DNA from: Fibrobacterota bacterium
GTDB taxonomy: Bacteria; Fibrobacterota; Fibrobacteria; UBA11236
Direction: 5' to 3'
Assembly: GCA_028287465.1 (NCBI GenBank)
Contig: JAQBPO010000028.1
Coordinates: 1-64,000, forward strand
Length of the DNA: 64,000 nucleotides
A program made the position numbers and the translations under genes. The notes beneath the pieces were generated by a model. It worked only from the letters and a program-made list of their open reading frames with translations. It did not search any database and was not told the origin of the DNA. The stretch's first letter is position 1, and every line of letters begins with the position of its first letter. Of this stretch, positions 1 through 64,000 are shown in pieces.

Positions 1-1
1 A

Positions 2-295
2 TTGCCTTCGCCATGTCCAGGGGGGTTCCAGGGTTATTTCGGGTTGGGAACGAGCCCTTCGGAATACGACTCCCTGATCCCGGATTGGGATGAACTGTTG
101 ACCCTGGCAGGCCGGCAGGCGCGTGCCTTGCCCGACCAGGTGGCCGGTAGGTTGCACCAGCCCCTGGTGAAGCCCCGCAAGCTGATGAACATTTCCATGG
201 CCACGGCCGGGGACACCCTGCCGTTTCTCCTGGCCCATGAGGGCGAGCACCTCGCCCATATCAAGCGCTTGCGAAAGGCCTTGCGGCCCGACTAG
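2..295 (+). CDS. C-terminal part of a DinB-like protein (5' truncated by window edge)
   Basis: The frame is already open at the window edge, so the true start lies upstream and only about 97 codons are visible. The C-terminal stretch LLAHEGEHLAHIKRL resembles the last helix of DinB/YfiT-type four-helix proteins, where a histidine in an H-x(3)-H-x(2)-I pattern helps bind a metal. These proteins are usually small cytosolic metal-dependent transferases. The stop codon lies inside the first copy of a 40-bp tandem repeat, and the gene converges on the DUF3570 gene. Family assignment from so short a fragment is tentative; it could be another helical metal-binding protein. Confidence 0.4.
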   Translation: MPSPCPGGFQGYFGLGTSPSEYDSLIPDWDELLTLAGRQARALPDQVAGRLHQPLVKPRKLMNISMATAGDTLPFLLAHEGEHLAHIKRLRKALRPD

Positions 296-300
296 CCTAT

Positions 301-330
301 GGAAAAAGTGGCCGGGCCGTTCGCGGCCCG
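301..330 (-). terminator. Intrinsic terminator, distal duplicated copy
   Basis: This is the second copy of the same hairpin, with a perfect CGGGCCG/CGGCCCG stem and the same U-tract. It arose with the 40-bp duplication and acts as a back-up terminator. Confidence 0.7.
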
Positions 331-340
331 ACTAGCCTAT

Positions 341-370
341 GGAAAAAGTGGCCGGGCCGTTCGCGACCCG
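341..370 (-). terminator. Intrinsic terminator, proximal copy, for the DUF3570 operon
   Basis: On the minus strand this reads CGGGUCG-CGAA-CGGCCCG followed by GCCACUUUUUCC. It is a 7-bp stem with one G-U pair, a CGAA loop and a U-tract, placed 16 nt after the DUF3570 stop codon. Confidence 0.75.
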
Positions 371-386
371 AATCGCTTACAAGGCC

Positions 387-1508
387 TCAGAAGGAAAAGC
401 GGATGCGGGTCTCGAGCAGGTTCGCGGAGAAGGCGGACCCTGCCAGATCGTTGAAGTACCGATTGTACAGGACCGAGACGGAACTGTTGGTGAGGAAATC
501 CCAGTCCGGATGGTTGCGGCCGAAGGTGCGCAGGAAGCAGGTCAGGCCCACTCCCGCCCCGTTGGAGCCGAAGGTTTTCAGCTTGTAATCCGAGGCGTCG
601 TAGACTTCCGTGCCGCCATGGGCGTAATCGGAGTACTCCGCTCCCACCTGATCGTAGTACCGGTAGTTGGGGCTGAGGATCCAATCCTTGGTGATGTACT
701 TGTTGAAGGTGAAGGTGGCGGTGTGGGACTTCAGGCCCCAATCGTCCCAGTAGTAGCGATAGTTGACGATGAAGGCCCCGTCGATATCGGCGACGTACTT
801 GCTGATTTCCCCCCAGGCGGCCTGGCGGTAGCGCATGCTCGGATGGCGTTCCGTGATGGTGTCCATCACCAAGGGCGTGGAGGTGGGGATCACGACCTTG
901 CGGTACGGATCGCTCTGGAAGCCGTGGATGCGCATGGCATCCGCGCCCATCCGCAGGACCGAAGTGGGGGAGAGCAGCTGCGATACGGATAGGGACGCCT
1001 GATGGGTTTCCTTGTACCGGTTCAGGATCGATCCGTCGGTCAGGATTTCCCCCACGGAGTCCACGGTGTATTGGCCCAGGAGCGAGATGGTGAAATTCTT
1101 CTGGGCGAGGTCCTGTGAAATGCCGCCGATGAAGGCCTGGGACTGGTAGTCCACTTCCTGGCTGAAGTAATAGCTGCCCACCAGGCGGGTATTGTCGCCC
1201 AACCCCTGCTCCACGCCTCCGATGATCTGGCCGCGGTTCTTGCGGAACGGGGACTTGCTGTTGCGCGGGGGCCTGGAGGCGCCGGTCACGCCGTCCAGGG
1301 GCGGCACCGTGGTCTGATCCAGCTCCACGTCCAGCAGGACCATGGTGCGTTGCCACAGGGTCTTGGCCAGGGAGAAGGCGGAGGTGGCCACGGTATTGTT
1401 GGCATTGTCGCCGAAGTAATAGACCGAGTACTCGATCTGATCCGCGATCACCGGGGCGCAGACCGCCGCCAGGGAAACGACGAGTCCTTTGAGGAAATGG
1501 CTCCGCAT
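387..1508 (-). CDS. DUF3570 outer-membrane beta-barrel protein
   Basis: The protein has a signal peptide (about residues 1-23, ending PVIA) followed by alternating aromatic and polar strands. It ends RIRFSF, with the terminal phenylalanine typical of barrels inserted by the Bam machinery. It matches the DUF3570 family, whose genes typically travel with a DUF4266 lipoprotein and a TlpA thioredoxin, exactly as here. The start chosen is the ATG at 1508; a GTG codon lies immediately before it. It is the last gene of the six-gene operon and is followed by two tandem terminators. The function of DUF3570 is not known. From context I infer an outer-membrane partner of a periplasmic redox module. Confidence 0.85.
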   Translation of the reverse strand: MRSHFLKGLVVSLAAVCAPVIADQIEYSVYYFGDNANNTVATSAFSLAKTLWQRTMVLLDVELDQTTVPPLDGVTGASRPPRNSKSPFRKNRGQIIGGVEQGLGDNTRLVGSYYFSQEVDYQSQAFIGGISQDLAQKNFTISLLGQYTVDSVGEILTDGSILNRYKETHQASLSVSQLLSPTSVLRMGADAMRIHGFQSDPYRKVVIPTSTPLVMDTITERHPSMRYRQAAWGEISKYVADIDGAFIVNYRYYWDDWGLKSHTATFTFNKYITKDWILSPNYRYYDQVGAEYSDYAHGGTEVYDASDYKLKTFGSNGAGVGLTCFLRTFGRNHPDWDFLTNSSVSVLYNRYFNDLAGSAFSANLLETRIRFSF

Positions 1509-1521
1509 CACGGTTTCCGCT

Positions 1522-1758
1522 TCACTTGGAACAACCGCAGCCGCCGCCCAGGCCCGTGCCCCCGCCGTTGCTGCCTTCCCGGGTGGAATAGAATTTCTGC
1601 ATCAGGGTCTGCTTGGCGAAGCCGGCGTTCGCGTCCATGATCGGATCTGCCAGGACCTCCCTCTCGAAGGGCTTGACCACGGCGCATCCCCCCAGGCCCA
1701 GGGACAGGGCGAGGGCCAGGACGGCCCATACCTCAGGGGCAAGGCGGTTGGGATTCAC
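1522..1758 (-). CDS. DUF4266 small lipoprotein with Gly/Cys-rich tail
   Basis: This 78-residue protein starts at a GTG that overlaps the TlpA stop codon (GTGA), with a GGAGG ribosome site inside the end of tlpA. A hydrophobic segment ends in the lipobox LGGC (Cys25), followed by VVKPFEREVLADPIM, the signature of DUF4266. The tail is a glycine run ending GCGCSK. The same frame stays open far upstream, but translational coupling and the lipobox fix the start. Two closely spaced tail cysteines beside a TlpA-type thioredoxin suggest a redox or metal-binding role; this is inference. Confidence 0.85.
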   Translation of the reverse strand: MNPNRLAPEVWAVLALALSLGLGGCAVVKPFEREVLADPIMDANAGFAKQTLMQKFYSTREGSNGGGTGLGGGCGCSK

Positions 1759-2282
1759 GGTTCCTCCATGAGCTTCTTGATTTCCGCTTCGATCTTCCCC
1801 GCGTCGCCTTCCGTATAGCCGTCGTGCCGGTACCGGAGCGTTCCCTTCCGGTCGATCAGGACCAGGGACGGCATGCCGCCAAGATCGTACTCGGAGGCCA
1901 CCGCGCGCTTGGCGTCGTGGAGGAATACCAGGGACGAGTCCCGGGATTTGACGAACTCGAGGGCGTTGGCGCGTTTCTCGTCGATGCTCACCGCAAGCAC
2001 CACCAGGTCCGGGTGGCGGGCGCGCATGGCCCCAAGTTGCGGCAGGGTCTTGCGGCAGGGCGGGCACCAGCTGGCCCAGAAATCCAGGGCCACCACCTTG
2101 CCTTGCAGGGACTTGAGGCTCACGTCGTGCTTGGCGCGGATGAGATCCGGAAGGGTGAATGCGGGCGCGGGTCCGCCCGGCGCGGGAGCGGCCGCAAGCG
2201 CGGCGCCGGCGGCGAGGCCGAGCCCCAGCACCATTCCCTGGAGCGCAACGCGGATGCGGGGGTGGATGTAAAGACGGTCCAT
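1755..2282 (-). CDS. TlpA/ResA-like periplasmic thioredoxin
   Basis: An N-terminal hydrophobic segment (about residues 12-32) exports or anchors the protein. A thioredoxin fold follows with the active site WCPPC (Cys73, Cys76) and the cis-proline region GGMPSLVLID. TlpA/ResA proteins reduce disulfides in the envelope, often in apocytochromes before haem attachment. The gene starts 9 nt after the stop of the dihaem HzsA-related gene and overlaps the DUF4266 gene by 4 nt. Likely substrates are therefore the CxxCH motifs of the former or the cysteine tail of the latter. Confidence 0.9.
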   Translation of the reverse strand: MDRLYIHPRIRVALQGMVLGLGLAAGAALAAAPAPGGPAPAFTLPDLIRAKHDVSLKSLQGKVVALDFWASWCPPCRKTLPQLGAMRARHPDLVVLAVSIDEKRANALEFVKSRDSSLVFLHDAKRAVASEYDLGGMPSLVLIDRKGTLRYRHDGYTEGDAGKIEAEIKKLMEEP

Positions 2283-2291
2283 GCAGGCGCG

Positions 2292-4514
2292 CTATTTCTT
2301 CGGGACCGAGTTCATGAATTGCACGCCCATGTCCATCCACTCCACCAGGGTGAGCAGATCGGCGTTCCCCGCGGCGAAGACGTCGATGCGGCCGCTGGCG
2401 GAATCCTTCTGCCAGATGGCCGAATGGTCGTAGGAAGGCTGGCGGAACTGGCCCTTGCCGCCGCCGGACTGCTTGTTGAACAGGACCCAGGCCAGCGGGC
2501 TCTGGCGCGCGCCGTTGTCCGTGGCGTAGTTGATCTTCTGGCCGGCCACGCCCGTGACGTAGCCGTTACCGGCGGTCAGGCGCTCGTACACGCTGGTGGT
2601 GCCGTGGTTGGTGAGGGCCGTGTCCGGCTGGTTCTCGAGGACCAGGCCCCCGCCCTTGGCGGCCGCCTCGGAGGCCCCGTGGCAGGAGATGCAGCGGTTG
2701 TCGAGGATGGATTGGACGGTACCGGCATTCGCGGCCGCCGAAGTGTCCCTGAGCGTGTAGAAATTGGTGATGGCGCCGCGGGCGGAAGGATGCGCATCCA
2801 CCTTCTGGGCATTGGCGAATCCGGACAGGTACCGCTTGACCGCTCCCAGATCGAAGGACACCGAGGCGTCCGTCTGATCGATGGCGAAGTGGGTGATGTC
2901 CGCGTCCTTCTCCCGCACGCCGTGGCAGCCCGTGCACATGCGCTGTTCCCCGGGCATCACGTTGATCCACTGCAGCTGGTTCACCAGCATCATGCCGTTC
3001 TCGTCCAGGGTCTGCACGTGCATGGGGGTATTGGCCGGCACCTCGATGGAGAAGGAGCTGTCCGCGCGCACGTCCGCGTACCCGACCACGCGCTGCCGCT
3101 CGAATTCCGTATTGCCCATGGACTGGCCGCAGAAGTCGCAATTGGCCGGGGTGGAGACGGCGGCCAATACGCGCACGAACTTGACCTTGCCGTCCAGGTC
3201 CGCCCCGCGGAGCTGGCCGTCGCTCTGGCGGCTGTAGACGTTGGCGTCGAAGAACATGCCGGTCTTTACGTTTTCCGCGATGGCCTTCTGGACCAGGGGG
3301 TTCATGGCGTAGGGCCTGACCGGGAGCGTGCGCGGCGCCAGCACCACGGGATCGTAATCATTGTAGTCCGGATCCGCGTGGACCAGGCGCGGGGTGCCGC
3401 CGGTCTTTTCGATGATGAAGAGATCGTAATTGACCTTGCCGTCGATGTCCCCGCCGGTCTCGTTGGCGGATTCCGCGACCAGGATCTTCTCCACGCCGCC
3501 GTCCATGATGGGATAGGGCGTCTTGAATATGGCCTGGGACGTCTTCTGGGTATTGTTGTAGGGGCTGGTCGAAGGGGTGATGATTTGCGGAGGCGAGGTG
3601 AACTTGGAGAGATCCACGATGCAGATGGCGCCGCCTTCGAAGTCGGAAGCGCGTTCCATCAGGGAGGCCACTATCCCGCCGTCGCTGAGCTCGCGGGCTT
3701 CCATGAAGGTGCGGCTTCCGCTTCCCATGCCCTGGGCGAAGGTCTCGTCCGCGCCGTAGAGCACGAACTGGCCCGTTCCGTCCGGGTTGACGGTGAAGAG
3801 GGGCATCTTGTTGGGCCCGCCCAGGTGGTCCCAGCGCGTGTAGAAGACCTTGCCGCTGGAATGCACGAAGGGATTCTGGTCATGGCTCTGGTTGAACGTG
3901 ATCTGGCGGACGTTGATCAGGAACCCCTTGGGGCCGCGTTCGCCCACGAAAAGCTGGGGGACGATGCGGCGCTCGTATTCGTCCCGGACCTGGTTGATGG
4001 TCGAACCGAACACGATATGGGTCTCGTCGATATAGGCCGGATCCATGTCGTCGTAACCCGCCGGGGCGGTCAACTGGACCAGGTTGGTGCCATCCGCGTT
4101 CATTTCGTAGATGGCGAATCGGGGCCGCTCCTCGCGGGGCCCGGACTTGCGCATGGAGAAGAGGATTTTCGTCCCGTCGAAGGAGGCTTCCGGATCCAGG
4201 GCGGCGCCCCATTCGCTTTCATTGGGCCGGGCCCGGGTCCACTGTTCCGTCAGGTTGGTGACGGTTCCGGTGGGCGAGATGGGGGACAGGGACACCAGAT
4301 CCGTGCCCGGATGGAACTCGTCGGGATTCGCGGCCATGGCGCTGGCGCGGTTCTGGTTCATGCCGCCCACGCTCGGCTCCTTCACGAACACGATCCGGGC
4401 CTGGCCATGGCGTTCCATGATCTGATCGGCGGGCTCAAGGCAGGAAACCAGCAGACCGCCCGCGACCAGGGATCCCATCGCGCGCAAGGACACTCTGAGG
4501 TGGTTCGGTTTCAT
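2292..4514 (-). CDS. HzsA-related dihaem c-type lipoprotein with beta-propeller
   Basis: This 740-residue lipoprotein has the lipobox LVSC (Cys25). The N-terminal half contains repeated PD40/TolB-type propeller strands such as SFDGTKILFSMR and DGTNLVQLT. A CxxC pair without histidine lies at 459-462. Two haem-binding motifs follow, CTGCH (527-531) and CISCH (608-612). This layout, a propeller followed by a middle and a C-terminal domain each with one c-type haem, matches the HzsA-related family, named after the alpha subunit of hydrazine synthase. Hydrazine chemistry is not implied, because no beta or gamma subunit genes are seen. It probably handles electrons at the cell surface or in the periplasm, with the adjacent TlpA and barrels as partners. 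Confidence 0.8.
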   Translation of the reverse strand: MKPNHLRVSLRAMGSLVAGGLLVSCLEPADQIMERHGQARIVFVKEPSVGGMNQNRASAMAANPDEFHPGTDLVSLSPISPTGTVTNLTEQWTRARPNESEWGAALDPEASFDGTKILFSMRKSGPREERPRFAIYEMNADGTNLVQLTAPAGYDDMDPAYIDETHIVFGSTINQVRDEYERRIVPQLFVGERGPKGFLINVRQITFNQSHDQNPFVHSSGKVFYTRWDHLGGPNKMPLFTVNPDGTGQFVLYGADETFAQGMGSGSRTFMEARELSDGGIVASLMERASDFEGGAICIVDLSKFTSPPQIITPSTSPYNNTQKTSQAIFKTPYPIMDGGVEKILVAESANETGGDIDGKVNYDLFIIEKTGGTPRLVHADPDYNDYDPVVLAPRTLPVRPYAMNPLVQKAIAENVKTGMFFDANVYSRQSDGQLRGADLDGKVKFVRVLAAVSTPANCDFCGQSMGNTEFERQRVVGYADVRADSSFSIEVPANTPMHVQTLDENGMMLVNQLQWINVMPGEQRMCTGCHGVREKDADITHFAIDQTDASVSFDLGAVKRYLSGFANAQKVDAHPSARGAITNFYTLRDTSAAANAGTVQSILDNRCISCHGASEAAAKGGGLVLENQPDTALTNHGTTSVYERLTAGNGYVTGVAGQKINYATDNGARQSPLAWVLFNKQSGGGKGQFRQPSYDHSAIWQKDSASGRIDVFAAGNADLLTLVEWMDMGVQFMNSVPKK

Positions 4515-4594
4515 CGGTTTCCCCCTTGTTGCGGGCCCGGTACCGCTCCCTTGGAGCAGGGGCGTTTCCGGACCGGTTCACCCTATGCCAGGAT

Positions 4595-5344
4595 TCAAAA
4601 GTACTTCTGGACCCCGACCAATACGACGAAGTTCTGCGTCAGGGACGGATTGGTCTTCAGCTTCTGCGAGTAGACATGGTCGTGGACCCCGTAATTGAGG
4701 GCGTAACGCGCGTTTTTGGGCCCGAAAGGGAGGTTGGTGCGGTTCCCGAATCCGGCGACCGCGCCGATATTGGGGATGCCTCCCTGCCATACCGCGGTGA
4801 TGCCGCCGACGAAATACGGGTAAAGACCTCCCGAACGGCCATCGCCGCGGGTCAGTCCCGTGAGGGTGTACCCTCCCAGGGCTTCCCCCGCGATCATGAA
4901 GCTATGCGGGGTCTGCGTCCCGCCGATGATGCTTTCCGCGAAACTGGATTGCACGGTGCCGATGCCTGAGGTGAATTGGAAGAAGAAGGCCTGGCCCTCC
5001 GGATAAAGGTCCCAGAAAAGATTGGTGTAGGGATTGGTGCCCAGCACTTCCGCGGCGTAGAACCCGACGTTCATGCCGAAGGCCTGGGCATAGTTCCGGT
5101 TGGGACCCGGGGAAAAGGCGGCCTCGGAGCGCCGGGAACCCGATTCGCGGGCGGAGGATTCCGGTTCGCGGCTTTCCCGGACCGGCGCGGTCGCCGTCTG
5201 GTTTACCGGTACGAAAACGGTTTCGGCCGGGGCGCGGGATCCCCGGTCCGACAAGGGGGGCTTCATCGCGCCGGTCCCTTTGCGGGGCGCCGACCAGGCT
5301 GCGGTCGCGAAGGCCGCCAGCACCAGCATTTCAACCAAACGCAA
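4595..5344 (-). CDS. Putative outer-membrane barrel protein
   Basis: A signal peptide (about residues 1-19, ending AWSA) precedes a low-complexity Arg/Ser/Glu linker (about 25-80). The C-terminal part is strand-rich, with aromatic residues spaced as in barrels, and ends VGVQKYF. The gene overlaps its upstream neighbour by 14 nt and lies 80 nt before the HzsA-related gene, so it is probably co-transcribed. I do not recognise a named family. A porin or scaffold for the dihaem protein is a guess from position. Confidence 0.65.
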   Translation of the reverse strand: MRLVEMLVLAAFATAAWSAPRKGTGAMKPPLSDRGSRAPAETVFVPVNQTATAPVRESREPESSARESGSRRSEAAFSPGPNRNYAQAFGMNVGFYAAEVLGTNPYTNLFWDLYPEGQAFFFQFTSGIGTVQSSFAESIIGGTQTPHSFMIAGEALGGYTLTGLTRGDGRSGGLYPYFVGGITAVWQGGIPNIGAVAGFGNRTNLPFGPKNARYALNYGVHDHVYSQKLKTNPSLTQNFVVLVGVQKYF

Positions 5345-5918
5345 AGATGACCCCCAGGCTGGAAGATTGGAATATCAGCAATTCCTTGCGATGGTCCTGC
5401 TGGTTGTCGATGCGGGTGAACAATTGCTTGGTTTCGAAGCGGATGCCGATCTTGGAATTGATGTAATACCGGAGCCCGCCCCCGAAGCAGAGGCCCACCG
5501 AGGAAATGGTCTGGTCGCCCACGGAGTTCAAAGGCACCGTCAGGAACAGACCGCCACCGATGATACCGTAAGGCACGGTTCTGGCGGAGTTGGCCAAATC
5601 GAGTTTGGCGTTCACGGTGATGGGATACAGGGTCGCCACGCGGCCGATGACCTGGTCGACGGCGAACTCGCAGGAGACCGGGAAACCCATGCTGGCGCGC
5701 ACCCCCAGGAGGGCGCTCCCGCCCATGAAGCCCACGTTCGGCGAAACCTCGAAGGGCATGTGGTCGATGCGGCGCACATCGGTTACGGACCCGGCGGGCG
5801 TTGACTGGGAGACGGAGGCGGACCGGGTTTCCCCGGGTTGGAAGGCAACGGCCGCGAGAGCGGTCGCATGCAGGGCCAAGGCCAGGAAAAATCCCGGTGA
5901 TGTCGATCGTATCCTCAT
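5331..5918 (-). CDS. Small outer-membrane beta-barrel protein, first gene of redox operon
   Basis: The signal peptide covers about residues 1-25 (FFLALALHATALAAVA). The mature part has amphipathic strands and ends SLGVIFAFG, as in 8-stranded OmpA/OmpW-like barrels. No Shine-Dalgarno sequence precedes the ATG. Instead a TATAAT hexamer ends 9 nt upstream, which suggests a nearly leaderless transcript. The next gene starts inside its last codons. Family unknown beyond general barrel character. Confidence 0.65.
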   Translation of the reverse strand: MRIRSTSPGFFLALALHATALAAVAFQPGETRSASVSQSTPAGSVTDVRRIDHMPFEVSPNVGFMGGSALLGVRASMGFPVSCEFAVDQVIGRVATLYPITVNAKLDLANSARTVPYGIIGGGLFLTVPLNSVGDQTISSVGLCFGGGLRYYINSKIGIRFETKQLFTRIDNQQDHRKELLIFQSSSLGVIFAFG

Positions 5919-5927
5919 CGGACTCTT

Positions 5928-5956
5928 ATTATAACCCCTCAGTCAATCCTAAAAAA
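5928..5956 (-). promoter_or_regulatory. Candidate promoter of the HzsA-related operon
   Basis: On the minus strand an exact TATAAT (5933-5928) lies 17 nt from a T-run (TTTTTT) that could serve as a poor -35 element. Transcription would begin within a few bases of the first start codon. Confidence 0.4.
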
Positions 5957-6095
5957 GCCATTTTCCCAAAATCCCCCGGTGGTTTTTCCGGATTACGGAA
6001 GAATACGGCGATTCCTTGGACCAATGGGCCTTTTTATTTTATTCCGGCCGCGCCAGCGACGGAAGGGATCGGGCCGCGTGCGAACCGGACCAGGA

Positions 6096-6200
6096 ACCAT
6101 GGTCGCATCCATGGTACTCATGTTGATAGGGAAGTATTGATTCCTATCAACACATTGATGCAGATGGTCCTTGCTTGGAAAGGCCGAAAAAAACTAAGAT
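6096..6200 (+). promoter_or_regulatory. Palindromes and promoter region upstream of the pyrophosphatase
   Basis: The 358-bp gap between the barrel operon and the pyrophosphatase is AT-rich compared with the rest of the window. It holds a 7-bp inverted repeat ACCATGG/CCATGGT (6096-6102, 6109-6115) and a perfect 10-bp inverted repeat TGTTGATAGG/CCTATCAACA (6121-6130, 6143-6152). A possible promoter follows, TTGCTT-18 nt-TAAGAT (6171-6200). The second palindrome sits just upstream of the -35 box, as an activator or repressor site would. Confidence 0.45.
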
Positions 6201-6276
6201 CATAAAAAAGTCAAAACCCCCCTCCCCTTGGGGCGTATATTTAAACGGAAAACAGGTTGTTTACCGGAAAGGCACA

Positions 6277-8352
<2,076 letters not shown>

Positions 8353-8354
8353 TC

Positions 8355-9140
8355 ATGCATTACCAAAACCGGTTGTACCAAATCCTCTATCCGAACCAGG
8401 CCCTGGTGGCCTCGCAGCTGGCCCCGGAGGCCTTCGCGCGCCATTACCTGATCGGTTCCATCCGCCATTACAGCGGCAAGCTCGTATTCGCCGACGTCGA
8501 CATCAATTTCCGGAATCCGTACTTCGACATCGACGGCGGCCTGGAGCGGTTGATCCCCCATGAGGACGGGACCCCCAAGCACACCAAGTTCATCTGTTCC
8601 TACCGCGTGATGGAGCACATGGATTTCGACGCCATCAAGAGCCTGTACATCTCGACTTCGGAAGCCCATGTGCTGGAACTGAAACCGGCGGAGTACGACA
8701 AGGTCCATGAGCGCGGCTTCCTGCGCACCTTCGCCGAGATCGCGCCCCTGTCCATGCTGGTGATCAGCCCCTACGATATGGTCGAGTTCGGCAAGTTCAT
8801 CACCCAGCCCGGCCAGTCCAAGGGTTGCCCGAAGCTGTTCTACTCGCAGATCGAGCTGAACGTGGACGAATTCATCATGAACTTCGAGAAGAACCCGTTC
8901 ATGCAGGCGCCGTTCCCGTTCCTGCATCCTTCCAAGCTGCGGGATGCCATCCTGCAGATGAAGATCAAGCCGGAGAAGAAGACCAAGGGCCTGGCGCTGT
9001 TCTGCCCGTTGGATCAGATCTCGTTCAAGATGATCCGGCACGGATTCATGTTCGCGTCGCAGGACAAGGTGAAGTATTTCCCGATGCCCAGCCTGCACGA
9101 TATCGAGACGTCGCACTTCCGGTTCTGGCAGGACATGTAA
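8355..9140 (+). CDS. Conserved-looking soluble protein, family unknown
   Basis: The 261-residue protein starts 2 nt after the pyrophosphatase stop, so the two are almost surely translated from one mRNA. It has no signal peptide and no membrane segment. It is rich in aromatic residues, with stretches such as FRNPYFDIDGGLERLIPHEDG and FPFLHPSKLRDAILQMKIKP. Codon use and GC pattern match the neighbours, which argues for a real gene. I do not recognise the family. It could modulate the pyrophosphatase or belong to a separate housekeeping function. Confidence 0.8.
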   Translation: MHYQNRLYQILYPNQALVASQLAPEAFARHYLIGSIRHYSGKLVFADVDINFRNPYFDIDGGLERLIPHEDGTPKHTKFICSYRVMEHMDFDAIKSLYISTSEAHVLELKPAEYDKVHERGFLRTFAEIAPLSMLVISPYDMVEFGKFITQPGQSKGCPKLFYSQIELNVDEFIMNFEKNPFMQAPFPFLHPSKLRDAILQMKIKPEKKTKGLALFCPLDQISFKMIRHGFMFASQDKVKYFPMPSLHDIETSHFRFWQDM

Positions 9141-9156
9141 GCGCGTAAGCGCGCTT

Positions 9157-9396
9157 GCCTTCGGGGCGCGCCTGGGCGGGGGCTGGGGGCTCAAGACTGC
9201 TGCGGCAGTCGCGGCCTTATGCCCGGTCTGCCGGCCGTCCAAGCTTTCCATCCTTCGTTGGCTCCGGTTTGGGACACGCATGCGCTTGGGCGCGTGGGGG
9301 TTGTCCCGTGGCGTGTCCCTGCACCGCGCCTGGCCGGCCCCGCTTTGTGCCTCCGCAGATTCACCCCCAACCCCCGCCCAGGCGCGCCCCGAAGGC
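9157..9396. repeat. 240-bp nested inverted-repeat element
   Basis: The 507-bp gap downstream of the unknown gene contains 33-bp terminal inverted repeats (9157-9189 and 9364-9396) with a single mismatch. Inside are a GACTGC/GCAGTC hairpin with a TGCG loop (9195-9210) and a perfect 9-bp inverted repeat GGGACACGC/GCGTGTCCC (9271-9279, 9311-9319). A 7-bp hairpin (9139-9156) abuts the left end and overlaps the stop of the preceding gene. No convincing frame lies inside. It could be a miniature inverted-repeat element or a structured RNA. Confidence 0.75.
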
Positions 9397-9647
9397 GAAC
9401 ATCCTTGTTCGATACATTTCCGTCATAAGGGACGCGGAGGTCCTATTGTGCCCGGCCGGGCATGCGGGACTTTTGCGGGTGGGGGTGGGTCGCTGGGAGA
9501 ATGCGAGAGGGCGTCGGCTGAACCGCGGTCGGGAGTAAGCGGGGATAGGTTTTCACACAAGCGGCTGCCTGCGGCAGCGCTTATTGGAAGGGGAGAGGAG
9601 AGGTGAGAGCTGAGAGAGGGACAAATGCGGGAAGAAGATCCCTTGGT

Positions 9648-10034
9648 TTAAAGACGGATGTCTATGAGGGTATCCGCGCCGTGGCAGCCGTTGCGGCCGA
9701 CGAGGATGCCGTCGATTTGCTTGAGCAAGGTGGTATCGCGGTAGACTTGAAGGGTCGTCTTTCCCGAGGTTTCGCTGAAGCAGTTCTTGATCGGGGCGGG
9801 GTAGGAGTTCGGGACGGTATCCCGGTAGCCTCCGGAGTGCGTTCGGACGATGATGAGGGAGTCCGGGATTCCGGTCTGGCCGTTTATGGATACGCAATAA
9901 TTGATGGCTTGGCCGAGCTCGCAACCGTAGATCCGTTCGTCCGTTCTCTTGCAACCGGAAAGGGCCAAGGGGCCGATCACAAAGAAGGTCATGCAGAGTG
10001 GAGTCAGGGTGGGGCGGTGGAGCATATCCGGCAA
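9648..10034 (-). CDS. Small lipoprotein of unknown function
   Basis: The protein has a hydrophobic stretch and the lipobox LSGC followed by KRTDE, so it should be lipidated and exported. The mature part is about 100 residues with four further cysteines (YGCELG, NYCVS, KNCFSE, NGCHG), which may form two disulfides. An internal ATG 14 codons in (MTFFVIG) would give a more normal signal length and may be the real start. No family recognised. A hairpin at 9559-9582, downstream of the stop, may help end transcription. Confidence 0.55.
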   Translation of the reverse strand: MPDMLHRPTLTPLCMTFFVIGPLALSGCKRTDERIYGCELGQAINYCVSINGQTGIPDSLIIVRTHSGGYRDTVPNSYPAPIKNCFSETSGKTTLQVYRDTTLLKQIDGILVGRNGCHGADTLIDIRL

Positions 10035-10066
10035 TCTAACCCCGACCGGGGATGCCGGGACGGGGT

Positions 10067-10165
10067 TTACACGCGGAAGCGGATGCCGAAGCCGGGTTCG
10101 AGGCGGTTCATGCTGATATCACCCCATGGGTAGGGGCCGTCGCCATCACCATCGTGGGCGTGCGC
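10067..10165 (-). pseudogene. Decayed 3' remnant of a duplicated outer-membrane barrel gene
   Basis: Translated on the minus strand this stretch ends DGPYPWGDISMNRLEPGFGIRFRV and a stop. It aligns with the C-terminus of the intact barrel gene about 1 kb away (AGPDQWGNISMNRFELDFGIRFGL). Similarity fades upstream, where the frame soon meets a stop near 10243. No signal peptide or body of the gene survives. It is best read as the leftover end of a tandem duplication, separated from its parent by the DUF3592 gene. Confidence 0.7.
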
Positions 10166-10242
10166 CGGGTCACGGGGGTCGAGACCGGCCTTGGCGAATC
10201 GCCTAATTTGGATCGACGGAATGATGAAGGAGGAGGCGGTCG

Positions 10243-10974
10243 ATGGAAATTAAGCAGGGTATCCGGATTTTCGAGAGGGGTTCGCTCATCCTGGGGATCG
10301 GTCTTTCGGCAGGGTTGATTTTCTGCCTTTACGAAAAGGCGGGGTTCCTCCGGGACGCGGAACGGCTCGACGGGATGGTGGTGGACAATAGGGAGTCATG
10401 GGGTTCCAAAGGCAATACCTGGAATGCCGTGGTGGAGTATGCGAATCCGGAGGGAGGGATGGAGCGTTTCGAGTCCGGCGTAAGCTCCAATCCGCCCGCG
10501 TTCGCCATCGGGGAAAAGGTCACGGTCCTGGTCTCCCGCGATGGGAGCGGCCGGTGCATCGAAAGTTTAATGGAGCTTTGGTTCGTGCCCCTTCTGCTGG
10601 GCGTGTTCGCCTTGGCATTCGGAGGGCCGGGACTGGTGATGACGGTGATGAGGAAGCGGAAAGGGGAATTTTCGAAGTACGTGAAGGCGATGGGTGAAGA
10701 AGTATCGACTTCCGACGTCGAGGTCAGGATAAACAATCAGCTCTCGGTGAACGATCGGAATCCCTATTACCTGTACTGCAAAGCCGTCATCGACGGGGAG
10801 ACCCGGATCTTCAAGAGCGGGAATATCTGGGAGGACCCTACGGCGGCCGTGGAAGGGAGAAGCGTCAAGATCCACTACCTGCGGAACCGGCCGAAGAAAC
10901 ACCTCGTCGATATCGGTTTTCTCGAGGAACCCTCCGGGGAGCGGGAAGGGCTTGGCGGCGGCGGCGCTGCTTAG
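10243..10974 (+). CDS. DUF3592-type membrane protein
   Basis: Two membrane segments (about residues 13-30 and 107-130) flank an extracytoplasmic beta-rich domain. The text VVEYANPEGGMERFES...FAIGEKVTVLVSRDG follows the DUF3592 pattern, in which a small domain precedes 'G..V.V.Y.p'. A second similar beta domain follows the second helix (YYLYCKAVIDG...VKIHYLRNRP). A strong AGGAGGAGG ribosome site fixes the start. The gene is inserted between an intact barrel gene and the remnant of its duplicate. Function unknown. Confidence 0.75.
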   Translation: MEIKQGIRIFERGSLILGIGLSAGLIFCLYEKAGFLRDAERLDGMVVDNRESWGSKGNTWNAVVEYANPEGGMERFESGVSSNPPAFAIGEKVTVLVSRDGSGRCIESLMELWFVPLLLGVFALAFGGPGLVMTVMRKRKGEFSKYVKAMGEEVSTSDVEVRINNQLSVNDRNPYYLYCKAVIDGETRIFKSGNIWEDPTAAVEGRSVKIHYLRNRPKKHLVDIGFLEEPSGEREGLGGGGAA

Positions 10975-11024
10975 CCGATTCGGGAAAATGGGGGCTCAAC
11001 CCGCCAGGGACGGGAAAATGGAGG

Positions 11025-11834
11025 TCAGAGGCCGAAGCGGATGCCGAAGTCGAGTTCGAAGCGGTTCATGCTGATATTGCCCCATTGGTCGGGGCCGGCA
11101 TCGTCGTTCACGTTGATCTTCACGCCGTTGTACGTGTACTTGGTGACGTTGCATAGGAGGACGCGGCCGTTGACGCCGAGGCTGACGAGGCGGTAGAAGG
11201 CGTATTCCCAGCCCACGTTGGCCACCACGGCGACCTCTCCGGCCTTGACGTCGTTGACGGCGCCATTGTCGGTCCAGTAGTCCCTGATGTCCAGCCAGCC
11301 GGCGCTGAAGCTGCCTACGATGAGGCCGAAGCGGCCGAATTGCATGCGGCTCAGGAAGGTGGGGCCGTAGTAGACGAAGGAGGCCCGTTCGCGCATCTTG
11401 TGGCCGGGGCCGGCGGAGTCCATTTTCACGTTGCCGGCATCGGATTTGGAGAGGAACCAGATCCAGGTGAGCCCCAGGCCGCCCTTGTCCCAGGGGAACC
11501 AGGCCACGTCCGCGGCGATGTTCCAGCCGGATTCCATGGTATTGAGGTAACGATCGTGATCGCTGGTCAGGGAGTCCGGATTGTACATCCATTGGCTGTA
11601 GCCGGTCTCGAGGTTGAGGCGCAGCTTGGGCATGCCGTTGTAGTCGTGGGATTCGTCCTGGTTGAAATCGTCGCCCAGGACACTGCCGGCATGTCCGGGG
11701 CGGAAGGCGAGGAGCATGGCCAGGAAGATAAGGGCGATGGTTCCTTTGCAGGCCTTCGCGGCTTTGAACGCGCGCATGTCGCGATTTACGGAGGTAAGCG
11801 GTCGTAAGCGCGGAAGGGGATGGAAGCGGGGCAT
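11025..11834 (-). CDS. Outer-membrane beta-barrel protein
   Basis: The mature region has many amphipathic strands and ends FELDFGIRFGL. The hydrophobic signal core (TIALIFLAMLLAF, cleavage near GHA) starts some 30 residues in, so the internal ATG at 11777 may be the true start. I kept the ATG at 11834 because a TATAAT lies 8 nt upstream in the same arrangement as the barrel gene starting at 5918. A homologous C-terminal remnant lies at 10067-10165. Family not recognised. Confidence 0.7.
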   Translation of the reverse strand: MPRFHPLPRLRPLTSVNRDMRAFKAAKACKGTIALIFLAMLLAFRPGHAGSVLGDDFNQDESHDYNGMPKLRLNLETGYSQWMYNPDSLTSDHDRYLNTMESGWNIAADVAWFPWDKGGLGLTWIWFLSKSDAGNVKMDSAGPGHKMRERASFVYYGPTFLSRMQFGRFGLIVGSFSAGWLDIRDYWTDNGAVNDVKAGEVAVVANVGWEYAFYRLVSLGVNGRVLLCNVTKYTYNGVKINVNDDAGPDQWGNISMNRFELDFGIRFGL

Positions 11835-11842
11835 CGGGTCTT

Positions 11843-11872
11843 ATTATAGACCTAAGCCGGACGGGAAGCCAA
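11843..11872 (-). promoter_or_regulatory. Candidate promoter of the barrel gene
   Basis: On the minus strand TTGGCT (11872-11867), an 18-nt spacer and an exact TATAAT (11848-11843) form a reasonable sigma-70-type promoter directly before the barrel gene. Confidence 0.5.
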
Positions 11873-11950
11873 CCCGGGATTCGGTCGGATTTAGGTCAAG
11901 GGATTCCGGCGCAGGCGGAAAGTCGCGTGGAAACGCCTATCGCCCCGGGC

Positions 11951-13117
11951 TCAGGAGGCCAGGGACTTGCGCGCTTCCCGGTAGGCTTCGGGATCGTTGG
12001 CATTGAGCAGGGCGCGGAAGTCCGGGGCGGGCAAGATGCGGCTGGAGGAGTTCAGGATGACCTTGCGCGGGCAGGAGATCCCCTGGCCCATCAATTGGAG
12101 CGCGCGGGGGTAACATCTGGGTTCATAGATCGCGCATAGCGGTTCGGGCAGGCCGTTTTGCGGGCCCGCGAAGGCGGTCGCGATCTTGAACGGGTCGCGG
12201 CCCGCGACCAGGGCCTCCAGGCTGCGGGCATCCAGGAAGGGGAGGTCGCAGGCGAGCACCAGGAAGGCGGCCCGCCGATGGGCCTTGAGCGCGGAAAGGA
12301 TCCCGCTGAGCGGCCCCATGTCCAGGAAGCCATCGTGGATTTGCGGATGGCCGGCGAATCCCGGTTGAGCGGCCTGATCGGCCCGGCAGGAGAGGAAACT
12401 GCGCTCGCAGTGGGCGCCGAGCAGTTCCAGGCAATGCGCGGTCTGGGGCTTGCCATGGTAATCCAGGGAAGCCTTGTCCGCGCGCATGCGGGAACTGCGC
12501 CCGCCGCCCAGCACCAGGCCGTACAGCGGGACGGCCGACAAGGCGGCGCGCGCATGATCGGCGATGAGGGCCGCGAGGGCGTTCAGGCGATCCGGCGAGA
12601 AGACGGGCACGTCCGGGGGCAGGGCCTTGGGATTGGCGAACGAAGCCACGCAGGCCAGGAGCGCGGAGCCCGATGGACCCGTTTGGCCTCCGATGCCGGG
12701 AGGGTTCGGATCGGCCGCTCCTCTATCGGACTCGGACGCGCTTTCATGAGGGTGATGGGGCGCGGATGCGCCGTCGGGGAGCACAAGGATGCCGGGGAAA
12801 CCGGGCTTGGGCCGGCCTTCGGTCAGGGCGATATCGCAGTCCGCCAGGGCGGCGCGCCAGGAGTCCGAGTTCCAGGAGGGAGCGGAAAGGGCCACGGCGT
12901 TTCCCGGAGCGTCCGTGAATCCCGCGGTCCCGCCCGCGCCCGGCCCGCGGACCGGCGTCCTTTCGGAGGGATCGGTAACCCAGCCGATACGGAGATCCGG
13001 GTTGGATTTCCCCAGGGCCCGGATGAGGCCCGTCACCGCGGCGCGCACCGCCTGGGGCGAAGGCCCGAAGCACGGGAATTCCAGGGGGAAGCGGAGGTCG
13101 GCGGAGGGGGTTTCCAT
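11951..13117 (-). CDS. mobA: Molybdenum cofactor guanylyltransferase MobA with degenerate MobB-like N-terminal region
   Basis: Residues about 198-388 form a MobA domain. This enzyme transfers GMP to molybdopterin-Mo to make the guanine dinucleotide cofactor. The nucleotide motif LVLGGGRSSRMRADK is at 201-215, and the acidic CDLPFLD motif and LPEPLCAIYEP follow. The first 190 residues resemble MobB in order (GWVTDPSE, ALTEGRPKPGFPGILVLP), but the Walker A P-loop is missing. This half therefore probably no longer binds GTP. The gene lies 14 nt after moaC and is surely co-transcribed with it. It ends about 115 nt before the barrel gene's promoter. Confidence 0.9.
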   Translation of the reverse strand: METPSADLRFPLEFPCFGPSPQAVRAAVTGLIRALGKSNPDLRIGWVTDPSERTPVRGPGAGGTAGFTDAPGNAVALSAPSWNSDSWRAALADCDIALTEGRPKPGFPGILVLPDGASAPHHPHESASESDRGAADPNPPGIGGQTGPSGSALLACVASFANPKALPPDVPVFSPDRLNALAALIADHARAALSAVPLYGLVLGGGRSSRMRADKASLDYHGKPQTAHCLELLGAHCERSFLSCRADQAAQPGFAGHPQIHDGFLDMGPLSGILSALKAHRRAAFLVLACDLPFLDARSLEALVAGRDPFKIATAFAGPQNGLPEPLCAIYEPRCYPRALQLMGQGISCPRKVILNSSSRILPAPDFRALLNANDPEAYREARKSLAS

Positions 13118-13131
13118 GGATCCGTCCGTGA

Positions 13132-13638
13132 TCAGTCGGCCGGGTCGCGGGCGAGGACGGGATTCTGCGCGCCGGCCTTCACGTCGGATTTGCCGCCCGT
13201 CTTTTCCAGGAGCCGGACCTCGCCGATCACGATGTCATGGGACATCGACTTGCACATGTCGTACAGGGTGAGGGCGGCGATGGTCGCTCCCGTGAGGGCC
13301 TCCATCTCCACTCCTGTCTTCTGGTGGCAGGAAACGCGGCATTCGATGACCGCTTCCCGGCGTTCGTTGAGGTGGATGCGGATCTTGCAATCGTCCAAGG
13401 CCAGGGGATGGCATAGGGGGATGAGCTCCGAGGTCTTCTTGCAGGCCATGATCCCGGCGATGATGGCGGTCTGGAAGACCGGGCCTTTCTTCCCCGTGAT
13501 CTCGTCGTCCTTGAAATGGACCAGCACTTCCTTCGGAAGGCGCACTATGGCTTGGGCCGCGGCTTCGCGCCGGGTGGGATTCTTGGCGCCGACATCGACC
13601 ATGGTCGGCCGGTTGGATTCGTCGAGATGGGAAAACAT
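13132..13638 (-). CDS. moaC: Cyclic pyranopterin monophosphate synthase MoaC
   Basis: The 168-residue protein carries the conserved MoaC blocks MVDVGAKNPTRREAAA, KKTSELIPLCHPL and GVEMEALTGATIAALTLYDMCK. It converts the cyclic intermediate made by MoaA into cPMP, the first stable precursor of molybdopterin. It is the first gene of a two-gene operon with mobA. No clear ribosome site precedes the ATG. A long structured leader with a terminator-like hairpin lies upstream, so expression is probably controlled by attenuation. Confidence 0.95.
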   Translation of the reverse strand: MFSHLDESNRPTMVDVGAKNPTRREAAAQAIVRLPKEVLVHFKDDEITGKKGPVFQTAIIAGIMACKKTSELIPLCHPLALDDCKIRIHLNERREAVIECRVSCHQKTGVEMEALTGATIAALTLYDMCKSMSHDIVIGEVRLLEKTGGKSDVKAGAQNPVLARDPAD

Positions 13639-13713
13639 GGATTGCCCCGGGGCCCGTCGTCCGCAAGGGCCTGCCTCTAAGGGAAAGCTAAAATATTCCC
13701 TGCCCGGAATAAA

Positions 13714-13856
13714 CAGGGGCCTCCGGAAGGAGGCCCCTGATGGATGGGGGAGATGCCGAGGAGCGGTCCGGACTCGACCGCCTTTACTCGCCTTCCGCTG
13801 ACCCGGGGAGGGCGCGGAGGGGCTTTTACCGCCTTTGGAGCGTTACCGCATCTCCC
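13714..13856 (-). ncRNA. Structured leader RNA upstream of moaC with terminator-like hairpin
   Basis: On the minus strand a closing stem GGGAGATGC/GCATCTCCC (13856-13848 with 13756-13748, 9 perfect pairs) encloses about 90 nt. Inside is a hairpin GCGGUC-GAGUCCG-GACCGC framed by CGAG/CUCG. Some 8 nt after the closing stem comes an 11-bp hairpin (13739-13714) with a UUCC loop, followed by UGUUUAUU. This order, a compact domain then a terminator then a coding region, is that of a riboswitch. The Mo-cofactor riboswitch would fit the gene, but I cannot match its consensus. An independent small RNA is the alternative. Confidence 0.55.
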
Positions 13857-14026
13857 TTTAATGTTCGCGTTTTTTTCGAATAGTGAAACCGAGGACCCAT
13901 CCCCCAGGACCCCGGAATGACCCATAAATCATAATTTTAGCCCCTGAAAGCGGGTTGCCGATCCTCGGCGAAAGCGCGTACTTTTGGTGCGCAATACCGT
14001 AATCGGGAGTAGATTGGATCCGGTCC

Positions 14027-14962
14027 ATGCCCGAAGCGCCGCGAATCTTCACCTACCTCGACTACCGCACCTTCCTGGAGGATTTTTTCGCCTTCCGGAA
14101 ATCCCGCGACGCGGAATTCTCCCTGCGCGCCTTCGCCCGGCTTCCGGGCCTGGCGCTTTCCAGCTCCAGTTTCGTTTCCGCCGTAATCAAGGGCCGGAAG
14201 AACCTGAGCCAGAACCTGCGGTTGCGGTTCGGGCGCGCCCTGGGCCTGGAACCCGCCGAAATGGAATACTTCGAACTGCTGGTCCAGTTCAACCAATCGA
14301 AATCCACGGACGAGAAGGGGCATTACCAGGCGCGGTTGGCGCGGTTCCACGGGTCGAGCGCCCGCGTTCTCTCCGAAACCCAGCACCGGTTCTACGGTAG
14401 GTGGTATTACAGCGTGGTTTGGCACTACTTCGGATTGCGCCAGGATAACAATACCCCGGCCCGCATCGCCAAGACGATTTTCCCGCCCCTGTCCGCGGGA
14501 CAGGTGGAAGAGGCCATCCGCGTATTGCTGGATCTGAAGCTGATCAAGAAGCTCGCCAACGGGTACGCCGTGAACGACCGCCACCTGGCCACGGGCAAGG
14601 CCTTCCGGGGGGCCGCCGCGCGGGACCTTAACAAGGAGTTCATGCGCCTCGCCCTGGATAATATCGATCGCCTCCCCGCGGCGGAGCGGCGTTTCCACGT
14701 GACTTCGTTTTCGGTTTCCCAGCGGGGCCGGGAGCGGATCATGGAAAGGATGGACGCGCTGCGCGCCGAAGTGCGCGAACTGGCGGAAGCGGACGAGGGG
14801 GGCGGCGGGGTGAACGGCGATCGGATCTACGCCTTGGCCCTGCAATTGTTCCCTTGCAGCCTGGAAGAGGGCCCGGGGGGCCCCCCGGAGGGCAAGCCTC
14901 TCCGGGCTTGGGCGAAACCGGTGGTGGGAACCTCTTCCGATTCCGGCAATCCCCTTGAATAA
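14027..14962 (+). CDS. TIGR02147 family protein, putative transcriptional regulator
   Basis: The N-terminus (IFTYLDYRTFLEDFF, then a helix-turn-helix-like region to about residue 80 with SSSFVSAVIKGRKNLS) and the middle signature FYGRWYYSVVWHY match TIGR02147. The family was first described as a set of paralogues in Fibrobacter succinogenes and is also frequent in Bdellovibrio-like bacteria. No membrane segment is present. The start lacks a Shine-Dalgarno sequence; a TAGATT hexamer about 11 nt upstream may belong to a short-leader promoter. Its target is unknown; the AST operon directly downstream is the nearest candidate. Confidence 0.85.
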   Translation: MPEAPRIFTYLDYRTFLEDFFAFRKSRDAEFSLRAFARLPGLALSSSSFVSAVIKGRKNLSQNLRLRFGRALGLEPAEMEYFELLVQFNQSKSTDEKGHYQARLARFHGSSARVLSETQHRFYGRWYYSVVWHYFGLRQDNNTPARIAKTIFPPLSAGQVEEAIRVLLDLKLIKKLANGYAVNDRHLATGKAFRGAAARDLNKEFMRLALDNIDRLPAAERRFHVTSFSVSQRGRERIMERMDALRAEVRELAEADEGGGGVNGDRIYALALQLFPCSLEEGPGGPPEGKPLRAWAKPVVGTSSDSGNPLE

Positions 14963-15323
14963 CCGCCATATGGGGCTCGGCGCCATTACTTGTCATTGAC
15001 CGTAATTTGATCTGGACGTCTTTCCGCGCCACCCTCTAGACTCTCTTTCGTGAGCAGGACAGGGGCCTGCGCTGGGGCGGGTATAATCATGCGGTACCTC
15101 CCCAATAAAACTAAAACCCGGTGCGGGAGGCTCGGCTAAACACCGAGCTCTTCCCATATCCGGACTTGCCGATCCGGCACCCGTTCCCGACCCGTTCCCG
15201 ATTATCGTTCCATCCCGGCGGGATTGACTTTCTTGGGTATTTTTGGAATTATAGATTGGTTGGAAGCGGGTCCGCGCCCGGTCGTTCGCGGCGGTTGAAT
15301 CACCCCCATTCCTGCGGGCGGAA
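14963..15323 (+). promoter_or_regulatory. Regulatory region upstream of the AST operon
   Basis: This 361-bp gap has no gene. It contains an exact TATAAT (15082-15087) with a poor -35, a GCTCGG/CCGAGC hairpin (15130-15148), and a perfect tandem repeat of the 11-mer CCCGTTCCCGA (15180-15190, 15191-15201). A second candidate promoter, TTGACT-17 nt-AATTAT (15224-15252), follows. The tandem repeat just upstream of the second promoter is a plausible regulator site. The hairpin may end the preceding transcript. Confidence 0.45.
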
Positions 15324-16649
15324 TTGAACATGCAGCGCTATGCCCCTTATCTCGACGCCGTGACGGCCCAGGCCGCCGGGATGCGGGATCTCGTCCTGGA
15401 CTGGGTGGGGATTTCCTCGGGCAGCTACGACGTGGACGGGCTCGCGCGCATGGCGGCCAAGCTCAAAACGGCCTTCTCCTCCCTGGGCGGGGAAGCCGAA
15501 GAGATCCCCCTTTCCCCCCAGGCCGCCATCGATTCCCAAGGCCGGCATTGCGCGCTTCCCCTGGGAAAGGCCTTGCGCTTCCGGAAACGTCCGGATGCGC
15601 CCTTGCAGGTCTTCCTGGGCATCCATTACGACGTGGTCTACGGGGACCACGCCGAGGTTTCCGATAATGCCGTGGCGCCGGCGTCCGCGGAACCGGTCGC
15701 GGCCGCCGCTTCCGGAGCGGCGGGAACCAAACCAGGGGTATCGCCTGGGATACGCCTGGAAGGCGGCATCCTCCACGCATCCGGCGCCGCGGATGCCAAG
15801 GGCGGCCTGGTCATCCTGCTCAAGGCCCTGGAAGCCCTGGAAGCGAGCCCCTTCGCCGCGCGGATCGGATGGGAGGTCCTGCTCAACCCGGACGAAGAGC
15901 TGGGATCGCCCGGCTCCCTGCCCCTGCTCAAGGAAGCGGCCGGCCGCAATCATCTCGGCCTCCTGTTCGAACCCGCCCTTCCCGACGGGAACCTGGTGGG
16001 CGCGCGCAAGGGATCGGGGAATTTCACCGCCGTCGTGCGGGGCCGGGCCGCGCATGCGGGACGTGATCCGCACCTGGGCCGCAATGCCATCCATGCCTTG
16101 GCCGGATTCATCGTGGACCTGGACCGGTTCGGGAAATCCGTTCCCGGCTTGAACGTGAACGTGGGCAAGGTGGAGGGCGGAGGCCCCGTGAACCGCGTTC
16201 CCGATATGGCCATCGCCCGCTTCAACCTGCGCGCGCGCGGCCCCGAAGACCAGGCCGAGGCGGAGGAATGGCTGCGGACCCAAGCGACCGCCTTCGCGAA
16301 GCGTGAAGGCTATTCCCTGGAGCTGCATGGTTATTTCACGTCACCGCCCAAACCATTGGAGGCCGGGTACCTGGCCTTGCTGGAAGCGGTGGCGGGCGCG
16401 GGTAAGGCCCTTGGGCTGGATCTGAAGTGGCATCCCAGCGGAGGCGTTTCCGACGGGAACAAATTGGCTTCGGCGGGGCTTCCCAACGTGGACACCTTGG
16501 GCGCGCGGGGCGGGGACATCCACAGCCCCAAGGAATTCCTGGTATTGGACAGCCTGGCGGAACGCGCCCGGCTGACGGCGTTGTTGTTGATGCGGTTGGG
16601 TTCGGGCGAGCTGGCATGGCCTCCTCCGCGCGGCCCGGAAGGAGCATAG
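15324..16649 (+). CDS. M20-family metallohydrolase heading the AST operon (possible AstE replacement)
   Basis: The M20 zinc ligands and catalytic residues are present: HYD (His101, Asp103), ASGAADAKGG (Asp157), DEELGS (Glu191, Glu192) and a C-terminal DIHSPKEF. The dimerisation domain lies at about 230-340 (AHAGRDPHLGRNAIHAL). M20 enzymes include succinyl-diaminopimelate desuccinylase and acetylornithine deacetylase, which cleave N-acyl amino acids. The gene is 4 nt before an aminotransferase and leads astA, astD and astB. The usual last enzyme, AstE, is absent from the operon. I infer it hydrolyses N-succinylglutamate. It could instead be a dipeptidase. Confidence 0.85.
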   Translation: MNMQRYAPYLDAVTAQAAGMRDLVLDWVGISSGSYDVDGLARMAAKLKTAFSSLGGEAEEIPLSPQAAIDSQGRHCALPLGKALRFRKRPDAPLQVFLGIHYDVVYGDHAEVSDNAVAPASAEPVAAAASGAAGTKPGVSPGIRLEGGILHASGAADAKGGLVILLKALEALEASPFAARIGWEVLLNPDEELGSPGSLPLLKEAAGRNHLGLLFEPALPDGNLVGARKGSGNFTAVVRGRAAHAGRDPHLGRNAIHALAGFIVDLDRFGKSVPGLNVNVGKVEGGGPVNRVPDMAIARFNLRARGPEDQAEAEEWLRTQATAFAKREGYSLELHGYFTSPPKPLEAGYLALLEAVAGAGKALGLDLKWHPSGGVSDGNKLASAGLPNVDTLGARGGDIHSPKEFLVLDSLAERARLTALLLMRLGSGELAWPPPRGPEGA

Positions 16650-16653
16650 GCGG

Positions 16654-18075
16654 ATGGGCAAGCTTGCGGCCAAGGCGATGGCGGAGGATCCGAGGGTGAC
16701 CGAGGCGAAACGCCTCTTGCGCGAAACCCTGCGCGACCACCAGGCCGGGTTGACGGGGATCCGTCCGCCCGATCCGGAATTGCGGAAGGGCTACGAGGAG
16801 ACCCTCGCCCGCTTCGGCGCGATGCGCGGCGCGTCCCTGTATTATCCCTACCTGGGGAGCGGCATGGGCCGCGGGGCCTTGGTGGAACTGGCCGACGGCA
16901 GCGTGAAGTACGATTTCATCACCGGCATCGGCGTGCATTACATGGGGCACAACCATCCGGCCCTTTTGGATGCGGGCGTGGACGCCGCCATGGAGAATAC
17001 GGTGATGCAGGGGAACCTGCAGCAGAATTCGGCCAGCGAGGAATTGCTCGCCCTGCTGCTCAAGGCGGCCAACCGCAAGGGCGCGAAGATGGCCCATGGC
17101 TTCCTGACCAGCAGCGGCGCCATGGCCAACGAGAACGCCCTGAAGGTCATCTTCCAGAAGCGCTCCCCCGCCCACCGCGTGCTGGCCTTCGAGCATTGCT
17201 TCGCCGGGCGCACCTTGGCCCTTTCCCAGGTGACGGACAAGGCGGCCTACCGCCAGGGCCTGCCGGAAACCCTGGCCGTGGACTACGTGCCCTTCTATGA
17301 CGAAAACCGCCCGGCGGAAAGCACGGCGGAGGCCGTAGCCGTCATCAAGGGGCATATGGAGCGCCACCCGGGCGCGCATGCCTGCATGATCTTCGAGCTG
17401 ATCCAGGGGGAGGGCGGGGGTTACCTGCCGGGTACCCCGGAATTCTTCCGCGCCCTGATGGCCCCCTTGCGCGCCGCCGGCGTTTCCATCCTGGCGGACG
17501 AGATCCAGACCTTCGGGCGGACCTCGGAGTATTTCGCCTTCCAGCATTTCGGCCTGGACGACTTGATCGACGTGGTGACCCTGGGCAAGCTGAGCCAGGC
17601 CTGCGCCACCTTGATCCGGGAGGAATACAAGCCCAAGGCCGGGCTGGTGAGCCAGACCTTCACCGCGCCTTCCGTGGCCATACGATCCGCTTCCGTGATC
17701 GTGCGATATATGGAAGAGCAGGGACTGCTGGGCGCGGACGGCAAGATCATGCGCCTTTCCCGGCGCTTCACGGACAAGCTGAAGGATCTCGCGCGCCGCC
17801 GCCCGGATCTGGCCGCCGGGCCCTTCGGGATGGGCGGGATGATCGCCTTCACCCCCCTGGGCGGGGATCCGGACCTGGTGGCCCGGTACCTCCGGAAGCT
17901 TTTCGACGAGGGCGTGATCGGGTTCATCGCGGGCGGGAAGCCCGCCAAGGCCCGCTTCCTGCTGCCCGTGGGCGGCGTGGAGGAGTCGGATATCGATATC
18001 GTGTTCCCGATCCTGGAACGGGTGCTTTCGGAATTCGCGGAAGCGGAGACGAAGACAGAGAAAGGCGCGCCTTGA
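16654..18075 (+). CDS. Class III PLP aminotransferase of the AST operon (AstC role)
   Basis: A fold-type I aminotransferase with the PLP-phosphate region TSSGAMANENALK, the ring-binding DEIQTFGRT and the Schiff-base lysine in TLGKLSQ (Lys312). In the AST pathway this step moves the amino group of N2-succinylornithine to 2-oxoglutarate. The protein has 473 residues, about 65 longer than typical AstC. The extra length is mostly at the N-terminus, so it is not a close AstC orthologue. Its stop overlaps the astA start (TTGA). Context makes succinylornithine the likely substrate. Confidence 0.85.
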   Translation: MGKLAAKAMAEDPRVTEAKRLLRETLRDHQAGLTGIRPPDPELRKGYEETLARFGAMRGASLYYPYLGSGMGRGALVELADGSVKYDFITGIGVHYMGHNHPALLDAGVDAAMENTVMQGNLQQNSASEELLALLLKAANRKGAKMAHGFLTSSGAMANENALKVIFQKRSPAHRVLAFEHCFAGRTLALSQVTDKAAYRQGLPETLAVDYVPFYDENRPAESTAEAVAVIKGHMERHPGAHACMIFELIQGEGGGYLPGTPEFFRALMAPLRAAGVSILADEIQTFGRTSEYFAFQHFGLDDLIDVVTLGKLSQACATLIREEYKPKAGLVSQTFTAPSVAIRSASVIVRYMEEQGLLGADGKIMRLSRRFTDKLKDLARRRPDLAAGPFGMGGMIAFTPLGGDPDLVARYLRKLFDEGVIGFIAGGKPAKARFLLPVGGVEESDIDIVFPILERVLSEFAEAETKTEKGAP

Positions 18076-19124
18076 GCAAGGTCATCATCCGTCCCGTACA
18101 GGCCGACGATCTGGATTCCCTGATGGAGCTATCGGCCCAGACCAGCTTCGGTCTCACGACCCTGCCCCATGACAAGCCGCTCCTCAAGCGCCGCATCAAG
18201 GACAGCCAGCGCGGATTCTCGCGCATGGCCGACAAACCCGGGGGCGAGACCTATCTGTTCGTCATGGAAGACCTGGTTACCGGCAAGGTCGTCGGCACGG
18301 CCGGGATCGTTTCCAAGGTGGGCGGGTTCGAACCCTTCTATTCCTACCGCATCGTTTCGACCCTGGCGGAATCCAAGATGCTGAAGGTGCGCAAGGACAT
18401 CAGCGCCCTGCACCTGGTGGAGGAGCATAACGGCCCCTCCGAGATCGGAAGCCTGTTCCTGGCCCCCGGCGCGCGCAAAGGCGCCAACGGCCGCCTGCTG
18501 TCCCTGAGCCGTTTCCTGTTCATCGCCGACCACCGCCAATTCTTCGATCCCGTGGTATTGGCCGAAATGCGCGGCGTCATCGACGAGAAGGGCGGTTCGG
18601 TTTTCTGGGACGCCCTGGGACGGCATTTCTTCGACATCGACTTCCCCAAGGCGGACGCCCTGGTGATGAAGGACAAGCAGTTCATCGCCGACCTCATGCC
18701 CAAGCATCCCATCTACATCCCCTTGCTGCCCAAGGTGGCCCAGGACGTGATCGGCCGGGTGCATTCCGAGACCGTGCCCGCCATCAAGCTGCTCGAAAGC
18801 GAAGGATTCGCCTTCTCGGGCATGGTGGACATCTTCGAGGCGGGACCCATCGTAAGTTGCGCCACGGATGAGATCCGCACGGTGCGGGAAAGCCGCACTT
18901 CGGAAATCTACCGGATCGTGGGCCGTCCCATCGACTCCGACCCGTTCATCATTTCCAATACCTATTCCCAGGGCTACCGCGCGACGGCCGCGGCCTTGGC
19001 GATTGTCCCGGGAAAGGGCATCGAGATAGACAGGGAAACCGCCTCGGCCCTGGATTTGAAGAAGGGCGACGCGGTGCGCATCGCCCCCTTGCGGCCGGGG
19101 GCCAAGCTGGAGGGCTTGAAATGA
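18072..19124 (+). CDS. astA: Arginine N-succinyltransferase
   Basis: AstA transfers succinyl from succinyl-CoA to the alpha-amino group of arginine, the first AST step. The protein shows family blocks IIRPVQADDLDSLMELS, EIGSLFLAPGARKGANGRLLSLSRFLFI and FWDALGRHFFDIDF. The length (350) is normal. It begins at a TTG codon that overlaps the aminotransferase stop by 4 nt, and its own stop overlaps astD in the same way. This tight coupling should keep the enzymes in fixed proportion. Confidence 0.95.
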   Translation: MSKVIIRPVQADDLDSLMELSAQTSFGLTTLPHDKPLLKRRIKDSQRGFSRMADKPGGETYLFVMEDLVTGKVVGTAGIVSKVGGFEPFYSYRIVSTLAESKMLKVRKDISALHLVEEHNGPSEIGSLFLAPGARKGANGRLLSLSRFLFIADHRQFFDPVVLAEMRGVIDEKGGSVFWDALGRHFFDIDFPKADALVMKDKQFIADLMPKHPIYIPLLPKVAQDVIGRVHSETVPAIKLLESEGFAFSGMVDIFEAGPIVSCATDEIRTVRESRTSEIYRIVGRPIDSDPFIISNTYSQGYRATAAALAIVPGKGIEIDRETASALDLKKGDAVRIAPLRPGAKLEGLK

Positions 19125-20605
19125 GCCACGGTATTTTCATCGACGGAAAATGGCGCCCGGCCTCCGGACCGGAGTTCCATTCGACCGATCCCGCCACGGG
19201 CCGACCCGCCTGGGAAGGCCGCGAAGCCGGGCCCGCCGAGGTGGACCGGGCGGTCAAGGCCGCGCGCGCCGCCTTTCCGGCCTGGAACGCGCTCGGCCCC
19301 GAAAAACGGACCGCCTACCTGGAAGGCTATGCGGGCAAGCTCAGGGACAATCTGGCCACCATGACCGAGGCCATCTCCCGCGAGACGGGGAAGCCCATAT
19401 GGGAATCCCATCAGGAAGTGGACACCATGATCGCCAAGGTGGCCAATTCCCTGGAGGCCTACCGCGATCGTTGCGCGGAAACGTCCTTCGCCCAGGCCGG
19501 CTTCACCGCCGTGAAACGCTTCCGGCCCCATGGCGTGACCGCCGTGCTGGGCCCCTTCAATCTGCCCGGGCACCTGCCGCATAGCCATATCATCCCGGCC
19601 CTGTTGGCCGGGAACACCGTGGTCTACAAGCCCAGCGAGCTGACCCCGGGCGTGGGCGAGCTGACCGCGAGGATGTGGGAAGAGGCCGGTCTGCCGCCGG
19701 GGGTCCTGAACCTGGTCCAGGGAGGGCGTAACACCGGGGTTTCCCTGGCCTCCCATCCGGATCTGGACGGGTTGTTCTTCACCGGCAGCCGCGGCGCCGG
19801 CGCGGCCCTGAGCCGCCTCTTCGCGGATCACCCCGGACGCATCCTGGCCCTGGAACTGGGCGGGAACAATCCCCTGGTCGTATGGGACTGCGCGGACCCG
19901 GAAGCCTCCGCCCTGCTCGCGGCCCAATCCGCCTATATCACGTCCGGCCAACGCTGCGTCTGCGCGCGCCGCCTTATCCTTCCCAAGGGCCCTGAAGGGC
20001 AAAGGCATCTCGATGCCCTGATGGCCCTGCTTCCGCGCTTGCGCGTGGGCGCCCCGGCTGACAAGCCGGAACCCTTCCTGGGCCCCGTCATCTCCGCCGC
20101 GGCGGCGGATCGCTTGCTGGAGGCCCAAGCCGCCCTGGAGAAATCGGGCGGCAGGATCCTGGCGCCCATGAAGAAGATCGCCATGGGTCCGGTGGAGGAA
20201 GGGGTTTCCCCGTTCCTGACCCCGGGCCTGATCGACATGACCGACGCCCGGGAGCGTCCGGACGAGGAATTCTTCGGCCCGCTGCTCCAGGTGATCCGCG
20301 TGGATAATTTCGAAGCGGCCCTGGAAGAGGCGAACCGCACCCGCTTCGGACTGGCGGCCGGGCTCGTGAGCGACGATCGCGCCAAATGGGATCTCTTCCG
20401 CGATCGCATCCGCGCGGGGGTGGTGAACTGGAACCGCCAGACCACCGGGGCCAGCGGCAAGCTGCCCTTCGGCGGCATCGGCGAGAGCGGCAACCATCGG
20501 CCCAGCGCCTACTACGCGGCCGACTATTGCGCCTTTCCCATGGCCTCCCTGGAGACGGATAAGGCGGTGAAGCCGGCATCCCTGCCTCCCGGAATCCTCC
20601 CATGA
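19121..20605 (+). CDS. astD: N-succinylglutamate 5-semialdehyde dehydrogenase
   Basis: An aldehyde dehydrogenase of 494 residues with the AstD opening GIFIDGKWRPASGPEF, the cofactor region LGPFNLPGHLPHSHI, the glutamate motif LELGGNNP and the catalytic cysteine in QRCVCARR (Cys279). It oxidises succinylglutamate semialdehyde with NAD+, the fourth AST step. ATGA overlaps with the genes on both sides show co-translation. Confidence 0.95.
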   Translation: MSHGIFIDGKWRPASGPEFHSTDPATGRPAWEGREAGPAEVDRAVKAARAAFPAWNALGPEKRTAYLEGYAGKLRDNLATMTEAISRETGKPIWESHQEVDTMIAKVANSLEAYRDRCAETSFAQAGFTAVKRFRPHGVTAVLGPFNLPGHLPHSHIIPALLAGNTVVYKPSELTPGVGELTARMWEEAGLPPGVLNLVQGGRNTGVSLASHPDLDGLFFTGSRGAGAALSRLFADHPGRILALELGGNNPLVVWDCADPEASALLAAQSAYITSGQRCVCARRLILPKGPEGQRHLDALMALLPRLRVGAPADKPEPFLGPVISAAAADRLLEAQAALEKSGGRILAPMKKIAMGPVEEGVSPFLTPGLIDMTDARERPDEEFFGPLLQVIRVDNFEAALEEANRTRFGLAAGLVSDDRAKWDLFRDRIRAGVVNWNRQTTGASGKLPFGGIGESGNHRPSAYYAADYCAFPMASLETDKAVKPASLPPGILP

Positions 20606-21951
20606 AAGCCCGCGAAGGGATCCGGGCCGGATCCTTCGAAGCGAACTTCGACGGATTGGTGGGGCCTACCCACAATTACGCCGGGCTGGCCCATGGCAAT
20701 GTGGCCTCCCAGGCCAATAAGCGCAGGCCCGCCAATCCCCGGGATGCCGCCCTGCAGGGCCTGGAGAAGATGCGCCGCGTGGCCGCCCTGGGCGTGGCCC
20801 AGGCCGTGCTGCCGCCCCAGCGCAGGCCCGATCTCCAATGGCTCCGCAAGCTGGGCTTCTCCGGAACCGATGCGGAGGTGATCACCAAGGCGGCCAAGGC
20901 GGATCCCGTCCTGCTCGCCGCCGGGTACAGCGCGTCCGCGATGTGGACCGCCAATGCCGCCACGGTCTCGCCCTCCGCGGACAGCGCGGACGGCAAGGTC
21001 CATTTCACCCCCGCCAACCTTTCCAGCCAGATCCACCGCAGCGTGGAGCCGCCGCATACCTCCGCCCTGCTCAAGCGGCTGTTCCCGGGCCCCGCCTTCG
21101 CCCATCACGATCCGCTTCCCCCCGGCCGCCAATTCGGCGACGAGGGGGCCGCCAACCATATCCGCCTGGCCGGGTCCCACGGGGATCCGGGCCTGCAAAT
21201 CTTCGTGTACGGCCATGAGGGCCTTTCCACGGGAGGCCGGGTAACGCGCCGGTTTCTCCCCCGGCAATCCCTGGAGGCCTCCAAGGCGGTGGCCCGCCTG
21301 CACGGCCTGGATCCCGATCGCGTCCTGTTCGTGGCCCAGAATCCGGCCGCCATCGACGCGGGCGTGTTCCATAACGATGTCATCAGCGTGGGGAACGGAA
21401 ACGTCCTGTTCTGCCATGAGGCCGCGTTCCAGGATCAGGCCGCGGCCCTGAAGCGGATCCGCGCCCGCTATGCGGCCTTGGGATCCGGGACCCTGCGCGT
21501 CATCGAGGTGAAAAGCCGGGAGGTTTCCCTGCCGGCCTCGGTATCCACCTACCTGTTCAACAGCCAGCTCCTGAGCCTGCCCGATGGGGGCATGTTGCTG
21601 CTGGCCGCGGAGGAATGCCGCGAGCATCCGGCCGCCAGGAAATACCTGGAAGCCCTGCCGGGAAGGGGATTGGGCGTCACCGCGGTGGAATTCACGGACC
21701 TGCGCCAGAGCATGCGCAACGGGGGCGGCCCCGCCTGCCTGCGCTTGCGCGTGGCCCTGCGGGCCAAGGAATGGGCCGCCGTGCCTGCTGGCGTGAAGAT
21801 GGACGAGGCCTTGTACGTCCGCCTGAAGGCCTGGGTCATGAAGCATTACCGGGATCGCCTGATGCCTGCGGACCTGGCCGATACTTCCTTGCTTAAGGAG
21901 TCCCGCATCGCCATGGACGCCCTGGATCGCATCCTGGGCCTGGGGTCCTGA
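20602..21951 (+). CDS. astB: N-succinylarginine dihydrolase
   Basis: AstB removes two ammonia and CO2 from succinylarginine to give succinylornithine. The protein has the family start NFDGLVGPTHNYAGLAHGN, the catalytic histidine in GVFHNDVISVGN (His257) and the catalytic cysteine in GGGPACLRLRV (Cys379). At 449 residues it is full length. It is the last gene of the operon; the next gene on this strand is far away and a convergent lipoprotein gene follows. No astE is found after it. Confidence 0.95.
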   Translation: MKAREGIRAGSFEANFDGLVGPTHNYAGLAHGNVASQANKRRPANPRDAALQGLEKMRRVAALGVAQAVLPPQRRPDLQWLRKLGFSGTDAEVITKAAKADPVLLAAGYSASAMWTANAATVSPSADSADGKVHFTPANLSSQIHRSVEPPHTSALLKRLFPGPAFAHHDPLPPGRQFGDEGAANHIRLAGSHGDPGLQIFVYGHEGLSTGGRVTRRFLPRQSLEASKAVARLHGLDPDRVLFVAQNPAAIDAGVFHNDVISVGNGNVLFCHEAAFQDQAAALKRIRARYAALGSGTLRVIEVKSREVSLPASVSTYLFNSQLLSLPDGGMLLLAAEECREHPAARKYLEALPGRGLGVTAVEFTDLRQSMRNGGGPACLRLRVALRAKEWAAVPAGVKMDEALYVRLKAWVMKHYRDRLMPADLADTSLLKESRIAMDALDRILGLGS

Positions 21952-21994
21952 AGCGCGGACCTACCAGGCTTTCCGGACCGGTCCCGATCGCCTT

Positions 21995-22450
21995 TCAATC
22001 CGCCGGATCGATTTCCCAATCCACGTAGATGCGCCCAGAATGCATCCCCGCCCCGTCCGGGTCCAGCTCCTTGAACGCCTCGATGCTGATGTCCATGATA
22101 TGCTGTTCGCTCCGGTTGAAATCGTCCGTGGGCTGCCCGCCCTTGTCCACGATGAGTACGCGAACCTGCTTGCCCGTACCGCGCGAGGTGAGCCAGGCGT
22201 ACTTCCGGCGCTCGCACAGCTTTTCCCCGAAATGGGTATGGATGGATGGCGAAGCCGCGGCGACCATCATGCCATGCGCTCCGAAATCATAGGCCCCCGA
22301 GCAATAGCAGGGTCCCACGTCCGGATAGGGATGATAGTGGACGAACCCGGCTCCGGAGAGTTCGGGCTCGTGATGGCGGGAACAGGACAGGAGCGCCAGG
22401 GCGGCCAGAATGGGAAATAGTGCGGACGACAGGATGCGAATGGAGTTCAT
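21995..22450 (-). CDS. Lipoprotein with double-psi beta-barrel (RlpA/expansin-like) domain
   Basis: I start at the ATG before NSIRILSSALFPILAALALL, which gives a signal peptide and lipobox LLSC. The frame is open much further upstream, but that part has no signal. The mature part has a His/Cys-rich beginning (RHHEPELSG, CYCSGAYDFG). It continues with the DPBB pattern of a Gly-Ala turn, an alpha/beta core with VRVLIVDKGG, a Ser-Asp-Ile strand (IMDISIEAFKEL) and a closing IYVDWEID. Such domains bind or cleave peptidoglycan or plant wall polymers. The exact role is unknown. Confidence 0.65.
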   Translation of the reverse strand: MNSIRILSSALFPILAALALLSCSRHHEPELSGAGFVHYHPYPDVGPCYCSGAYDFGAHGMMVAAASPSIHTHFGEKLCERRKYAWLTSRGTGKQVRVLIVDKGGQPTDDFNRSEQHIMDISIEAFKELDPDGAGMHSGRIYVDWEIDPAD

Positions 22451-22563
22451 AAAGCGCTTGATCCGGGATGGCTGTGATTCACCATCCAAGGTAAGCACGT
22501 CGGAAGCGGGCGGCGCGGCATTCCTCGGATCCCGCAGCCGATACGTGAATCTGGTAATCCGGA

Positions 22564-22614
22564 TTCCGCGGACGAGCCGCGGAAAGGACGCCGGAGGCGT
22601 AACCTGCTGGTTAC
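22564..22614 (-). terminator. Two adjacent hairpins between the DUF1338 and DPBB genes
   Basis: The 305-bp gap between these minus-strand genes holds two perfect hairpins, GTAACC-TGCT-GGTTAC (22599-22614) and TTCCGCGG-ACGAG-CCGCGGAA (22564-22584). Neither has a strong U-tract, so they may end or attenuate the DUF1338 transcript or protect mRNA ends. Nothing else is evident in the gap. Confidence 0.4.
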
Positions 22615-22755
22615 GGCCGTCCCGAAAAACCCAAGTCCATGGATGACCCGCCCGCCCCGGGCCTTGCGACTGCCTGGAAGCGGCGGTGAATGCTCTGCCG
22701 CGGGACCGGGCCGCCCATTCCTCGGGCACCGTCCATTACTCGCCGACCCGAAGGT

Positions 22756-23559
22756 TCAGCGCGCCTTGCGGTCGGTGGATTCGAAGATCTTGTCCGCGGA
22801 CTTGTCGTTGAAGCCCTGGAAGAGGGCGCCGTCCGGCATGGGATACCGCCGCGCGAATTCGTAATAGCAACCCGGTACCGTGCGGGCCCCCTCCTTGAAG
22901 GAGGCTTCCGCCTCATTGGCCAAGGTGGAGGACTGTTCCAGGTAGATGTCCGGGCCGCCCTTGATCTCGCCCCCGGATGCGTTGAGCCGGAAACCGTTCG
23001 CCTTGAGGAACAGGTTGAGCGAGGCGAGATCGGGGAAGCTGCGCAGGGCGTTCGCGAAAACCGTGAAGTGGTTGGCCCGGAATCCGAAGGCGGACATCCA
23101 GGCGGCGTATTCGCTCTCCCGCTCCAGGGCCTCATAGGTCGTGAAATCCACCTTCCACGGCCTGCCCCCGGCGCACCAGTCCCAGCGGGCCAGGAAGTCG
23201 CGCGGAACCTGGTTGATGAGGCCGAGCAGCATGGAGCGGGCGCCGGCGCTGAGCCGGTCCAGATGGATCTGGCTGATGAAGATCTTGGGGAGCAGGGGAT
23301 CGGGATGCTGGTAGTGGACGGCGGTGAGTTTCTTTTCCGTGAATTCGTACTGGCCGCCCAACCGGTAACCGAAGGAGAGGAAGGGGGCGGCCATGGCCCG
23401 GATATCCATGCCCTCGTGAGCGAAGGTCCGGAAGGCGATATGGTCATTGACGATGGACTCGCCCCGGGACTCCAGCAGGTCGTGGATGCGGTGGGCCTGG
23501 GGATTCAGGGTGCTGTAGTCCAGCCAAAGCCGGTCGAGAAGTTCCTGCAAGGTTCCCAT
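22756..23559 (-). CDS. DUF1338 family metalloenzyme (2-oxoadipate dioxygenase/decarboxylase-like)
   Basis: The protein follows the DUF1338 layout. The metal and substrate residues are NDHIAFRTF (His40, Arg44), a second histidine in RANHFTVFAN (His164) and a glutamate in CYYEFARRYP (Glu234). Characterised members (HglS, YdcJ) are Fe(II) enzymes that convert 2-oxoadipate to 2-hydroxyglutarate in lysine breakdown. This homologue is shorter (267 residues) than the roughly 450-residue proteobacterial form and resembles the short type in Bacteroidetes and plants. A GGGGAGG ribosome site is close to the ATG. A perfect inverted repeat sits just upstream. Confidence 0.8.
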   Translation of the reverse strand: MGTLQELLDRLWLDYSTLNPQAHRIHDLLESRGESIVNDHIAFRTFAHEGMDIRAMAAPFLSFGYRLGGQYEFTEKKLTAVHYQHPDPLLPKIFISQIHLDRLSAGARSMLLGLINQVPRDFLARWDWCAGGRPWKVDFTTYEALERESEYAAWMSAFGFRANHFTVFANALRSFPDLASLNLFLKANGFRLNASGGEIKGGPDIYLEQSSTLANEAEASFKEGARTVPGCYYEFARRYPMPDGALFQGFNDKSADKIFESTDRKAR

Positions 23560-23571
23560 GGTGTCCTCCCC

Positions 23572-23604
23572 TGGTAAAATAAACGTGCCCCTTTGATTTT
23601 ACCA
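23572..23604 (-). promoter_or_regulatory. Perfect 9-bp inverted repeat, probable operator of the DUF1338 gene
   Basis: TGGTAAAAT (23572-23580) and ATTTTACCA (23596-23604) are exact inverted repeats separated by 15 nt. They start 12 bp upstream of the start codon. The AT-rich arms stand out in GC-rich surroundings and overlap where the promoter must be. The rest of the 316-bp divergent gap shows no other structure. Confidence 0.6.
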
Positions 23605-23875
23605 CAGAAAGCGGGATTTGGCCGGTGTGAGCCCCATCACGGAAAAGCGGGCCGTGAAAGGCTAGCTTAAGAAACATTCGGGAGTGCAGGGGATTGAGGA
23701 AAGACCCTGCATTGGGCTGGAACGCAACCCGCGCCGCTCCAGCCTCTTCCCATCCTTTGTGCCCATCGCCCTTCCAGCCGCGTCTTCGCGCGGCCATTCG
23801 GCTCTATTGGTCTCCATCCGCCTCCATCAGCCAAAGTCATGGGCAAGGAGGTGCACATTTGGCTATCATTTCCCC

Positions 23876-24598
23876 ATGGAATACCGCGCCCCCTCGAGTC
23901 CGCCCCTTCCCCGGGACGAGTCCGGCCTGATCGGCACCTTGCGGGAAAGGTCCCTGCACGCGCATCTGAAGCGCCTGTATACCGAGCCGGGCGATTGCGT
24001 CGAGGAGAAGATAGGCGGCTATTGGGTGGACATCCGCCGCGGCGACGATGTCATCGAGATCCAGACCGGCAGTTTCGGCAGCATGAAGACCAAGCTGGCC
24101 AAGCTGCTCGCGGACCGGGCCGTGCATATCGTGCATCCGGTGGCGATCGAGAAGTGGATCACCAAGATCGCCGCGGACGGCGAGACCTTCCTGAGCCGGA
24201 GGAAATCCCCCAAGCGCGGCAGCTGTTACGATCTGTTCGACGAGCTGGTGAGCTTTCCCCACCTGGTGCTGAACCCGCGGTTTTCCGTGGAGGTGGTGCT
24301 GGTGCGGGAAGAGGAGATGCGCTGCGAGGACGGGAAGGGAAGCTGGCGCCGCAAGGGCACGAGCATCAAGGATCATATCCTGCTGGAAGTGGCGGGCCGG
24401 GAGGTGTTCCGCACCGGCCGGGATTTCCTGAAGCTGTTGCCTGCGGGCTGGACCGGGCCTTCCACCAATCGCGAATTGTCCAAGGCTCTTAAGCAGCCGT
24501 ATTTCCGGATCGCCAGGATGACCTATTGCCTGTCCCGCATGGAAATGATCAAGCTGGCGGGCAAGCAGGGGCGTTCGCTCCTGTACGCCTTGGCCTGA
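23876..24598 (+). CDS. Hypothetical protein with nuclease-like N-terminal motif
   Basis: The 240-residue protein is cytosolic. Near the N-terminus, EEKIGGYWVDIRRGDDVIEIQTGSF has the spacing of a PD-(D/E)xK-type core (acidic residue, then E-x-Q), followed by LAKLLADRAVHIVHPVAIEKWI. A C-terminal region (RELSKALKQPYFRIARMTYCLSRM) looks like a winged helix. The chosen ATG lacks a ribosome site, but a TATCAT hexamer lies 6 nt upstream, which suggests a leaderless message. The frame is open further upstream, where codon use is unlike coding DNA. No function can be given with confidence. Confidence 0.65.
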   Translation: MEYRAPSSPPLPRDESGLIGTLRERSLHAHLKRLYTEPGDCVEEKIGGYWVDIRRGDDVIEIQTGSFGSMKTKLAKLLADRAVHIVHPVAIEKWITKIAADGETFLSRRKSPKRGSCYDLFDELVSFPHLVLNPRFSVEVVLVREEEMRCEDGKGSWRRKGTSIKDHILLEVAGREVFRTGRDFLKLLPAGWTGPSTNRELSKALKQPYFRIARMTYCLSRMEMIKLAGKQGRSLLYALA

Positions 24599-24615
24599 TT
24601 TCCCGGAACCGGCCT

Positions 24616-25359
24616 TCAACCGCCGGAGGGCTTCTTCTTTCCGGGCGCGAGGAAACGCGGCAGATCGATTCCGCACAGGTCGCCGATGCGCTTGATGCTC
24701 AGATCCGCCGCGGGGTATTTCTTGAGGACCCCGGGGTCCAGGGCATAGTGCCCCTGCTCCACGAAGACCGTGGTGACCCGGGACTTCCAAGAGGCTTTGA
24801 CCGCGGCCAGGATGCGCAGCTTATCGTCCACCAACACGTAATGGTCGGCGGGAAAGCGCTTGCGGACGTCGGCGAGTTCCATCTCCTTGTGCATATAGAT
24901 GAGTACCCGGTCCTTCACGGCCTCCGCCAGTCCCGAGCTATCCACCTTGCGCGGCTGGAAGACCACGTCCCCATCGGTCAGGATGACCGGCGGCCCCCAT
25001 TGGCCCACGTGTTCCAGGGCGTCCAGGGAATTGGGGTACAGGCGGTTGGCGAAGGGATAGTTGACCAGGAAATGCGAGATGGTCAGCAAATGCAGATCGT
25101 GGGGATGTTCGATCCGATAGCGCTGCAACGCGCCGAGGTAATCCGCGTATCCCAGTTTGGAGCGGAGCCGCTCGAAGATGTCCCAATAATGCTTGGCGCG
25201 CGTGGGGCCCACCTTGCCCTGGAGGTAAGCCCGCATATCGGTGATGACCCGATCGTTGTCGAGCAGGGTATTGTCCACGTCGAAGAGGAAGATGAGCTTG
25301 GCCTTGACCGGCTTGCCGGGGATGCCGCCCGCCGAATCCGTTTTCCGTGATACCTTCAT
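24616..25359 (-). CDS. HAD-superfamily hydrolase
   Basis: The motif I is FLFDVDNTLLDND (nucleophile Asp27, Asp29), motif II is ILTDGD and motif IV is VLVDDKLRI, with a helical cap between. HAD enzymes are mostly phosphatases; the substrate here is unknown. The C-terminus is basic (APGKKKPSGG). The AAGGAAGG ribosome site lies inside the end of the upstream membrane gene, so the two are probably translated together. It is the last gene of a rhomboid / Mpv17-like / HAD set and converges with the hypothetical gene on the other strand. Confidence 0.8.
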   Translation of the reverse strand: MKVSRKTDSAGGIPGKPVKAKLIFLFDVDNTLLDNDRVITDMRAYLQGKVGPTRAKHYWDIFERLRSKLGYADYLGALQRYRIEHPHDLHLLTISHFLVNYPFANRLYPNSLDALEHVGQWGPPVILTDGDVVFQPRKVDSSGLAEAVKDRVLIYMHKEMELADVRKRFPADHYVLVDDKLRILAAVKASWKSRVTTVFVEQGHYALDPGVLKKYPAADLSIKRIGDLCGIDLPRFLAPGKKKPSGG

Positions 25360-25364
25360 AACGC

Positions 25365-26111
25365 CTACCTTCCTTTTGAATGGGGCAACGCGGAAAGCGT
25401 GATCGGTTCCGGCTCCACGCCCGCATTGTCCCGGTTCACGGTCGCGAAGATCAGCGCATAGAAGCATAGCACGATATTGAAGAGCGGGATCTGCAGGGCC
25501 GGGGGCAGGCTGTAGATGATGGTGACGGCCGGAAGCCAGATGGCCCAAAGGGCGATGACGGCCTTGGGCATGTTCTCCTTCCAGAAAAGGAACCAGTTCA
25601 ATCCGCGCACGCGGGCGAAGCTGAAGCCGGCGTCCTTCCAGTAGAAGAACAATTGCGCGCAGGGCGTGGCCCAGACCACGCTGTAGATGAACTGATCGAA
25701 AAGCACCTTGGCCGCGATGGTCGAAATCGCCGTATCATTGCCGAAGGCCCAGCCCTGGGCCTGGTAGAACAGATCCACCTCCACGCCCTTGACGGCCCAG
25801 AACAGGATGTAGAAGACCCCGTGGGACAGGGGCGTGGCGGCGCGCGTGCGGGAGTCGAGGCGGAGGTAGAGGAAGGGGATGAGCCCGCCGCAGAAGGCGG
25901 TGGCGAAGAAGCTGTAGCCCCAGCCCCAGCGCGTCTTGAGGCCCGCCAGGGAATCCATGGCCTGGTGCGAGGGCCCATGGAAATAATAGGCCAGCAGGAC
26001 GGCCAGGGCGAAGGCTTGCAGGATGAGGCCGGGAACCAGATTGGCCCGCGCCGCGGCCAGGCTCTGGCGCCAAGGGCTCATGGGACGGGAGTGCGGACCG
26101 GCGCCGTTCAA
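25365..26111 (-). CDS. Membrane protein resembling Mpv17/PMP22 family
   Basis: About five to six membrane segments are visible. The block AAKVLFDQFIYSVVWATP followed by a Trp-rich loop (WKENMPKAVIALWAIWLP) and a final helix is the order of Mpv17/PMP22-type proteins (K...DQ...P, W...P...W.P). These form small channels in eukaryotic organelles; bacterial members are uncharacterised. The frame begins at a TTG overlapping the rhomboid stop (TTGA). An ATG ten codons later is the alternative start. Confidence 0.6.
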   Translation of the reverse strand: MNGAGPHSRPMSPWRQSLAAARANLVPGLILQAFALAVLLAYYFHGPSHQAMDSLAGLKTRWGWGYSFFATAFCGGLIPFLYLRLDSRTRAATPLSHGVFYILFWAVKGVEVDLFYQAQGWAFGNDTAISTIAAKVLFDQFIYSVVWATPCAQLFFYWKDAGFSFARVRGLNWFLFWKENMPKAVIALWAIWLPAVTIIYSLPPALQIPLFNIVLCFYALIFATVNRDNAGVEPEPITLSALPHSKGR

Positions 26112-26743
26112 TGCAGGAGGCTGTGGATACGCTCCATGAGGGGCGCGAAATGGTACGGCGACAAGAGCCCGGCCAGCAGGAATCCCGTCACCGCGCCCCC
26201 GATATGGGCTTCATGGGAAACGTTGCCCACCTCCCTGTCCAGCAGGAAGGTGGAGTAGGCGATGTAGAGCACGGCGAAGATCGGGGCTGGGATGGGCAGG
26301 GGGACCACCAGGAAATAGACGCTCATTTCCGGCTTGAGGACGATGGCCGCGAAGAGGATGCCGGTGACCGAGCCGCTCGCGCCCAGCACCCGGTAGTCCG
26401 GATTGTTGCGCCGCAGGATGAAGATCAGGGCCGTGGCCGCCAGGCCCGCCGCGACGTAGACCGTGAGCATATGGATGCCCAGGAAGCCTTCCACCACCTG
26501 CCCGAAGATGAACAGGGTGAGCATGTTGAAGAACAGGTGCCAGAAATCCGCATGGGAGAAATGCGAGAGCAGGACGCCGAGGAGGCGGCGCCCGTGGGCG
26601 GCCTCGAACGGGGAGAAGACGAAGGAGCGGAAACCGCCGCCGCCCTTCTTCAGGACGGACATGCCCCAGAGGGAAATGATCACGTTCAGGGCGATGAGGG
26701 CGTAGGTGATCACCGGGCCGGAAGGATAGGAGGAAGCGTTCAT
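26108..26743 (-). CDS. Rhomboid-family intramembrane serine protease
   Basis: Six membrane helices carry the rhomboid signatures HLFFNM (His69, Asn73), the nucleophile serine in GASGS (Ser123) and the partner histidine in EAHIGGAVTG (His180). All catalytic residues are present, so it should cleave transmembrane helices. The start is the ATG before NASSYPSGP; the open frame further upstream lacks membrane character. It is followed without a gap by the Mpv17-like gene. Substrates are unknown. Confidence 0.9.
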   Translation of the reverse strand: MNASSYPSGPVITYALIALNVIISLWGMSVLKKGGGGFRSFVFSPFEAAHGRRLLGVLLSHFSHADFWHLFFNMLTLFIFGQVVEGFLGIHMLTVYVAAGLAATALIFILRRNNPDYRVLGASGSVTGILFAAIVLKPEMSVYFLVVPLPIPAPIFAVLYIAYSTFLLDREVGNVSHEAHIGGAVTGFLLAGLLSPYHFAPLMERIHSLLH

Positions 26744-26831
26744 GGTACGCCAAAAAATAGTAAGAAGTGATCCCCGGGGAGACCACTTCCTCGCTCGGCT
26801 GCGGCCGCGGTCCGGCCGGAATGGGGCGGAT

Positions 26832-28019
26832 TCAATCCTGGCTGGGGGCTTCCGCGTGGAACAGTTCGGTTTCGTCCGAAGGCGGACGGTTGACTTCCAT
26901 TTCCTTCGAAGGGCGGGCCCGCTTATCCACGCGATCGATGGATACGGGTTTGCCGGTGCGGGCGGATTCGTAGATGGCATTGATGACGCGCACGTCCGCC
27001 AGGCCTTCCAACCCGGAGGGTTCCGGATCCATTTCTTTGCGGATGCAATCCGAGAAATAGACGATCTCGCCGGCCACCTGATCCTTCTTGGCGAAGGTCT
27101 TGGTTTTCGTCTTGCCTTTGATGGTCGTTTCCAGGGTGGAAGGGAGAGCGTAGTCGTAGGCCTGATCCAGACAGACGCTCCCCTCGGTCCCCAATACCTC
27201 GAACCAGGAGGTATCGGCGGCCCCGAAGCAGGAAGTGAAGGTGGCCTGGCGATCCCCCGGGAAACGGAGGATGGCCGAGGTCATCTCATCGACTTCCTCG
27301 AAACGGGGATCGTCCTTCTTGCTCGAGCTCAAAGCGACGACCTCGAACGGTTCGTCCTGGAACAGGTATCGGGCCGCGTTGATGCAGTAGATGCCCAGAT
27401 CCGCGACCGATCCGCCGCCGCGTTCCCGCTTGACGCGGATATTGTCCTCCTTCACCTGCATGGAGAAGGCGCTGTTGAAGAAGCGCGGTTCGCCGATGCC
27501 GCCGGACTTCACGGCTTCGATGGCTTTCAGGTTGGCTTCGTCGATGTGCAACCGGTACGCGACCATCAGGCGGGCATGATGCTCGTTGGCGGCGCGGATC
27601 ATCTCTTCGCAATCCCGTTCCGTCACGGCCATGGGCTTTTCGCACAGGACATGGACGCCCGCCATGGAGGCGCGCACGGAGAATTCCTTGTGCATGTCGT
27701 TGGGCAGGGCGATGAACACGGCGTCGATCTCGCCGCTCGAAAGGAGTTCCTGGTAATTGTCGTAATCGTACGTATGCTTGATCTTGTATTTCCGGGCGAG
27801 CTTGGCGCGCTTTTCCGGATCGTCCGAGACCAGGGCCGTGAGTTCGCTGTTGGACGAGGCCTTGGCGAAAGCCGGCAGGATGGCCGATTGCGAGAAGTAC
27901 CCGAGGCCTACCACGGCATAGCGGATCTTCTTGGATTTGGCGGGGCCGCCCGGGGACGCTTTCGACCCGGAGGGCTTCCGGCCTCCGGGTTTCGGGGTGT
28001 TTTTCTTTGGGATAGGCAT
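26832..28019 (-). CDS. Gfo/Idh/MocA-family oxidoreductase
   Basis: An N-terminal Rossmann fold (IRYAVVGLGYFSQSAILPAF) follows a 30-residue Lys/Pro/Gly-rich extension. The family motif CEKPMA, with the conserved lysine, lies at about 127. The C-terminal alpha/beta domain contains RERGGGSVADLGIYCINAARYLF, typical of sugar dehydrogenases related to glucose-fructose oxidoreductase. It oxidises or reduces a sugar or inositol using NAD(P). The substrate is not evident from the neighbours. A GGAGGG ribosome site precedes the ATG. Confidence 0.9.
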   Translation of the reverse strand: MPIPKKNTPKPGGRKPSGSKASPGGPAKSKKIRYAVVGLGYFSQSAILPAFAKASSNSELTALVSDDPEKRAKLARKYKIKHTYDYDNYQELLSSGEIDAVFIALPNDMHKEFSVRASMAGVHVLCEKPMAVTERDCEEMIRAANEHHARLMVAYRLHIDEANLKAIEAVKSGGIGEPRFFNSAFSMQVKEDNIRVKRERGGGSVADLGIYCINAARYLFQDEPFEVVALSSSKKDDPRFEEVDEMTSAILRFPGDRQATFTSCFGAADTSWFEVLGTEGSVCLDQAYDYALPSTLETTIKGKTKTKTFAKKDQVAGEIVYFSDCIRKEMDPEPSGLEGLADVRVINAIYESARTGKPVSIDRVDKRARPSKEMEVNRPPSDETELFHAEAPSQD

Positions 28020-28038
28020 GGTATTCCCTCCAGGGTTC

Positions 28039-28069
28039 TCTATAGAAAAAACCTTTTGGGCCTTGTCGA
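28039..28069 (-). promoter_or_regulatory. Candidate promoter of the Gfo/Idh/MocA gene
   Basis: On the minus strand TCGACA (28069-28064) and TATAGA (28044-28039) are 19 nt apart. A CTTGT-CGAT-ACAAG palindrome (28062-28075) covers the -35 box and could bind a regulator. Confidence 0.35.
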
Positions 28070-28125
28070 TACAAGAAAGCCGCCCCGGCGAAGGGCGGAA
28101 TGCCCGTGAATGCGGGGTTTTCCGC

Positions 28126-28140
28126 GTTACAAACCGTTAC
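28126..28140 (+). promoter_or_regulatory. CpxR-box-like direct repeat upstream of the Spy-regulator-kinase operon
   Basis: GTTAC-N5-GTTAC has the 5-5-5 spacing of the CpxR/OmpR-type box (GTAAA-N5-GTAAA in E. coli). It lies about 86 nt upstream of the Spy-like lipoprotein gene, whose operon encodes an OmpR-type regulator. Autoregulation is the likely meaning. Confidence 0.45.
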
Positions 28141-28225
28141 ACCGCGCATACGGTAGGCTTACCTTGGCCCCGTATCTTCTTATCACGGCGCCGGAAAATC
28201 CTCCGGCCCGACAAAGGAGATGTAC

Positions 28226-28678
28226 ATGTTGGCACGTCGTTTTTTCCGCTTCGCCTTCCCGGTCCTGGCCATCACCGCCGGAGCCTTGTTCCTGGCGGGT
28301 TGCCGGGGCCGCCATTGCGGCTGGAACTCCAGCCCGGAGGCGAAGGCCGACCACATCGCCAAGCGAGTGGCCAAGGAGCTGAACCTGACCGCGGAACAGA
28401 AGTCCAAGCTGGACAAGATCAAGGCGGACATCCTGTCGCGCAAGGGCGATTTCCAGGCCGTGCACGCGGGCCTCAAGGAGACCCTGCTCGGGCAGATCCG
28501 CTCGCCTTCCGTGGATCAGGCCAAGTTGAACCAGGGCCTGGAGGATCGGGAAGCCAAGATCAAGGAGCTGCGGTCCTTCATGGTGGCCGAGTTCGCCGAG
28601 TTCCACGCCATGCTGGATTCCGCCCAACGGGAAAAGCTGGCTTCCCATCTGGAACGGATGGAACGGCATTGCCGGTGA
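28226..28678 (+). CDS. Spy/CpxP-like envelope stress lipoprotein
   Basis: A signal peptide ends in the lipobox LAGC. The mature part is helical with LTXXQ-type motifs (LNLTAEQKSKLDKIKADI and LDSAQREKLASHLERM), as in Spy and CpxP. Those proteins bind unfolded periplasmic proteins and, for CpxP, inhibit the sensor kinase. The GGAG site is 6 nt before the second ATG, so I start there. The response regulator and sensor kinase follow, giving the same gene set as E. coli cpxP-cpxR-cpxA. Confidence 0.8.
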   Translation: MLARRFFRFAFPVLAITAGALFLAGCRGRHCGWNSSPEAKADHIAKRVAKELNLTAEQKSKLDKIKADILSRKGDFQAVHAGLKETLLGQIRSPSVDQAKLNQGLEDREAKIKELRSFMVAEFAEFHAMLDSAQREKLASHLERMERHCR

Positions 28679-28721
28679 GCCGGACATGGCCTACCTTTCC
28701 CGTAATGGGGGAGGGTCGGCC

Positions 28722-29459
28722 GTGAAAACCGTATTGATACTCGACGACGACCGTAAGCTGGGCAAGCTCCTGACGGATTACCTCGCCAAGTTCGGGTTCA
28801 AGGGCGTGCCCGTGTTCCATCCCGACGAGGCGATCCGGTTCCTGCGCCGTGAGGTTCCCGATGTCGTCATCCTGGACGTGATGCTGCCCGGCAAGGACGG
28901 CTTCGAGATGTGCCGGGAGATCCGGCGGGATTACACCGTGCCCATCATCATGCTCACGGCCCGGGGCGAGGTTGCCGACCGGGTATTGGGCCTGGAGCTG
29001 GGCGCGGACGATTATCTTCCCAAGCCGTTCGAGCCGCGCGAACTGGTGGCGCGCATCCAATCCGTGCTGCGGCGCGGATCCGGATCGGTCGCGCCCGACA
29101 AGCTCCGCCATGGCGGCCTGGAATTGGATTTCCGCCGGCGCGAGGCCAACCTCGGGGGGAAGTCCGTGGACCTCACCGCCATGGAGTTCGAAGTGCTGGC
29201 CCTGTTCGCCCGCAGTCCGGGCAAGGTGATGGATCGGGATTACATCCTCGATCGCACCAAGGGAATGGAATGGGAGCCTTACAACCGTTCCATCGATGTG
29301 CTCATCAGCCGCCTGCGGCAGAAGCTCGGGGATGATCCGCGCAAACCGGCCTTCCTCAAGACCGTGCGCGGCGCCGGGTACATGTATATCGGGGATGAAG
29401 ACGAAGCGGAAGGCCAAGGAGCCGGCATGGAAGGGCAAGGCGATACGCATGCATCCTAG
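28722..29459 (+). CDS. OmpR/PhoB-family response regulator (CpxR-like)
   Basis: A receiver domain (VLILDDD, phosphoacceptor in VVILDVMLPGKDG at Asp52, signalling Thr in MLTARG, Lys in YLPKPF) is joined to a C-terminal winged helix (SVDLTAMEFEVLALFA ... SIDVLISRLRQKLG ... TVRGAGYMY). The start is a GTG preceded by GGGGAGGG; an ATG 12 codons upstream lacks a ribosome site. The end overlaps the kinase gene by 11 nt. It probably controls its own operon through the GTTAC repeat upstream. Confidence 0.92.
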   Translation: MKTVLILDDDRKLGKLLTDYLAKFGFKGVPVFHPDEAIRFLRREVPDVVILDVMLPGKDGFEMCREIRRDYTVPIIMLTARGEVADRVLGLELGADDYLPKPFEPRELVARIQSVLRRGSGSVAPDKLRHGGLELDFRRREANLGGKSVDLTAMEFEVLALFARSPGKVMDRDYILDRTKGMEWEPYNRSIDVLISRLRQKLGDDPRKPAFLKTVRGAGYMYIGDEDEAEGQGAGMEGQGDTHAS

Positions 29460-30846
29460 GTGGCACCGGCATTGGGCGGATCAGTGCGGGGACTCGACGG
29501 CCGGACCCGGGCGCCGGCGTTTCCGCCGTTCCCTGATGCTCAAGATGCTGCTGAACCTCCTCGCGACCGGTCTGCTCGTGAACGTGTGCGTGGGCGGCTT
29601 CTGGAGGATGTCCTTCTTCCGGCAAACCCATGCGGCCCTGGAGCGCAATGTGGGCCATTACGCGCATTTCCTGGCCGGCGAGATCGGTTCGCCGCCGGAT
29701 ACGGCCAAGGCCCTGGCCCTTGCGTCCCGGTACTCCCTGCGCATCACCTATCACGGTCCCGACGGGGATTGGGCGAGCGGCCCGGGTGCCGCCTTCCCCG
29801 AGCGGAACGGCCATGGCACGGGCAGCCACCTGGTCCCTGGGGATCCCGGCACCCGGACCGGTTGGAGCCGGCACCGGTTTTTCGTCCAGGTCGATCATGA
29901 GGGGGGCCGATTCACCTTCGCCACCGATCTCAGGGAGATGATGGACGGTCATGCCGGTTACCTGGCCCTGCTCATCCTGCTGGTATCGGGCGTACTCGCC
30001 TGCGCCTGGCTGGCCATCCGCCGCCTGCTTACCCCCTTGCGGGGCCTCACGGCCGCCGTCGAACGCATCCGCCGCGGCGAGCTCGGCCACCAGGTGCCCG
30101 TATGCACCCGGGACGAGCTCGGGGATCTGGCCCGGTCCTTCAACGCCATGTCCACGGGACTCCAGGAGATGGTGCGCTCCCGCGAGCAATTGCTCCTGGA
30201 CGTGAGCCATGAGCTCAGGTCGCCCTTGACCCGAATCAAGCTGGCCTTGGAGATGGGGCCGGAAGGCATGGCCAAGGAAAGCATCCGCGACGATGTCGGC
30301 GAGATGGAAGTGATGATTTCCGAGATCCTGGAGACCGCCCGCCTGGACAGCGCCAACGGCAAGCTGAACCTGGAGCCGGTGGACCTGGAAGACCTGGTGT
30401 CGGAAGCGGTGGCGGACGCGGACCTGCGCGCCCCCGGAGCCCGGCTGGTTGCCGGTGGAGGCGGATCCGCGGCGGGCCCGATGGTCAAGGCGGATCGCAT
30501 GCGCGTGCGCAAGGTGCTCGCCAACATCCTGGACAATGCGGTCAAGTTCTCGCAAGGGAAGGATGCTCCCGTGGAGGTCCGCATCGAGACCGGCACGGCG
30601 GGAGCCACCGTCCGCGTAAAGGACAAGGGCGTAGGCATCCCCGAGGACGAACTGCCCCGCCTCTTCGAGCCCTTCTACCGCGTGGATCGCTCCCGGTCCC
30701 GGGAAACGGGCGGGTACGGGCTGGGGCTCAGCCTTTGCCGGCGCATCATGGAAGCCCACGGGGGGAGCATTTCCATCTCCAGCCGGGTAGGCGAGGGCAC
30801 CGAGGTATCCCTCGTCTTCCCCTTCGATGCGCCCGTAGGCCCCTGA
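29449..30846 (+). CDS. Membrane sensor histidine kinase (CpxA-like)
   Basis: Two membrane helices (about 31-50 and 168-188) flank a periplasmic sensor domain. A HAMP region follows (RLLTPLRGLTAAVERIRRGELGHQV), then HisKA with DVSHELRSPL (His254), and a catalytic ATPase with NILDNAVKF, DKGVGIPEDE and GYGLGLSL. The catalytic residues are intact, so it should phosphorylate the adjacent regulator. The start is the ATG inside the end of that gene. The order Spy, regulator, kinase implies sensing of envelope damage. Confidence 0.92.
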   Translation: MHPRWHRHWADQCGDSTAGPGRRRFRRSLMLKMLLNLLATGLLVNVCVGGFWRMSFFRQTHAALERNVGHYAHFLAGEIGSPPDTAKALALASRYSLRITYHGPDGDWASGPGAAFPERNGHGTGSHLVPGDPGTRTGWSRHRFFVQVDHEGGRFTFATDLREMMDGHAGYLALLILLVSGVLACAWLAIRRLLTPLRGLTAAVERIRRGELGHQVPVCTRDELGDLARSFNAMSTGLQEMVRSREQLLLDVSHELRSPLTRIKLALEMGPEGMAKESIRDDVGEMEVMISEILETARLDSANGKLNLEPVDLEDLVSEAVADADLRAPGARLVAGGGGSAAGPMVKADRMRVRKVLANILDNAVKFSQGKDAPVEVRIETGTAGATVRVKDKGVGIPEDELPRLFEPFYRVDRSRSRETGGYGLGLSLCRRIMEAHGGSISISSRVGEGTEVSLVFPFDAPVGP

Positions 30847-30885
30847 TCCACCGGCTCCCCCAAACCCAAATTCCTTGAATCGCGG

Positions 30886-30914
30886 TTGACCGATGCTCCG
30901 GCGGGCCCTACAAT
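30886..30914 (+). promoter_or_regulatory. Sigma-70-type promoter of the HD-GYP-like gene
   Basis: TTGACC (30886-30891), exactly 17 nt, then TACAAT (30909-30914) lie 77 nt upstream of the start codon. This is the cleanest promoter in the window. Confidence 0.65.
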
Positions 30915-30990
30915 CGGATGGGGCGCCGCGCCTTCCGGTAAGAAGCCGGATCGCAGGCGCTTCCGCGGATGCAAGTCCGGCCGGGGAACC

Positions 30991-32175
30991 ATGGTCCAAT
31001 TGCCCATCGATGAAATCGTCCCGGGGATGGTCGTGGCCCGATCCGTCCTGGGCAGCAGCGCGGGCGTGCAGTTGGCCGCGGGATACACCCTGGACCAGCC
31101 GGTGATCGCCCGTTGCAAGAAGCAGGGGATGCGCACCATGTGGGTGCACCTGGAAGGCGAGAACATCCTTCCGGCGGGGAACGTCAACGATCAATTGGCC
31201 CTCCAGGCGCAACAGGCCTGGAAGGACAATATGAGCCTCCTCCAGAAGATCGGCGAGACCCAGGACTCCACCCTGGAGAACCTCACGAAATTCACCGCCG
31301 ACCCCGGCCGATTCAAGAACATCGTGGCGACCGAGCACATGAAATCCATCGTGGACCAGATCATCCGGTCCATCCTGGGCCAGGATCCCCTGATGGTGAA
31401 CCTGGCCTCCATGCGCACCAAGGACGGCTACCTGCACCAGCACGCCCTGGACGTGACCATCACCGCGACCATGATCGCCTCCCGCCTCAAATACGGGGTG
31501 GCGGATATCCAGGAGATGGCGCTGGGTTGCTTCCTGATGGACCTGGGCATGATCATCGTCCCCGAATCCATCTTCGAGAAGAAGGGCGCGCTCACCCTTT
31601 CGGAAACCCATATCATCGAAGAGCATCCCTCCGTCGGTTTCGCGATCCTGCGCGCCAACGAAGGGATCAACATCAATACCGCGCACGTGGCCTACCAGCA
31701 CCATGAGCGCTTGGACGGCCGGGGATTCCCGCGCAAGCTCAAGGCCGACGATTACCTGCCGTTGAAGACCCTGTCCAATTCCGGGGGCCATATCCACCGG
31801 TACGCCCAGATCGCCGCCGTCGCCGACATGTATATCACGGCCATCTCCCCGAGGCCGGGTTCGGGCGATCCATTGACTCCCCTGGAAGCCATGCGGCTTT
31901 TGATCGACGAGGCGGGCAAGGGGCTTAACTCCCATGTCGTGAACGCCCTCATCACCCTGATACCGGTTTTCCCCTCGGGCACCCGCATCGTGGTGGCGAA
32001 GGCGGCCAAGCCCCTGCTCATCGGGCATATCGGCATCGTCACCAAGGCCAACATCCAGGACAAGGAAAAGCCGGAAGTGGTCCTGGTGATGGACAAGTTC
32101 CGCCGGAAGATCAAGCCCATCCACCTGGATCTGACCCGGGAAAAGGGCATCGAAATCCAGTTCGCCCCCCTCTGA
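30991..32175 (+). CDS. HD-GYP-like protein with degenerate metal site
   Basis: The C-terminal half follows the HD-GYP order: His149/His151, then the HD position, EEHP (His212), HHE (237-239) and DGRGFP (242-247). At the HD position the sequence is LMDLGM instead of the usual LLHDIGK, so the first histidine of the HD pair is replaced by Met183. HD-GYP proteins normally hydrolyse cyclic di-GMP. This one may be inactive and serve as a receptor, or bind metal differently. A preceding domain (about 1-65) resembles the DUF3391-type N-terminus. It has its own promoter downstream of the stress operon. Confidence 0.8.
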   Translation: MVQLPIDEIVPGMVVARSVLGSSAGVQLAAGYTLDQPVIARCKKQGMRTMWVHLEGENILPAGNVNDQLALQAQQAWKDNMSLLQKIGETQDSTLENLTKFTADPGRFKNIVATEHMKSIVDQIIRSILGQDPLMVNLASMRTKDGYLHQHALDVTITATMIASRLKYGVADIQEMALGCFLMDLGMIIVPESIFEKKGALTLSETHIIEEHPSVGFAILRANEGININTAHVAYQHHERLDGRGFPRKLKADDYLPLKTLSNSGGHIHRYAQIAAVADMYITAISPRPGSGDPLTPLEAMRLLIDEAGKGLNSHVVNALITLIPVFPSGTRIVVAKAAKPLLIGHIGIVTKANIQDKEKPEVVLVMDKFRRKIKPIHLDLTREKGIEIQFAPL

Positions 32176-32215
32176 TCCCGGTGCGCCGGCGGGTCCCGGT
32201 TGCTAGTTTAATGGG

Positions 32216-32716
32216 ATGCCCAAATCCCGGATCCGCCTTTCCCCGGCCGCCCTATCCCTTGCCGCTGCCGTCCTTTGGTCCTGCGCGGCTCCCAATCCCT
32301 ACCGGCCCTTCGGCAACGGCATCGGCTATTCGGAGGTGGCCATCGCTCCCGGCCGTTTTGAGATAATGTTCCAAGGCCCCCAGGATCAGGATGAATTGAC
32401 GGCCAAGAAATACGCCATGGTACGCGCGGCGGAGATCGCCAAGCGCGAGAACTTCCCCTACTTCCGGATCGACCGCGCCAAGACCCGCGAAAAGGGGGAG
32501 CGCGAGACCGTCCGTGAAACCACCTATTCGGATCCCATGAACGGGTATCCCGGAAGGCCATGGCGCCGGCGCTACCGCTCGCGCGCCGTTACGCGCACGG
32601 AATGGCGCCCGGTGGCGAAAATCACCGTGACCCTGGATTCAACCGCTTGCGGCGATTGCCTCTCGACCGACAGCTCCCTCGCGGAGGCGGCGAGGACCGG
32701 GATCCTGGGGCGTTGA
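32216..32716 (+). CDS. CC0125/CC1285-family lipoprotein
   Basis: A signal peptide ends at the lipobox LWSC. The mature protein has the pattern GIGYSEVAIAPGRFEIMFQGPQ, then YAMVRAAEIAKRENFPYFRID, shared with small lipoproteins of the CC0125/CC1285 type in diverse diderms. An Arg-rich middle (RPWRRRYRSRAV) and a CGDCLS pair near the end are notable. The function of the family is unknown. The gene starts 40 nt after the HD-GYP-like gene. Confidence 0.75.
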   Translation: MPKSRIRLSPAALSLAAAVLWSCAAPNPYRPFGNGIGYSEVAIAPGRFEIMFQGPQDQDELTAKKYAMVRAAEIAKRENFPYFRIDRAKTREKGERETVRETTYSDPMNGYPGRPWRRRYRSRAVTRTEWRPVAKITVTLDSTACGDCLSTDSSLAEAARTGILGR

Positions 32717-32817
32717 TGCCCGTTCACGGCGCCGAGGAATCACGCCCGCAACGGAAGTAACCGCATCCCCAGGTTGATGCGGACCCGCGGGTCTTTTTCC
32801 CGCCTAACTTGGAATGC

Positions 32818-33684
32818 ATGTCCCGCCTCCGCTACCTGCTCTTCCCAGGGCTGCTGGTTCTCGCCCAAGCGGTCCCCCGATCGATGGCCGCTTCGGCTCC
32901 CGAGGCCCGCCTCCCGCCCGTCGGCTCCGCGGCCTGCGATGACGATTTCTCCGGTGCCGCCCTGGCCCCGGCCTGGTCCTTTCTCGACGCGGATGGGGAA
33001 CCCGGCGGCGCGGCGCGCCTCGTGGGCGGCAAACTCGAGCTGATCGGGCGCGGAAGCGACGCCTTCAAGGATGTGAACGAATTCGTGGGGGTGAAGCGCG
33101 CGGGCGTTCCGGGCGACTTCGATGTTTCCGTGAAGATCGAATCCCAGGCCGCCACCCATGGCTGGGCCCAGGCCGGCATCCTGGCGGCCAATGACGCGGC
33201 CGATCCGTCCAAGGGGGGATATGTCCTCGTGGATGCGACCCCGGCCAACGGATTCCACGCCTTCTTCGACGGGGCGGGGACCCAAGGGACCCTGGACACC
33301 CACGTGGACGTCGGGACTTCGGCCTACCCCGTTTGGCTCCGGCTGGCGCGAACGGGGCTCCGGTTCTCCGCCTGGTATCGGACCGGTTCCCTGGGCGGAT
33401 GGGTGCCCATCGCCGAGGGATTTTCGGCCCAAGGCACGGCCTCCGCGTCCCAACTCGCCTTGGTGAGCCTGAGCCATAACGATAGCGCGGACGGTAAGGC
33501 CGTATTCGACGATTTCCTCTGCCAAGGGAGCGCGGTCACCCTGGGCCCTGGCGCCGGTCCCGGCCGGTTGCGGACCGGCGCCCGTTCCGCTCCCGCTCCC
33601 GCTCCCGCCCTCCGGTACTTTTCCGTCCCGGAATTCGACGCCCGCGGCCGCTTCGTTTTGCCTGGAGACTTCGAAAAGCGTTGA
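32818..33684 (+). CDS. Secreted DUF1349-like concanavalin-fold protein
   Basis: A signal peptide (about residues 1-24) precedes a single jelly-roll domain of about 190 residues. It starts CDDDFSGAALAPAWSFLDADG and contains VKIESQAATHGWAQAGILAAND and VFDDFLCQG. This matches DUF1349/LamG-like concanavalin domains, which often bind carbohydrate. Two cysteines at the ends of the domain may pair. A proline/alanine-rich tail follows. The stop overlaps the next gene (TTGA), so both products are probably exported together. Confidence 0.7.
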   Translation: MSRLRYLLFPGLLVLAQAVPRSMAASAPEARLPPVGSAACDDDFSGAALAPAWSFLDADGEPGGAARLVGGKLELIGRGSDAFKDVNEFVGVKRAGVPGDFDVSVKIESQAATHGWAQAGILAANDAADPSKGGYVLVDATPANGFHAFFDGAGTQGTLDTHVDVGTSAYPVWLRLARTGLRFSAWYRTGSLGGWVPIAEGFSAQGTASASQLALVSLSHNDSADGKAVFDDFLCQGSAVTLGPGAGPGRLRTGARSAPAPAPALRYFSVPEFDARGRFVLPGDFEKR

Positions 33685-34175
33685 TTCAGGGTATGGCCCC
33701 GATTGCGGCCGCTGCCCGATTCCTGACCGCTTTCATCGCCCTCTCCCTCTGCGTGGAAGCGGCCTCCCGGGTTTCCGGCTCCCCCGAACGTAGCATGGAA
33801 GTTACTGCGACCGCGTACAACTCCGTGCCCGGCCAGACCGATTCGCTTCCGTTCCACGCCGCCTGGGGCGATACCCTGGTCCCCGGCAGGCGCGTCATCG
33901 CCGTCTCGCGAGACCTCATCCCGCTGGGGTTGGGGCAGGACGCGAGGGTCCGCATCGAAGGGCTTCCGGGGGAATACCGGGTGATGGACAAGATGGGCGG
34001 CCGATGGAGCCGCCGTATCGATCTCTATTTCGGCAGGGACGTGGAGGCCGCCCGGGAATGGGGCCGGCAGCGGGTCGTCATCCACTGGTTCGCGGCCGCG
34101 GATTCGGCGGTGGATCGGGTCGCGGATCGTCCGCCTTCCGCGGGCGCCCGGCATTCCGGGGATTCCTTGCGTTGA
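33681..34175 (+). CDS. 3D-domain secreted protein
   Basis: The region VTATAYNSVPGQTD ... AAWGDTLVPGRRVIAVSRDLIPLGLG ... YRVMDKMGGRWSRRIDLYFGRD is the 3D domain, named for its three aspartates. It is a DPBB fold found in lytic transglycosylases such as MltA and in YabE/YocH cell-wall proteins. A signal peptide lies before it. The frame starts at a TTG overlapping the previous stop; an ATG four codons later is an alternative. It probably acts on or binds peptidoglycan. Confidence 0.8.
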   Translation: MIQGMAPIAAAARFLTAFIALSLCVEAASRVSGSPERSMEVTATAYNSVPGQTDSLPFHAAWGDTLVPGRRVIAVSRDLIPLGLGQDARVRIEGLPGEYRVMDKMGGRWSRRIDLYFGRDVEAAREWGRQRVVIHWFAAADSAVDRVADRPPSAGARHSGDSLR

Positions 34176-34202
34176 TCCGGATCCGGCCCTTCGGGTCCGG
34201 TT

Positions 34203-35570
34203 TCAGGCGGCGTAGACGGTCTTGATGTTCACGAACTCCCGGATGCCGTACGCGGAAAGTTCCCGGCCGTAGCCGCTGTCCTTGACCCCGCCGAAGGGCA
34301 GGCGGGGATCCGACTGCACCAAGGCGTTGACGAAACAGTTCCCGGCCTCCAGCTCCGCGGACGCGATGCGTTCGCCCCGGGCCGGGTCGCGGGTGAAAAC
34401 CGCCGCCCCCAATCCGAAGCGGCTGTCATTGGCCACGCGAACCGCATCGGCCTCGTCCCGCACCGGGATGACGGCCGCGACCGGCCCGAACAATTCCTCT
34501 TCGTAGGCGGGCATGCCCGGCTTCACGTCCGTCAGGACCGTAGGCGGGTAGAAGGCCCCCGGGCCTTCCGGAATGCGTCCGCCGCAAAGCGGGCGCGCGC
34601 CCTTGGCGATGGAGCCGTCCACCTGGCGTTGCAGCTCGTCGCGGAGATCGCGGCGTGCCAGGGGTCCGAGCATGGTCTCTTCGCGCGCGGGATCCCCGGT
34701 CGTGAAGGCGGCCATGGCCTCCGTGAAAAGCTTTTCGAAGCGGGCCCGGACCGGCTCCACCACCAGGAAACGCTTGGCGGCGATGCAGCTCTGCCCGGAG
34801 TTGATGAGACGGCTCTTGGCGCAGATCGCCGCGGCGGATTCCAGGTCCGCGTCCTCCAGGATGAGGTAGGCGTCGCTGCCGCCGAGTTCCATGACGGATT
34901 TCTTGAGCAGGGAGCCCGCCTTGGCGGCGATGGACCTTCCGGCCTCCACGCTGCCCGTAAGGGTCACGGCCCGCACCCGCGCATCCTCCAGGATCCGGCC
35001 CACGCGGGATCCGGTAACGGGCAGGTTACGGAACAGGCCGGGAGGGAATCCCGCCCGCAGGAAGACGTCCTCTATGGCGGCGGCGCACCCTTGGACGTTC
35101 CCGGCATGCTTGAGCAGGCCCGCATTGCCCGCCATCAGGGCCGGGGCCGCGAAGCGGAACACCTGCCAGAAGGGGAAGTTCCAAGGCATCACGGCGAGCA
35201 CCACGCCCAGGGGATTGAAGGCGACGAAGCTGGATCGGGCTTCGGTTGCGACCGGTTCCGGCGCCAGGAAGGCCCGGGCATGTTCGGCGTAGTATTCGCA
35301 GCCCGCGGCGCATTTCCCGGCTTCGGCGCGGCCGTCGCGAACGGGCTTGCCCATTTCGTAGGCCATCAGGGACGCGAAGTGGGCCGCCTCCCCGCGCAGG
35401 ATGGCGGCGGCCTTGCGCATGAGGTCCGCGCGATGGGCGAAGTCCGTGCGGCGCCATTCCAGGAAGGCGCGGTGGCCTTCCTCGATCGCCTGCCGGATCG
35501 CGGCGTCTTCCATTTCAGGGTATTCGGCGAGGACGCGCCCGTCGGCGGGATTGATGGATACGAGGGCCAT
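34203..35570 (-). CDS. Aldehyde dehydrogenase, succinate-semialdehyde dehydrogenase type
   Basis: About 455 residues with the ALDH motifs MPWNFPFWQVFRF, the general base in VMELGGSDAY and the nucleophile in NSGQSCIAAKRF. The length and the sequence SINPADGRVLAEYP at the start fit the short NAD(P)-dependent succinate-semialdehyde dehydrogenases (Sad/GabD-like). It probably oxidises succinate semialdehyde to succinate. The start is the ATG before ALVSINPADG; a frame 24 codons longer has no homologous character. It is monocistronic and converges with the 3D-domain gene. Confidence 0.85.
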   Translation of the reverse strand: MALVSINPADGRVLAEYPEMEDAAIRQAIEEGHRAFLEWRRTDFAHRADLMRKAAAILRGEAAHFASLMAYEMGKPVRDGRAEAGKCAAGCEYYAEHARAFLAPEPVATEARSSFVAFNPLGVVLAVMPWNFPFWQVFRFAAPALMAGNAGLLKHAGNVQGCAAAIEDVFLRAGFPPGLFRNLPVTGSRVGRILEDARVRAVTLTGSVEAGRSIAAKAGSLLKKSVMELGGSDAYLILEDADLESAAAICAKSRLINSGQSCIAAKRFLVVEPVRARFEKLFTEAMAAFTTGDPAREETMLGPLARRDLRDELQRQVDGSIAKGARPLCGGRIPEGPGAFYPPTVLTDVKPGMPAYEEELFGPVAAVIPVRDEADAVRVANDSRFGLGAAVFTRDPARGERIASAELEAGNCFVNALVQSDPRLPFGGVKDSGYGRELSAYGIREFVNIKTVYAA

Positions 35571-35687
35571 GGGCCGAAGATATCTGTTTAACCGGGCGGA
35601 ATCAAGGAGGGGATTGGGAAGAGGGAGCGCCGGTCGCTGCATGGAACCGGGGCAAGCGCTTGGCGAGGGCGGCGGATCCGTGCGGGG

Positions 35688-35936
35688 TCAGGCCGCGGGT
35701 TGGTCCGTCGGCTTGAGGATCTTGCAATAGGCGCACTTGGTCTTGCGATCGAAATCGCGGATCCAGGTATGGCCTTTCGCGCAGCGGGACTCTTCCTCTT
35801 TCTGCTTCGCGCTCGTGAAGAGGTTGTTCAGGTTCTTCTTCACTTCCACGCGGTTGACGGGCTTGCCGTCGAAGCTCTGTTGGAACAGCCGATCCCGTTC
35901 CTCGTAATTGCCTTTACCCTTGCCTGAATAACCCAT
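35688..35936 (-). CDS. Small zinc-ribbon-like protein
   Basis: This 82-residue basic protein begins GYSGKGKGNYEERDRLFQQSF and ends with C-x(3)-H-x(12)-C-x(2)-C spacing (CAKGHTW ... KCAYCKILKP), which can bind one zinc. It has no signal or membrane segment. Codon use fits a real gene. It may bind nucleic acid or ribosomes. No named family is recognised. Confidence 0.6.
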   Translation of the reverse strand: MGYSGKGKGNYEERDRLFQQSFDGKPVNRVEVKKNLNNLFTSAKQKEEESRCAKGHTWIRDFDRKTKCAYCKILKPTDQPAA

Positions 35937-36073
35937 GGAAAACCCCTTCGATGTAACGGCTGGAATACCATATAGTCTAGCAAATCTACCGGTTCCGCGC
36001 CCTGGATTTCGGGACGGCGGGCCGGCTCCATCCCAAATAAACTACCAAGACCATCCTTGGCTATCTTTCCGGA

Positions 36074-36775
36074 ATGATCCAACCCGAATCCCCCATTTCC
36101 GGACCCAAAGCCCGCCAGGATCTCCTGGATCGGACCGAACGCTTCGTCCGCGATCGGCTGGAGGCGAATGCCTGCGGCCACGATTTCCACCATATCCACC
36201 GCGTCCGCGCCCTGGCCCTGCGGATCGCTCCGGAGGCCGGCGCCGATCCCTTCCTGGTCGAATTGGGCGCCTTGCTGCACGATATCGCGGACCCCAAGCT
36301 CAACGATACCCCTGAGGCGGGCCAACGCGCGCTCGCGGAATTCCTGGACTCTTGCGGCCTGGAAGCTTGCGGCCTGCCCGCCGGATTCCGGGCGCGGCTC
36401 GAGGACGTGCTCGAGCGCGTCTCGTTCGGCAGGGAGTTGGACGGCGCCCCGGCGGCCAAATCCCCCGAGCTTCAGGCGGTCCAGGACGCGGACCGCCTGG
36501 ACGCCCTCGGGGCCATCGGCATCGCGCGCACGTTCGCCTACGGGGGCAGCAAGGGCCATCCCATGCATGATCCGGAATCGCCGCCCCGCCGCGGCCTGGA
36601 TCAAAAGGCCTACCGCGAGGGGAAATCCACTAGCGCGAACCATTTCCACGAAAAGCTTTTCCTGCTGAAGGACCGCATGAACACGGCCACGGGCCGCGCC
36701 ATCGCGGAGGAACGCCATCGCTACATGGCGACCTTCCTCGATCGGTTCATGGCCGAGTGGGACGGGAAAGGCTGA
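36074..36775 (+). CDS. HD-domain phosphohydrolase
   Basis: The metal motif is complete: HDFHHIHRVRALAL, LLHDIAD and VQDADRLDALGAIGIARTFAYGG. This is the YedJ/YpgQ type of HD hydrolase, often active on nucleotides. A TATCTT hexamer ends 6 nt before the ATG and there is no ribosome site, so the message is probably leaderless. The last 29 nt overlap the end of the convergent gene. Confidence 0.85.
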   Translation: MIQPESPISGPKARQDLLDRTERFVRDRLEANACGHDFHHIHRVRALALRIAPEAGADPFLVELGALLHDIADPKLNDTPEAGQRALAEFLDSCGLEACGLPAGFRARLEDVLERVSFGRELDGAPAAKSPELQAVQDADRLDALGAIGIARTFAYGGSKGHPMHDPESPPRRGLDQKAYREGKSTSANHFHEKLFLLKDRMNTATGRAIAEERHRYMATFLDRFMAEWDGKG

Positions 36776-37847
36776 AGACCGCCTGGACGGCCGCGTCGGC
36801 CATCGGATCGAAGCGCCGGCCGTTCAGGGAATAGTCCAGGGAAAAGGGCCGTGAAGCCCCCTGGGCCCGGCCGCGCAGGGGCGCGAGCCGGATGAGGATG
36901 CCGCTTCCGGGAATGATCGGATTCCCCTTATCGTCCACGCTCTGCACCGCCTCGAAATCGACGCCCTTCAACTTCTTCAACGCATTCAACTCCTCGTCGG
37001 GCATGCGATCGTCCGGCGCCCCGGAGATGTACCAGTTGCTCCCGTTGTCCGCCACGATCATGCCGTATTTCTTGAGCGCGTCGATCACGATCCTGGCCGC
37101 GCGCGGGTAGGTCGTGGCGTCGAACGTGCGCTTGAGGCGGTAACGCTGTCCCATCTGGGGCGCGTCCGCGCTGGTGGTGCTTCCCGCCTGGTGCCGCGCG
37201 GGCCAGATATAGCTCTTGCGGCTGGTCTGCACGGTCATGCGGATGGCATGGTCGATCACGCCGCGCGCGATCTCGTCGTACCGCACCAGTCCCGGCAGGA
37301 TGGGCAATCCCGCCGCGTCCGCCGAGGTCCAGCCATCCGGCCGGAGCGCGTTGGAGGTCAAATCGAAACGGGCGCCGCAGGCGGCGTTCCAGGAAGAAGG
37401 CTGCGGTTGGGCCACGAAAAGTTCGTAAAGCAGTTTGGCGTCCTTGTCCACGGCCAGTACGTGGCGATCGCCAGCGTTCGGGTCGCCGCCCTCGATGGGC
37501 GCGTTCAAGGGGATGGGATATGGGCCGGGATCGCTTTCGTCGCCATAGTCGGTAAAGTCGATTTTGATCCTGGGCTGGGCCTTGTCCACCAGAACGTAGG
37601 GGATGCCGAAGGGCGCGCCGTCGAGGACCGATCCGAAATCGGGATGCAGGGAAGTCAGGTTGCCCACGGAGGCGACCAGCTTGGCGGAATTGGGGTGGGT
37701 CGGGAATTTGGAGATGTCCCAATGCCAATAATTGTCTTCCGGGAACAGGGCGATGCCGGATAGATCGGGCGATTGGTAGGCGAAGGCGGAGCCGGCCATC
37801 GCAGCGGCCAAGGCGAGTGCCTTCAGGGTGATTCGCTTGGAGCCCAT
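36747..37847 (-). CDS. Secreted protein of a conserved family of unknown function
   Basis: A signal peptide (about residues 1-20, ending AFAYQ) precedes a mature part rich in aromatic and Gly/Pro residues. Recognisable blocks are FPEDNYWHWDISKFPTHPNS, YGDESDPGPYPIPLNAPIEGG, TSADAAGLPILPGLVRYDE and KYGMIVADNGSNWYISGAPD. The same order is familiar from secreted proteins of Acidobacteria and Actinobacteria, but no function is assigned. A GGAGGTCGG ribosome site marks the start. The conserved Asp/His/Trp-rich core suggests an enzyme or a carbohydrate-binding protein. Confidence 0.75.
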   Translation of the reverse strand: MGSKRITLKALALAAAMAGSAFAYQSPDLSGIALFPEDNYWHWDISKFPTHPNSAKLVASVGNLTSLHPDFGSVLDGAPFGIPYVLVDKAQPRIKIDFTDYGDESDPGPYPIPLNAPIEGGDPNAGDRHVLAVDKDAKLLYELFVAQPQPSSWNAACGARFDLTSNALRPDGWTSADAAGLPILPGLVRYDEIARGVIDHAIRMTVQTSRKSYIWPARHQAGSTTSADAPQMGQRYRLKRTFDATTYPRAARIVIDALKKYGMIVADNGSNWYISGAPDDRMPDEELNALKKLKGVDFEAVQSVDDKGNPIIPGSGILIRLAPLRGRAQGASRPFSLDYSLNGRRFDPMADAAVQAVFSLSRPTRP

Positions 37848-38144
37848 GAAACCGACCTCCGGTGGTTGCGCGCTTGTGAAGAACGTATCCCATCTTATCC
37901 GGCCGAACGCCGCCTGTAAAGGATAATGCGGATCCGCCTTCCCTAAACGGCTCCGGTGGAAATTTATGCTCGGAAAGGGTGCGCGAAGCCGGATGGACCG
38001 GGATATATTGAATCCGAGCGGAACGTTTCGTACCGGTTTCCCAGGGGTCACTCCCAGGGAACCCGTGACTGCGACTCCGTGAAAGCGCCATTCCAGAAAT
38101 TCGCCGTAGGGTCGTTGAACAACCTATCCCCAGGAGGACCTCGC

Positions 38145-39107
38145 ATGTCCGGTGAGAGAATATTGGCATTCCTTGGTAAACCGAAAATGAGTCCCCTGGA
38201 GGAACGGCTGGATGTCGAAAGCGACCGGCGGTTGTTCGGGAGCATGGGATCCGGATCCGTTCTCGGGATCGGATCCTTCCTCTTCGTCCTATCCATCGAC
38301 CCGGGAGTGATTCCCTACCAGATATGGGATGGACCCGGACCTCAGGACCCGATTCCCCTTCCCCGGACCAGGGTCATCATCCCGGACGAAGCCTATCATG
38401 GCCCCATCAGGAAGCCGAAGCCCTCCAAGGTCAGGCCGGGGCAACCGGGCCATAAGGTCGCCAAGCCGCAAACGCCCCACCCCTCCGAGGATATCGGCGT
38501 TCTGGCCGCCCGGGTCATCACCTCCAAGCGCGGGAACTCCAATCTCACCGCCTACGATCTGATCGGCAATAGCCTCAACAAGGTCGATCTGGACAAGCTC
38601 ACGGACTTCGGCGTTCTGAAAAGGACGGACGCTTCCCGCATCGCGGGACGACGCGGCATGGTCGGCACGGAGAACACCGGATACTACCTGGAAGGGACCG
38701 GCGGAAAGGAGGGCGGCATCCCGATGCCAGGCATGACGGACGGCCCCATCGTCACCCGGGTCAGGAACCCGTCGGGGATCGGGAAGTCGGTGGAGATCGA
38801 CAAGTTCGAGAATACGACCACGCGTTCGACGGCCTCCATCCTGGCGGTCATCCGCTCCCATTCGCCGGGATTGCGGCACATCTACAATACCTTCCTGAAG
38901 GCGCGGCCCGGACTGGCCGGCAAGATCACCTTGCGTTTCGCCATCGCTCCCAGCGGCCAGGTGGTGGATGTGGGCCTGGCGGGCAGCACCACTTCCGCCC
39001 CGGATTTCGACGCGCAGGTGGTCTCGAAGGTGATGGCCTGGAGATTCGAACCGGTGAAGGCGATAGGTAACGACATCGTTACCGTACCGTTCAATTTCTC
39101 GGAATAG
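38145..39107 (+). CDS. TonB/AgmX-type energy-transduction protein
   Basis: Residues about 27-46 form one membrane helix. A proline/lysine-rich periplasmic linker (PIRKPKPSKVRPGQPGHKVAKP) follows. The C-terminal domain (SHSPGLRHIYNTFLKARPGLAGKITLRFAIAPSG ... DFDAQVVSKVMAWRFEP) fits the AgmX/PglI and TonB C-terminal pattern. Such proteins couple the inner-membrane proton gradient to outer-membrane or motility machinery. An AGGAGG site 7 nt before the ATG fixes the start. ExbB/ExbD genes are not nearby. Confidence 0.8.
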   Translation: MSGERILAFLGKPKMSPLEERLDVESDRRLFGSMGSGSVLGIGSFLFVLSIDPGVIPYQIWDGPGPQDPIPLPRTRVIIPDEAYHGPIRKPKPSKVRPGQPGHKVAKPQTPHPSEDIGVLAARVITSKRGNSNLTAYDLIGNSLNKVDLDKLTDFGVLKRTDASRIAGRRGMVGTENTGYYLEGTGGKEGGIPMPGMTDGPIVTRVRNPSGIGKSVEIDKFENTTTRSTASILAVIRSHSPGLRHIYNTFLKARPGLAGKITLRFAIAPSGQVVDVGLAGSTTSAPDFDAQVVSKVMAWRFEPVKAIGNDIVTVPFNFSE

Positions 39108-39145
39108 GGACCGATTCCGGGAATCGGGAGATTCCCGGACGAAGG

Positions 39146-39628
39146 CTAGTGGTGGTGGCCGCCGGGTCCATGGACATGCCCATGGCCCAACTCATCCGTG
39201 GTCGCCTCGCGCACGCCCACGATCTTCACGTCGAAGTTCAGATCCATTCCCGCCAGGGGGTGGTTCCCGTCCACGATGACCTTATCGTCTTCGATGCCCA
39301 CGACCGTGATCACGCGGACCCCGTCGTCGCTCTCCGCTTCCAGTTCCATCCCGACCTTCAGGTCCGGGATGTCCTCGAAATTGTCCTTGGGAATGGTCTG
39401 CATCAAGGCTTCATCGCGCACTCCGTACGCTTCCTTCGCCGGGATCTGCGCCTTCAGCGCCTCGCCGGCGGATTTCCCTTCCAAGGCCTTTTCCAGGCCC
39501 GGGATCAGGTGGCCCTGGCCTTGGATGAACTGCAGGGGTTCGCCTTTGGAGGAACTGTCCAGCACCTCGCCTTTCGAGTCGGTCAGGGTATAGTCGATGG
39601 ACACGACCTTATTCTTGGAAATTTGCAT
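39146..39628 (-). CDS. slyD: FKBP-type peptidyl-prolyl isomerase SlyD
   Basis: The FKBP domain is split by the IF chaperone insert, as in SlyD: ISKNKVVSIDYTLTDSKGEVLDSS, then PLQFIQGQGHLIPGLEKALEG, the insert with KEAYGVRDEALMQTIPKDNF and a closing DVKIVGVREAT. The tail HGHVHGPGGHHH binds nickel in homologues. It accelerates proline isomerisation and holds unfolded chains in the cytosol. The gene is monocistronic and converges with the TonB-like gene. Confidence 0.95.
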   Translation of the reverse strand: MQISKNKVVSIDYTLTDSKGEVLDSSSKGEPLQFIQGQGHLIPGLEKALEGKSAGEALKAQIPAKEAYGVRDEALMQTIPKDNFEDIPDLKVGMELEAESDDGVRVITVVGIEDDKVIVDGNHPLAGMDLNFDVKIVGVREATTDELGHGHVHGPGGHHH

Positions 39629-39706
39629 GGATTGCGCTCTCGGTTGGCGGTGAATGCAGGATGGGTTTACTCGGCATAAAATAACACTTTTTCCGGCGGA
39701 CTCGCC

Positions 39707-40441
39707 TCAAGGAAGGCGTTCCGGGAGCCAGGCGGCGACCTCGGTTTTCAGGGCGAAGTGCAGCAGGGGGGCGGTGTCGGGGAGCTTGAGCCCGAAGGCT
39801 TCGGTCATGGTATTGACCCTGACCAGGGCCTCGGCGGGCTGCAGGCGCCAGGGTTTATGGTGGATGGAGGTCCGGAAGATGCCGCCCTCGTCATCGGCCG
39901 CATAGAGGCAATAGCGGGCGGTGAGCCAGTCGTCGAGGGTGCCGTCGGCGGCGCGGTAGGCGGGGCCGGTGGGGGTGTAGGTCATTTCCAGGGAGGCGGG
40001 GGCGGCTCCGTGGTGGGTGCGGTGGCTGGAATAGTGGTAGGTGTCCTGCTTGAGTTCCACCTTCATGTCCGCATCGAAATAGGGGAGATGGAAGAAGCGG
40101 CGGGCGGCCCGGACCGCTACGGGGTTGGCCGCGTCCAGGCTGAAGAACCAGACCCCGGGGATGCCGCCGCGGGTGACATAGGTGCGGACATTGAGTTCGG
40201 GAAAGGCGGACAGGCCGGGAAGTCCTGGCAGAAAGCGGGGGCGTACGCCCGCCATGCGGAAGGGGACCAGGGCGATCCAGGCCTGGCCCTGGTAGAGATC
40301 GAGTTCAAGGCCAGCGGGGATAAGGCGCCGCAGGAATCCCGCATCCACGGGCCAATGCATGAACAGCAGGTCTTCCCAATTCATGGCCCCGACCCATCCC
40401 CGGGGATGGTGGAAGGCCGCGTTGGGCAGGAATGGGTTCAC
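39707..40441 (-). CDS. DUF2071 (YqjF-like) protein
   Basis: The sequence MNWEDLLFMHWPVDAGFLRRLIPAGLELDLYQGQAWIALVPFRM is the family's hallmark, followed by LNVRTYVTRGGIPGVWFFSLDA. DUF2071 proteins share an acetoacetate-decarboxylase-like fold; their substrate is unknown. I start at the GTG that overlaps the stop of a 35-codon upstream frame (GTGA), which gives VNPFLPNAAFHHPRGW. A longer frame exists but is out of keeping with the family. Confidence 0.85.
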   Translation of the reverse strand: MNPFLPNAAFHHPRGWVGAMNWEDLLFMHWPVDAGFLRRLIPAGLELDLYQGQAWIALVPFRMAGVRPRFLPGLPGLSAFPELNVRTYVTRGGIPGVWFFSLDAANPVAVRAARRFFHLPYFDADMKVELKQDTYHYSSHRTHHGAAPASLEMTYTPTGPAYRAADGTLDDWLTARYCLYAADDEGGIFRTSIHHKPWRLQPAEALVRVNTMTEAFGLKLPDTAPLLHFALKTEVAAWLPERLP

Positions 40442-40545
40442 GGGCGCCGCGGGGAAGCGGGGTCCAGGGCCGGGGTCGTCCCGGCGATCCGCTTGATGTC
40501 GCCCAGGGATTCCTCCAAGGTGCCGAGCCATTTGACGCGCTTCAT
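40438..40545 (-). CDS. 35-residue peptide frame coupled to the DUF2071 gene
   Basis: An ATG frame encodes MKRVKWLGTLEESLGDIKRI, then AGTTPALDPASPRRP, and ends in a TGA that overlaps the GTG start of the next gene. The first 20 residues could form an amphipathic helix. It may be a leader peptide that couples translation, or a small protein. No ribosome site is obvious, so the claim is modest. Confidence 0.4.
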   Translation of the reverse strand: MKRVKWLGTLEESLGDIKRIAGTTPALDPASPRRP

Positions 40546-40627
40546 AAGTCCCGAAAAATAAGTGCAATGTCCAACGGGGTCAATCCCGATCCCGATTCCT
40601 AACTTTTCCATGGGAGGCCTACGAGCG

Positions 40628-41308
40628 ATGTCCAGCGAACCCGTCCATCCTTCTTCAGGCTCCTCTTCCGGTGAAGGGGCCGCGCCCGGCGGCGGACTGG
40701 ACCTGCGGGCCTGGTTCGGCGATATCGACCTCTACCTCTTCGATCAGCTTCTGAAGGGCCGCGTGAAACCCCCGCTCCGGATCCTCGATGCCGGATGCGG
40801 GACGGGCCGGAACCTTCCCTATTTCCTCAAGGCCGGATTCGACGTCCATGCCGCCGATATGGACGAAGACGCCTTGGACCATGTCCGGGAAATGGCCGCG
40901 GAGATGGCTCCGGGCCTCCCCGCCGACCATTTCCGGGTTGAGAAGGTTGAGTCCATGACCTTTCCGGCCAACCATTTCGGCCTCGTCCTATGCAATGCCG
41001 TGCTGCATTTCGCCGAGGATGAGGAGCATTTCCAGCGCATGCTGGACGGCCTCTGGCGGGTTACCGCCCCCGGAGGCATGCTGTTCATGCGCCTTTCCTC
41101 CACCATCGGCATCGAAAACCGCCTGACCCGCCTGGAATCGGGCAAATACCTGATGCCCACGGGCGGGGAATGGTTCCTGGTCAACGAGGCCAAGCTCCTT
41201 TTGGCCACCCAGCGCCTGGAGGCGGACCTGGTCGAGCCCATCCGATCGGTCAATGTCCAGAACCTGCGCTGCATGACCACCTGGATCTTGAAGAAGCGTA
41301 AAGCATAG
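40628..41308 (+). CDS. Class I SAM-dependent methyltransferase
   Basis: Motif I is RILDAGCGTGRNLPYF, followed by an acidic motif II (VHAADMDEDAL) and the post-motif LVLCNAVLHFAEDEEHFQRML. The fold is the methyltransf_11/25 type. A Ser/Gly-rich N-terminus of 25 residues precedes it. The ATG follows GGGAGG at about 10 nt, and a TAACTT hexamer lies just upstream. Substrate unknown. Confidence 0.85.
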   Translation: MSSEPVHPSSGSSSGEGAAPGGGLDLRAWFGDIDLYLFDQLLKGRVKPPLRILDAGCGTGRNLPYFLKAGFDVHAADMDEDALDHVREMAAEMAPGLPADHFRVEKVESMTFPANHFGLVLCNAVLHFAEDEEHFQRMLDGLWRVTAPGGMLFMRLSSTIGIENRLTRLESGKYLMPTGGEWFLVNEAKLLLATQRLEADLVEPIRSVNVQNLRCMTTWILKKRKA

Positions 41309-41630
41309 GTTACGCCCTTAAGCGCTTCCGGCAATCCGGCCCGCCCCGGACCGGGAGTCCCAAAGCCCGGGGACCTGGGCCCCAAATGCCCAAACCCCTT
41401 GCCATGCGGCCGGAATTGTCCGATAATGGACACAGGAGTTTCGGGTCCGTCGGGTCAAACCGCCGGTTCCGGATGCGCGGGCGCGGCAGCAGAGGGGACT
41501 GCCGACTCGCCTCCAACCTTTTTATATTTGTTTTCAAGCCGAACCGACCACGAACGGCCTGCCGGACCCTCCCTCAGGGAACCCGGTCACAGGAAACGGC
41601 GGCAATGCGCCGCAGATGCGTGAAGTCCCG
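41309..41630. other. Gene-free interval before the DUF6176 gene
   Basis: No convincing frame is seen in these 322 bases. The only signals are a TATATT hexamer (41523-41528) in a short AT-rich patch, which may be a -10 box with a weak -35, and small GC-rich inverted repeats such as TGTCC/GGACA (41417-41432). Confidence 0.4.
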
Positions 41631-42041
41631 ATGTACGAAACCCAGCTATTGAAAATAAAGATCCGCCCCGGCAAAACGCCCGCGGTCATCGATTTCCTGC
41701 GCAGCCTCCGCGCCCGCAAGGATCTCGCCCTCGAAGCCCTGCGCCGCGAAGGCATGGTGGTCGAAAGCATGTTCCTGGAACGCCGGGACGACGGCGACTA
41801 CCTGTATTACTACGCCAAGGCCCAGGACCTCATGCACGCCAACCAGGTCAACATGATGTCCACCGATCCCCTGACCTTGGAAATCCGCAACTTCGTCACG
41901 GAAACCTGGGGCCATATCACCTCCCCGGAACCGCTTCTCGATCTCGAGTTGATCCAGGAAGAAGCTCCCGCCAAGTCGCGTCCCCGCCGCAAGCCCAAGC
42001 TTCCTTCCGCCGTCCAGGCCCCGCATGCCCTTGCGGGCTGA
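41631..42041 (+). CDS. DUF6176-like protein
   Basis: The core YETQLLKIKIRPGKTPAVIDFLRSL ... EALRREGMVVESMFLERRDDGDYLYYYAKA is the pattern of DUF6176, a small ferredoxin-like family related to antibiotic-biosynthesis monooxygenase folds. A basic tail (KSRPRRKPKLP) follows. Its last 17 nt overlap the helicase gene, so the two are co-transcribed. Function unknown. Confidence 0.65.
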   Translation: MYETQLLKIKIRPGKTPAVIDFLRSLRARKDLALEALRREGMVVESMFLERRDDGDYLYYYAKAQDLMHANQVNMMSTDPLTLEIRNFVTETWGHITSPEPLLDLELIQEEAPAKSRPRRKPKLPSAVQAPHALAG

Positions 42042-43410
42042 AGAGCCCCTCGGAACCCCTTCGGAAAACCATATCCCGGATGAAAAGCCCGTCGCCCCCC
42101 TGGGCGTCGGCATGGAATGGAACAACGGCTTCCAGGAAGTCGTCGAATGGATCGAAGAAGGCAACCGCTGCCTCTTCGTAACGGGCAAGGCCGGCACCGG
42201 CAAGTCCACCCTCCTCCAGTACATCAAGAGCAAGGTCCTCGACAAGGCCGTCGTCCTCGCGCCCACGGGCGTCGCCGCCGTGCACGTAGGCGGGCAGACC
42301 GTGCACTCCTTCTTCCGCTTCCCGCCCCACGTGCTCTTCCCGGAGGCGGTGGCGCGCATGGGCGGAGGCCAGGTCTTCCGCAAGCTCCGCACCGTCATCA
42401 TCGACGAGATCTCCATGGTCCGCGCGGACATCATCGACGCCATCGACATCTTCCTCCGCCGCAACGGGCCCGATCAAAGCCAACCCTTCGGCGGGGTCCA
42501 GATGGTCTTCTTCGGCGACCTCCACCAATTGCCGCCGGTGGTCTCGCCCCATGAGATGGAAGCCTTCCGCTCGATCTACGAAAGCCCCTGGTTCTTCAAG
42601 GCCAAGGTCTTCTCCAAGCTCCCCTTCGATCGCGTGGACCTGAAGACCGTGTACCGCCAGAAGTCCAGGAACTTCCTCTCCCTGCTCAACGCCATCCGTA
42701 CGGGCGAGGCGGAAGAAGAGGACCTGGCGGCCTTGAACGCCCGCGTGGACAAGGCCTGGCAGCCGACCGAGGAAGAGCCCTGCATCACCCTGACTTCGAC
42801 CAATGCCGCCGCCGATCGCGTCAACGCCCGCAAGCTGGACGAGCTGCCGGCGCACCTGGCCATGTACGCGGCCCATGTGCAGGGCGAGTTCGATCAACGC
42901 GCCTTTCCCACGGACGAACCCCTGGCCCTGCGCATCGGCGCGCAGGTGATGTTCCTCAAGAACCATCCCCAGGGGAATTGGGTGAACGGCACCCTGGGCG
43001 TGGTGGTGGGCATGGATCCGGAAGCCATCTGGGTGGACATCCCCACGCGCGGCGGCCGCGGCGGCAACGTGGACCCGTATGCGGGCCCGCTCGGCGCGAT
43101 GCGGGTGGAGAAGGCGGTCTGGGACAGCGTGCGCTACGGGTTGGATCCCGAGTCCGGCCGCGTGGTGCCCAAGCCCGTGGGCCGTTTCACGCAATTCCCC
43201 CTCAAGCTCGCCTGGGCCATGACCATCCACAAGAGCCAGGGCAAGACCTTCGAACGGGTCATCATCGATCTGGGGCAGGGAGCCTTCGCCCATGGCCAGT
43301 CCTACGTCGCCTTGAGCCGGTGCACCACCCTGGAGGGCATCACCCTGAGGCGCGCCCTGACGGGAAGGGATCTGATGGTCGATGAGGACGTGCGCGAGTT
43401 CCTGGCTTAG
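42025..43410 (+). CDS. Pif1/RecD-like SF1B DNA helicase
   Basis: Walker A is GKAGTGKSTLLQ, Walker B VIIDEISMV, motif III GDLHQLPPV and motif IV KTVYRQ. The C-terminal UvrD_C_2 domain has KLAWAMTIHKSQGKTFERVIIDL and YVALSRCTTLEGI. All ATPase motifs are intact, so it should be an active 5'-3' helicase of the Pif1 or short RecD type. An internal ATG at about residue 30 (MEWNNGF) is an alternative start, although the first frame overlaps the previous gene as in an operon. Confidence 0.9.
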   Translation: MPLRAEEPLGTPSENHIPDEKPVAPLGVGMEWNNGFQEVVEWIEEGNRCLFVTGKAGTGKSTLLQYIKSKVLDKAVVLAPTGVAAVHVGGQTVHSFFRFPPHVLFPEAVARMGGGQVFRKLRTVIIDEISMVRADIIDAIDIFLRRNGPDQSQPFGGVQMVFFGDLHQLPPVVSPHEMEAFRSIYESPWFFKAKVFSKLPFDRVDLKTVYRQKSRNFLSLLNAIRTGEAEEEDLAALNARVDKAWQPTEEEPCITLTSTNAAADRVNARKLDELPAHLAMYAAHVQGEFDQRAFPTDEPLALRIGAQVMFLKNHPQGNWVNGTLGVVVGMDPEAIWVDIPTRGGRGGNVDPYAGPLGAMRVEKAVWDSVRYGLDPESGRVVPKPVGRFTQFPLKLAWAMTIHKSQGKTFERVIIDLGQGAFAHGQSYVALSRCTTLEGITLRRALTGRDLMVDEDVREFLA

Positions 43411-43601
43411 CCCCTGGGCTTTCTGGAGAAACGGGCCGGTCCTCGTCCCGCCCACCAGGGGATCAATGATCACACATCCCCCCTCGAGTGAGCCCGATCA
43501 CAGACCCGGCGTTCGCGAAATCATATCTTCTATCCCATGGAACGGAAGCGGCCGAATCCGCGGACGACGAGAATCTCTCAATCGAAATAAGGAGTTGTAG
43601 C

Positions 43602-44090
43602 ATGGCCTTGAACGCATACTTGAAGATGAAGGGGCAGAAATCCGGGGAAATCAAAGGGTCCGTGACCCAGAAGGGCCGCGAAGGCAAGATCGCCGTCATC
43701 GCCGTTTCCCATGACATCGTTTCGCCCCGGGATGCCGCTTCGGGCCTGCCTACCGGCAAGCGCATGCACAAGCCTTTCGTCATCACCAAGGAATTGGACA
43801 AATCCTCCCCCTTGCTGTACAACATCCTGGTCCACAACGAGAACATCCCCGAATGGGAACTCCAGTTCTGGACCCCGTCGGCCACCGGCGCGGAAAAGCA
43901 GCACTACAGCATCAAGCTGACCAACGCCAACATCGCGTCCATCGATTTCCACATGGCGAACAACAAGCACCCGGACCTGATGAAGTTCTCCGAGTACGAA
44001 CAGGTGTCCTTCACCTACCAGAAGATCGAGTGGACCTGGGTCGACGGCGGCATCACGGCCCTGGACGATTGGGAAGCGCCCGTCCACTAG
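43602..44090 (+). CDS. hcp: Type VI secretion Hcp-family tube protein
   Basis: The 162-residue protein matches Hcp1-type proteins: AYLKMKGQKSGEIKGSVTQKGREGKIAVIAVSHDIVSP, HKPFVITKELDKSSPLLYNIL and YEQVSFTYQKIEWTW. Hcp forms hexameric rings of the T6SS inner tube and is also secreted. AAGGAG lies 7 nt before the ATG. No other T6SS gene is in the window, so this is an orphan hcp that depends on a cluster elsewhere. It is followed by a hairpin that may end the transcript. Confidence 0.9.
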   Translation: MALNAYLKMKGQKSGEIKGSVTQKGREGKIAVIAVSHDIVSPRDAASGLPTGKRMHKPFVITKELDKSSPLLYNILVHNENIPEWELQFWTPSATGAEKQHYSIKLTNANIASIDFHMANNKHPDLMKFSEYEQVSFTYQKIEWTWVDGGITALDDWEAPVH

Positions 44091-44127
44091 GCTTAAGCCT
44101 GCCCTCTCCTTCAGCCCTGCGCCCTGC

Positions 44128-44155
44128 GCCCGCAATCCGGAAACGGGTTGCGGGC
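44128..44155 (+). terminator. Hairpin downstream of hcp
   Basis: GCCCGCAA/TTGCGGGC forms an 8-bp stem. The loop folds further into CCG-GAAA-CGG. There is no real U-tract, so it may be a terminator or an mRNA-stabilising end. Confidence 0.4.
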
Positions 44156-44261
44156 TTAACGCTTTCCGGCGTCCTTTGTACTCGCGGCTCCTTTAAGATC
44201 GGCCCGGATCTTTCCATCTTTCCGGTACGCTCCCTTCTCTCGGGGCGCAACCGGGGGCCCC

Positions 44262-44660
44262 ATGAATCCGAAGAATGAAGAGCTGATCCGCGCCTATTTC
44301 AGGGCCCTGGAGGACGCGGTCCCCGTCGATCGGCTCCACCATTTTTTCCACCCGGACGCGGTACAAACCGAATTCCCCAGCCGTCTCAACCCCAACGGCA
44401 AGGTCCGCGGCAAACCGGCCCTGCTGGAGGATTACGGGAAGTCGAGAGGCATCATCACCAAGCAAACCTATGCCATAAAGAGCATGATCTCGGACGGGAA
44501 CCGCGTTTGCGTGGAAACGGAATGGACGGGCACCTTGGCCATCCAGCTCGGCGCGCTGAAACCGGGCGATACCATGAAAGCGGATTTCGGGGTTTTCTTC
44601 CGGATCGAGCAGGGCCAGATCAGCGAACAGAACAATTACGATTGCATCCACCCCTGGTGA
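44262..44660 (+). CDS. SnoaL/NTF2-like protein
   Basis: This 132-residue protein has the cone-shaped NTF2 pattern: EELIRAYFRALEDAVPVDRLHHFFHPDAVQTEFP, KVRGKPALLEDYGKSRG, VCVETEWTGTL and MKADFGVFFRIEQGQISEQNNYDCIHPW. SnoaL-like proteins are small isomerases, hydrolases or ligand binders. The conserved Tyr-Asp in the last strand is typical. Substrate unknown; the gene stands alone. Confidence 0.8.
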   Translation: MNPKNEELIRAYFRALEDAVPVDRLHHFFHPDAVQTEFPSRLNPNGKVRGKPALLEDYGKSRGIITKQTYAIKSMISDGNRVCVETEWTGTLAIQLGALKPGDTMKADFGVFFRIEQGQISEQNNYDCIHPW

Positions 44661-44723
44661 AGCGATCACGGGAACGGAACCCGATCGCCGCCCTTCCGCA
44701 TCAAGGAAGGTAAGCGGGAAGGT

Positions 44724-45611
44724 TCAGGCTTTGCGGATGGCGTCGCAGGTGTAGAGCCCCAGCGCCGCCCAGATGAGCCCGAAGGCCATGCCATGCAGCC
44801 TGGTGAAGGGCTCGTGGAACCAGAGCACCGCCATGGCCAGCTGGATGCTCGGGCTGAGGTACTGGTAGAACCCCAGGGTCGATAGGGGCAGGCGGCGCGC
44901 GGCCCCATTGAAGAAGAAGAGCGGGGCCAGGGTGATGGCGCCCGCGCCCACCAACAGGGCCGTGGAACCGGGCGTGGAGGCGAAGGCCTGCGGGACATGG
45001 CTCCACGCCAGCCAGGCCAGGTAGCCGGCCGCAACGGGCGCCAGCCATAAGGTTTCCATGGCGAGCCCGGTCAGGGAATCCACTCCCAGGCGCTTCTTCA
45101 CGTATCCGTACAAGGCGAAGGAGAGGGCCAGCCCCAGGGCCATCCAGGGCAGGCCTTGATGATTGACCGTCAGGATGACCACCCCGAGCCCGGCCAGGGC
45201 GACCGCGGCGATTTGCAGGGGCGAAAGCCGCTCGCGCAGGATGACGACCCCCATGCCCACGCTCATGAGCGGATTGATGTAATAGCCCAGGCTGGCCTGG
45301 ACCAGTTCCCCGCGGTATACGGCCAGGATGTAGATGGACCAGTTGCAGCCGATGAGGACGGCGCTGAGGCCCAGCAGCATGCGCTTGCGGGGATCCTTGA
45401 GGACCCGCAGGAAGTCCGGGAGGCGCCTTAGGGCGGCCAAAAGCAGGAGGATGGTGACCGCGGACCAGATGACCCGATGGGCGAGCGCTTCGCCCAGGGG
45501 TATGCCGTGGAGGGCCTTCCAATAGATGGGGAGCAGGCCCCATAGGATATAGGCAGCCAGGGCGAAGAACATGCCGCTGCGGGATTCGGGTTGGTTGGGC
45601 GCGGGTTCCAC
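44724..45611 (-). CDS. rarD: EamA-family transporter RarD
   Basis: Ten membrane helices arranged as two EamA repeats are visible. RarD-type signatures are AAYILWGLLPIYWKALHGIP near the start, IGCNWSIYILAV in the middle and LGFYQYLSPSIQLAMAVLWFHEPF near the end. These are drug/metabolite-superfamily exporters; RarD's substrate is uncertain (chloramphenicol sensitivity is the classic phenotype). It lies alone between convergent and co-directional genes. Confidence 0.9.
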   Translation of the reverse strand: MEPAPNQPESRSGMFFALAAYILWGLLPIYWKALHGIPLGEALAHRVIWSAVTILLLLAALRRLPDFLRVLKDPRKRMLLGLSAVLIGCNWSIYILAVYRGELVQASLGYYINPLMSVGMGVVILRERLSPLQIAAVALAGLGVVILTVNHQGLPWMALGLALSFALYGYVKKRLGVDSLTGLAMETLWLAPVAAGYLAWLAWSHVPQAFASTPGSTALLVGAGAITLAPLFFFNGAARRLPLSTLGFYQYLSPSIQLAMAVLWFHEPFTRLHGMAFGLIWAALGLYTCDAIRKA

Positions 45612-45706
45612 TGGATGCGCAAAGATATTCTTTTATCGGCGCGGCGGGCAGGCCGCCGGAGCAAATCGGCCTTGCCCGGGATTAAGCGAGGGCGTCGCCC
45701 GCGGGA

Positions 45707-46774
45707 TTACTTGAAATCGTGGAGCACCCAGACCGCGCCGGCCGGCGTGACGTAGATGCCGCACCCGACCGCGGTATGATTGCCTTTGATGTTCTCGTAA
45801 TGGCCGCCCCCGGGGCCTTCCCCCCACATGGCTTCGGCCCCCTTGGCGACCACGGCGGCCACGTTCTTGTAGTTCTTCAACGGCCAGCCGGGAATGGCGT
45901 TTTCGGCGTCGGTCGGGATCGCGTTCTTGACGAAGGCGCCGAAGTGGCCGTGGGCGGAATTGCGTTCGGAATCATAGCGCGCTCCCTGATCGGCGAACGC
46001 TTCCAGGCTTTTCGACCAGGCGAGGGCTTTAAGGCCCACCGAGGCGCGATAGGCATTGATGGTGTCCAGGCAGAGTTTCTTTTCGGCCGCGTAGACGGCC
46101 GTGTCCGTCCCGGAGCGGATAAGGGTGAGGATGAGGCCTTTGGCCGAAGCCGTCGATTGCGGGAAGTTCCCCGTCCGGAAATTCGCCATCGCGATCGTAA
46201 GGCCGTATCCGCCGACGGCGTTGTTCGCGCTCTTCGCGCTATTCGCGCCTTCCACGCCTTTCGCGAGCACGGGCGGGGGCGGGGGCAGGTTGCGATTGAC
46301 GCGGGGGGCCGGGGTCCCGATAGCGCGATCGCGGAAGGCATCGGGAGAGAGGTCCATGGCGGCGGGATCGCCCCCTCCAGGGGCGGTCAGAAGCAGGGTG
46401 GTCGCGAGGTAGGCCCCGGAGGCTGCGCGGCCCGACACCAGGAAGCGGAGCGGGACCCGGGTTTCCGGCGCGGAGGGGGAGGATGCGAAGCGGGGCGCCA
46501 CGGGACGGGGATCCGCGTAGAAGCCGGCGGCCGGGGCGTCTGCGGTAACGGAGAAGCTACCGTCGGCGCCCGATTGGGCGATAAGGGATGCGCCGTCCAC
46601 CTTGATGAAGGCCCAGGGGATGGCGGCACCGGCGCCGTCGACCACCTTGCCCGCATAACCGACCGGGTCGGCGCGCAGGGGCGGGCAAACGGCGCAGGCC
46701 GCCAATAGACCCGCCAGCAAACGGACGCGGGCGCCTCCCGATCCGAGCCATGTTCCGTCAACGGCATATCGCAT
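45707..46774 (-). CDS. Secreted CAP/SCP-domain protein with carboxypeptidase-regulatory-like domain
   Basis: A signal peptide precedes a CarboxypepD_reg-like beta-sandwich (GYAGKVVDGAGAAIPWAFIKVDGASLIAQSGADGSFSVTAD). A proline-rich linker is followed by a CAP domain from about residue 235 (CLDTINAYRASVGLKALAWSKSLEAFADQGARYD ... NSAHGHFG ... GGGHYENIKGNHTAVGCGIY). CAP proteins bind sterols or lipids, or act on the wall, in many bacteria. The ATG at 46774 is 6 nt after GGAGG; another ATG two codons earlier is too close to it. Confidence 0.85.
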   Translation of the reverse strand: MRYAVDGTWLGSGGARVRLLAGLLAACAVCPPLRADPVGYAGKVVDGAGAAIPWAFIKVDGASLIAQSGADGSFSVTADAPAAGFYADPRPVAPRFASSPSAPETRVPLRFLVSGRAASGAYLATTLLLTAPGGGDPAAMDLSPDAFRDRAIGTPAPRVNRNLPPPPPVLAKGVEGANSAKSANNAVGGYGLTIAMANFRTGNFPQSTASAKGLILTLIRSGTDTAVYAAEKKLCLDTINAYRASVGLKALAWSKSLEAFADQGARYDSERNSAHGHFGAFVKNAIPTDAENAIPGWPLKNYKNVAAVVAKGAEAMWGEGPGGGHYENIKGNHTAVGCGIYVTPAGAVWVLHDFK

Positions 46775-46996
46775 ATGCATCCTCCGGTTCCGGAGTCCCG
46801 TGCCATGAAGTGAAAGTCCCCCGACCGGGCCTAGGTGAACGGCCCGGTTCCGTCCGTCTCCTCCACGCGCAGAGCGCGGCCGGCGCGGGTTTAGCCTCTT
46901 CAAAGTATAGGCTCGCTGTTGGGTGAAAGCAACAGGAAAGGAAGGCGTAACCTTTCCCTGAAATCCGGCCCGGCGGAACTTATCGAGCCGGTTTTC

Positions 46997-47176
46997 CTAC
47001 AAGGAGATCGGGATTCCCGGGGACGGGAGCCGGCGGACGCTGCGCGCATGATGAAAGCGGGATGACGCGGCCCGGGACGCATGGCCCCTCACCTTCCGGG
47101 TGAAATCCGTTTCCTCCGTCGCCAATGCGGCGGAGAGGCATGCCAATAGGGCAAGGACCACGGAGCGTGAGCGCAT
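46997..47176 (-). CDS. 59-residue putative exported peptide
   Basis: The gap between the CAP and DoxX genes is nearly 490 bp. It contains this minus-strand frame, which begins MRSRSVVLALLACLSAALAT, a good signal peptide, followed by about 40 residues rich in Arg, Ser and His (FTRKVRGHASRAASS ... RFHHARSVRRLP). No ribosome site or homologue is recognised. It could be a small secreted protein or a decayed gene. Confidence 0.35.
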   Translation of the reverse strand: MRSRSVVLALLACLSAALATEETDFTRKVRGHASRAASSRFHHARSVRRLPSPGIPISL

Positions 47177-47210
47177 GGCATGAACAGAATCCGCCCGCGG
47201 CGGTAAACAA

Positions 47211-47236
47211 GGAAAAAGCCGCGGGTCTTCCGCGGC
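47211..47236 (-). terminator. Intrinsic terminator of the DoxX transcript
   Basis: On the minus strand GCCGCGG-AAGAC-CCGCGGC is followed by UUUUUCC. The stem has seven GC-rich pairs and starts 27 nt after the DoxX stop codon. Confidence 0.8.
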
Positions 47237-47262
47237 CTTCGGGAAAAGGGGTTACGGGAGGA

Positions 47263-47709
47263 TTAGTCCAGGCGCTTGAGACGGCGGGCGATAAGGGCGT
47301 CCGCGGACAGGATGCCTGCGCCTTTGATCAACAACCAGAAAAGGAGGACCATGTAGAGGTACTCGGAAAATCCGATCAAATCGGAAAAGCCGTGGAGCTC
47401 GCCCTTCTTGGCGGTGGCGATGGCGACCGCCATGATGATCATCAGCGGGACGGAGGCGATGCGGGTGAGCAGACCGGCGATCAGCAGCAGGCCGCCGGCG
47501 AATTCCGTGGTGGCGACGAGGTGCGCCTGGAAGCCGGGGACGGGCAGGCCCAGGTCGGTGAAGAAGGCCGTCACCTTGTCGAGATGATGGAGTTTGCCCC
47601 AGCCGGATTCCGCGAAGACCCAGCCCACGGTGATGCGGGCGATGAGCGGGGGCAGCCATTCGAAGGAATCGAGGAGGCCGCGGATACGATTGACTAGGTG
47701 CGCGATCAT
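47263..47709 (-). CDS. DoxX-family membrane protein
   Basis: Four membrane helices carry the DoxX pattern: PPLIARITVGWVFAESGWGKLHHLDKV, then FQAHLVATTEFAGGLLLIAGLLTRIASVPL. DoxX proteins take part in quinone-linked redox reactions or membrane stress responses; many are uncharacterised. I start at the internal ATG (MIAHLVNRI) because ten extra upstream codons add no membrane character. A good terminator follows. Confidence 0.85.
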   Translation of the reverse strand: MIAHLVNRIRGLLDSFEWLPPLIARITVGWVFAESGWGKLHHLDKVTAFFTDLGLPVPGFQAHLVATTEFAGGLLLIAGLLTRIASVPLMIIMAVAIATAKKGELHGFSDLIGFSEYLYMVLLFWLLIKGAGILSADALIARRLKRLD

Positions 47710-47827
47710 GTAATGGACCCTCCCGGATGGAACGCTCAAGGTAGCAACTTAGTCGCCGCCCCGGGCCCGACGTTACACGCGGGTTTCCGTCTTGCCGGAA
47801 GTACCCCGCGCCCGGAGGCGCGCGGGG

Positions 47828-50800
47828 CTAGAGGACCGGGTCGATGCCGAGGGTACCCTTCAGGCTGTCGAGATAGGCGGACCCGGACGCCGTTTTGAGG
47901 CTCTTGTCGACCAGGGCCAGGCGGCGAGAGAGACCGAGACGATTCGCCGCCGGGCGGTTGCCGTCGGAACCGATGAAGTCCTTCAGGTAGTCGCGATGGC
48001 GGGTCCACAGGGACTTGTCCTTCTCCTGCTGGCGCACGAGGCGCGCCCGGTACCAGGAGGACTTGAGCATTTCGCCGGCCGTGAACATCTTCCGGAGTTC
48101 CGGGCTCTTGAGGGTGAGGCCTTCCCATGAGCCTTTCGCCATGATGTGGAGCAAGGCGCGCAAGGGCGGGCAGGCGGACTCCACGCTGCCGTCCTCGAAA
48201 TAGAATTGCGCGGAGGCGCGCTGGGCCTCGGCGATGTTCTCGATGCCGTCCGTGAAGTCCTGGCGGCCTTGGAGTTCGGGTTCCAGCATGTCCGGCGGGA
48301 AGACGGCCAGGGGATTGGAGAAGATCCTGCCCAGGAAGGCGTGCACGAACCGGGTATTGATGCGGTATCCGAGGCGTCCGGCCGGGATCACCTTGCCCTT
48401 CACCTTATAGTCCGTGACATGGGAAAGGTATCCGCTCTCGATCAGCTTGCCCGCGTCCCTCTCTTCCGGGGTCATGCGGCACCACAGTTCCGGGATCAAC
48501 AGGCTCATGTCATGGTCCACGCGGTACTTGGTCCCGATATGGCCGGCCGGGGTCGAAAACACCTTCAGTCCGGTGAGGATGAAGGATACCAGGGCCGCGT
48601 TCAGATCGGCCGTGGGCCACAGGGCGTTGAAGGGCCCCTTGGTCAGCGCGCCCTCGGAACCCGCGCCCGTGGTGGACGGGGATTTGCCCGTGGGGCTGGC
48701 CACGAAGTCCATGAAGGCTTCCGGCAGCTCCTGGAAATGCAGGGGATTGTAGACCGCAAGGGGCTTGATGCCCGCTTCGCGATCGATCGGATTGTTGCGG
48801 CGCCCGATGAGGACGGCGTCGACCGGATTGGCCAGGGGAGCGTCCGCGGTAAGCTTGCGCTTGAGGCGGATGCCGGTCTGGGCCACGAATACGGAGAAGG
48901 GATCCACGAGATCGGGGCGGTTCTGCAGGTAACGCACGTTGGCGTTGGGCTTGCCGTCCGTCATGCGCGGGCGGGAGGTGCAGACGAACCAGCCGAATTC
49001 CTTGGCGGCGGCGTTCTCGATGACTTTGCGCATCGGCGCCGTGTACTTGCCCAGATCGATGGCGTCTTCCAGCATCCGCCGCGCCTCTTCGACGGGGAGC
49101 GGTTCGTAATTGGACATGAAGTTGTTGGCTTGGGAAAGATCCTTTTCGGCCTGGGGATCCAGGCCGGGAACCGCAGCGTCGTCCGGGCGCTGGAAAAGCC
49201 GGTACTCGCAGTTCTGCACGAACTTGCGGGAAGAGGCCGCGGCGGCCCTCTTCTTGCCGGCGGTTCCGCCGTTAAGCGGGGCATCGGTCCCGGGAACGGC
49301 GGGCAGCACCGCGGATACGGTGATATCGTCTTCGGCCTGGAGCTTGTAGGCGGGCACGAAATCCGTGCGCAGGCGGAACACGCGCCAGCTGCCCTTCTCG
49401 TCGGTGCCGACCTTGAGGTAACTGGACACCAAGGGGCGGTGATGGAAGGAGAGCTCATGGCCGGGTCGGCCGTCCACCACGTCCACGGAGAAATGCGAGC
49501 GGATGTCCTCGCCCCATTCCGGGCGGTAGAAACGCTTGATGGTGAACACCAGGGAGCGGACATGGGGCGGGATCTTGCGCAGCCAGCGGTTGAACACCTC
49601 GGTGTATTCGGCCGAAGGGGTCAGGAGGCGCACCACCGAACCCAGGGAGCGGGTGGGGCTCAGGATCTCCCGCGCATGCTTGCCGTGATCCTTGGGCGGC
49701 GCCTTGAAGCGGTTGTGGAAGTCATGGTCGATGATCTTCTCCGCCGCGTTGAAATCCTTCTCGAAGTCCTGGATGTAGAAGTTGCGGTAGAGGATGGATT
49801 CGGCGATGGACTTGGAAATCTCGCTCTTGCCTCCGCCCGAGACCGTGCATGGCTTGTGGCACAGGAGGCCGTCCGCCACCGTGCCGATGAGGCGCCAGGT
49901 GGGCGCGTCCGGATGCTTCTCCATCCGCACCTTGTAGCCGCTGGGGTAGATGTACACGTGCTCGGGCAGCATGCGCAGGCTCTTCTGCCGGCCTCCCTTG
50001 GACCAGGTGATCTTCTGGTCGATGAGGAACACCTCGGCGTCCTCCGGCACGTAGACCACCTTCGGGTAACGCTTGTCCACGCCGTAGCCGTCCGGATGCG
50101 AGACCATCCAATCGCCCAGGAGCTTCTTCACCTGCTTGAAGGAGTAGCCCTTCTGGCGGATGTAGGAGGCGTTGTGCTGGGTGAAGTCGCCCAGGCTGTA
50201 GCTGGGGAAGATCAAGGCGCCGCCGGCATGCTCTTCCTCGCTGAAGCCGGTGAGGTTGCAGGCGAAGCCGATCTGGGTCTTCACTTCCTTCTTGCAATAG
50301 CCGAAGTAGTTGTCCGCGATGAGGGTGAGGATTACGCCGTCCGCGGAGGTGATGGTGGCCTTGAAGGCCTTGCCGTCGTTGTAGAGTTCGGACGCATCGC
50401 TCCAGCACATGCCGTCCTTCTTCTGGGCGGCGGTGGCGTTGGAGACATGGGGCAGGCCCAGGTCCTTCTTGCGCAGCTTGGGCAGATGGGGGGCCAGGAT
50501 CACGCAGCCGGTGACGCCGCTGAAGTGCTCCGGGTCCAGGCCGGCATCGTTCTCGGGGAGGTACGGATCGCCCGCATTGCCGAAGATCGATTCGACGAAG
50601 TCCAGGTTCGAGACCAGGCTGCCCGGGGCGAAGAAGCGGATCTCCATGTCCCGGTAGGCTCGCAGGCCCGGGACTTCAGGGCTGACCAGGGGACGGATGA
50701 ACAGGCTCGTGAAGACGCGCGCGGGGCGCTTGAGGCCGGTGGTGAACGGCAATTCGAGAAGGTGCGCGGGGGGATTGAGGGCGCTCCAGAGAAGGCGCGC

Positions 50801-51316
50801 GAAAGCCACCTTGGGCACCGCCTTCTTGTCCGCGGCGATCGGCAGCCCGCCTTCGCAGACGTGGAAGGTGCCCTTGGTGGTGCGTTTGTCCGTGGCGGGG
50901 TTGTGGAGCACGCCCTGATCGGTCTTGTAGGATTTCACGAACTCGGACTCGAAACTGTCGCCTTCGGCCGGGATGGACAAGGTGCGGGCCAGGCCGTGGA
51001 AATCCATGTGCAGGGTGCTGAGGGGAAGGTCGATGCGGCCGGGAAGCGGCGTGTCCGCGAAAAAGCCGTCCAGGAAGGCCTGCAGGCGGGCGTCGAGAGG
51101 GCAGAGGGGCTGGGGGTAGCCGCGGAACTTCTCCTGGATCTTCCGGATGAGATCGGCGGTATGCGCCATGAAATCGGGGCCATGCCCGTTGGTCGGCAGA
51201 TCGAGGCCCGTAGCCATCATCTTGAGGCGGATGACCGGAAGGATCCTCCCCGAATCCGGCGTTACCGATGAACCTTGGTCAAATCCCAGGCGCGTGCGCG
51301 AATGCGTCGTGTCCAT
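47828..51316 (-). CDS. Very large cytosolic enzyme, probable PPi-dependent PEP carboxykinase
   Basis: The protein has 1162 residues, no signal and no membrane helix. A kinase-like P-loop, CTVSGGGKSEISKS (Lys497), recalls the PEP carboxykinase loop (GxxGxGKT/S). An upstream stretch, YFGYCKKEVKT ... EEEHAGGALIFP, recalls the GE-KK-T region of ATP-type enzymes. PPi-type PEPCK (EC 4.1.1.38) is the carboxykinase class of about 1150 residues with little overall similarity to the GTP and ATP types, so size and motifs agree. It would interconvert oxaloacetate and PEP using phosphate/PPi. The start follows GGAG at 8 nt; 72 more codons upstream look non-coding. Assignment rests on recall, not a search. 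Confidence 0.6.
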   Translation of the reverse strand: MDTTHSRTRLGFDQGSSVTPDSGRILPVIRLKMMATGLDLPTNGHGPDFMAHTADLIRKIQEKFRGYPQPLCPLDARLQAFLDGFFADTPLPGRIDLPLSTLHMDFHGLARTLSIPAEGDSFESEFVKSYKTDQGVLHNPATDKRTTKGTFHVCEGGLPIAADKKAVPKVAFARLLWSALNPPAHLLELPFTTGLKRPARVFTSLFIRPLVSPEVPGLRAYRDMEIRFFAPGSLVSNLDFVESIFGNAGDPYLPENDAGLDPEHFSGVTGCVILAPHLPKLRKKDLGLPHVSNATAAQKKDGMCWSDASELYNDGKAFKATITSADGVILTLIADNYFGYCKKEVKTQIGFACNLTGFSEEEHAGGALIFPSYSLGDFTQHNASYIRQKGYSFKQVKKLLGDWMVSHPDGYGVDKRYPKVVYVPEDAEVFLIDQKITWSKGGRQKSLRMLPEHVYIYPSGYKVRMEKHPDAPTWRLIGTVADGLLCHKPCTVSGGGKSEISKSIAESILYRNFYIQDFEKDFNAAEKIIDHDFHNRFKAPPKDHGKHAREILSPTRSLGSVVRLLTPSAEYTEVFNRWLRKIPPHVRSLVFTIKRFYRPEWGEDIRSHFSVDVVDGRPGHELSFHHRPLVSSYLKVGTDEKGSWRVFRLRTDFVPAYKLQAEDDITVSAVLPAVPGTDAPLNGGTAGKKRAAAASSRKFVQNCEYRLFQRPDDAAVPGLDPQAEKDLSQANNFMSNYEPLPVEEARRMLEDAIDLGKYTAPMRKVIENAAAKEFGWFVCTSRPRMTDGKPNANVRYLQNRPDLVDPFSVFVAQTGIRLKRKLTADAPLANPVDAVLIGRRNNPIDREAGIKPLAVYNPLHFQELPEAFMDFVASPTGKSPSTTGAGSEGALTKGPFNALWPTADLNAALVSFILTGLKVFSTPAGHIGTKYRVDHDMSLLIPELWCRMTPEERDAGKLIESGYLSHVTDYKVKGKVIPAGRLGYRINTRFVHAFLGRIFSNPLAVFPPDMLEPELQGRQDFTDGIENIAEAQRASAQFYFEDGSVESACPPLRALLHIMAKGSWEGLTLKSPELRKMFTAGEMLKSSWYRARLVRQQEKDKSLWTRHRDYLKDFIGSDGNRPAANRLGLSRRLALVDKSLKTASGSAYLDSLKGTLGIDPVL

Positions 51317-51613
51317 TCTATCTCCGTCCCATATCGTTGAATCAAGACCATCCCGGAACCGGGATGCCGCCGGAAGCCCCCTTCCGCCGATGCCGCCGTT
51401 CCGACCGACCCGCGTTGCATAGCAGGAAGGCGCCCCCGCGAAGCCGAAAATATAATTCCGCCCGCGGCCTTCCGCGATGAGGGGGGCCATTTTAGGGTCC
51501 CGAGGCCTCAAGGTCCCCTCAAGTTTCCACAAACCCCGGCGCCGTCGCGGCGGGCCTTCATCGACCCGCGGGCATTGCCCCGGATCCGCTGTTCCGCTTC
51601 GGGAACCGGCGGG

Positions 51614-52600
51614 CTATTGCTGGAATTGGAACTGCGATTGGGTCTCGAGGGCGAAAAAGGTCTCGAAGATCCCTTCGCCCACCTGGTTCAGCCCGTTCTG
51701 CAGGTTGTCCAGGAATTCATGCAGGCCCTGGGAGATGACCTCCTCCACGTTGGTATAGGCCAGGTTGGCCCGCAGGCGGCTCACCTGCTTTTCCGCATTG
51801 TTGCGGAAGGAGCCCATGGGGGTCCCGGAAAGGTTGAGGAGGCATTCCTCCGCGCGCTCCAGGCAGAAAAGCACCGCGCGCGGGAATTCCCGATCGAGCA
51901 CCAGGAAGTCCACCACCTTCTCCGGCAGGATGCGGCCATGACGGCGGCGGAACATCTCGTACCCGCTCACCGAATGCAGGAGGGCGGCCCAGAGGAGATC
52001 GTCCACCACCGATCCCACGTCGGAAGGCGTGGGCAGCAGGATGAAGTATTTCACGTCCAGGATGCGCGAGGTCTGGTCGGCGCGCTCCAGGGCGCGCCCC
52101 AGCTTCATGAAATTCCATTCCTCCCCGCGGGACATGGTGGACTCCACGATTCCCTCGAACAGGTAGCTGGCGGTGCGGATCTCGCTGAAGAAATCGTGGG
52201 GCGATTCGACGGCGCGGCGGCGCGCCTCGGCGGAAATGAGGAAGTGGTAGAACTTGTTCAGGTGCTCCCAGGCCTCCAGGGCCAGGGACCCGCGAACCTG
52301 CCGCGCGTTCTCCCGCGCCTTGGTCACGCAGGATACGATCGAATTCGGGTATTCCTGGTCGAAAGCCAGGAACCGCATGACCGCGTCCCCGCCTTCCCGG
52401 GAGGCCATGGCCTCGCCGTACTTTTCCAGGAACATCCCCCGGTCCCCGGCGGCGGCCACCAGGGGCATCCATTGGCTGCCCGGGTTCTTCTGGCCGTCCA
52501 GGGAGGATTGCAGGGCCACGTCCACGTAACGCGCCACGTTTTCGGCGCGCTCGATGTAGCGCGCCATCCAATATATCGAATCGGCGACCCGGCTGAGCAT
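51614..52600 (-). CDS. Alpha-E domain protein
   Basis: The all-helical protein starts MLSRVADSIYWMARYIERAENVARYVDV, the unmistakable alpha-E beginning, and keeps the family's paired Glu/Arg helices (FFSEIRTASYLFEGIVESTM, MKLGRALERADQTSRILDVKYF). Its ATG overlaps the stop of the circularly permuted ATP-grasp gene (TGATG). The two are a widespread pair thought to make or modify a peptide. A transglutaminase-like protease usually accompanies them but is not present here. Upstream frame extension is an artefact of high GC. Confidence 0.9.
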   Translation of the reverse strand: MLSRVADSIYWMARYIERAENVARYVDVALQSSLDGQKNPGSQWMPLVAAAGDRGMFLEKYGEAMASREGGDAVMRFLAFDQEYPNSIVSCVTKARENARQVRGSLALEAWEHLNKFYHFLISAEARRRAVESPHDFFSEIRTASYLFEGIVESTMSRGEEWNFMKLGRALERADQTSRILDVKYFILLPTPSDVGSVVDDLLWAALLHSVSGYEMFRRRHGRILPEKVVDFLVLDREFPRAVLFCLERAEECLLNLSGTPMGSFRNNAEKQVSRLRANLAYTNVEEVISQGLHEFLDNLQNGLNQVGEGIFETFFALETQSQFQFQQ

Positions 52601-54174
52601 CAGGGCGCCGCCTTCGCGAGGGCCGGCGTTTCCGGCTGGACGAGGGGCTCCGCCGCGGCGGCATGGGCTTGTCCGTCGGCCTGGCCTATGCGGGACAGGC
52701 CTCCGGGCGATCCGCCCGCATGACCGTTCAAGGGTTCCGGAACGGCGGGCATGACCCAGGTATCCTTGCTGCCGCCGCCTTGGGACGAGTTCACCACCAG
52801 CGAGCCTTTCTTCAAGGCTACGCGGGTCAACCCGCCCGGCATCACGTAGATGTCCCTCCCGTAAAGGACGAACGGGCGGAGGTCCACATGGCGGCCTTCG
52901 CATTCGTCGCCCACGATCACGGGCGAGCGCGAAAGCGACAGGGTCCGTTGGGCGATGAAGTTGCGGGGATTGTCCTTGATGCGCTCGGCCCATTCATTGA
53001 GAACGGCCTTGGTCGAGTGGGGACCGATCAGCACGCCGTAGCCGCCGGAGTCGTTGGCCGTCTTGATGACGAGTTCCGCCATGTGCTCGAGCACGTAGGC
53101 CCGTTCTCCGGGCACCCAGCACATGTACGTTTCCACGTTGGGGAGGAGGATCTCCTCGCCCAGGTAATATTCGACGATCTTGGGCACGTAGGCGTAGATG
53201 ACCTTATCGTCCGCCACCCCGGTGCCCGGCGCGTTGCAGATGGCGACCCTGCCGGCCCGGTAGACGTCCATGAGGCCCGGCACGCCGAGCAGGGAATCCT
53301 CGCGGAAGGTTCGGGGATCCAGGAAATCGTCGTCGATGCGGCGGTAAAGCACGTCCACCTTCTTGAAGCCGCGCGTGGTGCGCATGTAGAGGTACCCGTC
53401 GCGCACCGCCAGATCGCTCCCGGTCACCAGATCCACGCCCATCTGCTGCGCCAGGAAGGAATGCTCGAAGTAGGCGGAATTGTAGACGCCCGGGGTGAGG
53501 ATGGCGACGCAGGGGGGCCCTCCGGAGCGCTGCCCCATGAATTGCAGCATGTCCAGCAGGCGGCTGGGATAATCCTCGACCGGGCGCGGATTCATCGCTC
53601 CGAAGATCTGCGGGAAGGTCCGTTTCATCACCTGGCGGTTGCCGATGACGTAGGATACGCCCGAAGGGCAGCGGATATTGTCCTCCAGCACGTACAGGCG
53701 GCCATCGCCGTCCTTCACCAGATCGGTGCCGGTGATGTGGCACCAGACGCCCCAAGGCGGATTGAGTCCGTGGCATTCCTTGCGGTACCCTTTGGCCGAG
53801 CGGATCAGCTCCAGCGGTACGATGCCGTCGCGTACGATTCGCTGGTCATGGTAGATATCGTCGAGGAACAGGTTCAGGGCATGGATCCGCTGCCGCAGTC
53901 CCCTTTCGATGAAATCCCATTCGGAGGCCTCGATGATGCGGGGAAGGATATCGAACGGGAAGATGCGCTCCAATCCGGATTGGCTGTTATAGACGTTGAA
54001 GGTGATCCCCAGATCTAGAAAGGCCTTCTCCGCGGCCAATTGCCTGCGGTTGAGCTCGCCCTCCGGCATGGATTCGAGGGTGCGGACCAGGACCCCGGCC
54101 GGAGGCCTCGGCTTCCCGACCGCTTCGAAAACCTCGTCGTAGAAATCGCCTGGATTGTATCGGTCCAGTTTCAT
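52600..54174 (-). CDS. Circularly permuted type-2 ATP-grasp protein
   Basis: About 524 residues with FDILPRIIEASEWDFIERGLRQRIHALNLFLDDIYHDQRIV, then the ATP-grasp blocks YVLEDNIRCPSGVSYVIGNR, AICNAPGTGVADDKVIYAYVPKIVEYYL and FVLYGRDIYVMPGGLTRVAL. Enzymes of this family ligate an amine to a carboxylate using ATP. The protein ends in an Ala/Pro/Gly-rich tail of some 50 residues that looks unstructured. GGAGG lies 7 nt before the ATG. It is coupled to the alpha-E gene. The peptide product of such operons is unknown. Confidence 0.9.
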   Translation of the reverse strand: MKLDRYNPGDFYDEVFEAVGKPRPPAGVLVRTLESMPEGELNRRQLAAEKAFLDLGITFNVYNSQSGLERIFPFDILPRIIEASEWDFIERGLRQRIHALNLFLDDIYHDQRIVRDGIVPLELIRSAKGYRKECHGLNPPWGVWCHITGTDLVKDGDGRLYVLEDNIRCPSGVSYVIGNRQVMKRTFPQIFGAMNPRPVEDYPSRLLDMLQFMGQRSGGPPCVAILTPGVYNSAYFEHSFLAQQMGVDLVTGSDLAVRDGYLYMRTTRGFKKVDVLYRRIDDDFLDPRTFREDSLLGVPGLMDVYRAGRVAICNAPGTGVADDKVIYAYVPKIVEYYLGEEILLPNVETYMCWVPGERAYVLEHMAELVIKTANDSGGYGVLIGPHSTKAVLNEWAERIKDNPRNFIAQRTLSLSRSPVIVGDECEGRHVDLRPFVLYGRDIYVMPGGLTRVALKKGSLVVNSSQGGGSKDTWVMPAVPEPLNGHAGGSPGGLSRIGQADGQAHAAAAEPLVQPETPALAKAAP

Positions 54175-54583
54175 AGGCATGCCTCCACCATGGCTTTCAG
54201 CAATTCCCAAACCATGTCGTTCCGGCGCCGCGATGTGGGCGGAAATGGCAGAAAAAAAGAGGATCGTCACGGGTTCCGCGGGCCGGGGGTGACAAATGCT
54301 TACAATGCCCTCCCATTTGTCCTTCATTGGAAGGGGCCCCGCTTGACAGTTCCCGGGTTGCGGCCGGCGCGGTGAGGGCCGGGCTTGCTTACCATAGGCG
54401 ATACCGTATCACCCAGGTTACTGAGGCGCCCCGGGTGGAGGGGCGGGAACGGGCCGTCGCGGCCGTGGAATCGCCGCCGATCGGAGTATAACGACGATGC
54501 GGGAGGCCAGCGACCGTGGATTCAGGGACCCTGGCGGAGGCCCTGGAAAGGCCGACCGGAACGATGCCGGAGAGGGAGACGGC
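54175..54583. other. Gene-free interval upstream of the ATP-grasp operon
   Basis: About 410 bases show no convincing gene on either strand. Apart from the inverted repeat at 54291-54321, there is a run of T on the minus strand (54252-54258) and GC-rich sequence without clear signals. Confidence 0.5.
54291..54321 (-). promoter_or_regulatory. 8-bp inverted repeat upstream of the ATP-grasp operon
   Basis: GACAAATG (54291-54298) and CATTTGTC (54314-54321) are perfect inverted repeats 15 nt apart, about 117 bp before the operon start. The arm length and 15-nt spacing resemble the repeat before the DUF1338 gene, although the sequence differs. Confidence 0.4.
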
Positions 54584-55300
54584 TTAGCGTGAGTCCAAGC
54601 GTCCGAACGCCCGGCCCGTGAGGCTCCATTCCCAAAGCGGGCGGCGGCCGAAGCGGCCTCCGGCGGGTTGCCCGGATCCCGATGGACCGGACGCTTTTTC
54701 TTCCGACAACCCCAGGGGGGCGTTGCACTGAACGGTTCCGTTGAAGTCCGTGCCATCAAGGCAGGTATTCTCCGGCGAATGCGCATAATGCGCTTTCAGG
54801 AAGCCGGAAAAGGCGAGCGAATCCAGGCAATCCGATGTCAGCGACCATCCCCATGCGATCGCGGCAAACCGTTTTGCCATGACCGTATCCCCTGCGATCA
54901 CGATGCGGTGCTTGATGGCCGCCCCGCAAAGGGGATCCTGGGGGAACGCGTCCGCGATCCGTTGCAAGGACGCGAAATCCGCCTCGCAATCCCCTTCCGT
55001 ATGGCAATTGATCAGGAAAACGACCGCGCCATGCTCTTCGTTATGGACATAATATCCCGGATTGAGGACGAGGCGATGGGTTCCGTACTTGGCCCAATCC
55101 GAACCGAAGTGGTTCCCCGAGGTCGGGGGATAGTGGGAAAAGGTCAATGGGGCGCAAGTGGCGACGTGGCTGGCTTCGGTCTGATATTGGATCGGGTCCG
55201 GAGCCTTGCAATCGCCTGCTTGAGAACGGGAGGGAAGCGCGAGGGAAACAAGGCAGGCCATTGAAAATCCGGAAATTCGGGTCGGAAATCGGGTATTCAT
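54584..55300 (-). CDS. DUF3105-family secreted protein
   Basis: A signal peptide (ending SRSQAGD) precedes a domain with HYPPTSGNHFGSDWAKYGTH, LNPGYYVHNEEHGAVVFLINC and a C-terminal region. The NPPTSG-H and VHN-EHG motifs define DUF3105, whose His and Glu residues may hold a metal. Cysteines at C31, C49, C99, C105 and C125 suggest disulfides. The last 40 residues are low-complexity and Arg/Gly-rich. Function unknown. It is divergent from the DAO-Rieske gene. Confidence 0.8.
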   Translation of the reverse strand: MNTRFPTRISGFSMACLVSLALPSRSQAGDCKAPDPIQYQTEASHVATCAPLTFSHYPPTSGNHFGSDWAKYGTHRLVLNPGYYVHNEEHGAVVFLINCHTEGDCEADFASLQRIADAFPQDPLCGAAIKHRIVIAGDTVMAKRFAAIAWGWSLTSDCLDSLAFSGFLKAHYAHSPENTCLDGTDFNGTVQCNAPLGLSEEKASGPSGSGQPAGGRFGRRPLWEWSLTGRAFGRLDSR

Positions 55301-55377
55301 CCGGGAAAAAATGGTTAAAACCGGCGAACCTGGCCACCCGGAGGCCATGCCAGGCTTGCGCGAGGCCCCGTTTTTAG

Positions 55378-55397
55378 CGTGTTTCCCTGGAAACACG
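55378..55397 (+). promoter_or_regulatory. 20-bp perfect palindrome upstream of the DAO-Rieske gene
   Basis: CGTGTTTCC-CT-GGAAACACG has nine perfect pairs around a two-base centre. It sits 30 bp before the start codon, in the 126-bp divergent gap. The short centre disfavours a hairpin and favours a dimeric DNA-binding regulator. Confidence 0.6.
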
Positions 55398-55426
55398 GGC
55401 GATACGCCCATACGCCGGAGACTCCC

Positions 55427-57010
55427 ATGAACCCAGAACAACGAGACAGCACTTCCGGAGCCAAGATCTCGATCTGGACCCGCTCCGCCGAGACCCCCAA
55501 ATACCCCGTCGCCCCCGAAGGCCTGGCCCCGGAGGTCTGCGTCGTCGGGGCCGGCATTTCCGGCCTGACCGTGGCCTATACCCTCGCCAACGAAGGCGTT
55601 TCCGTGGTCGTGATTGACGACGGCGCCGTGGGCAGCGGGGAAACGGGGAGGACCACGGCCCATCTCGCGAACGCCGTGGACGACCACTACCATATCCTGG
55701 AATCCATCCATGGCAAGGACAAGGCCCGCATGGTCGCCGAGAGCCATACCGCCGCTATCGATCGCATCGAGTCCATCATCAAGCGCGAAGGGATCGAATG
55801 CGGATTCGAGCGCGTGGACGGGTTCCTGTTCGCCGCGCCCGATGAAGACCCGGGTTTCCTGAAAAAGGAATTGGAGGCGGCCCAGCGTGCGGGCCTGCGG
55901 CCGGAGATGGTCGAACGCGCTCCCATCCCCACTTTTGAAACGGGACCGGCCCTCCGGTTCCCCTCCCAGGCCCAGTTCCATCCCTTGCGCTATCTCGCCC
56001 GCCTGGCCGAAGCCGTCGTCGCCAAGGGCGGCCGAATCTTCACCGGGGCCCATGCCGTGGAAATCGCCGGCGGCGACGATCCCCATGTCACCCTGAAATC
56101 CGGCCACGTCATCAAATGCAAATCCGTCGTGGTCGCGACCAACGTCCCCGTCAACAACCGCCTGGCCCTGCAGACCAAGCTGGAGGCCTATCGCACCTAC
56201 GTGATAGCGGCCCATGTCCCGTCCGGCCAGCTGGAGCCGGCCCTATTGTGGGATTCCGGCGATCCCTACCATTATGTCCGCATCGTCAAGGACGCGGACA
56301 ACAGCCCGGGGCAGGATCTGCTCGTCATCGGCGGCGAGGATCATCGGACCGGCGAGGTGGTCGATTACGACGCTCGCTACGGCGCCCTGGAGATGTGGAT
56401 GCGCTCGCGGTATCCGGAGGCGGGCGTGGTCCATGCGCGCTGGTCCGGGCAGATCATCGAGACCGTGGACGGGCTCGCCTATATCGGCCGCAATCCCGGC
56501 GAGAAGAACGTCTATATCGTCACCGGGGATTCCGGCAACGGCCTTACCCATGGCACCATCGCGGGCATCCTGATCCCGGATCTGATCCAAGGACGCAGCA
56601 ACCCCTGGGAGGCGACCTACGATCCCGGTCGCATCGTCCTGAAGTCGGCCGGGGAATTCGGCAAGCACAACCTCAAGGTGGCCGCCCATTACGCCGACTG
56701 GATGAAGGGCCATGAGACCAAGGATGAGAAGGGGATCCCTTCCGGATCCGGCGCGGTCATCAAGCACGGCCTCAAGCATGTGGCCGCCTATCGGGAAGAG
56801 GACGGGACCTTGCATCGCATGTCCGCCGTCTGTCCGCACCTGAAATGCATCGTGACCTGGAACGGCTCCGAGAGCTCGTGGGACTGCCCATGCCATGGCT
56901 CGCGTTTCGATTGCCGCGGCCACGTTCTCAACGGGCCCGCCAACGAGGATCTCGCCCATCTGGATCCGGCCGGGGACGCGGTCAAGCAGGCTTCCGACCA
57001 GGGAGAGTGA
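55427..57010 (+). CDS. FAD-dependent oxidoreductase with C-terminal Rieske [2Fe-2S] domain
   Basis: Residues about 25-400 form a DAO fold with the dinucleotide motif VCVVGAGISGLTVAYTLANEG and a late FAD motif (VYIVTGDSGNGLTHGTIAG). The last 100 residues contain a Rieske centre, VCPHLKC and CPCHGSRFD, giving the C-x-H and C-x2-H ligands. Similar fusions are described as gamma-glutamylputrescine-oxidase-like or 'Rieske DAO' proteins and are believed to oxidise amines. The ATG follows GGAG. A perfect palindrome just upstream suggests inducible control. Confidence 0.9.
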   Translation: MNPEQRDSTSGAKISIWTRSAETPKYPVAPEGLAPEVCVVGAGISGLTVAYTLANEGVSVVVIDDGAVGSGETGRTTAHLANAVDDHYHILESIHGKDKARMVAESHTAAIDRIESIIKREGIECGFERVDGFLFAAPDEDPGFLKKELEAAQRAGLRPEMVERAPIPTFETGPALRFPSQAQFHPLRYLARLAEAVVAKGGRIFTGAHAVEIAGGDDPHVTLKSGHVIKCKSVVVATNVPVNNRLALQTKLEAYRTYVIAAHVPSGQLEPALLWDSGDPYHYVRIVKDADNSPGQDLLVIGGEDHRTGEVVDYDARYGALEMWMRSRYPEAGVVHARWSGQIIETVDGLAYIGRNPGEKNVYIVTGDSGNGLTHGTIAGILIPDLIQGRSNPWEATYDPGRIVLKSAGEFGKHNLKVAAHYADWMKGHETKDEKGIPSGSGAVIKHGLKHVAAYREEDGTLHRMSAVCPHLKCIVTWNGSESSWDCPCHGSRFDCRGHVLNGPANEDLAHLDPAGDAVKQASDQGE

Positions 57011-57060
57011 GAGTAGGCCGAGAGCCGGCCGACCTCGGCAGGGATGGGCCGGGCCGGGAA

Positions 57061-57585
57061 CTACCCGGTTACCCTTCCTTGGCCCGGTCTTCCTTTGGCC
57101 TGCCGATGGGCCAGGTAGTCGCCGGTCGCTATCACGGCTTTGCCCGCGGTCGGGAAGTTGTAGAAATAAACCTGGCTCAAAAAACCCATGCCGGATCCCG
57201 CCAGGGTCACCCATGTCTCCGCGCGGATGAACTCGGAGCCTTCCGTGTCCTCCGGATCGAACCCTTCATAGGGATCGATCGCGGCGAACAGGGCGGCCGG
57301 GTCTTTCAGGCGGAGCAGGTGGCCCCAAACCTTGGGCGCGTCCTCATCGAAGTCCGGGCCGACTCGGACCCCTGCGGATATGGCCCGCGAAGCCGCGCGT
57401 ACCGCTCCCGGATATCCCCCCAAATCGAATAGACGCCCCGATATGGACCCGCGGCCCAAGGAAACGCCCGCGTTTTCCATGGCTTCATCGACCGCGGCGA
57501 TCCCGGTCGTGAGCATCAAGGTTCCGTAGGTGAAAAGCAGGGAACCGGGATCCGGTGCGCCTAAATGGTCGAGGGGGGCCGCCAT
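57061..57585 (-). CDS. Gamma-glutamylcyclotransferase-like (AIG2/GGCT) protein
   Basis: The fold's glycine loop LLFTYGTLM is near the N-terminus, followed by GRLFDLGGYPGAV and VWGHLLRLKDPAALFAAIDPYEGFDP, where the catalytic glutamate is in the YEGF block. The end (QVYFYN) completes the barrel. Such enzymes release 5-oxoproline from gamma-glutamyl compounds; others are gamma-glutamylamine cyclotransferases. The internal ATG chosen lies just before the domain. It neighbours the DAO-Rieske gene but on the other strand. Confidence 0.85.
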   Translation of the reverse strand: MAAPLDHLGAPDPGSLLFTYGTLMLTTGIAAVDEAMENAGVSLGRGSISGRLFDLGGYPGAVRAASRAISAGVRVGPDFDEDAPKVWGHLLRLKDPAALFAAIDPYEGFDPEDTEGSEFIRAETWVTLAGSGMGFLSQVYFYNFPTAGKAVIATGDYLAHRQAKGRPGQGRVTG

Positions 57586-57701
57586 GCCCTGAAAATAACC
57601 ACTTCCGCCTTGTTTGATAGACCCCCGGCCAGGAGCTACTTTTGGGCCTCGCCGACGTGAAACCGTCGCCATCCATCACGACCCACCCGGAACAGCATCC
57701 C

Positions 57702-59144
57702 ATGAACGACGCCAACACCCAGTACGAAAACCCCCTCATCAAGCGTTACGCTTCGGCCCGCATGGGTTTCGTGTTCTCGCCCCAATTCAAGTTCCAGACC
57801 TGGCGCAAATTGTGGATCCTCCTCGCCGAAGCGGAGAAGGATCTCGGCCTGCCCATCACCGAAGAGCAGCTCGCCGACCTCAAGGCCCATGAGAAGGACA
57901 TCAACTTCGAGGAAGCGGAGAAGCGCGAAAAGGCGGTCCGCCACGACGTGATGGCCCACGTGCACGCCTACGGCCTCCAGGCGAAGAGGGCCGCCGGCAT
58001 CATCCACCTGGGCGCCACTTCCGCCTACGTTACCGACAATACCGATCTCATCCAGGCGCGCGCGGGCATGGATCTGGTCCGCCGGCGCATGCTGCGCGTG
58101 GTGGCCGCCCTTTCCGCCTTCGCCCGTCAGTACAAGGATCTGCCCACCCTGGGCTTCACCCATTTCCAGCCCGCCCAGTTGACCACGGTCGGCAAGCGCG
58201 CCACCCTGTGGATCCAGGACCTGCTCCTCGATCTGGAGGAACTGGATTTCGTCGATCGCGGCCTGCCCTTCCTGGGCGTCAAAGGCACCACCGGCACCCA
58301 GGCCAGCTTCCTCGAGCTCTTCGACGGCGATCACGCCAAGGTCAAGGCCCTGGACGAAGCCGTCACCAAGAAGGCGGGCTTCGCCCGCAGCCTGGGGGTC
58401 TCCGGCCAGACCTATACCCGCAAGCTCGACTCGCGCGTGCTCTCCCTGCTCTCCAGCATCTCGCAATCCCTGAGCAAGTTCTCCACGGACCTGCGCCTGT
58501 TGCAGCACCTCAAGGAAATCGAGGAACCCTTCGAAGCCGATCAGATCGGGTCGTCGGCCATGGCCTACAAGCGCAACCCCATGCGCGCCGAGCGCATCGG
58601 CTCCCTGGCCCGCTTCGTGCAGGCCCTCGCGCCCAGCGCCGCCTTCACCGCCTCCACCCAATGGTTCGAGCGCACCTTGGACGATTCCGCCAACAAGCGC
58701 CTCGCGGTGCCCCAGGCCTTCCTGGCCACGGACGCCATGCTCATCCTGGCCGAGAACGTCTGCAAGGGATTGGTCGTCTATCCCAAGATGATCGAGAAGC
58801 ACGTGATGGCGGAACTGCCCTTCATGGCCACGGAGAACATCATGATGGCCGGCGTCAAGGCGGGAGGCGATCGCCAGGAACTGCACGAATCCATCCGCCG
58901 CCATTCCCTGGAAGCGGCCAAACGCGTCAAGCAGGAAGGCCTGGAAAACAACCTCATGGATCTCATCGCCCGGGATCCCGCCTTCGGCATGGATTCCAAG
59001 ACCTTGAACGAGGTGCTCGACCCGGCCAAGTTCACCGGACGTTCGCCGGAAATCACGGAAGAGTTCCTCACCTGGGAAGTGGAGCCGGTCCTGGCGAAGA
59101 ACGCGGACTGGAAGTCCCTGGATCAGGAGGACCTGCGGGTCTGA
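57702..59144 (+). CDS. purB: Adenylosuccinate lyase
   Basis: The superfamily signature GSSAMAYKRNPMRAER, the general-acid/base region LGATSAYVTDNTD, and FTHFQPAQLTTVGKRA identify PurB of the ~480-residue type. It makes AMP and AICAR in purine synthesis by eliminating fumarate. The ATG at 57702 begins MNDANTQYENPLIKRYA, which is the family N-terminus. A small zinc-finger gene follows after 61 nt and may be co-transcribed. Confidence 0.95.
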   Translation: MNDANTQYENPLIKRYASARMGFVFSPQFKFQTWRKLWILLAEAEKDLGLPITEEQLADLKAHEKDINFEEAEKREKAVRHDVMAHVHAYGLQAKRAAGIIHLGATSAYVTDNTDLIQARAGMDLVRRRMLRVVAALSAFARQYKDLPTLGFTHFQPAQLTTVGKRATLWIQDLLLDLEELDFVDRGLPFLGVKGTTGTQASFLELFDGDHAKVKALDEAVTKKAGFARSLGVSGQTYTRKLDSRVLSLLSSISQSLSKFSTDLRLLQHLKEIEEPFEADQIGSSAMAYKRNPMRAERIGSLARFVQALAPSAAFTASTQWFERTLDDSANKRLAVPQAFLATDAMLILAENVCKGLVVYPKMIEKHVMAELPFMATENIMMAGVKAGGDRQELHESIRRHSLEAAKRVKQEGLENNLMDLIARDPAFGMDSKTLNEVLDPAKFTGRSPEITEEFLTWEVEPVLAKNADWKSLDQEDLRV

Positions 59145-59205
59145 TAATTCATTATATTTCCAGGCGCGCCCGCGATCACGAAAACATCCAGACGGAAGGA
59201 ACACC

Positions 59206-59583
59206 ATGAAGTGCCCCAAATGCCAGAGCGCCTTTACCAAGGTCGATTTCGAAGGCATCCGCATCGACCGATGCCTTTCCTGCCACGGCATGTGGTTCGA
59301 CGCCCTGGAGCTCCAGGACCTGCTCAAGAAGAAGGGCTCGGAAAAGCTCGACATCGGCGATGAGCGGGATTACGGGAAGACCAAGCGCATCGAGGATTAT
59401 CTCTGCCCCAAGGACGGCTCGCGCATGATCAAGATGGTGGACGCCAAGCAGCACCATGTCTGGTACGAATCCTGCGGCGTCTGCTACGGCATCTTCCTGG
59501 ACGCCACCGAGTTCGCGGAGCTCAAGGAAAGATCCCTGATGGACATCATCCGGTCCATCCGCGTTCCCGAGCGCAACGCCTAG
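59206..59583 (+). CDS. zf-TFIIB-type zinc-finger protein
   Basis: Two similar halves each carry a zinc-knuckle. The first is CPKCQSAFTKVDFEGIRIDRCLSCHGMWFDALELQDLL and the second LCPKDGSRM ... ESCGVCYGIFLDATEFAEL. The family (PF13453) is small and mostly uncharacterised. It lies after purB, and the strong terminator follows its stop. Confidence 0.85.
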   Translation: MKCPKCQSAFTKVDFEGIRIDRCLSCHGMWFDALELQDLLKKKGSEKLDIGDERDYGKTKRIEDYLCPKDGSRMIKMVDAKQHHVWYESCGVCYGIFLDATEFAELKERSLMDIIRSIRVPERNA

Positions 59584-59624
59584 GCCTACGGGCGGCGTCC
59601 GGGATCGGGCCGCATCGGAAAGGA

Positions 59625-59654
59625 AAAAGCCCCGGGAGGATTCCCGGGGCTTTT
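59625..59654. terminator. Bidirectional intrinsic terminator
   Basis: AAAAGCCCCGGGA/TCCCGGGGCTTTT is a 13-bp stem with a GGAT loop. It ends in T-runs on both strands and separates the convergent purB unit and the CBM lipoprotein gene. Confidence 0.9.
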
Positions 59655-59697
59655 CTTTACAGGTTTTTTTTCCAAGGGGTCGGCGCCTATCAGCCGA

Positions 59698-60672
59698 TCA
59701 GTTCGCGCAGTCCAGGCACTTCCAATCCACCGTCCCCTCATTGGTCCCGAACCGCTCCGCCGTGTATTTCTCCACGTCGATGAGGAATCCGGTGGCGGCC
59801 GCGTTCTTGGTGCAGCATCCGTTGCAATCGGAATCCGAGCACATATCGTAGACCTTCACGTCGATGGTCTTGGTCCCCTGGGTCAGGCGCAGGGTCTTGA
59901 GCCGGTACTTGGCGAAATCGCGCTCATGCACCGCCGCGATATTGTTCGCCTTCACCCAGCTTTCCGGCTGCTTGCCGTCCACGCCCGCGAAGTAGCCCGC
60001 CCATTGGCATCCGTTATACTCGATGCACTCCTCGCTGCCCGGATCCGGATAGGAGGTGAACCAGGTCAGGTTGGCCTTGCGGGTGGTGCCGTCGACGACG
60101 ACCGGGCCGGATACGGTGAGGTTGTCCACGTTGCCGCCGCTATAGCCGATGGACGAGGCCAGTACCGTATTGTTCCCGGCGATCAGGTTCGCGTCCAGGC
60201 TCACCGTGGTCCAGCTGGTCCAGGATCCCGTGGGCGGGAAGGCCAGGCTGGACTGCACCGTGGTTCCGTTCACCTGGATGGCCAGGGGGCGGGAGGAATA
60301 CCCGCCGTTGGCATAGCGGATCTTGAGGCCGTATTTTCCCGCGGCCGCCACGTTTACGGTCCAACGGATGGATTCCCCGGCCGACGCGATATAATCGACG
60401 AAGCCGGACCCGGTATACCCCGCGCGGTTAGAGGCCTTCACGGCGCCGGTCAGGACCGCATCCTCGGCTTCGCGGGTAAAGGTGACGGCGTAAGCCGTCG
60501 ACAGTTCCGACTGCACCACCGGACCGTCCCCGGGGGCGGCGCTGTTGAGGCATCCCGCGAGGAACATCGGCGCGGCCAGCAGGGCGATCGCCGCGGCCGA
60601 GGCCAGGGATTTCAGGAATCGGGAAAGGGCGGGGGCATGGCCTTTGGCGGACCGGATCGTGCGATCAAGCAT
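59698..60672 (-). CDS. Lipoprotein with CBM35/6-like and expansin-like domains
   Basis: A signal peptide ends with the lipobox LAGC (Cys41). Residues about 55-185 form a CBM6/35-type beta-sandwich (AVTFTREAEDAVLTGAVKASNRAGYTGSGFVDYI ... GNNTVLASSIGYSGGNVDNLTV) that should bind sugars. The C-terminal 130 residues have a six-cysteine DPBB pattern (LTWFTSYPDPGSEECIEYNGCQWAGYF, VKVYDMCSDSDCNGCCTKN) like expansins. Such proteins loosen or bind plant cell wall. GAGGAG precedes the ATG. It fits a fibre-degrading or polysaccharide-associated lifestyle. Confidence 0.75.
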   Translation of the reverse strand: MLDRTIRSAKGHAPALSRFLKSLASAAAIALLAAPMFLAGCLNSAAPGDGPVVQSELSTAYAVTFTREAEDAVLTGAVKASNRAGYTGSGFVDYIASAGESIRWTVNVAAAGKYGLKIRYANGGYSSRPLAIQVNGTTVQSSLAFPPTGSWTSWTTVSLDANLIAGNNTVLASSIGYSGGNVDNLTVSGPVVVDGTTRKANLTWFTSYPDPGSEECIEYNGCQWAGYFAGVDGKQPESWVKANNIAAVHERDFAKYRLKTLRLTQGTKTIDVKVYDMCSDSDCNGCCTKNAAATGFLIDVEKYTAERFGTNEGTVDWKCLDCAN

Positions 60673-60929
60673 GGAGTCTCCTCGGTAGATATGGCTCCAA
60701 CACGGCAGGATCCCCTGAGAGAGGATGTGTCCATCCGCCGCCCCCGTTGGCCTACCCAAGATAGCGCAGCCGTCGCGAATCCGGGCCTTTGGCATGCCGC
60801 GAATTGCGGAACGAAACGGGCCGGGAATAGGGAAGGCGTTCGCTGACTGGAAACACCCTCCAATTCCGGTTTGCCGTTTCCGGAACCGGAACCTTATTTA
60901 AAAGTATCACCAGGAAAAAGGAGATCCGC

Positions 60930-61241
60930 ATGGGAATCATGGAAGCGTTGGGCCTTAAGAAGGACGAGTACCACCACAAGATCAAGGCCGACCTGAGCGA
61001 TTGGGATGCCCAAGTGGAACGGGACAGGGCGGAACGCAAGCGCGAAGCCGCTTCGAACGAACTGGACCGGGACGATGATTACGAGGAATACCGCGCCCGC
61101 CGGAAGGATGCGGATGAACGGCTCTCCGATTTGCGGAACGCCTCCGAGGACAAGTGGGAGGACGTGAAGACCGGAGTGGAAAAGGCCTGGCTGGACGCCA
61201 AGAACGCCTTCAACAAGCTGGGAAACCGGATGCGCCATTAA
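60930..61241 (+). CDS. Small highly charged helical protein
   Basis: The 103-residue protein consists almost wholly of charged coiled-coil-like helix (KIKADLSDWDAQVERDRAERKREAASNEL ... DKWEDVKTGVEKAWLDAKNAFNKLGNRM). The last part resembles the helical 'W-x-x-x-K' repeats of small stress proteins. AAGGAG lies 7 nt before the ATG. There is no signal peptide. It may buffer stress or bind nucleic acid; no family is certain. Confidence 0.65.
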   Translation: MGIMEALGLKKDEYHHKIKADLSDWDAQVERDRAERKREAASNELDRDDDYEEYRARRKDADERLSDLRNASEDKWEDVKTGVEKAWLDAKNAFNKLGNRMRH

Positions 61242-61286
61242 AAAGGCGAGTCCGGCCGGCACCCACGGCCCGGTTCCTTGCCGGGA

Positions 61287-62345
61287 TCAGCGGGGTGCCG
61301 GGACCTCCCGGAACAGCCTGCCCCGGGCGTCCGAAGCGGTCGGGGCTTCGGAGGTGGGGGAGATGAACTCCATTCCGCCCTTGGCCATCCTCAGTATCGG
61401 GAGGCGACCCGCCTTCGGCCCCGGCGTCCGCGCCAACGCGCCCGTTACCGGGGCGGTATTCTTGATCTTCGCCATCGCGTCAAAAGCCTCTTCCGTCTTC
61501 CAGGCGCTCCCCGGGAATTGCAGATCCCAGATGCAGATGCTCGCCACTTCCTTCGGCTTGGTGATGCATTCGTTCAGATGCTGGATGGCGCTGCCTCCGC
61601 CCCAGCTGTTCGAGGCCATGAGGCCCATGCTCACTTGGGAGCGGGCGTATCCGGCCTTGGCGCCCAGGTTCTGCTGGTAGCTGTAGGCCTGGGTCTTGTC
61701 CGGCGAAGTCTCGTACATCTCCTCATAGCCCATGATGTGGATGTAATCGACCTTCCCGAGCCAATCCGGGAACCAGGACTCGTCGGGCATATTGTCCGAA
61801 TTCTCGTTGTTGAAGGTGCATACGGTCAGCAGCTTCCCCTTGGCCTTGAGCAACGCCGACAACTCGATCACGAAGGCCTTGTACTCCGAGCGATGATCGT
61901 CCGCCTTAAGGGCGTTTCCTTCCAGATCCAGGTCGACCCCGTCCAGGCCGAACTTGTCCATTTCGGCAACCAGGGCCTTGGCGAAGGCGGCATGATTGTC
62001 GGCGAAGGCGGAGGTGGCCAGGTTCCAATCCCAGCCATTGGTCGCGTTGAACACCGTGAGCAGCACCTTGACATTGTTGGCCTTGCCCCAATCCGCGAAC
62101 CACTGCGCGTCCGCCGCGCCCGCGCCCGTGAAGACCACCCCGCCGGAGGTGGTGGGATGCCAGAACTGCAGGCCGATATGGGTCAGGCCGTCCTTGGCCT
62201 TGTATTTCCCGTAGGTGCCGTTGAGGACATTCCTGCAGGCGCCGATGCCGTAGGACGGGACCCAGCTCATGACCTCGTTTGCGGAAGCCGCCGCGGCGAG
62301 AAGGGCGAGGGTCAATCCGAACGCGGCGCTGGTGAATCTGGGCAT
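61287..62345 (-). CDS. Secreted glycoside hydrolase family 18 protein (chitinase-like)
   Basis: A signal peptide (about residues 1-22, ending AASA) precedes a TIM barrel. The GH18 signature GLDGVDLDLEG provides DxxDxDxE (Asp135, Asp138, Asp140, Glu142), so the catalytic acid is present. Later strands (YIHIMGYEEMYE, SICIWDLQFPGSAW) fit the family. It should hydrolyse chitin or peptidoglycan-like beta-1,4-GlcNAc bonds. The C-terminal 60 residues are Pro/Ala/Lys-rich without a clear domain. It converges with the small charged protein. Confidence 0.9.
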   Translation of the reverse strand: MPRFTSAAFGLTLALLAAAASANEVMSWVPSYGIGACRNVLNGTYGKYKAKDGLTHIGLQFWHPTTSGGVVFTGAGAADAQWFADWGKANNVKVLLTVFNATNGWDWNLATSAFADNHAAFAKALVAEMDKFGLDGVDLDLEGNALKADDHRSEYKAFVIELSALLKAKGKLLTVCTFNNENSDNMPDESWFPDWLGKVDYIHIMGYEEMYETSPDKTQAYSYQQNLGAKAGYARSQVSMGLMASNSWGGGSAIQHLNECITKPKEVASICIWDLQFPGSAWKTEEAFDAMAKIKNTAPVTGALARTPGPKAGRLPILRMAKGGMEFISPTSEAPTASDARGRLFREVPAPR

Positions 62346-62591
62346 GGGACGGATCCTTGGGTGGGAAAGTGCTCGAACGAAGCCGCCCGCCTCGACGGCG
62401 GAGGTCGGTCCAATATACCCCGGGACCGGGCATGGCGCCTCTGGACTCGCGCCGCGTCGGCCCTATGTGTTTCCTGAATGAAAACGCCCGGAAGAAAAGG
62501 GCCGGTTCCCGGAACTATCTTTTCCATAGGATCCCAAAATCGGAAACGGGGAAACGGGAATGAAACAAAAAGACGGGTTCCGGGGGTTAAC

Positions 62592-62864
62592 GTGAACGAC
62601 GATGCGCTCAAGAACGAGCGGACCCAGCTCGTTTCCAAGCTCAGGCAGTATTTCCAGGACGAGCGGGACGAGGAGCTCGGCGAGCTCCCGGCCAAGATGA
62701 TGCTGGATTTCATCGAAAGGGAAATCGCCCCCTTCTTCTACAACCGGGGGGTGAGGGATGCGAAATCCAAGACCATCGCGGCCTTCGCGACCCTGGCGGA
62801 GGAGATGGATTACCTGGAGATCCTGGTCCCCAAGAAACCCGGCGCCAGGCCTTCGCGCGAATGA
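62592..62864 (+). CDS. DUF2164 family protein
   Basis: This 90-residue protein begins at a GTG (VNDDALKNERTQLVSKLRQYF) and contains the DUF2164 core: ERDEELGELPAKMMLDFIEREIAPFFYNRGVRDAK. The family is small and helical with no assigned function. The reading frame is open upstream, but the start marks where the family begins. It is divergent from the GH18 gene and convergent with the next one. Confidence 0.8.
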   Translation: MNDDALKNERTQLVSKLRQYFQDERDEELGELPAKMMLDFIEREIAPFFYNRGVRDAKSKTIAAFATLAEEMDYLEILVPKKPGARPSRE

Positions 62865-62880
62865 TGGCGATTTGACCGGC

Positions 62881-63438
62881 CTAAGGCGGCGGGAGCGGAT
62901 CCCCCTCCCCCGGTCCCGTCCGCATGCGGCCTTCCAACTCCCTGGCTCCGGCATACGGGTCTTCATGATTCAGCAGGAAGTGCAGCTCCCGCCGCTCGAA
63001 GCCCTCCGCCGCGAGCCTGGCCCATACCAGTTTCCGCACCTCATGGCCCAGGACCAGGACCTCGATGCCGTTCACGTCCAGCAAACGCAAGGAGATCAAA
63101 TCCGAATCCTTGGCCCATAGGACCCAGATCTTGACGGGCTCCCTGGCGCCCATCAGCTTGTTGGCGGACCGGTATTTGATGGTCCGGTCTATTTCCCAGA
63201 TATGATCCGCGTCGCCCGACCAATGCACATCGCAGCGATGGGCGAGATTCTCCGGTACCGCATGGTACCGTCTCTCCAAGGTTACCTCAAAGCCCAGATG
63301 CCGGCCCAGATCGGAAATCGCCCCGGTCAGCACCAGGGTCACGTCGGATTCATAGACCAGGGACCGCCGCTCCAGGGCCAGCAGGAGGCGGAACTCCAAA
63401 AAGGAGCGGTACATCTGAAGGGTTTCCGCGGATACCAT
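62881..63438 (-). CDS. Hypothetical protein with nuclease-like motif
   Basis: The 185-residue protein has no signal. In the middle CDVHWSGDADHIWEIDRTIKYRS has acidic residues spaced as in PD-(D/E)xK nucleases (D...E-x-D...K), followed by VKIWVLWAKDSDLISLRLLD. The N-terminal helix is rich in Leu/Arg. It might be a small endonuclease-like protein, but homology is not recognised. The C-terminus is Pro/Gly-rich. Confidence 0.55.
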   Translation of the reverse strand: MVSAETLQMYRSFLEFRLLLALERRSLVYESDVTLVLTGAISDLGRHLGFEVTLERRYHAVPENLAHRCDVHWSGDADHIWEIDRTIKYRSANKLMGAREPVKIWVLWAKDSDLISLRLLDVNGIEVLVLGHEVRKLVWARLAAEGFERRELHFLLNHEDPYAGARELEGRMRTGPGEGDPLPPP

Positions 63439-63513
63439 CGGTCAAGGCTCCCCTGAACCTTAAATAGCTTCGCAAGCTCCCATAATCAAACCGGAAATCC
63501 GGATCCCGCCCCA

Positions 63514-63522
63514 TGGTATAAT
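63514..63522 (+). promoter_or_regulatory. Extended -10 promoter of the Excalibur-like lipoprotein gene
   Basis: TGGTATAAT is an exact extended -10 element (TGnTATAAT), 37 nt before the start codon. The region upstream has no good -35, as is usual for this promoter class. Confidence 0.55.
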
Positions 63523-63559
63523 GGATGGGCCCCGCCACTTCGCCGAAAAGGGAGATGCC

Positions 63560-63823
63560 ATGGAAACAAGGATGCCCGCCGTCCTCACGGTATTGGCCGT
63601 TCTCGCGATCCTCGCTTGCAAAAGCGTAGACCTGGGAGGCCCCGGTCCGGACGGAAATCCGATTCCAAAGGATTCGACCGCCTATGCATGCAAGGGAAAG
63701 ACCCAGTGCGGAGAAATGGTTTCCTGCAAGGAGGCCGAGTTCTACCTGAAGAATTGCCCGGACGTGATCTTGGACGGGGACTTGGACGTAGTCCCATGCG
63801 AGGAGCAGCTGTGCGGGCATTGA
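63560..63823 (+). CDS. Excalibur-like calcium-binding lipoprotein
   Basis: A short signal peptide ends in the lipobox ILAC. The mature protein (about 70 residues) contains CGEMVSCKEAEFYLKNCP and DGDLDVVPCEEQLC, which follow the Excalibur pattern with its Asp-x-Asp-x-Asp calcium loop and four cysteines. The usual glycine after the third Asp is a valine here. GGGAG is 6 nt upstream. Calcium binding at the cell surface is likely; function unknown. Confidence 0.75.
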   Translation: METRMPAVLTVLAVLAILACKSVDLGGPGPDGNPIPKDSTAYACKGKTQCGEMVSCKEAEFYLKNCPDVILDGDLDVVPCEEQLCGH

Positions 63824-63885
63824 GGAAGGGGGAACCTTCTATCGCACCGCTATGGTGTCCCGCAAGCGGGATTTCCGCACGCAAA

Positions 63886-63911
63886 AAAAGGGACGCGCTA
63901 GCGTCCCTTTT
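63886..63911. terminator. Bidirectional intrinsic terminator
   Basis: AAAAGGGACGC-GCTA-GCGTCCCTTTT forms an 11-bp stem with T-runs on both sides. It separates the Excalibur-like gene from the convergent gene at the window end. Confidence 0.85.
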
Positions 63912-63956
63912 CCCATATCCGGCATCGGATGCCGGCTCGTTGACAAGGCGGAGGAT

Positions 63957-64000
63957 TAAGGGGCGGGGACCTTGACCGCATTCGCATCGAGCGTCACCGC
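63957..64000 (-). CDS. C-terminal end of a minus-strand gene (truncated by window edge)
   Basis: The last codons on the minus strand read VTLDANAVKVPAP and a TAA stop. A bidirectional terminator lies just downstream, which supports a real gene end. Too little is visible for a function. Confidence 0.45.

Follow-up and report, generated by a model that had tools for sequence, protein, structure and literature searches.

Méheust et al. (2021) described extracytosolic flavinylation clusters built from a TlpA- or thioredoxin-like protein, DUF4266 and DUF3570 together with ApbE (PMC8238504). In the cluster descriptions of that paper, hundreds of clusters combine DUF4266 with DUF3570 and ApbE, frequently along with DsbD, and a cycling role was proposed for DUF4266. 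A DUF3570 protein from Chlorobium luteolum is given there as experimentally flavinylated at the type of motif considered below. Those descriptions name no HZS-like partner and do not present DUF3570 as a barrel. A second point of comparison is the alpha subunit of hydrazine synthase (HZS), HzsA (PDB 5c2v), for which Hägglund et al. (2025) described non-anammox homologues co-located with a fused beta-gamma homologue (PMC12758564).

Here, we analyzed a six-gene locus in a 64,000-nucleotide stretch of DNA (the window) from an uncultured member of the Fibrobacteria (Fibrobacterota). The preliminary description had read these genes as linked envelope genes forming an “unrecognised” redox system. 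We confirmed all six ORFs on the minus strand, joined by short gaps or overlaps (Table 1). The envelope redox role was also supported, but “unrecognised” was too broad, as TlpA-DUF4266-DUF3570 with ApbE is the cluster type already published (PMC8238504). As in the DsbD-type clusters of that source, the locus has a TlpA/thioredoxin, a CxC-tailed DUF4266 and a DUF3570 with a flavin motif; ApbE is linked in a second phylum and encoded elsewhere in the window genome. Unlike the clusters described there, the operon adds an HZS-alpha-like dihaem lipoprotein and the outer-membrane protein OMP1, carries one flavin motif instead of two, and has no adjacent DsbD and, in the genus, no adjacent ApbE. What appears to be newly seen is the joining of an HZS-alpha-like dihaem lipoprotein to a flavinylation module with a conserved outer-membrane partner. 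We put the probability that the operon is an outer-envelope unit joining thiol, flavin and haem electron transfer at roughly 50%. The operon gives a partner each to the non-anammox HZS-alpha homologues and the DUF3570 flavin clusters.

Table 1. Features of the six-gene locus, in window positions
Feature	Position	Strand	Basis
OMP1, small outer-membrane beta-barrel, 195 aa	5331..5918	-	OMP_b-brl E 9e-5, sub-threshold; second-phylum homologue
OMP2, putative barrel, 244-249 aa, genus-specific	4595..5344 (~5344)	-	no family match
HZS-alpha-like dihaem lipoprotein, 740 aa	2292..4514	-	Pfam HZS_alpha, profile 5c2v, Foldseek, tree
H230	3825..3827	-	alignment, 19 operon-linked proteins
C459-x-x-C462, in 5/6 genus members	3129..3140	-	alignment
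Haem I motif C527-T-G-C530-H531; H+4 is Glu instead of Tyr	2922..2936	-	alignment
Haem II motif C608-I-S-C611-H612, invariant	2679..2693	-	alignment
TlpA-type periplasmic thioredoxin, 175 aa	1755..2282	-	Pfam Redoxin/AhpC-TSA
TlpA active site C73-P-P-C76	2055..2066	-	sequence
DUF4266 lipoprotein, 78 aa	1522..1758	-	PF14086
DUF4266 C-terminal C-G-C tail	1531..1539	-	sequence; GGGC[GA]C shared by both phyla
DUF3570, putative flavin acceptor with a predicted 16-stranded outer-membrane barrel	387..1511	-	PF12094, AF2, Foldseek
Flavinylation motif D73-G-V-T-G-A-S79, loop between strands 3 and 4	1275..1295	-	sequence and AF2 model
Two terminator-like hairpins 3' of DUF3570	311-332 and 352-371	-	pattern scan only

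Operon order and its conservation

The OMP1 and OMP2 genes overlap by 14 bp and the TlpA and DUF4266 genes by 4 bp, while gaps of 80 bp, 9 bp and about 10 bp separate OMP2 from the dihaem lipoprotein, the dihaem lipoprotein from TlpA, and DUF4266 from DUF3570. The region holds 7 terminator-like sites against 5.5 ± 2.2 in shuffles, a count that is not significant.

All six examined genomes of the genus had the combination of an HZS-alpha-type protein with TlpA-DUF4266-DUF3570. The order OMP–HzsA–TlpA–DUF4266–DUF3570 recurred in a second bacterial phylum (11 complete loci plus 2 truncated at contig ends), where ApbE usually lies upstream. The grouping put forward in the preliminary description therefore holds far beyond the window genome. 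These second-phylum loci came from a separate genome search; a scan of the collection with the genus alignment returned other Fibrobacteria MAGs only, because its peptide patterns are genus-specific. Genes in this GC-rich DNA were called with a caller based on codon usage. Since the linkage is kept in both the genus and the second phylum, it is not due to chance, and we rejected chance adjacency on the conserved order. It is likewise very improbable that two unrelated operons merely lie side by side. Such a reading would fit genus member G001, whose haem genes and thiol/flavin genes are on different contigs, but the order is equal in the second phylum and none of the 11 complete loci contradicts it.

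The window genome encodes one ApbE, outside the operon, and ApbE was unlinked to the operon in the genus; in the second phylum, 8 of the 10 loci with room for it had it no more than about 1.5 kb upstream. We found no support for an ApbE lost beyond the contig end: an opposite-strand DinB-like ORF follows the operon, and genus members with longer contigs keep the same downstream order without ApbE.

OMP1 has a homologue at the equivalent place in the second phylum (phmmer E-values down to 1e-10). OMP2 matched no Pfam or other family, and its call as a barrel comes only from a signal peptide and a C-terminal aromatic residue; it is conserved in the genus, and no relative was found in the second-phylum loci. 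One could imagine that the operon acts at the cell surface to reduce a metal such as Fe(III), which would then be taken up through the barrels. VIT1, an iron transporter, occurs in 25 DUF3570 clusters elsewhere according to the same cluster descriptions (PMC8238504). However, neither the window operon nor the second-phylum operon annotated with Pfam held a recognizable metal transporter, and we consider metal acquisition quite improbable.

The dihaem lipoprotein

Homology of the dihaem lipoprotein to hydrazine synthase alpha, as claimed in the preliminary description, is genuine. The protein matched Pfam HZS_alpha (E 7e-21) and, in a profile comparison, PDB 5c2v (E 1.6e-37). Its predicted model had 5c2v_A as the top Foldseek match (E 1.1e-22, TM 0.51), at a low model confidence (pLDDT 62, with the haem II domain mostly below 50). 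Behind a lipobox at C25, the domain order is that of HzsA, with a propeller, the HZS_alpha middle domain and a C-terminal cytochrome domain, and homology covers the propeller, the middle domain and the second haem motif. Unlike HzsA, it is a lipoprotein lacking the Tyr591 and Cys303 ligands and HZS beta/gamma.

Alignment of the 19 operon-linked proteins located these differences. The Tyr591-type haem I ligand (H+4 after CxxCH) was found in 0 of 19, and the position of the Cys303 zinc ligand is occupied by Asp in the genus and by His in the second phylum; Cys303 is missing in Scalinduaceae too (PMC12758564). No His after H612 is invariant among the 19, as would correspond to the distal haem II His (His772). 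The score against the NCBIfam equivalog NF052339 was 97.5 bits, below its cut-off of 800. We found no full-length HZS beta/gamma homologue in the genome, in line with the absence of these subunits given in the preliminary description; a beta-gamma homologue query returned short, partial matches only, mostly to the C-terminal CCP-like part, in the window genome and in other carrier genomes. Because the haem I Tyr, the zinc Cys and full-length beta/gamma are missing, this protein is not a hydrazine synthase, and we rejected hydrazine synthesis as its function.

Like the homologues of Hägglund et al. (PMC12758564), the operon-linked proteins have HZS_alpha and mostly two haem motifs and have lost key ligands, but they are not co-located with a fused beta-gamma homologue. 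They formed one group (SH-aLRT 90), separate from the other sampled HZS_alpha proteins in a tree built without the published Hägglund sequences.

Apart from the CxxCH motifs, H230 is the sole His invariant across all 19 proteins, and its equivalent in other HZS_alpha proteins is mostly Tyr. Such a substitution fits a changed active site. We considered an enzyme in place of a conduit: a small molecule (nitrogen oxide, hydroxylamine, peroxide or organic substrate) would be reduced or oxidized at haem I, TlpA, DUF4266 and flavinylated DUF3570 would supply electrons, and the barrels would be substrate pores. Haem I is the proposed active site of the HZS alpha subunit (PMC12607021), and the family has been suspected by others to be wider and to act on different substrates (PMC10732223). 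Nonetheless, we regard this as rather unlikely, as the HZS-defining haem I ligands are missing. Moreover, the cytochromes found with related DUF4266-DUF3570 clusters are plain and small, which suggests a carrier role.

The related clusters, which we found in Fibrobacterota, also place a c-type cytochrome lipoprotein beside DUF4266-DUF3570-TlpA. They differ in that the cytochrome has about 200-290 aa and 2-4 haems, the flavin motif occurs twice in DUF3570, and TlpA is usually last. In most of them, such a small lipoprotein with 2-4 haems stands ahead of DUF4266-DUF3570, and the HZS-alpha-like protein would take its place.

We rejected C459-x-x-C462 as a target of TlpA. Within the genus, G001, the member with the split operon, was the only one to lack it. 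The pair was also absent throughout the second phylum, so we take it as a genus trait, seen in numbers that are too small. As to the haem motifs, a single Tyr occurs at H+4 among the 19 proteins, in the second motif of a protein that is without the first Cys.

DUF3570 as a predicted flavin acceptor

DUF3570 matched PF12094 (E 3e-38). Its AF2 model (pLDDT 86.7) was a 16-stranded barrel and matched porins in Foldseek. The preliminary description had listed it as a barrel beside two others; the prediction agrees, but the protein is also a predicted flavin acceptor and so more than a plain barrel. The pattern D-x-x-T-x-A-S occurred exactly once in 18 of 18 HzsA-linked DUF3570s, as opposed to twice in those beside small cytochromes, and the central Gly is Ser, Thr or Ala in the second phylum.

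In the model, the flavin loop lies opposite the termini, which predicts an extracellular or lumenal position if the orientation follows standard topology. An outward flavin loop on a predicted barrel would bear on every DUF3570 cluster. It may even be that the operon encodes a new conduit type, in which a covalent, outward-facing flavin on a 16-stranded barrel would pass electrons between a periplasmic thiol relay and a dihaem lipoprotein derived from HZS alpha, as a flavin counterpart of porin-cytochrome conduits. We hold this tentatively and think it doubtful.

TlpA, DUF4266 and the electron route

TlpA matched Redoxin/AhpC-TSA (E 3e-21) and the small lipoprotein matched DUF4266 (PF14086, E 1.6e-15). 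The genome encodes one DsbD_TM protein, away from the operon. For the unit joining thiol, flavin and haem, we propose that this DsbD would reduce TlpA, and that electrons would pass from TlpA and DUF4266 to FMN bound to DUF3570. This barrel may then exchange electrons with the dihaem protein at or across the outer membrane, the latter acting as terminal carrier or reductase; inward flow would also be possible. If the flavinylated barrel does reduce the dihaem protein, the outer membrane would have an electron path that relies on flavin in place of many haems, and the operon would show what ancestral forms of an enzyme central to the nitrogen cycle may have been doing. Against such a relay, the two halves are separable in G001, ApbE is outside the window operon, and the role of TlpA and DUF4266 could lie in the maturation of haem or proteins and not in supplying electrons.

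In its explicit form, this last alternative has TlpA and DUF4266 keeping the dihaem CxxCH cysteines reduced for haem attachment, in the manner of CcmG/ResA, so that the electron path would run from flavin to haem only. We consider it unlikely, as the CxC of DUF4266 is conserved and the protein keeps company with DUF3570 and ApbE in the many clusters described in PMC8238504. In its favor, the best named relatives of TlpA are ResA and DsbE/CcmG, and the Fibrobacterota clusters nearly always adjoin cytochrome genes: a CxxCH gene lay directly upstream of 26 of the 28 DUF4266 ORFs, compared to 11% of background genes, a count that speaks for the relay joining thiol, flavin and haem as well.

Operon layout and conservation in the genus

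The first 64 kb of contig C33, in a 5.8-Mb genome of 100 contigs, make up the window. Six genes follow one another on the minus strand and, as the preliminary description claimed, are closely linked; their junctions are overlaps or gaps of at most 80 bp. Divergent and upstream lies a gene for a 691-aa protein, which we take to be a membrane pyrophosphatase; downstream are two terminator-like hairpins and a convergent, presumably DinB-like ORF. Pfam assigned HZS_alpha, Redoxin/AhpC-TSA, DUF4266, and DUF3570 to the operon proteins and gave a weak OMP_b-brl match for OMP1, the small barrel, but none for OMP2, a putative genus-specific barrel.

Each of the six genus genomes examined has one HZS_alpha gene, and four keep all six operon genes consecutive on a single contig. 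In G005, a contig end interrupts the operon within the gene for the dihaem lipoprotein (HzsA), and the remainder lies on another contig. In G001, OMP1–OMP2–HzsA still adjoins the pyrophosphatase, and TlpA–DUF4266–DUF3570 lies on a different contig near SucA-side neighbors, a split that is either a rearrangement or an assembly fault. These haem and thiol/flavin halves of G001 are L036 and L107.

Operon and related loci
Locus	Genome:contig	Coordinates	Strand	Content
Window operon	G000:C33	5918-387	minus	OMP1, OMP2, HzsA, TlpA, DUF4266, DUF3570
L128 (second cluster, window genome)	G000:C13	12650-15461		small dihaem lipoprotein, DUF4266, two-motif DUF3570, TlpA
L127 (window genome)	G000:C97	9253-10365		third DUF3570, one SGAS motif
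L045	G010:C43	239-11160	one strand	HZS_alpha, HZS beta-gamma-like protein (propeller + CCP_MauG), porin-like protein, dihaem lipoprotein, DUF4266, DUF3570
L159 extension (second phylum)		518-5840		NHL/FlgD protein, lipoprotein, small protein, SH3 + OMP_b-brl protein

Ancestry of the dihaem lipoprotein

In a single-sequence search of the PDB, the dihaem protein found only hydrazine synthase (HZS) alpha (5c2v; E 2e-12). A profile from 19 operon-linked relatives matched 5c2v at E 1.6e-37 across the propeller, middle domain, and second haem motif. The AlphaFold2 model was moderate (pLDDT 62, pTM 0.69), and its predicted fold placed both 5c2v alpha chains first in Foldseek (E 1.1e-22, TM 0.51), followed by generic propellers at 2e-7. 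The relationship to HZS alpha that had been proposed is thus secure.

In HZS, Tyr591 holds haem I, and the haem I CxxCH histidine and Cys303 bind zinc (PMC12758564; PMC12607021). These catalytic features are not retained: Tyr is absent at H+4 of haem I from all 19 operon-linked proteins, Asp or His stands in place of Cys303, and no histidine beyond the second CxxCH is invariant. Nor was a full-length beta-gamma subunit found in the window genome or the other carrier genomes tested; the preliminary description had noted no beta or gamma subunit with the operon. With these ligands and this subunit missing, hydrazine synthase is ruled out as the protein's identity. That the operon is instead some enzyme with its own substrate, rather than a relay, we consider unlikely.

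The clade's own mark is H230, invariant in 19/19; of 31 HZS_alpha proteins outside the clade that share the RW[DE] motif, 29 carry Tyr at that position. The lipobox cysteine is present in all 18 operon-linked proteins having an N-terminus. C298 and the CxxC of the other five genus members are missing from the G001 protein. At the columns of V251, D256, and E272, where the genus has Val/Asp/Glu, His occurs in every one of the 13 second-phylum proteins (FH.YGPH...FFH); these columns align with the Cys303 region of HZS and may form a metal site.

The thiol–flavin half and the predicted DUF3570 barrel

Clusters of ApbE, DUF3570, thioredoxin-like, and DUF4266 genes, with or without DsbD, are described in the available text of Méheust et al. 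2021 (PMC8238504), as is a Chlorobium luteolum DUF3570 shown flavinylated at two motifs; DUF3570 is not termed a barrel in that text. The thiol–flavin half is thus a known module, of which the window operon is a variant, and the earlier label of an "unrecognised" system holds for about half of the operon.

The window genome has one ApbE and one DsbD_TM protein, both unlinked to the operon. D73-G-V-T-G-A-S79 occurs once in the window DUF3570. Among 26 aligned proteins, all 18 HzsA-linked DUF3570s carry a single D-x-x-[ST]-x-A-[ST] motif, versus two in all eight others. Second-phylum DUF3570s have Ser, Thr, or Ala in place of the central Gly, and their flavinylation, though likely, is therefore less certain. 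A weak DUF4266 lies ~2 kb upstream of the L127 DUF3570.

The DUF3570 model was good (pLDDT 86.7), with sixteen main strands by manual count and a C-terminal Phe last; its best Foldseek matches were Occ/OprD, FadL, and OmpG-type porins, predicting an outer-membrane barrel. The long loops come after strands 3, 9, and 13, and the first (residues 70-88) carries the flavin motif. Both barrel termini are usually periplasmic; on that basis the long loops, and the flavin motif, would face the extracellular side.

Composition, homology, motif counts, and conserved order are established for the operon. We give roughly even odds that it is a thiol–flavin–haem electron relay at the outer membrane. Electrons would pass from DsbD to TlpA, then to DUF4266, then to flavin on DUF3570, and finally to the haems of the dihaem protein at the outer membrane; the whole chain could also run in reverse. 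That TlpA and DUF4266 are instead maturation factors seems rather improbable, a little more so than the enzyme reading.

Distribution beyond the genus

Of nine HZS_alpha-bearing genomes sampled outside Fibrobacterota, one also has DUF4266, and there the two genes adjoin. In the phylum of that genome, 14 of 80 genomes have HZS_alpha; 13 belong to the operon-linked clade, and the fourteenth, G460, has a different HZS_alpha. OMP1–HzsA–TlpA–DUF4266–DUF3570 is complete and in order in 11 of the 13 loci, contig ends cutting the other two. The operon is real and more widespread than the preliminary description, which proposed the co-occurrence search, had claimed. Every one of the 12 loci with enough flanking sequence has a small CX4CH gene ahead of OMP1; just past that gene lies ApbE (E 5e-80 in L159) in 8 of 10. 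Downstream genes of the L159 type are kept in most second-phylum loci.

A 61-protein HZS_alpha tree has a branch (SH-aLRT 90) that separates the operon-linked proteins of the two phyla from the 42 others. Support for a single group is moderate because the tree was quick and has some long branches.

Within Fibrobacterota, a CxxCH-bearing gene lies directly upstream of 26/28 pattern-found DUF4266 ORFs versus 31/272 background genes; because these counts include related, non-independent genomes, a binomial test exaggerates the contrast. The upstream gene mostly encodes a small 2-4 haem lipoprotein, whereas the window operon has the HZS-alpha-like protein in that place. L045, from another family of the same order, separately ties HZS-type proteins to the flavin module, an hzsABC-like cluster being joined to it. 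In families f10, f12, and f13, a single genome can carry as many as six HZS_alpha paralogues (e.g., L007, L050, L053, and L054), mostly of about 900 aa.
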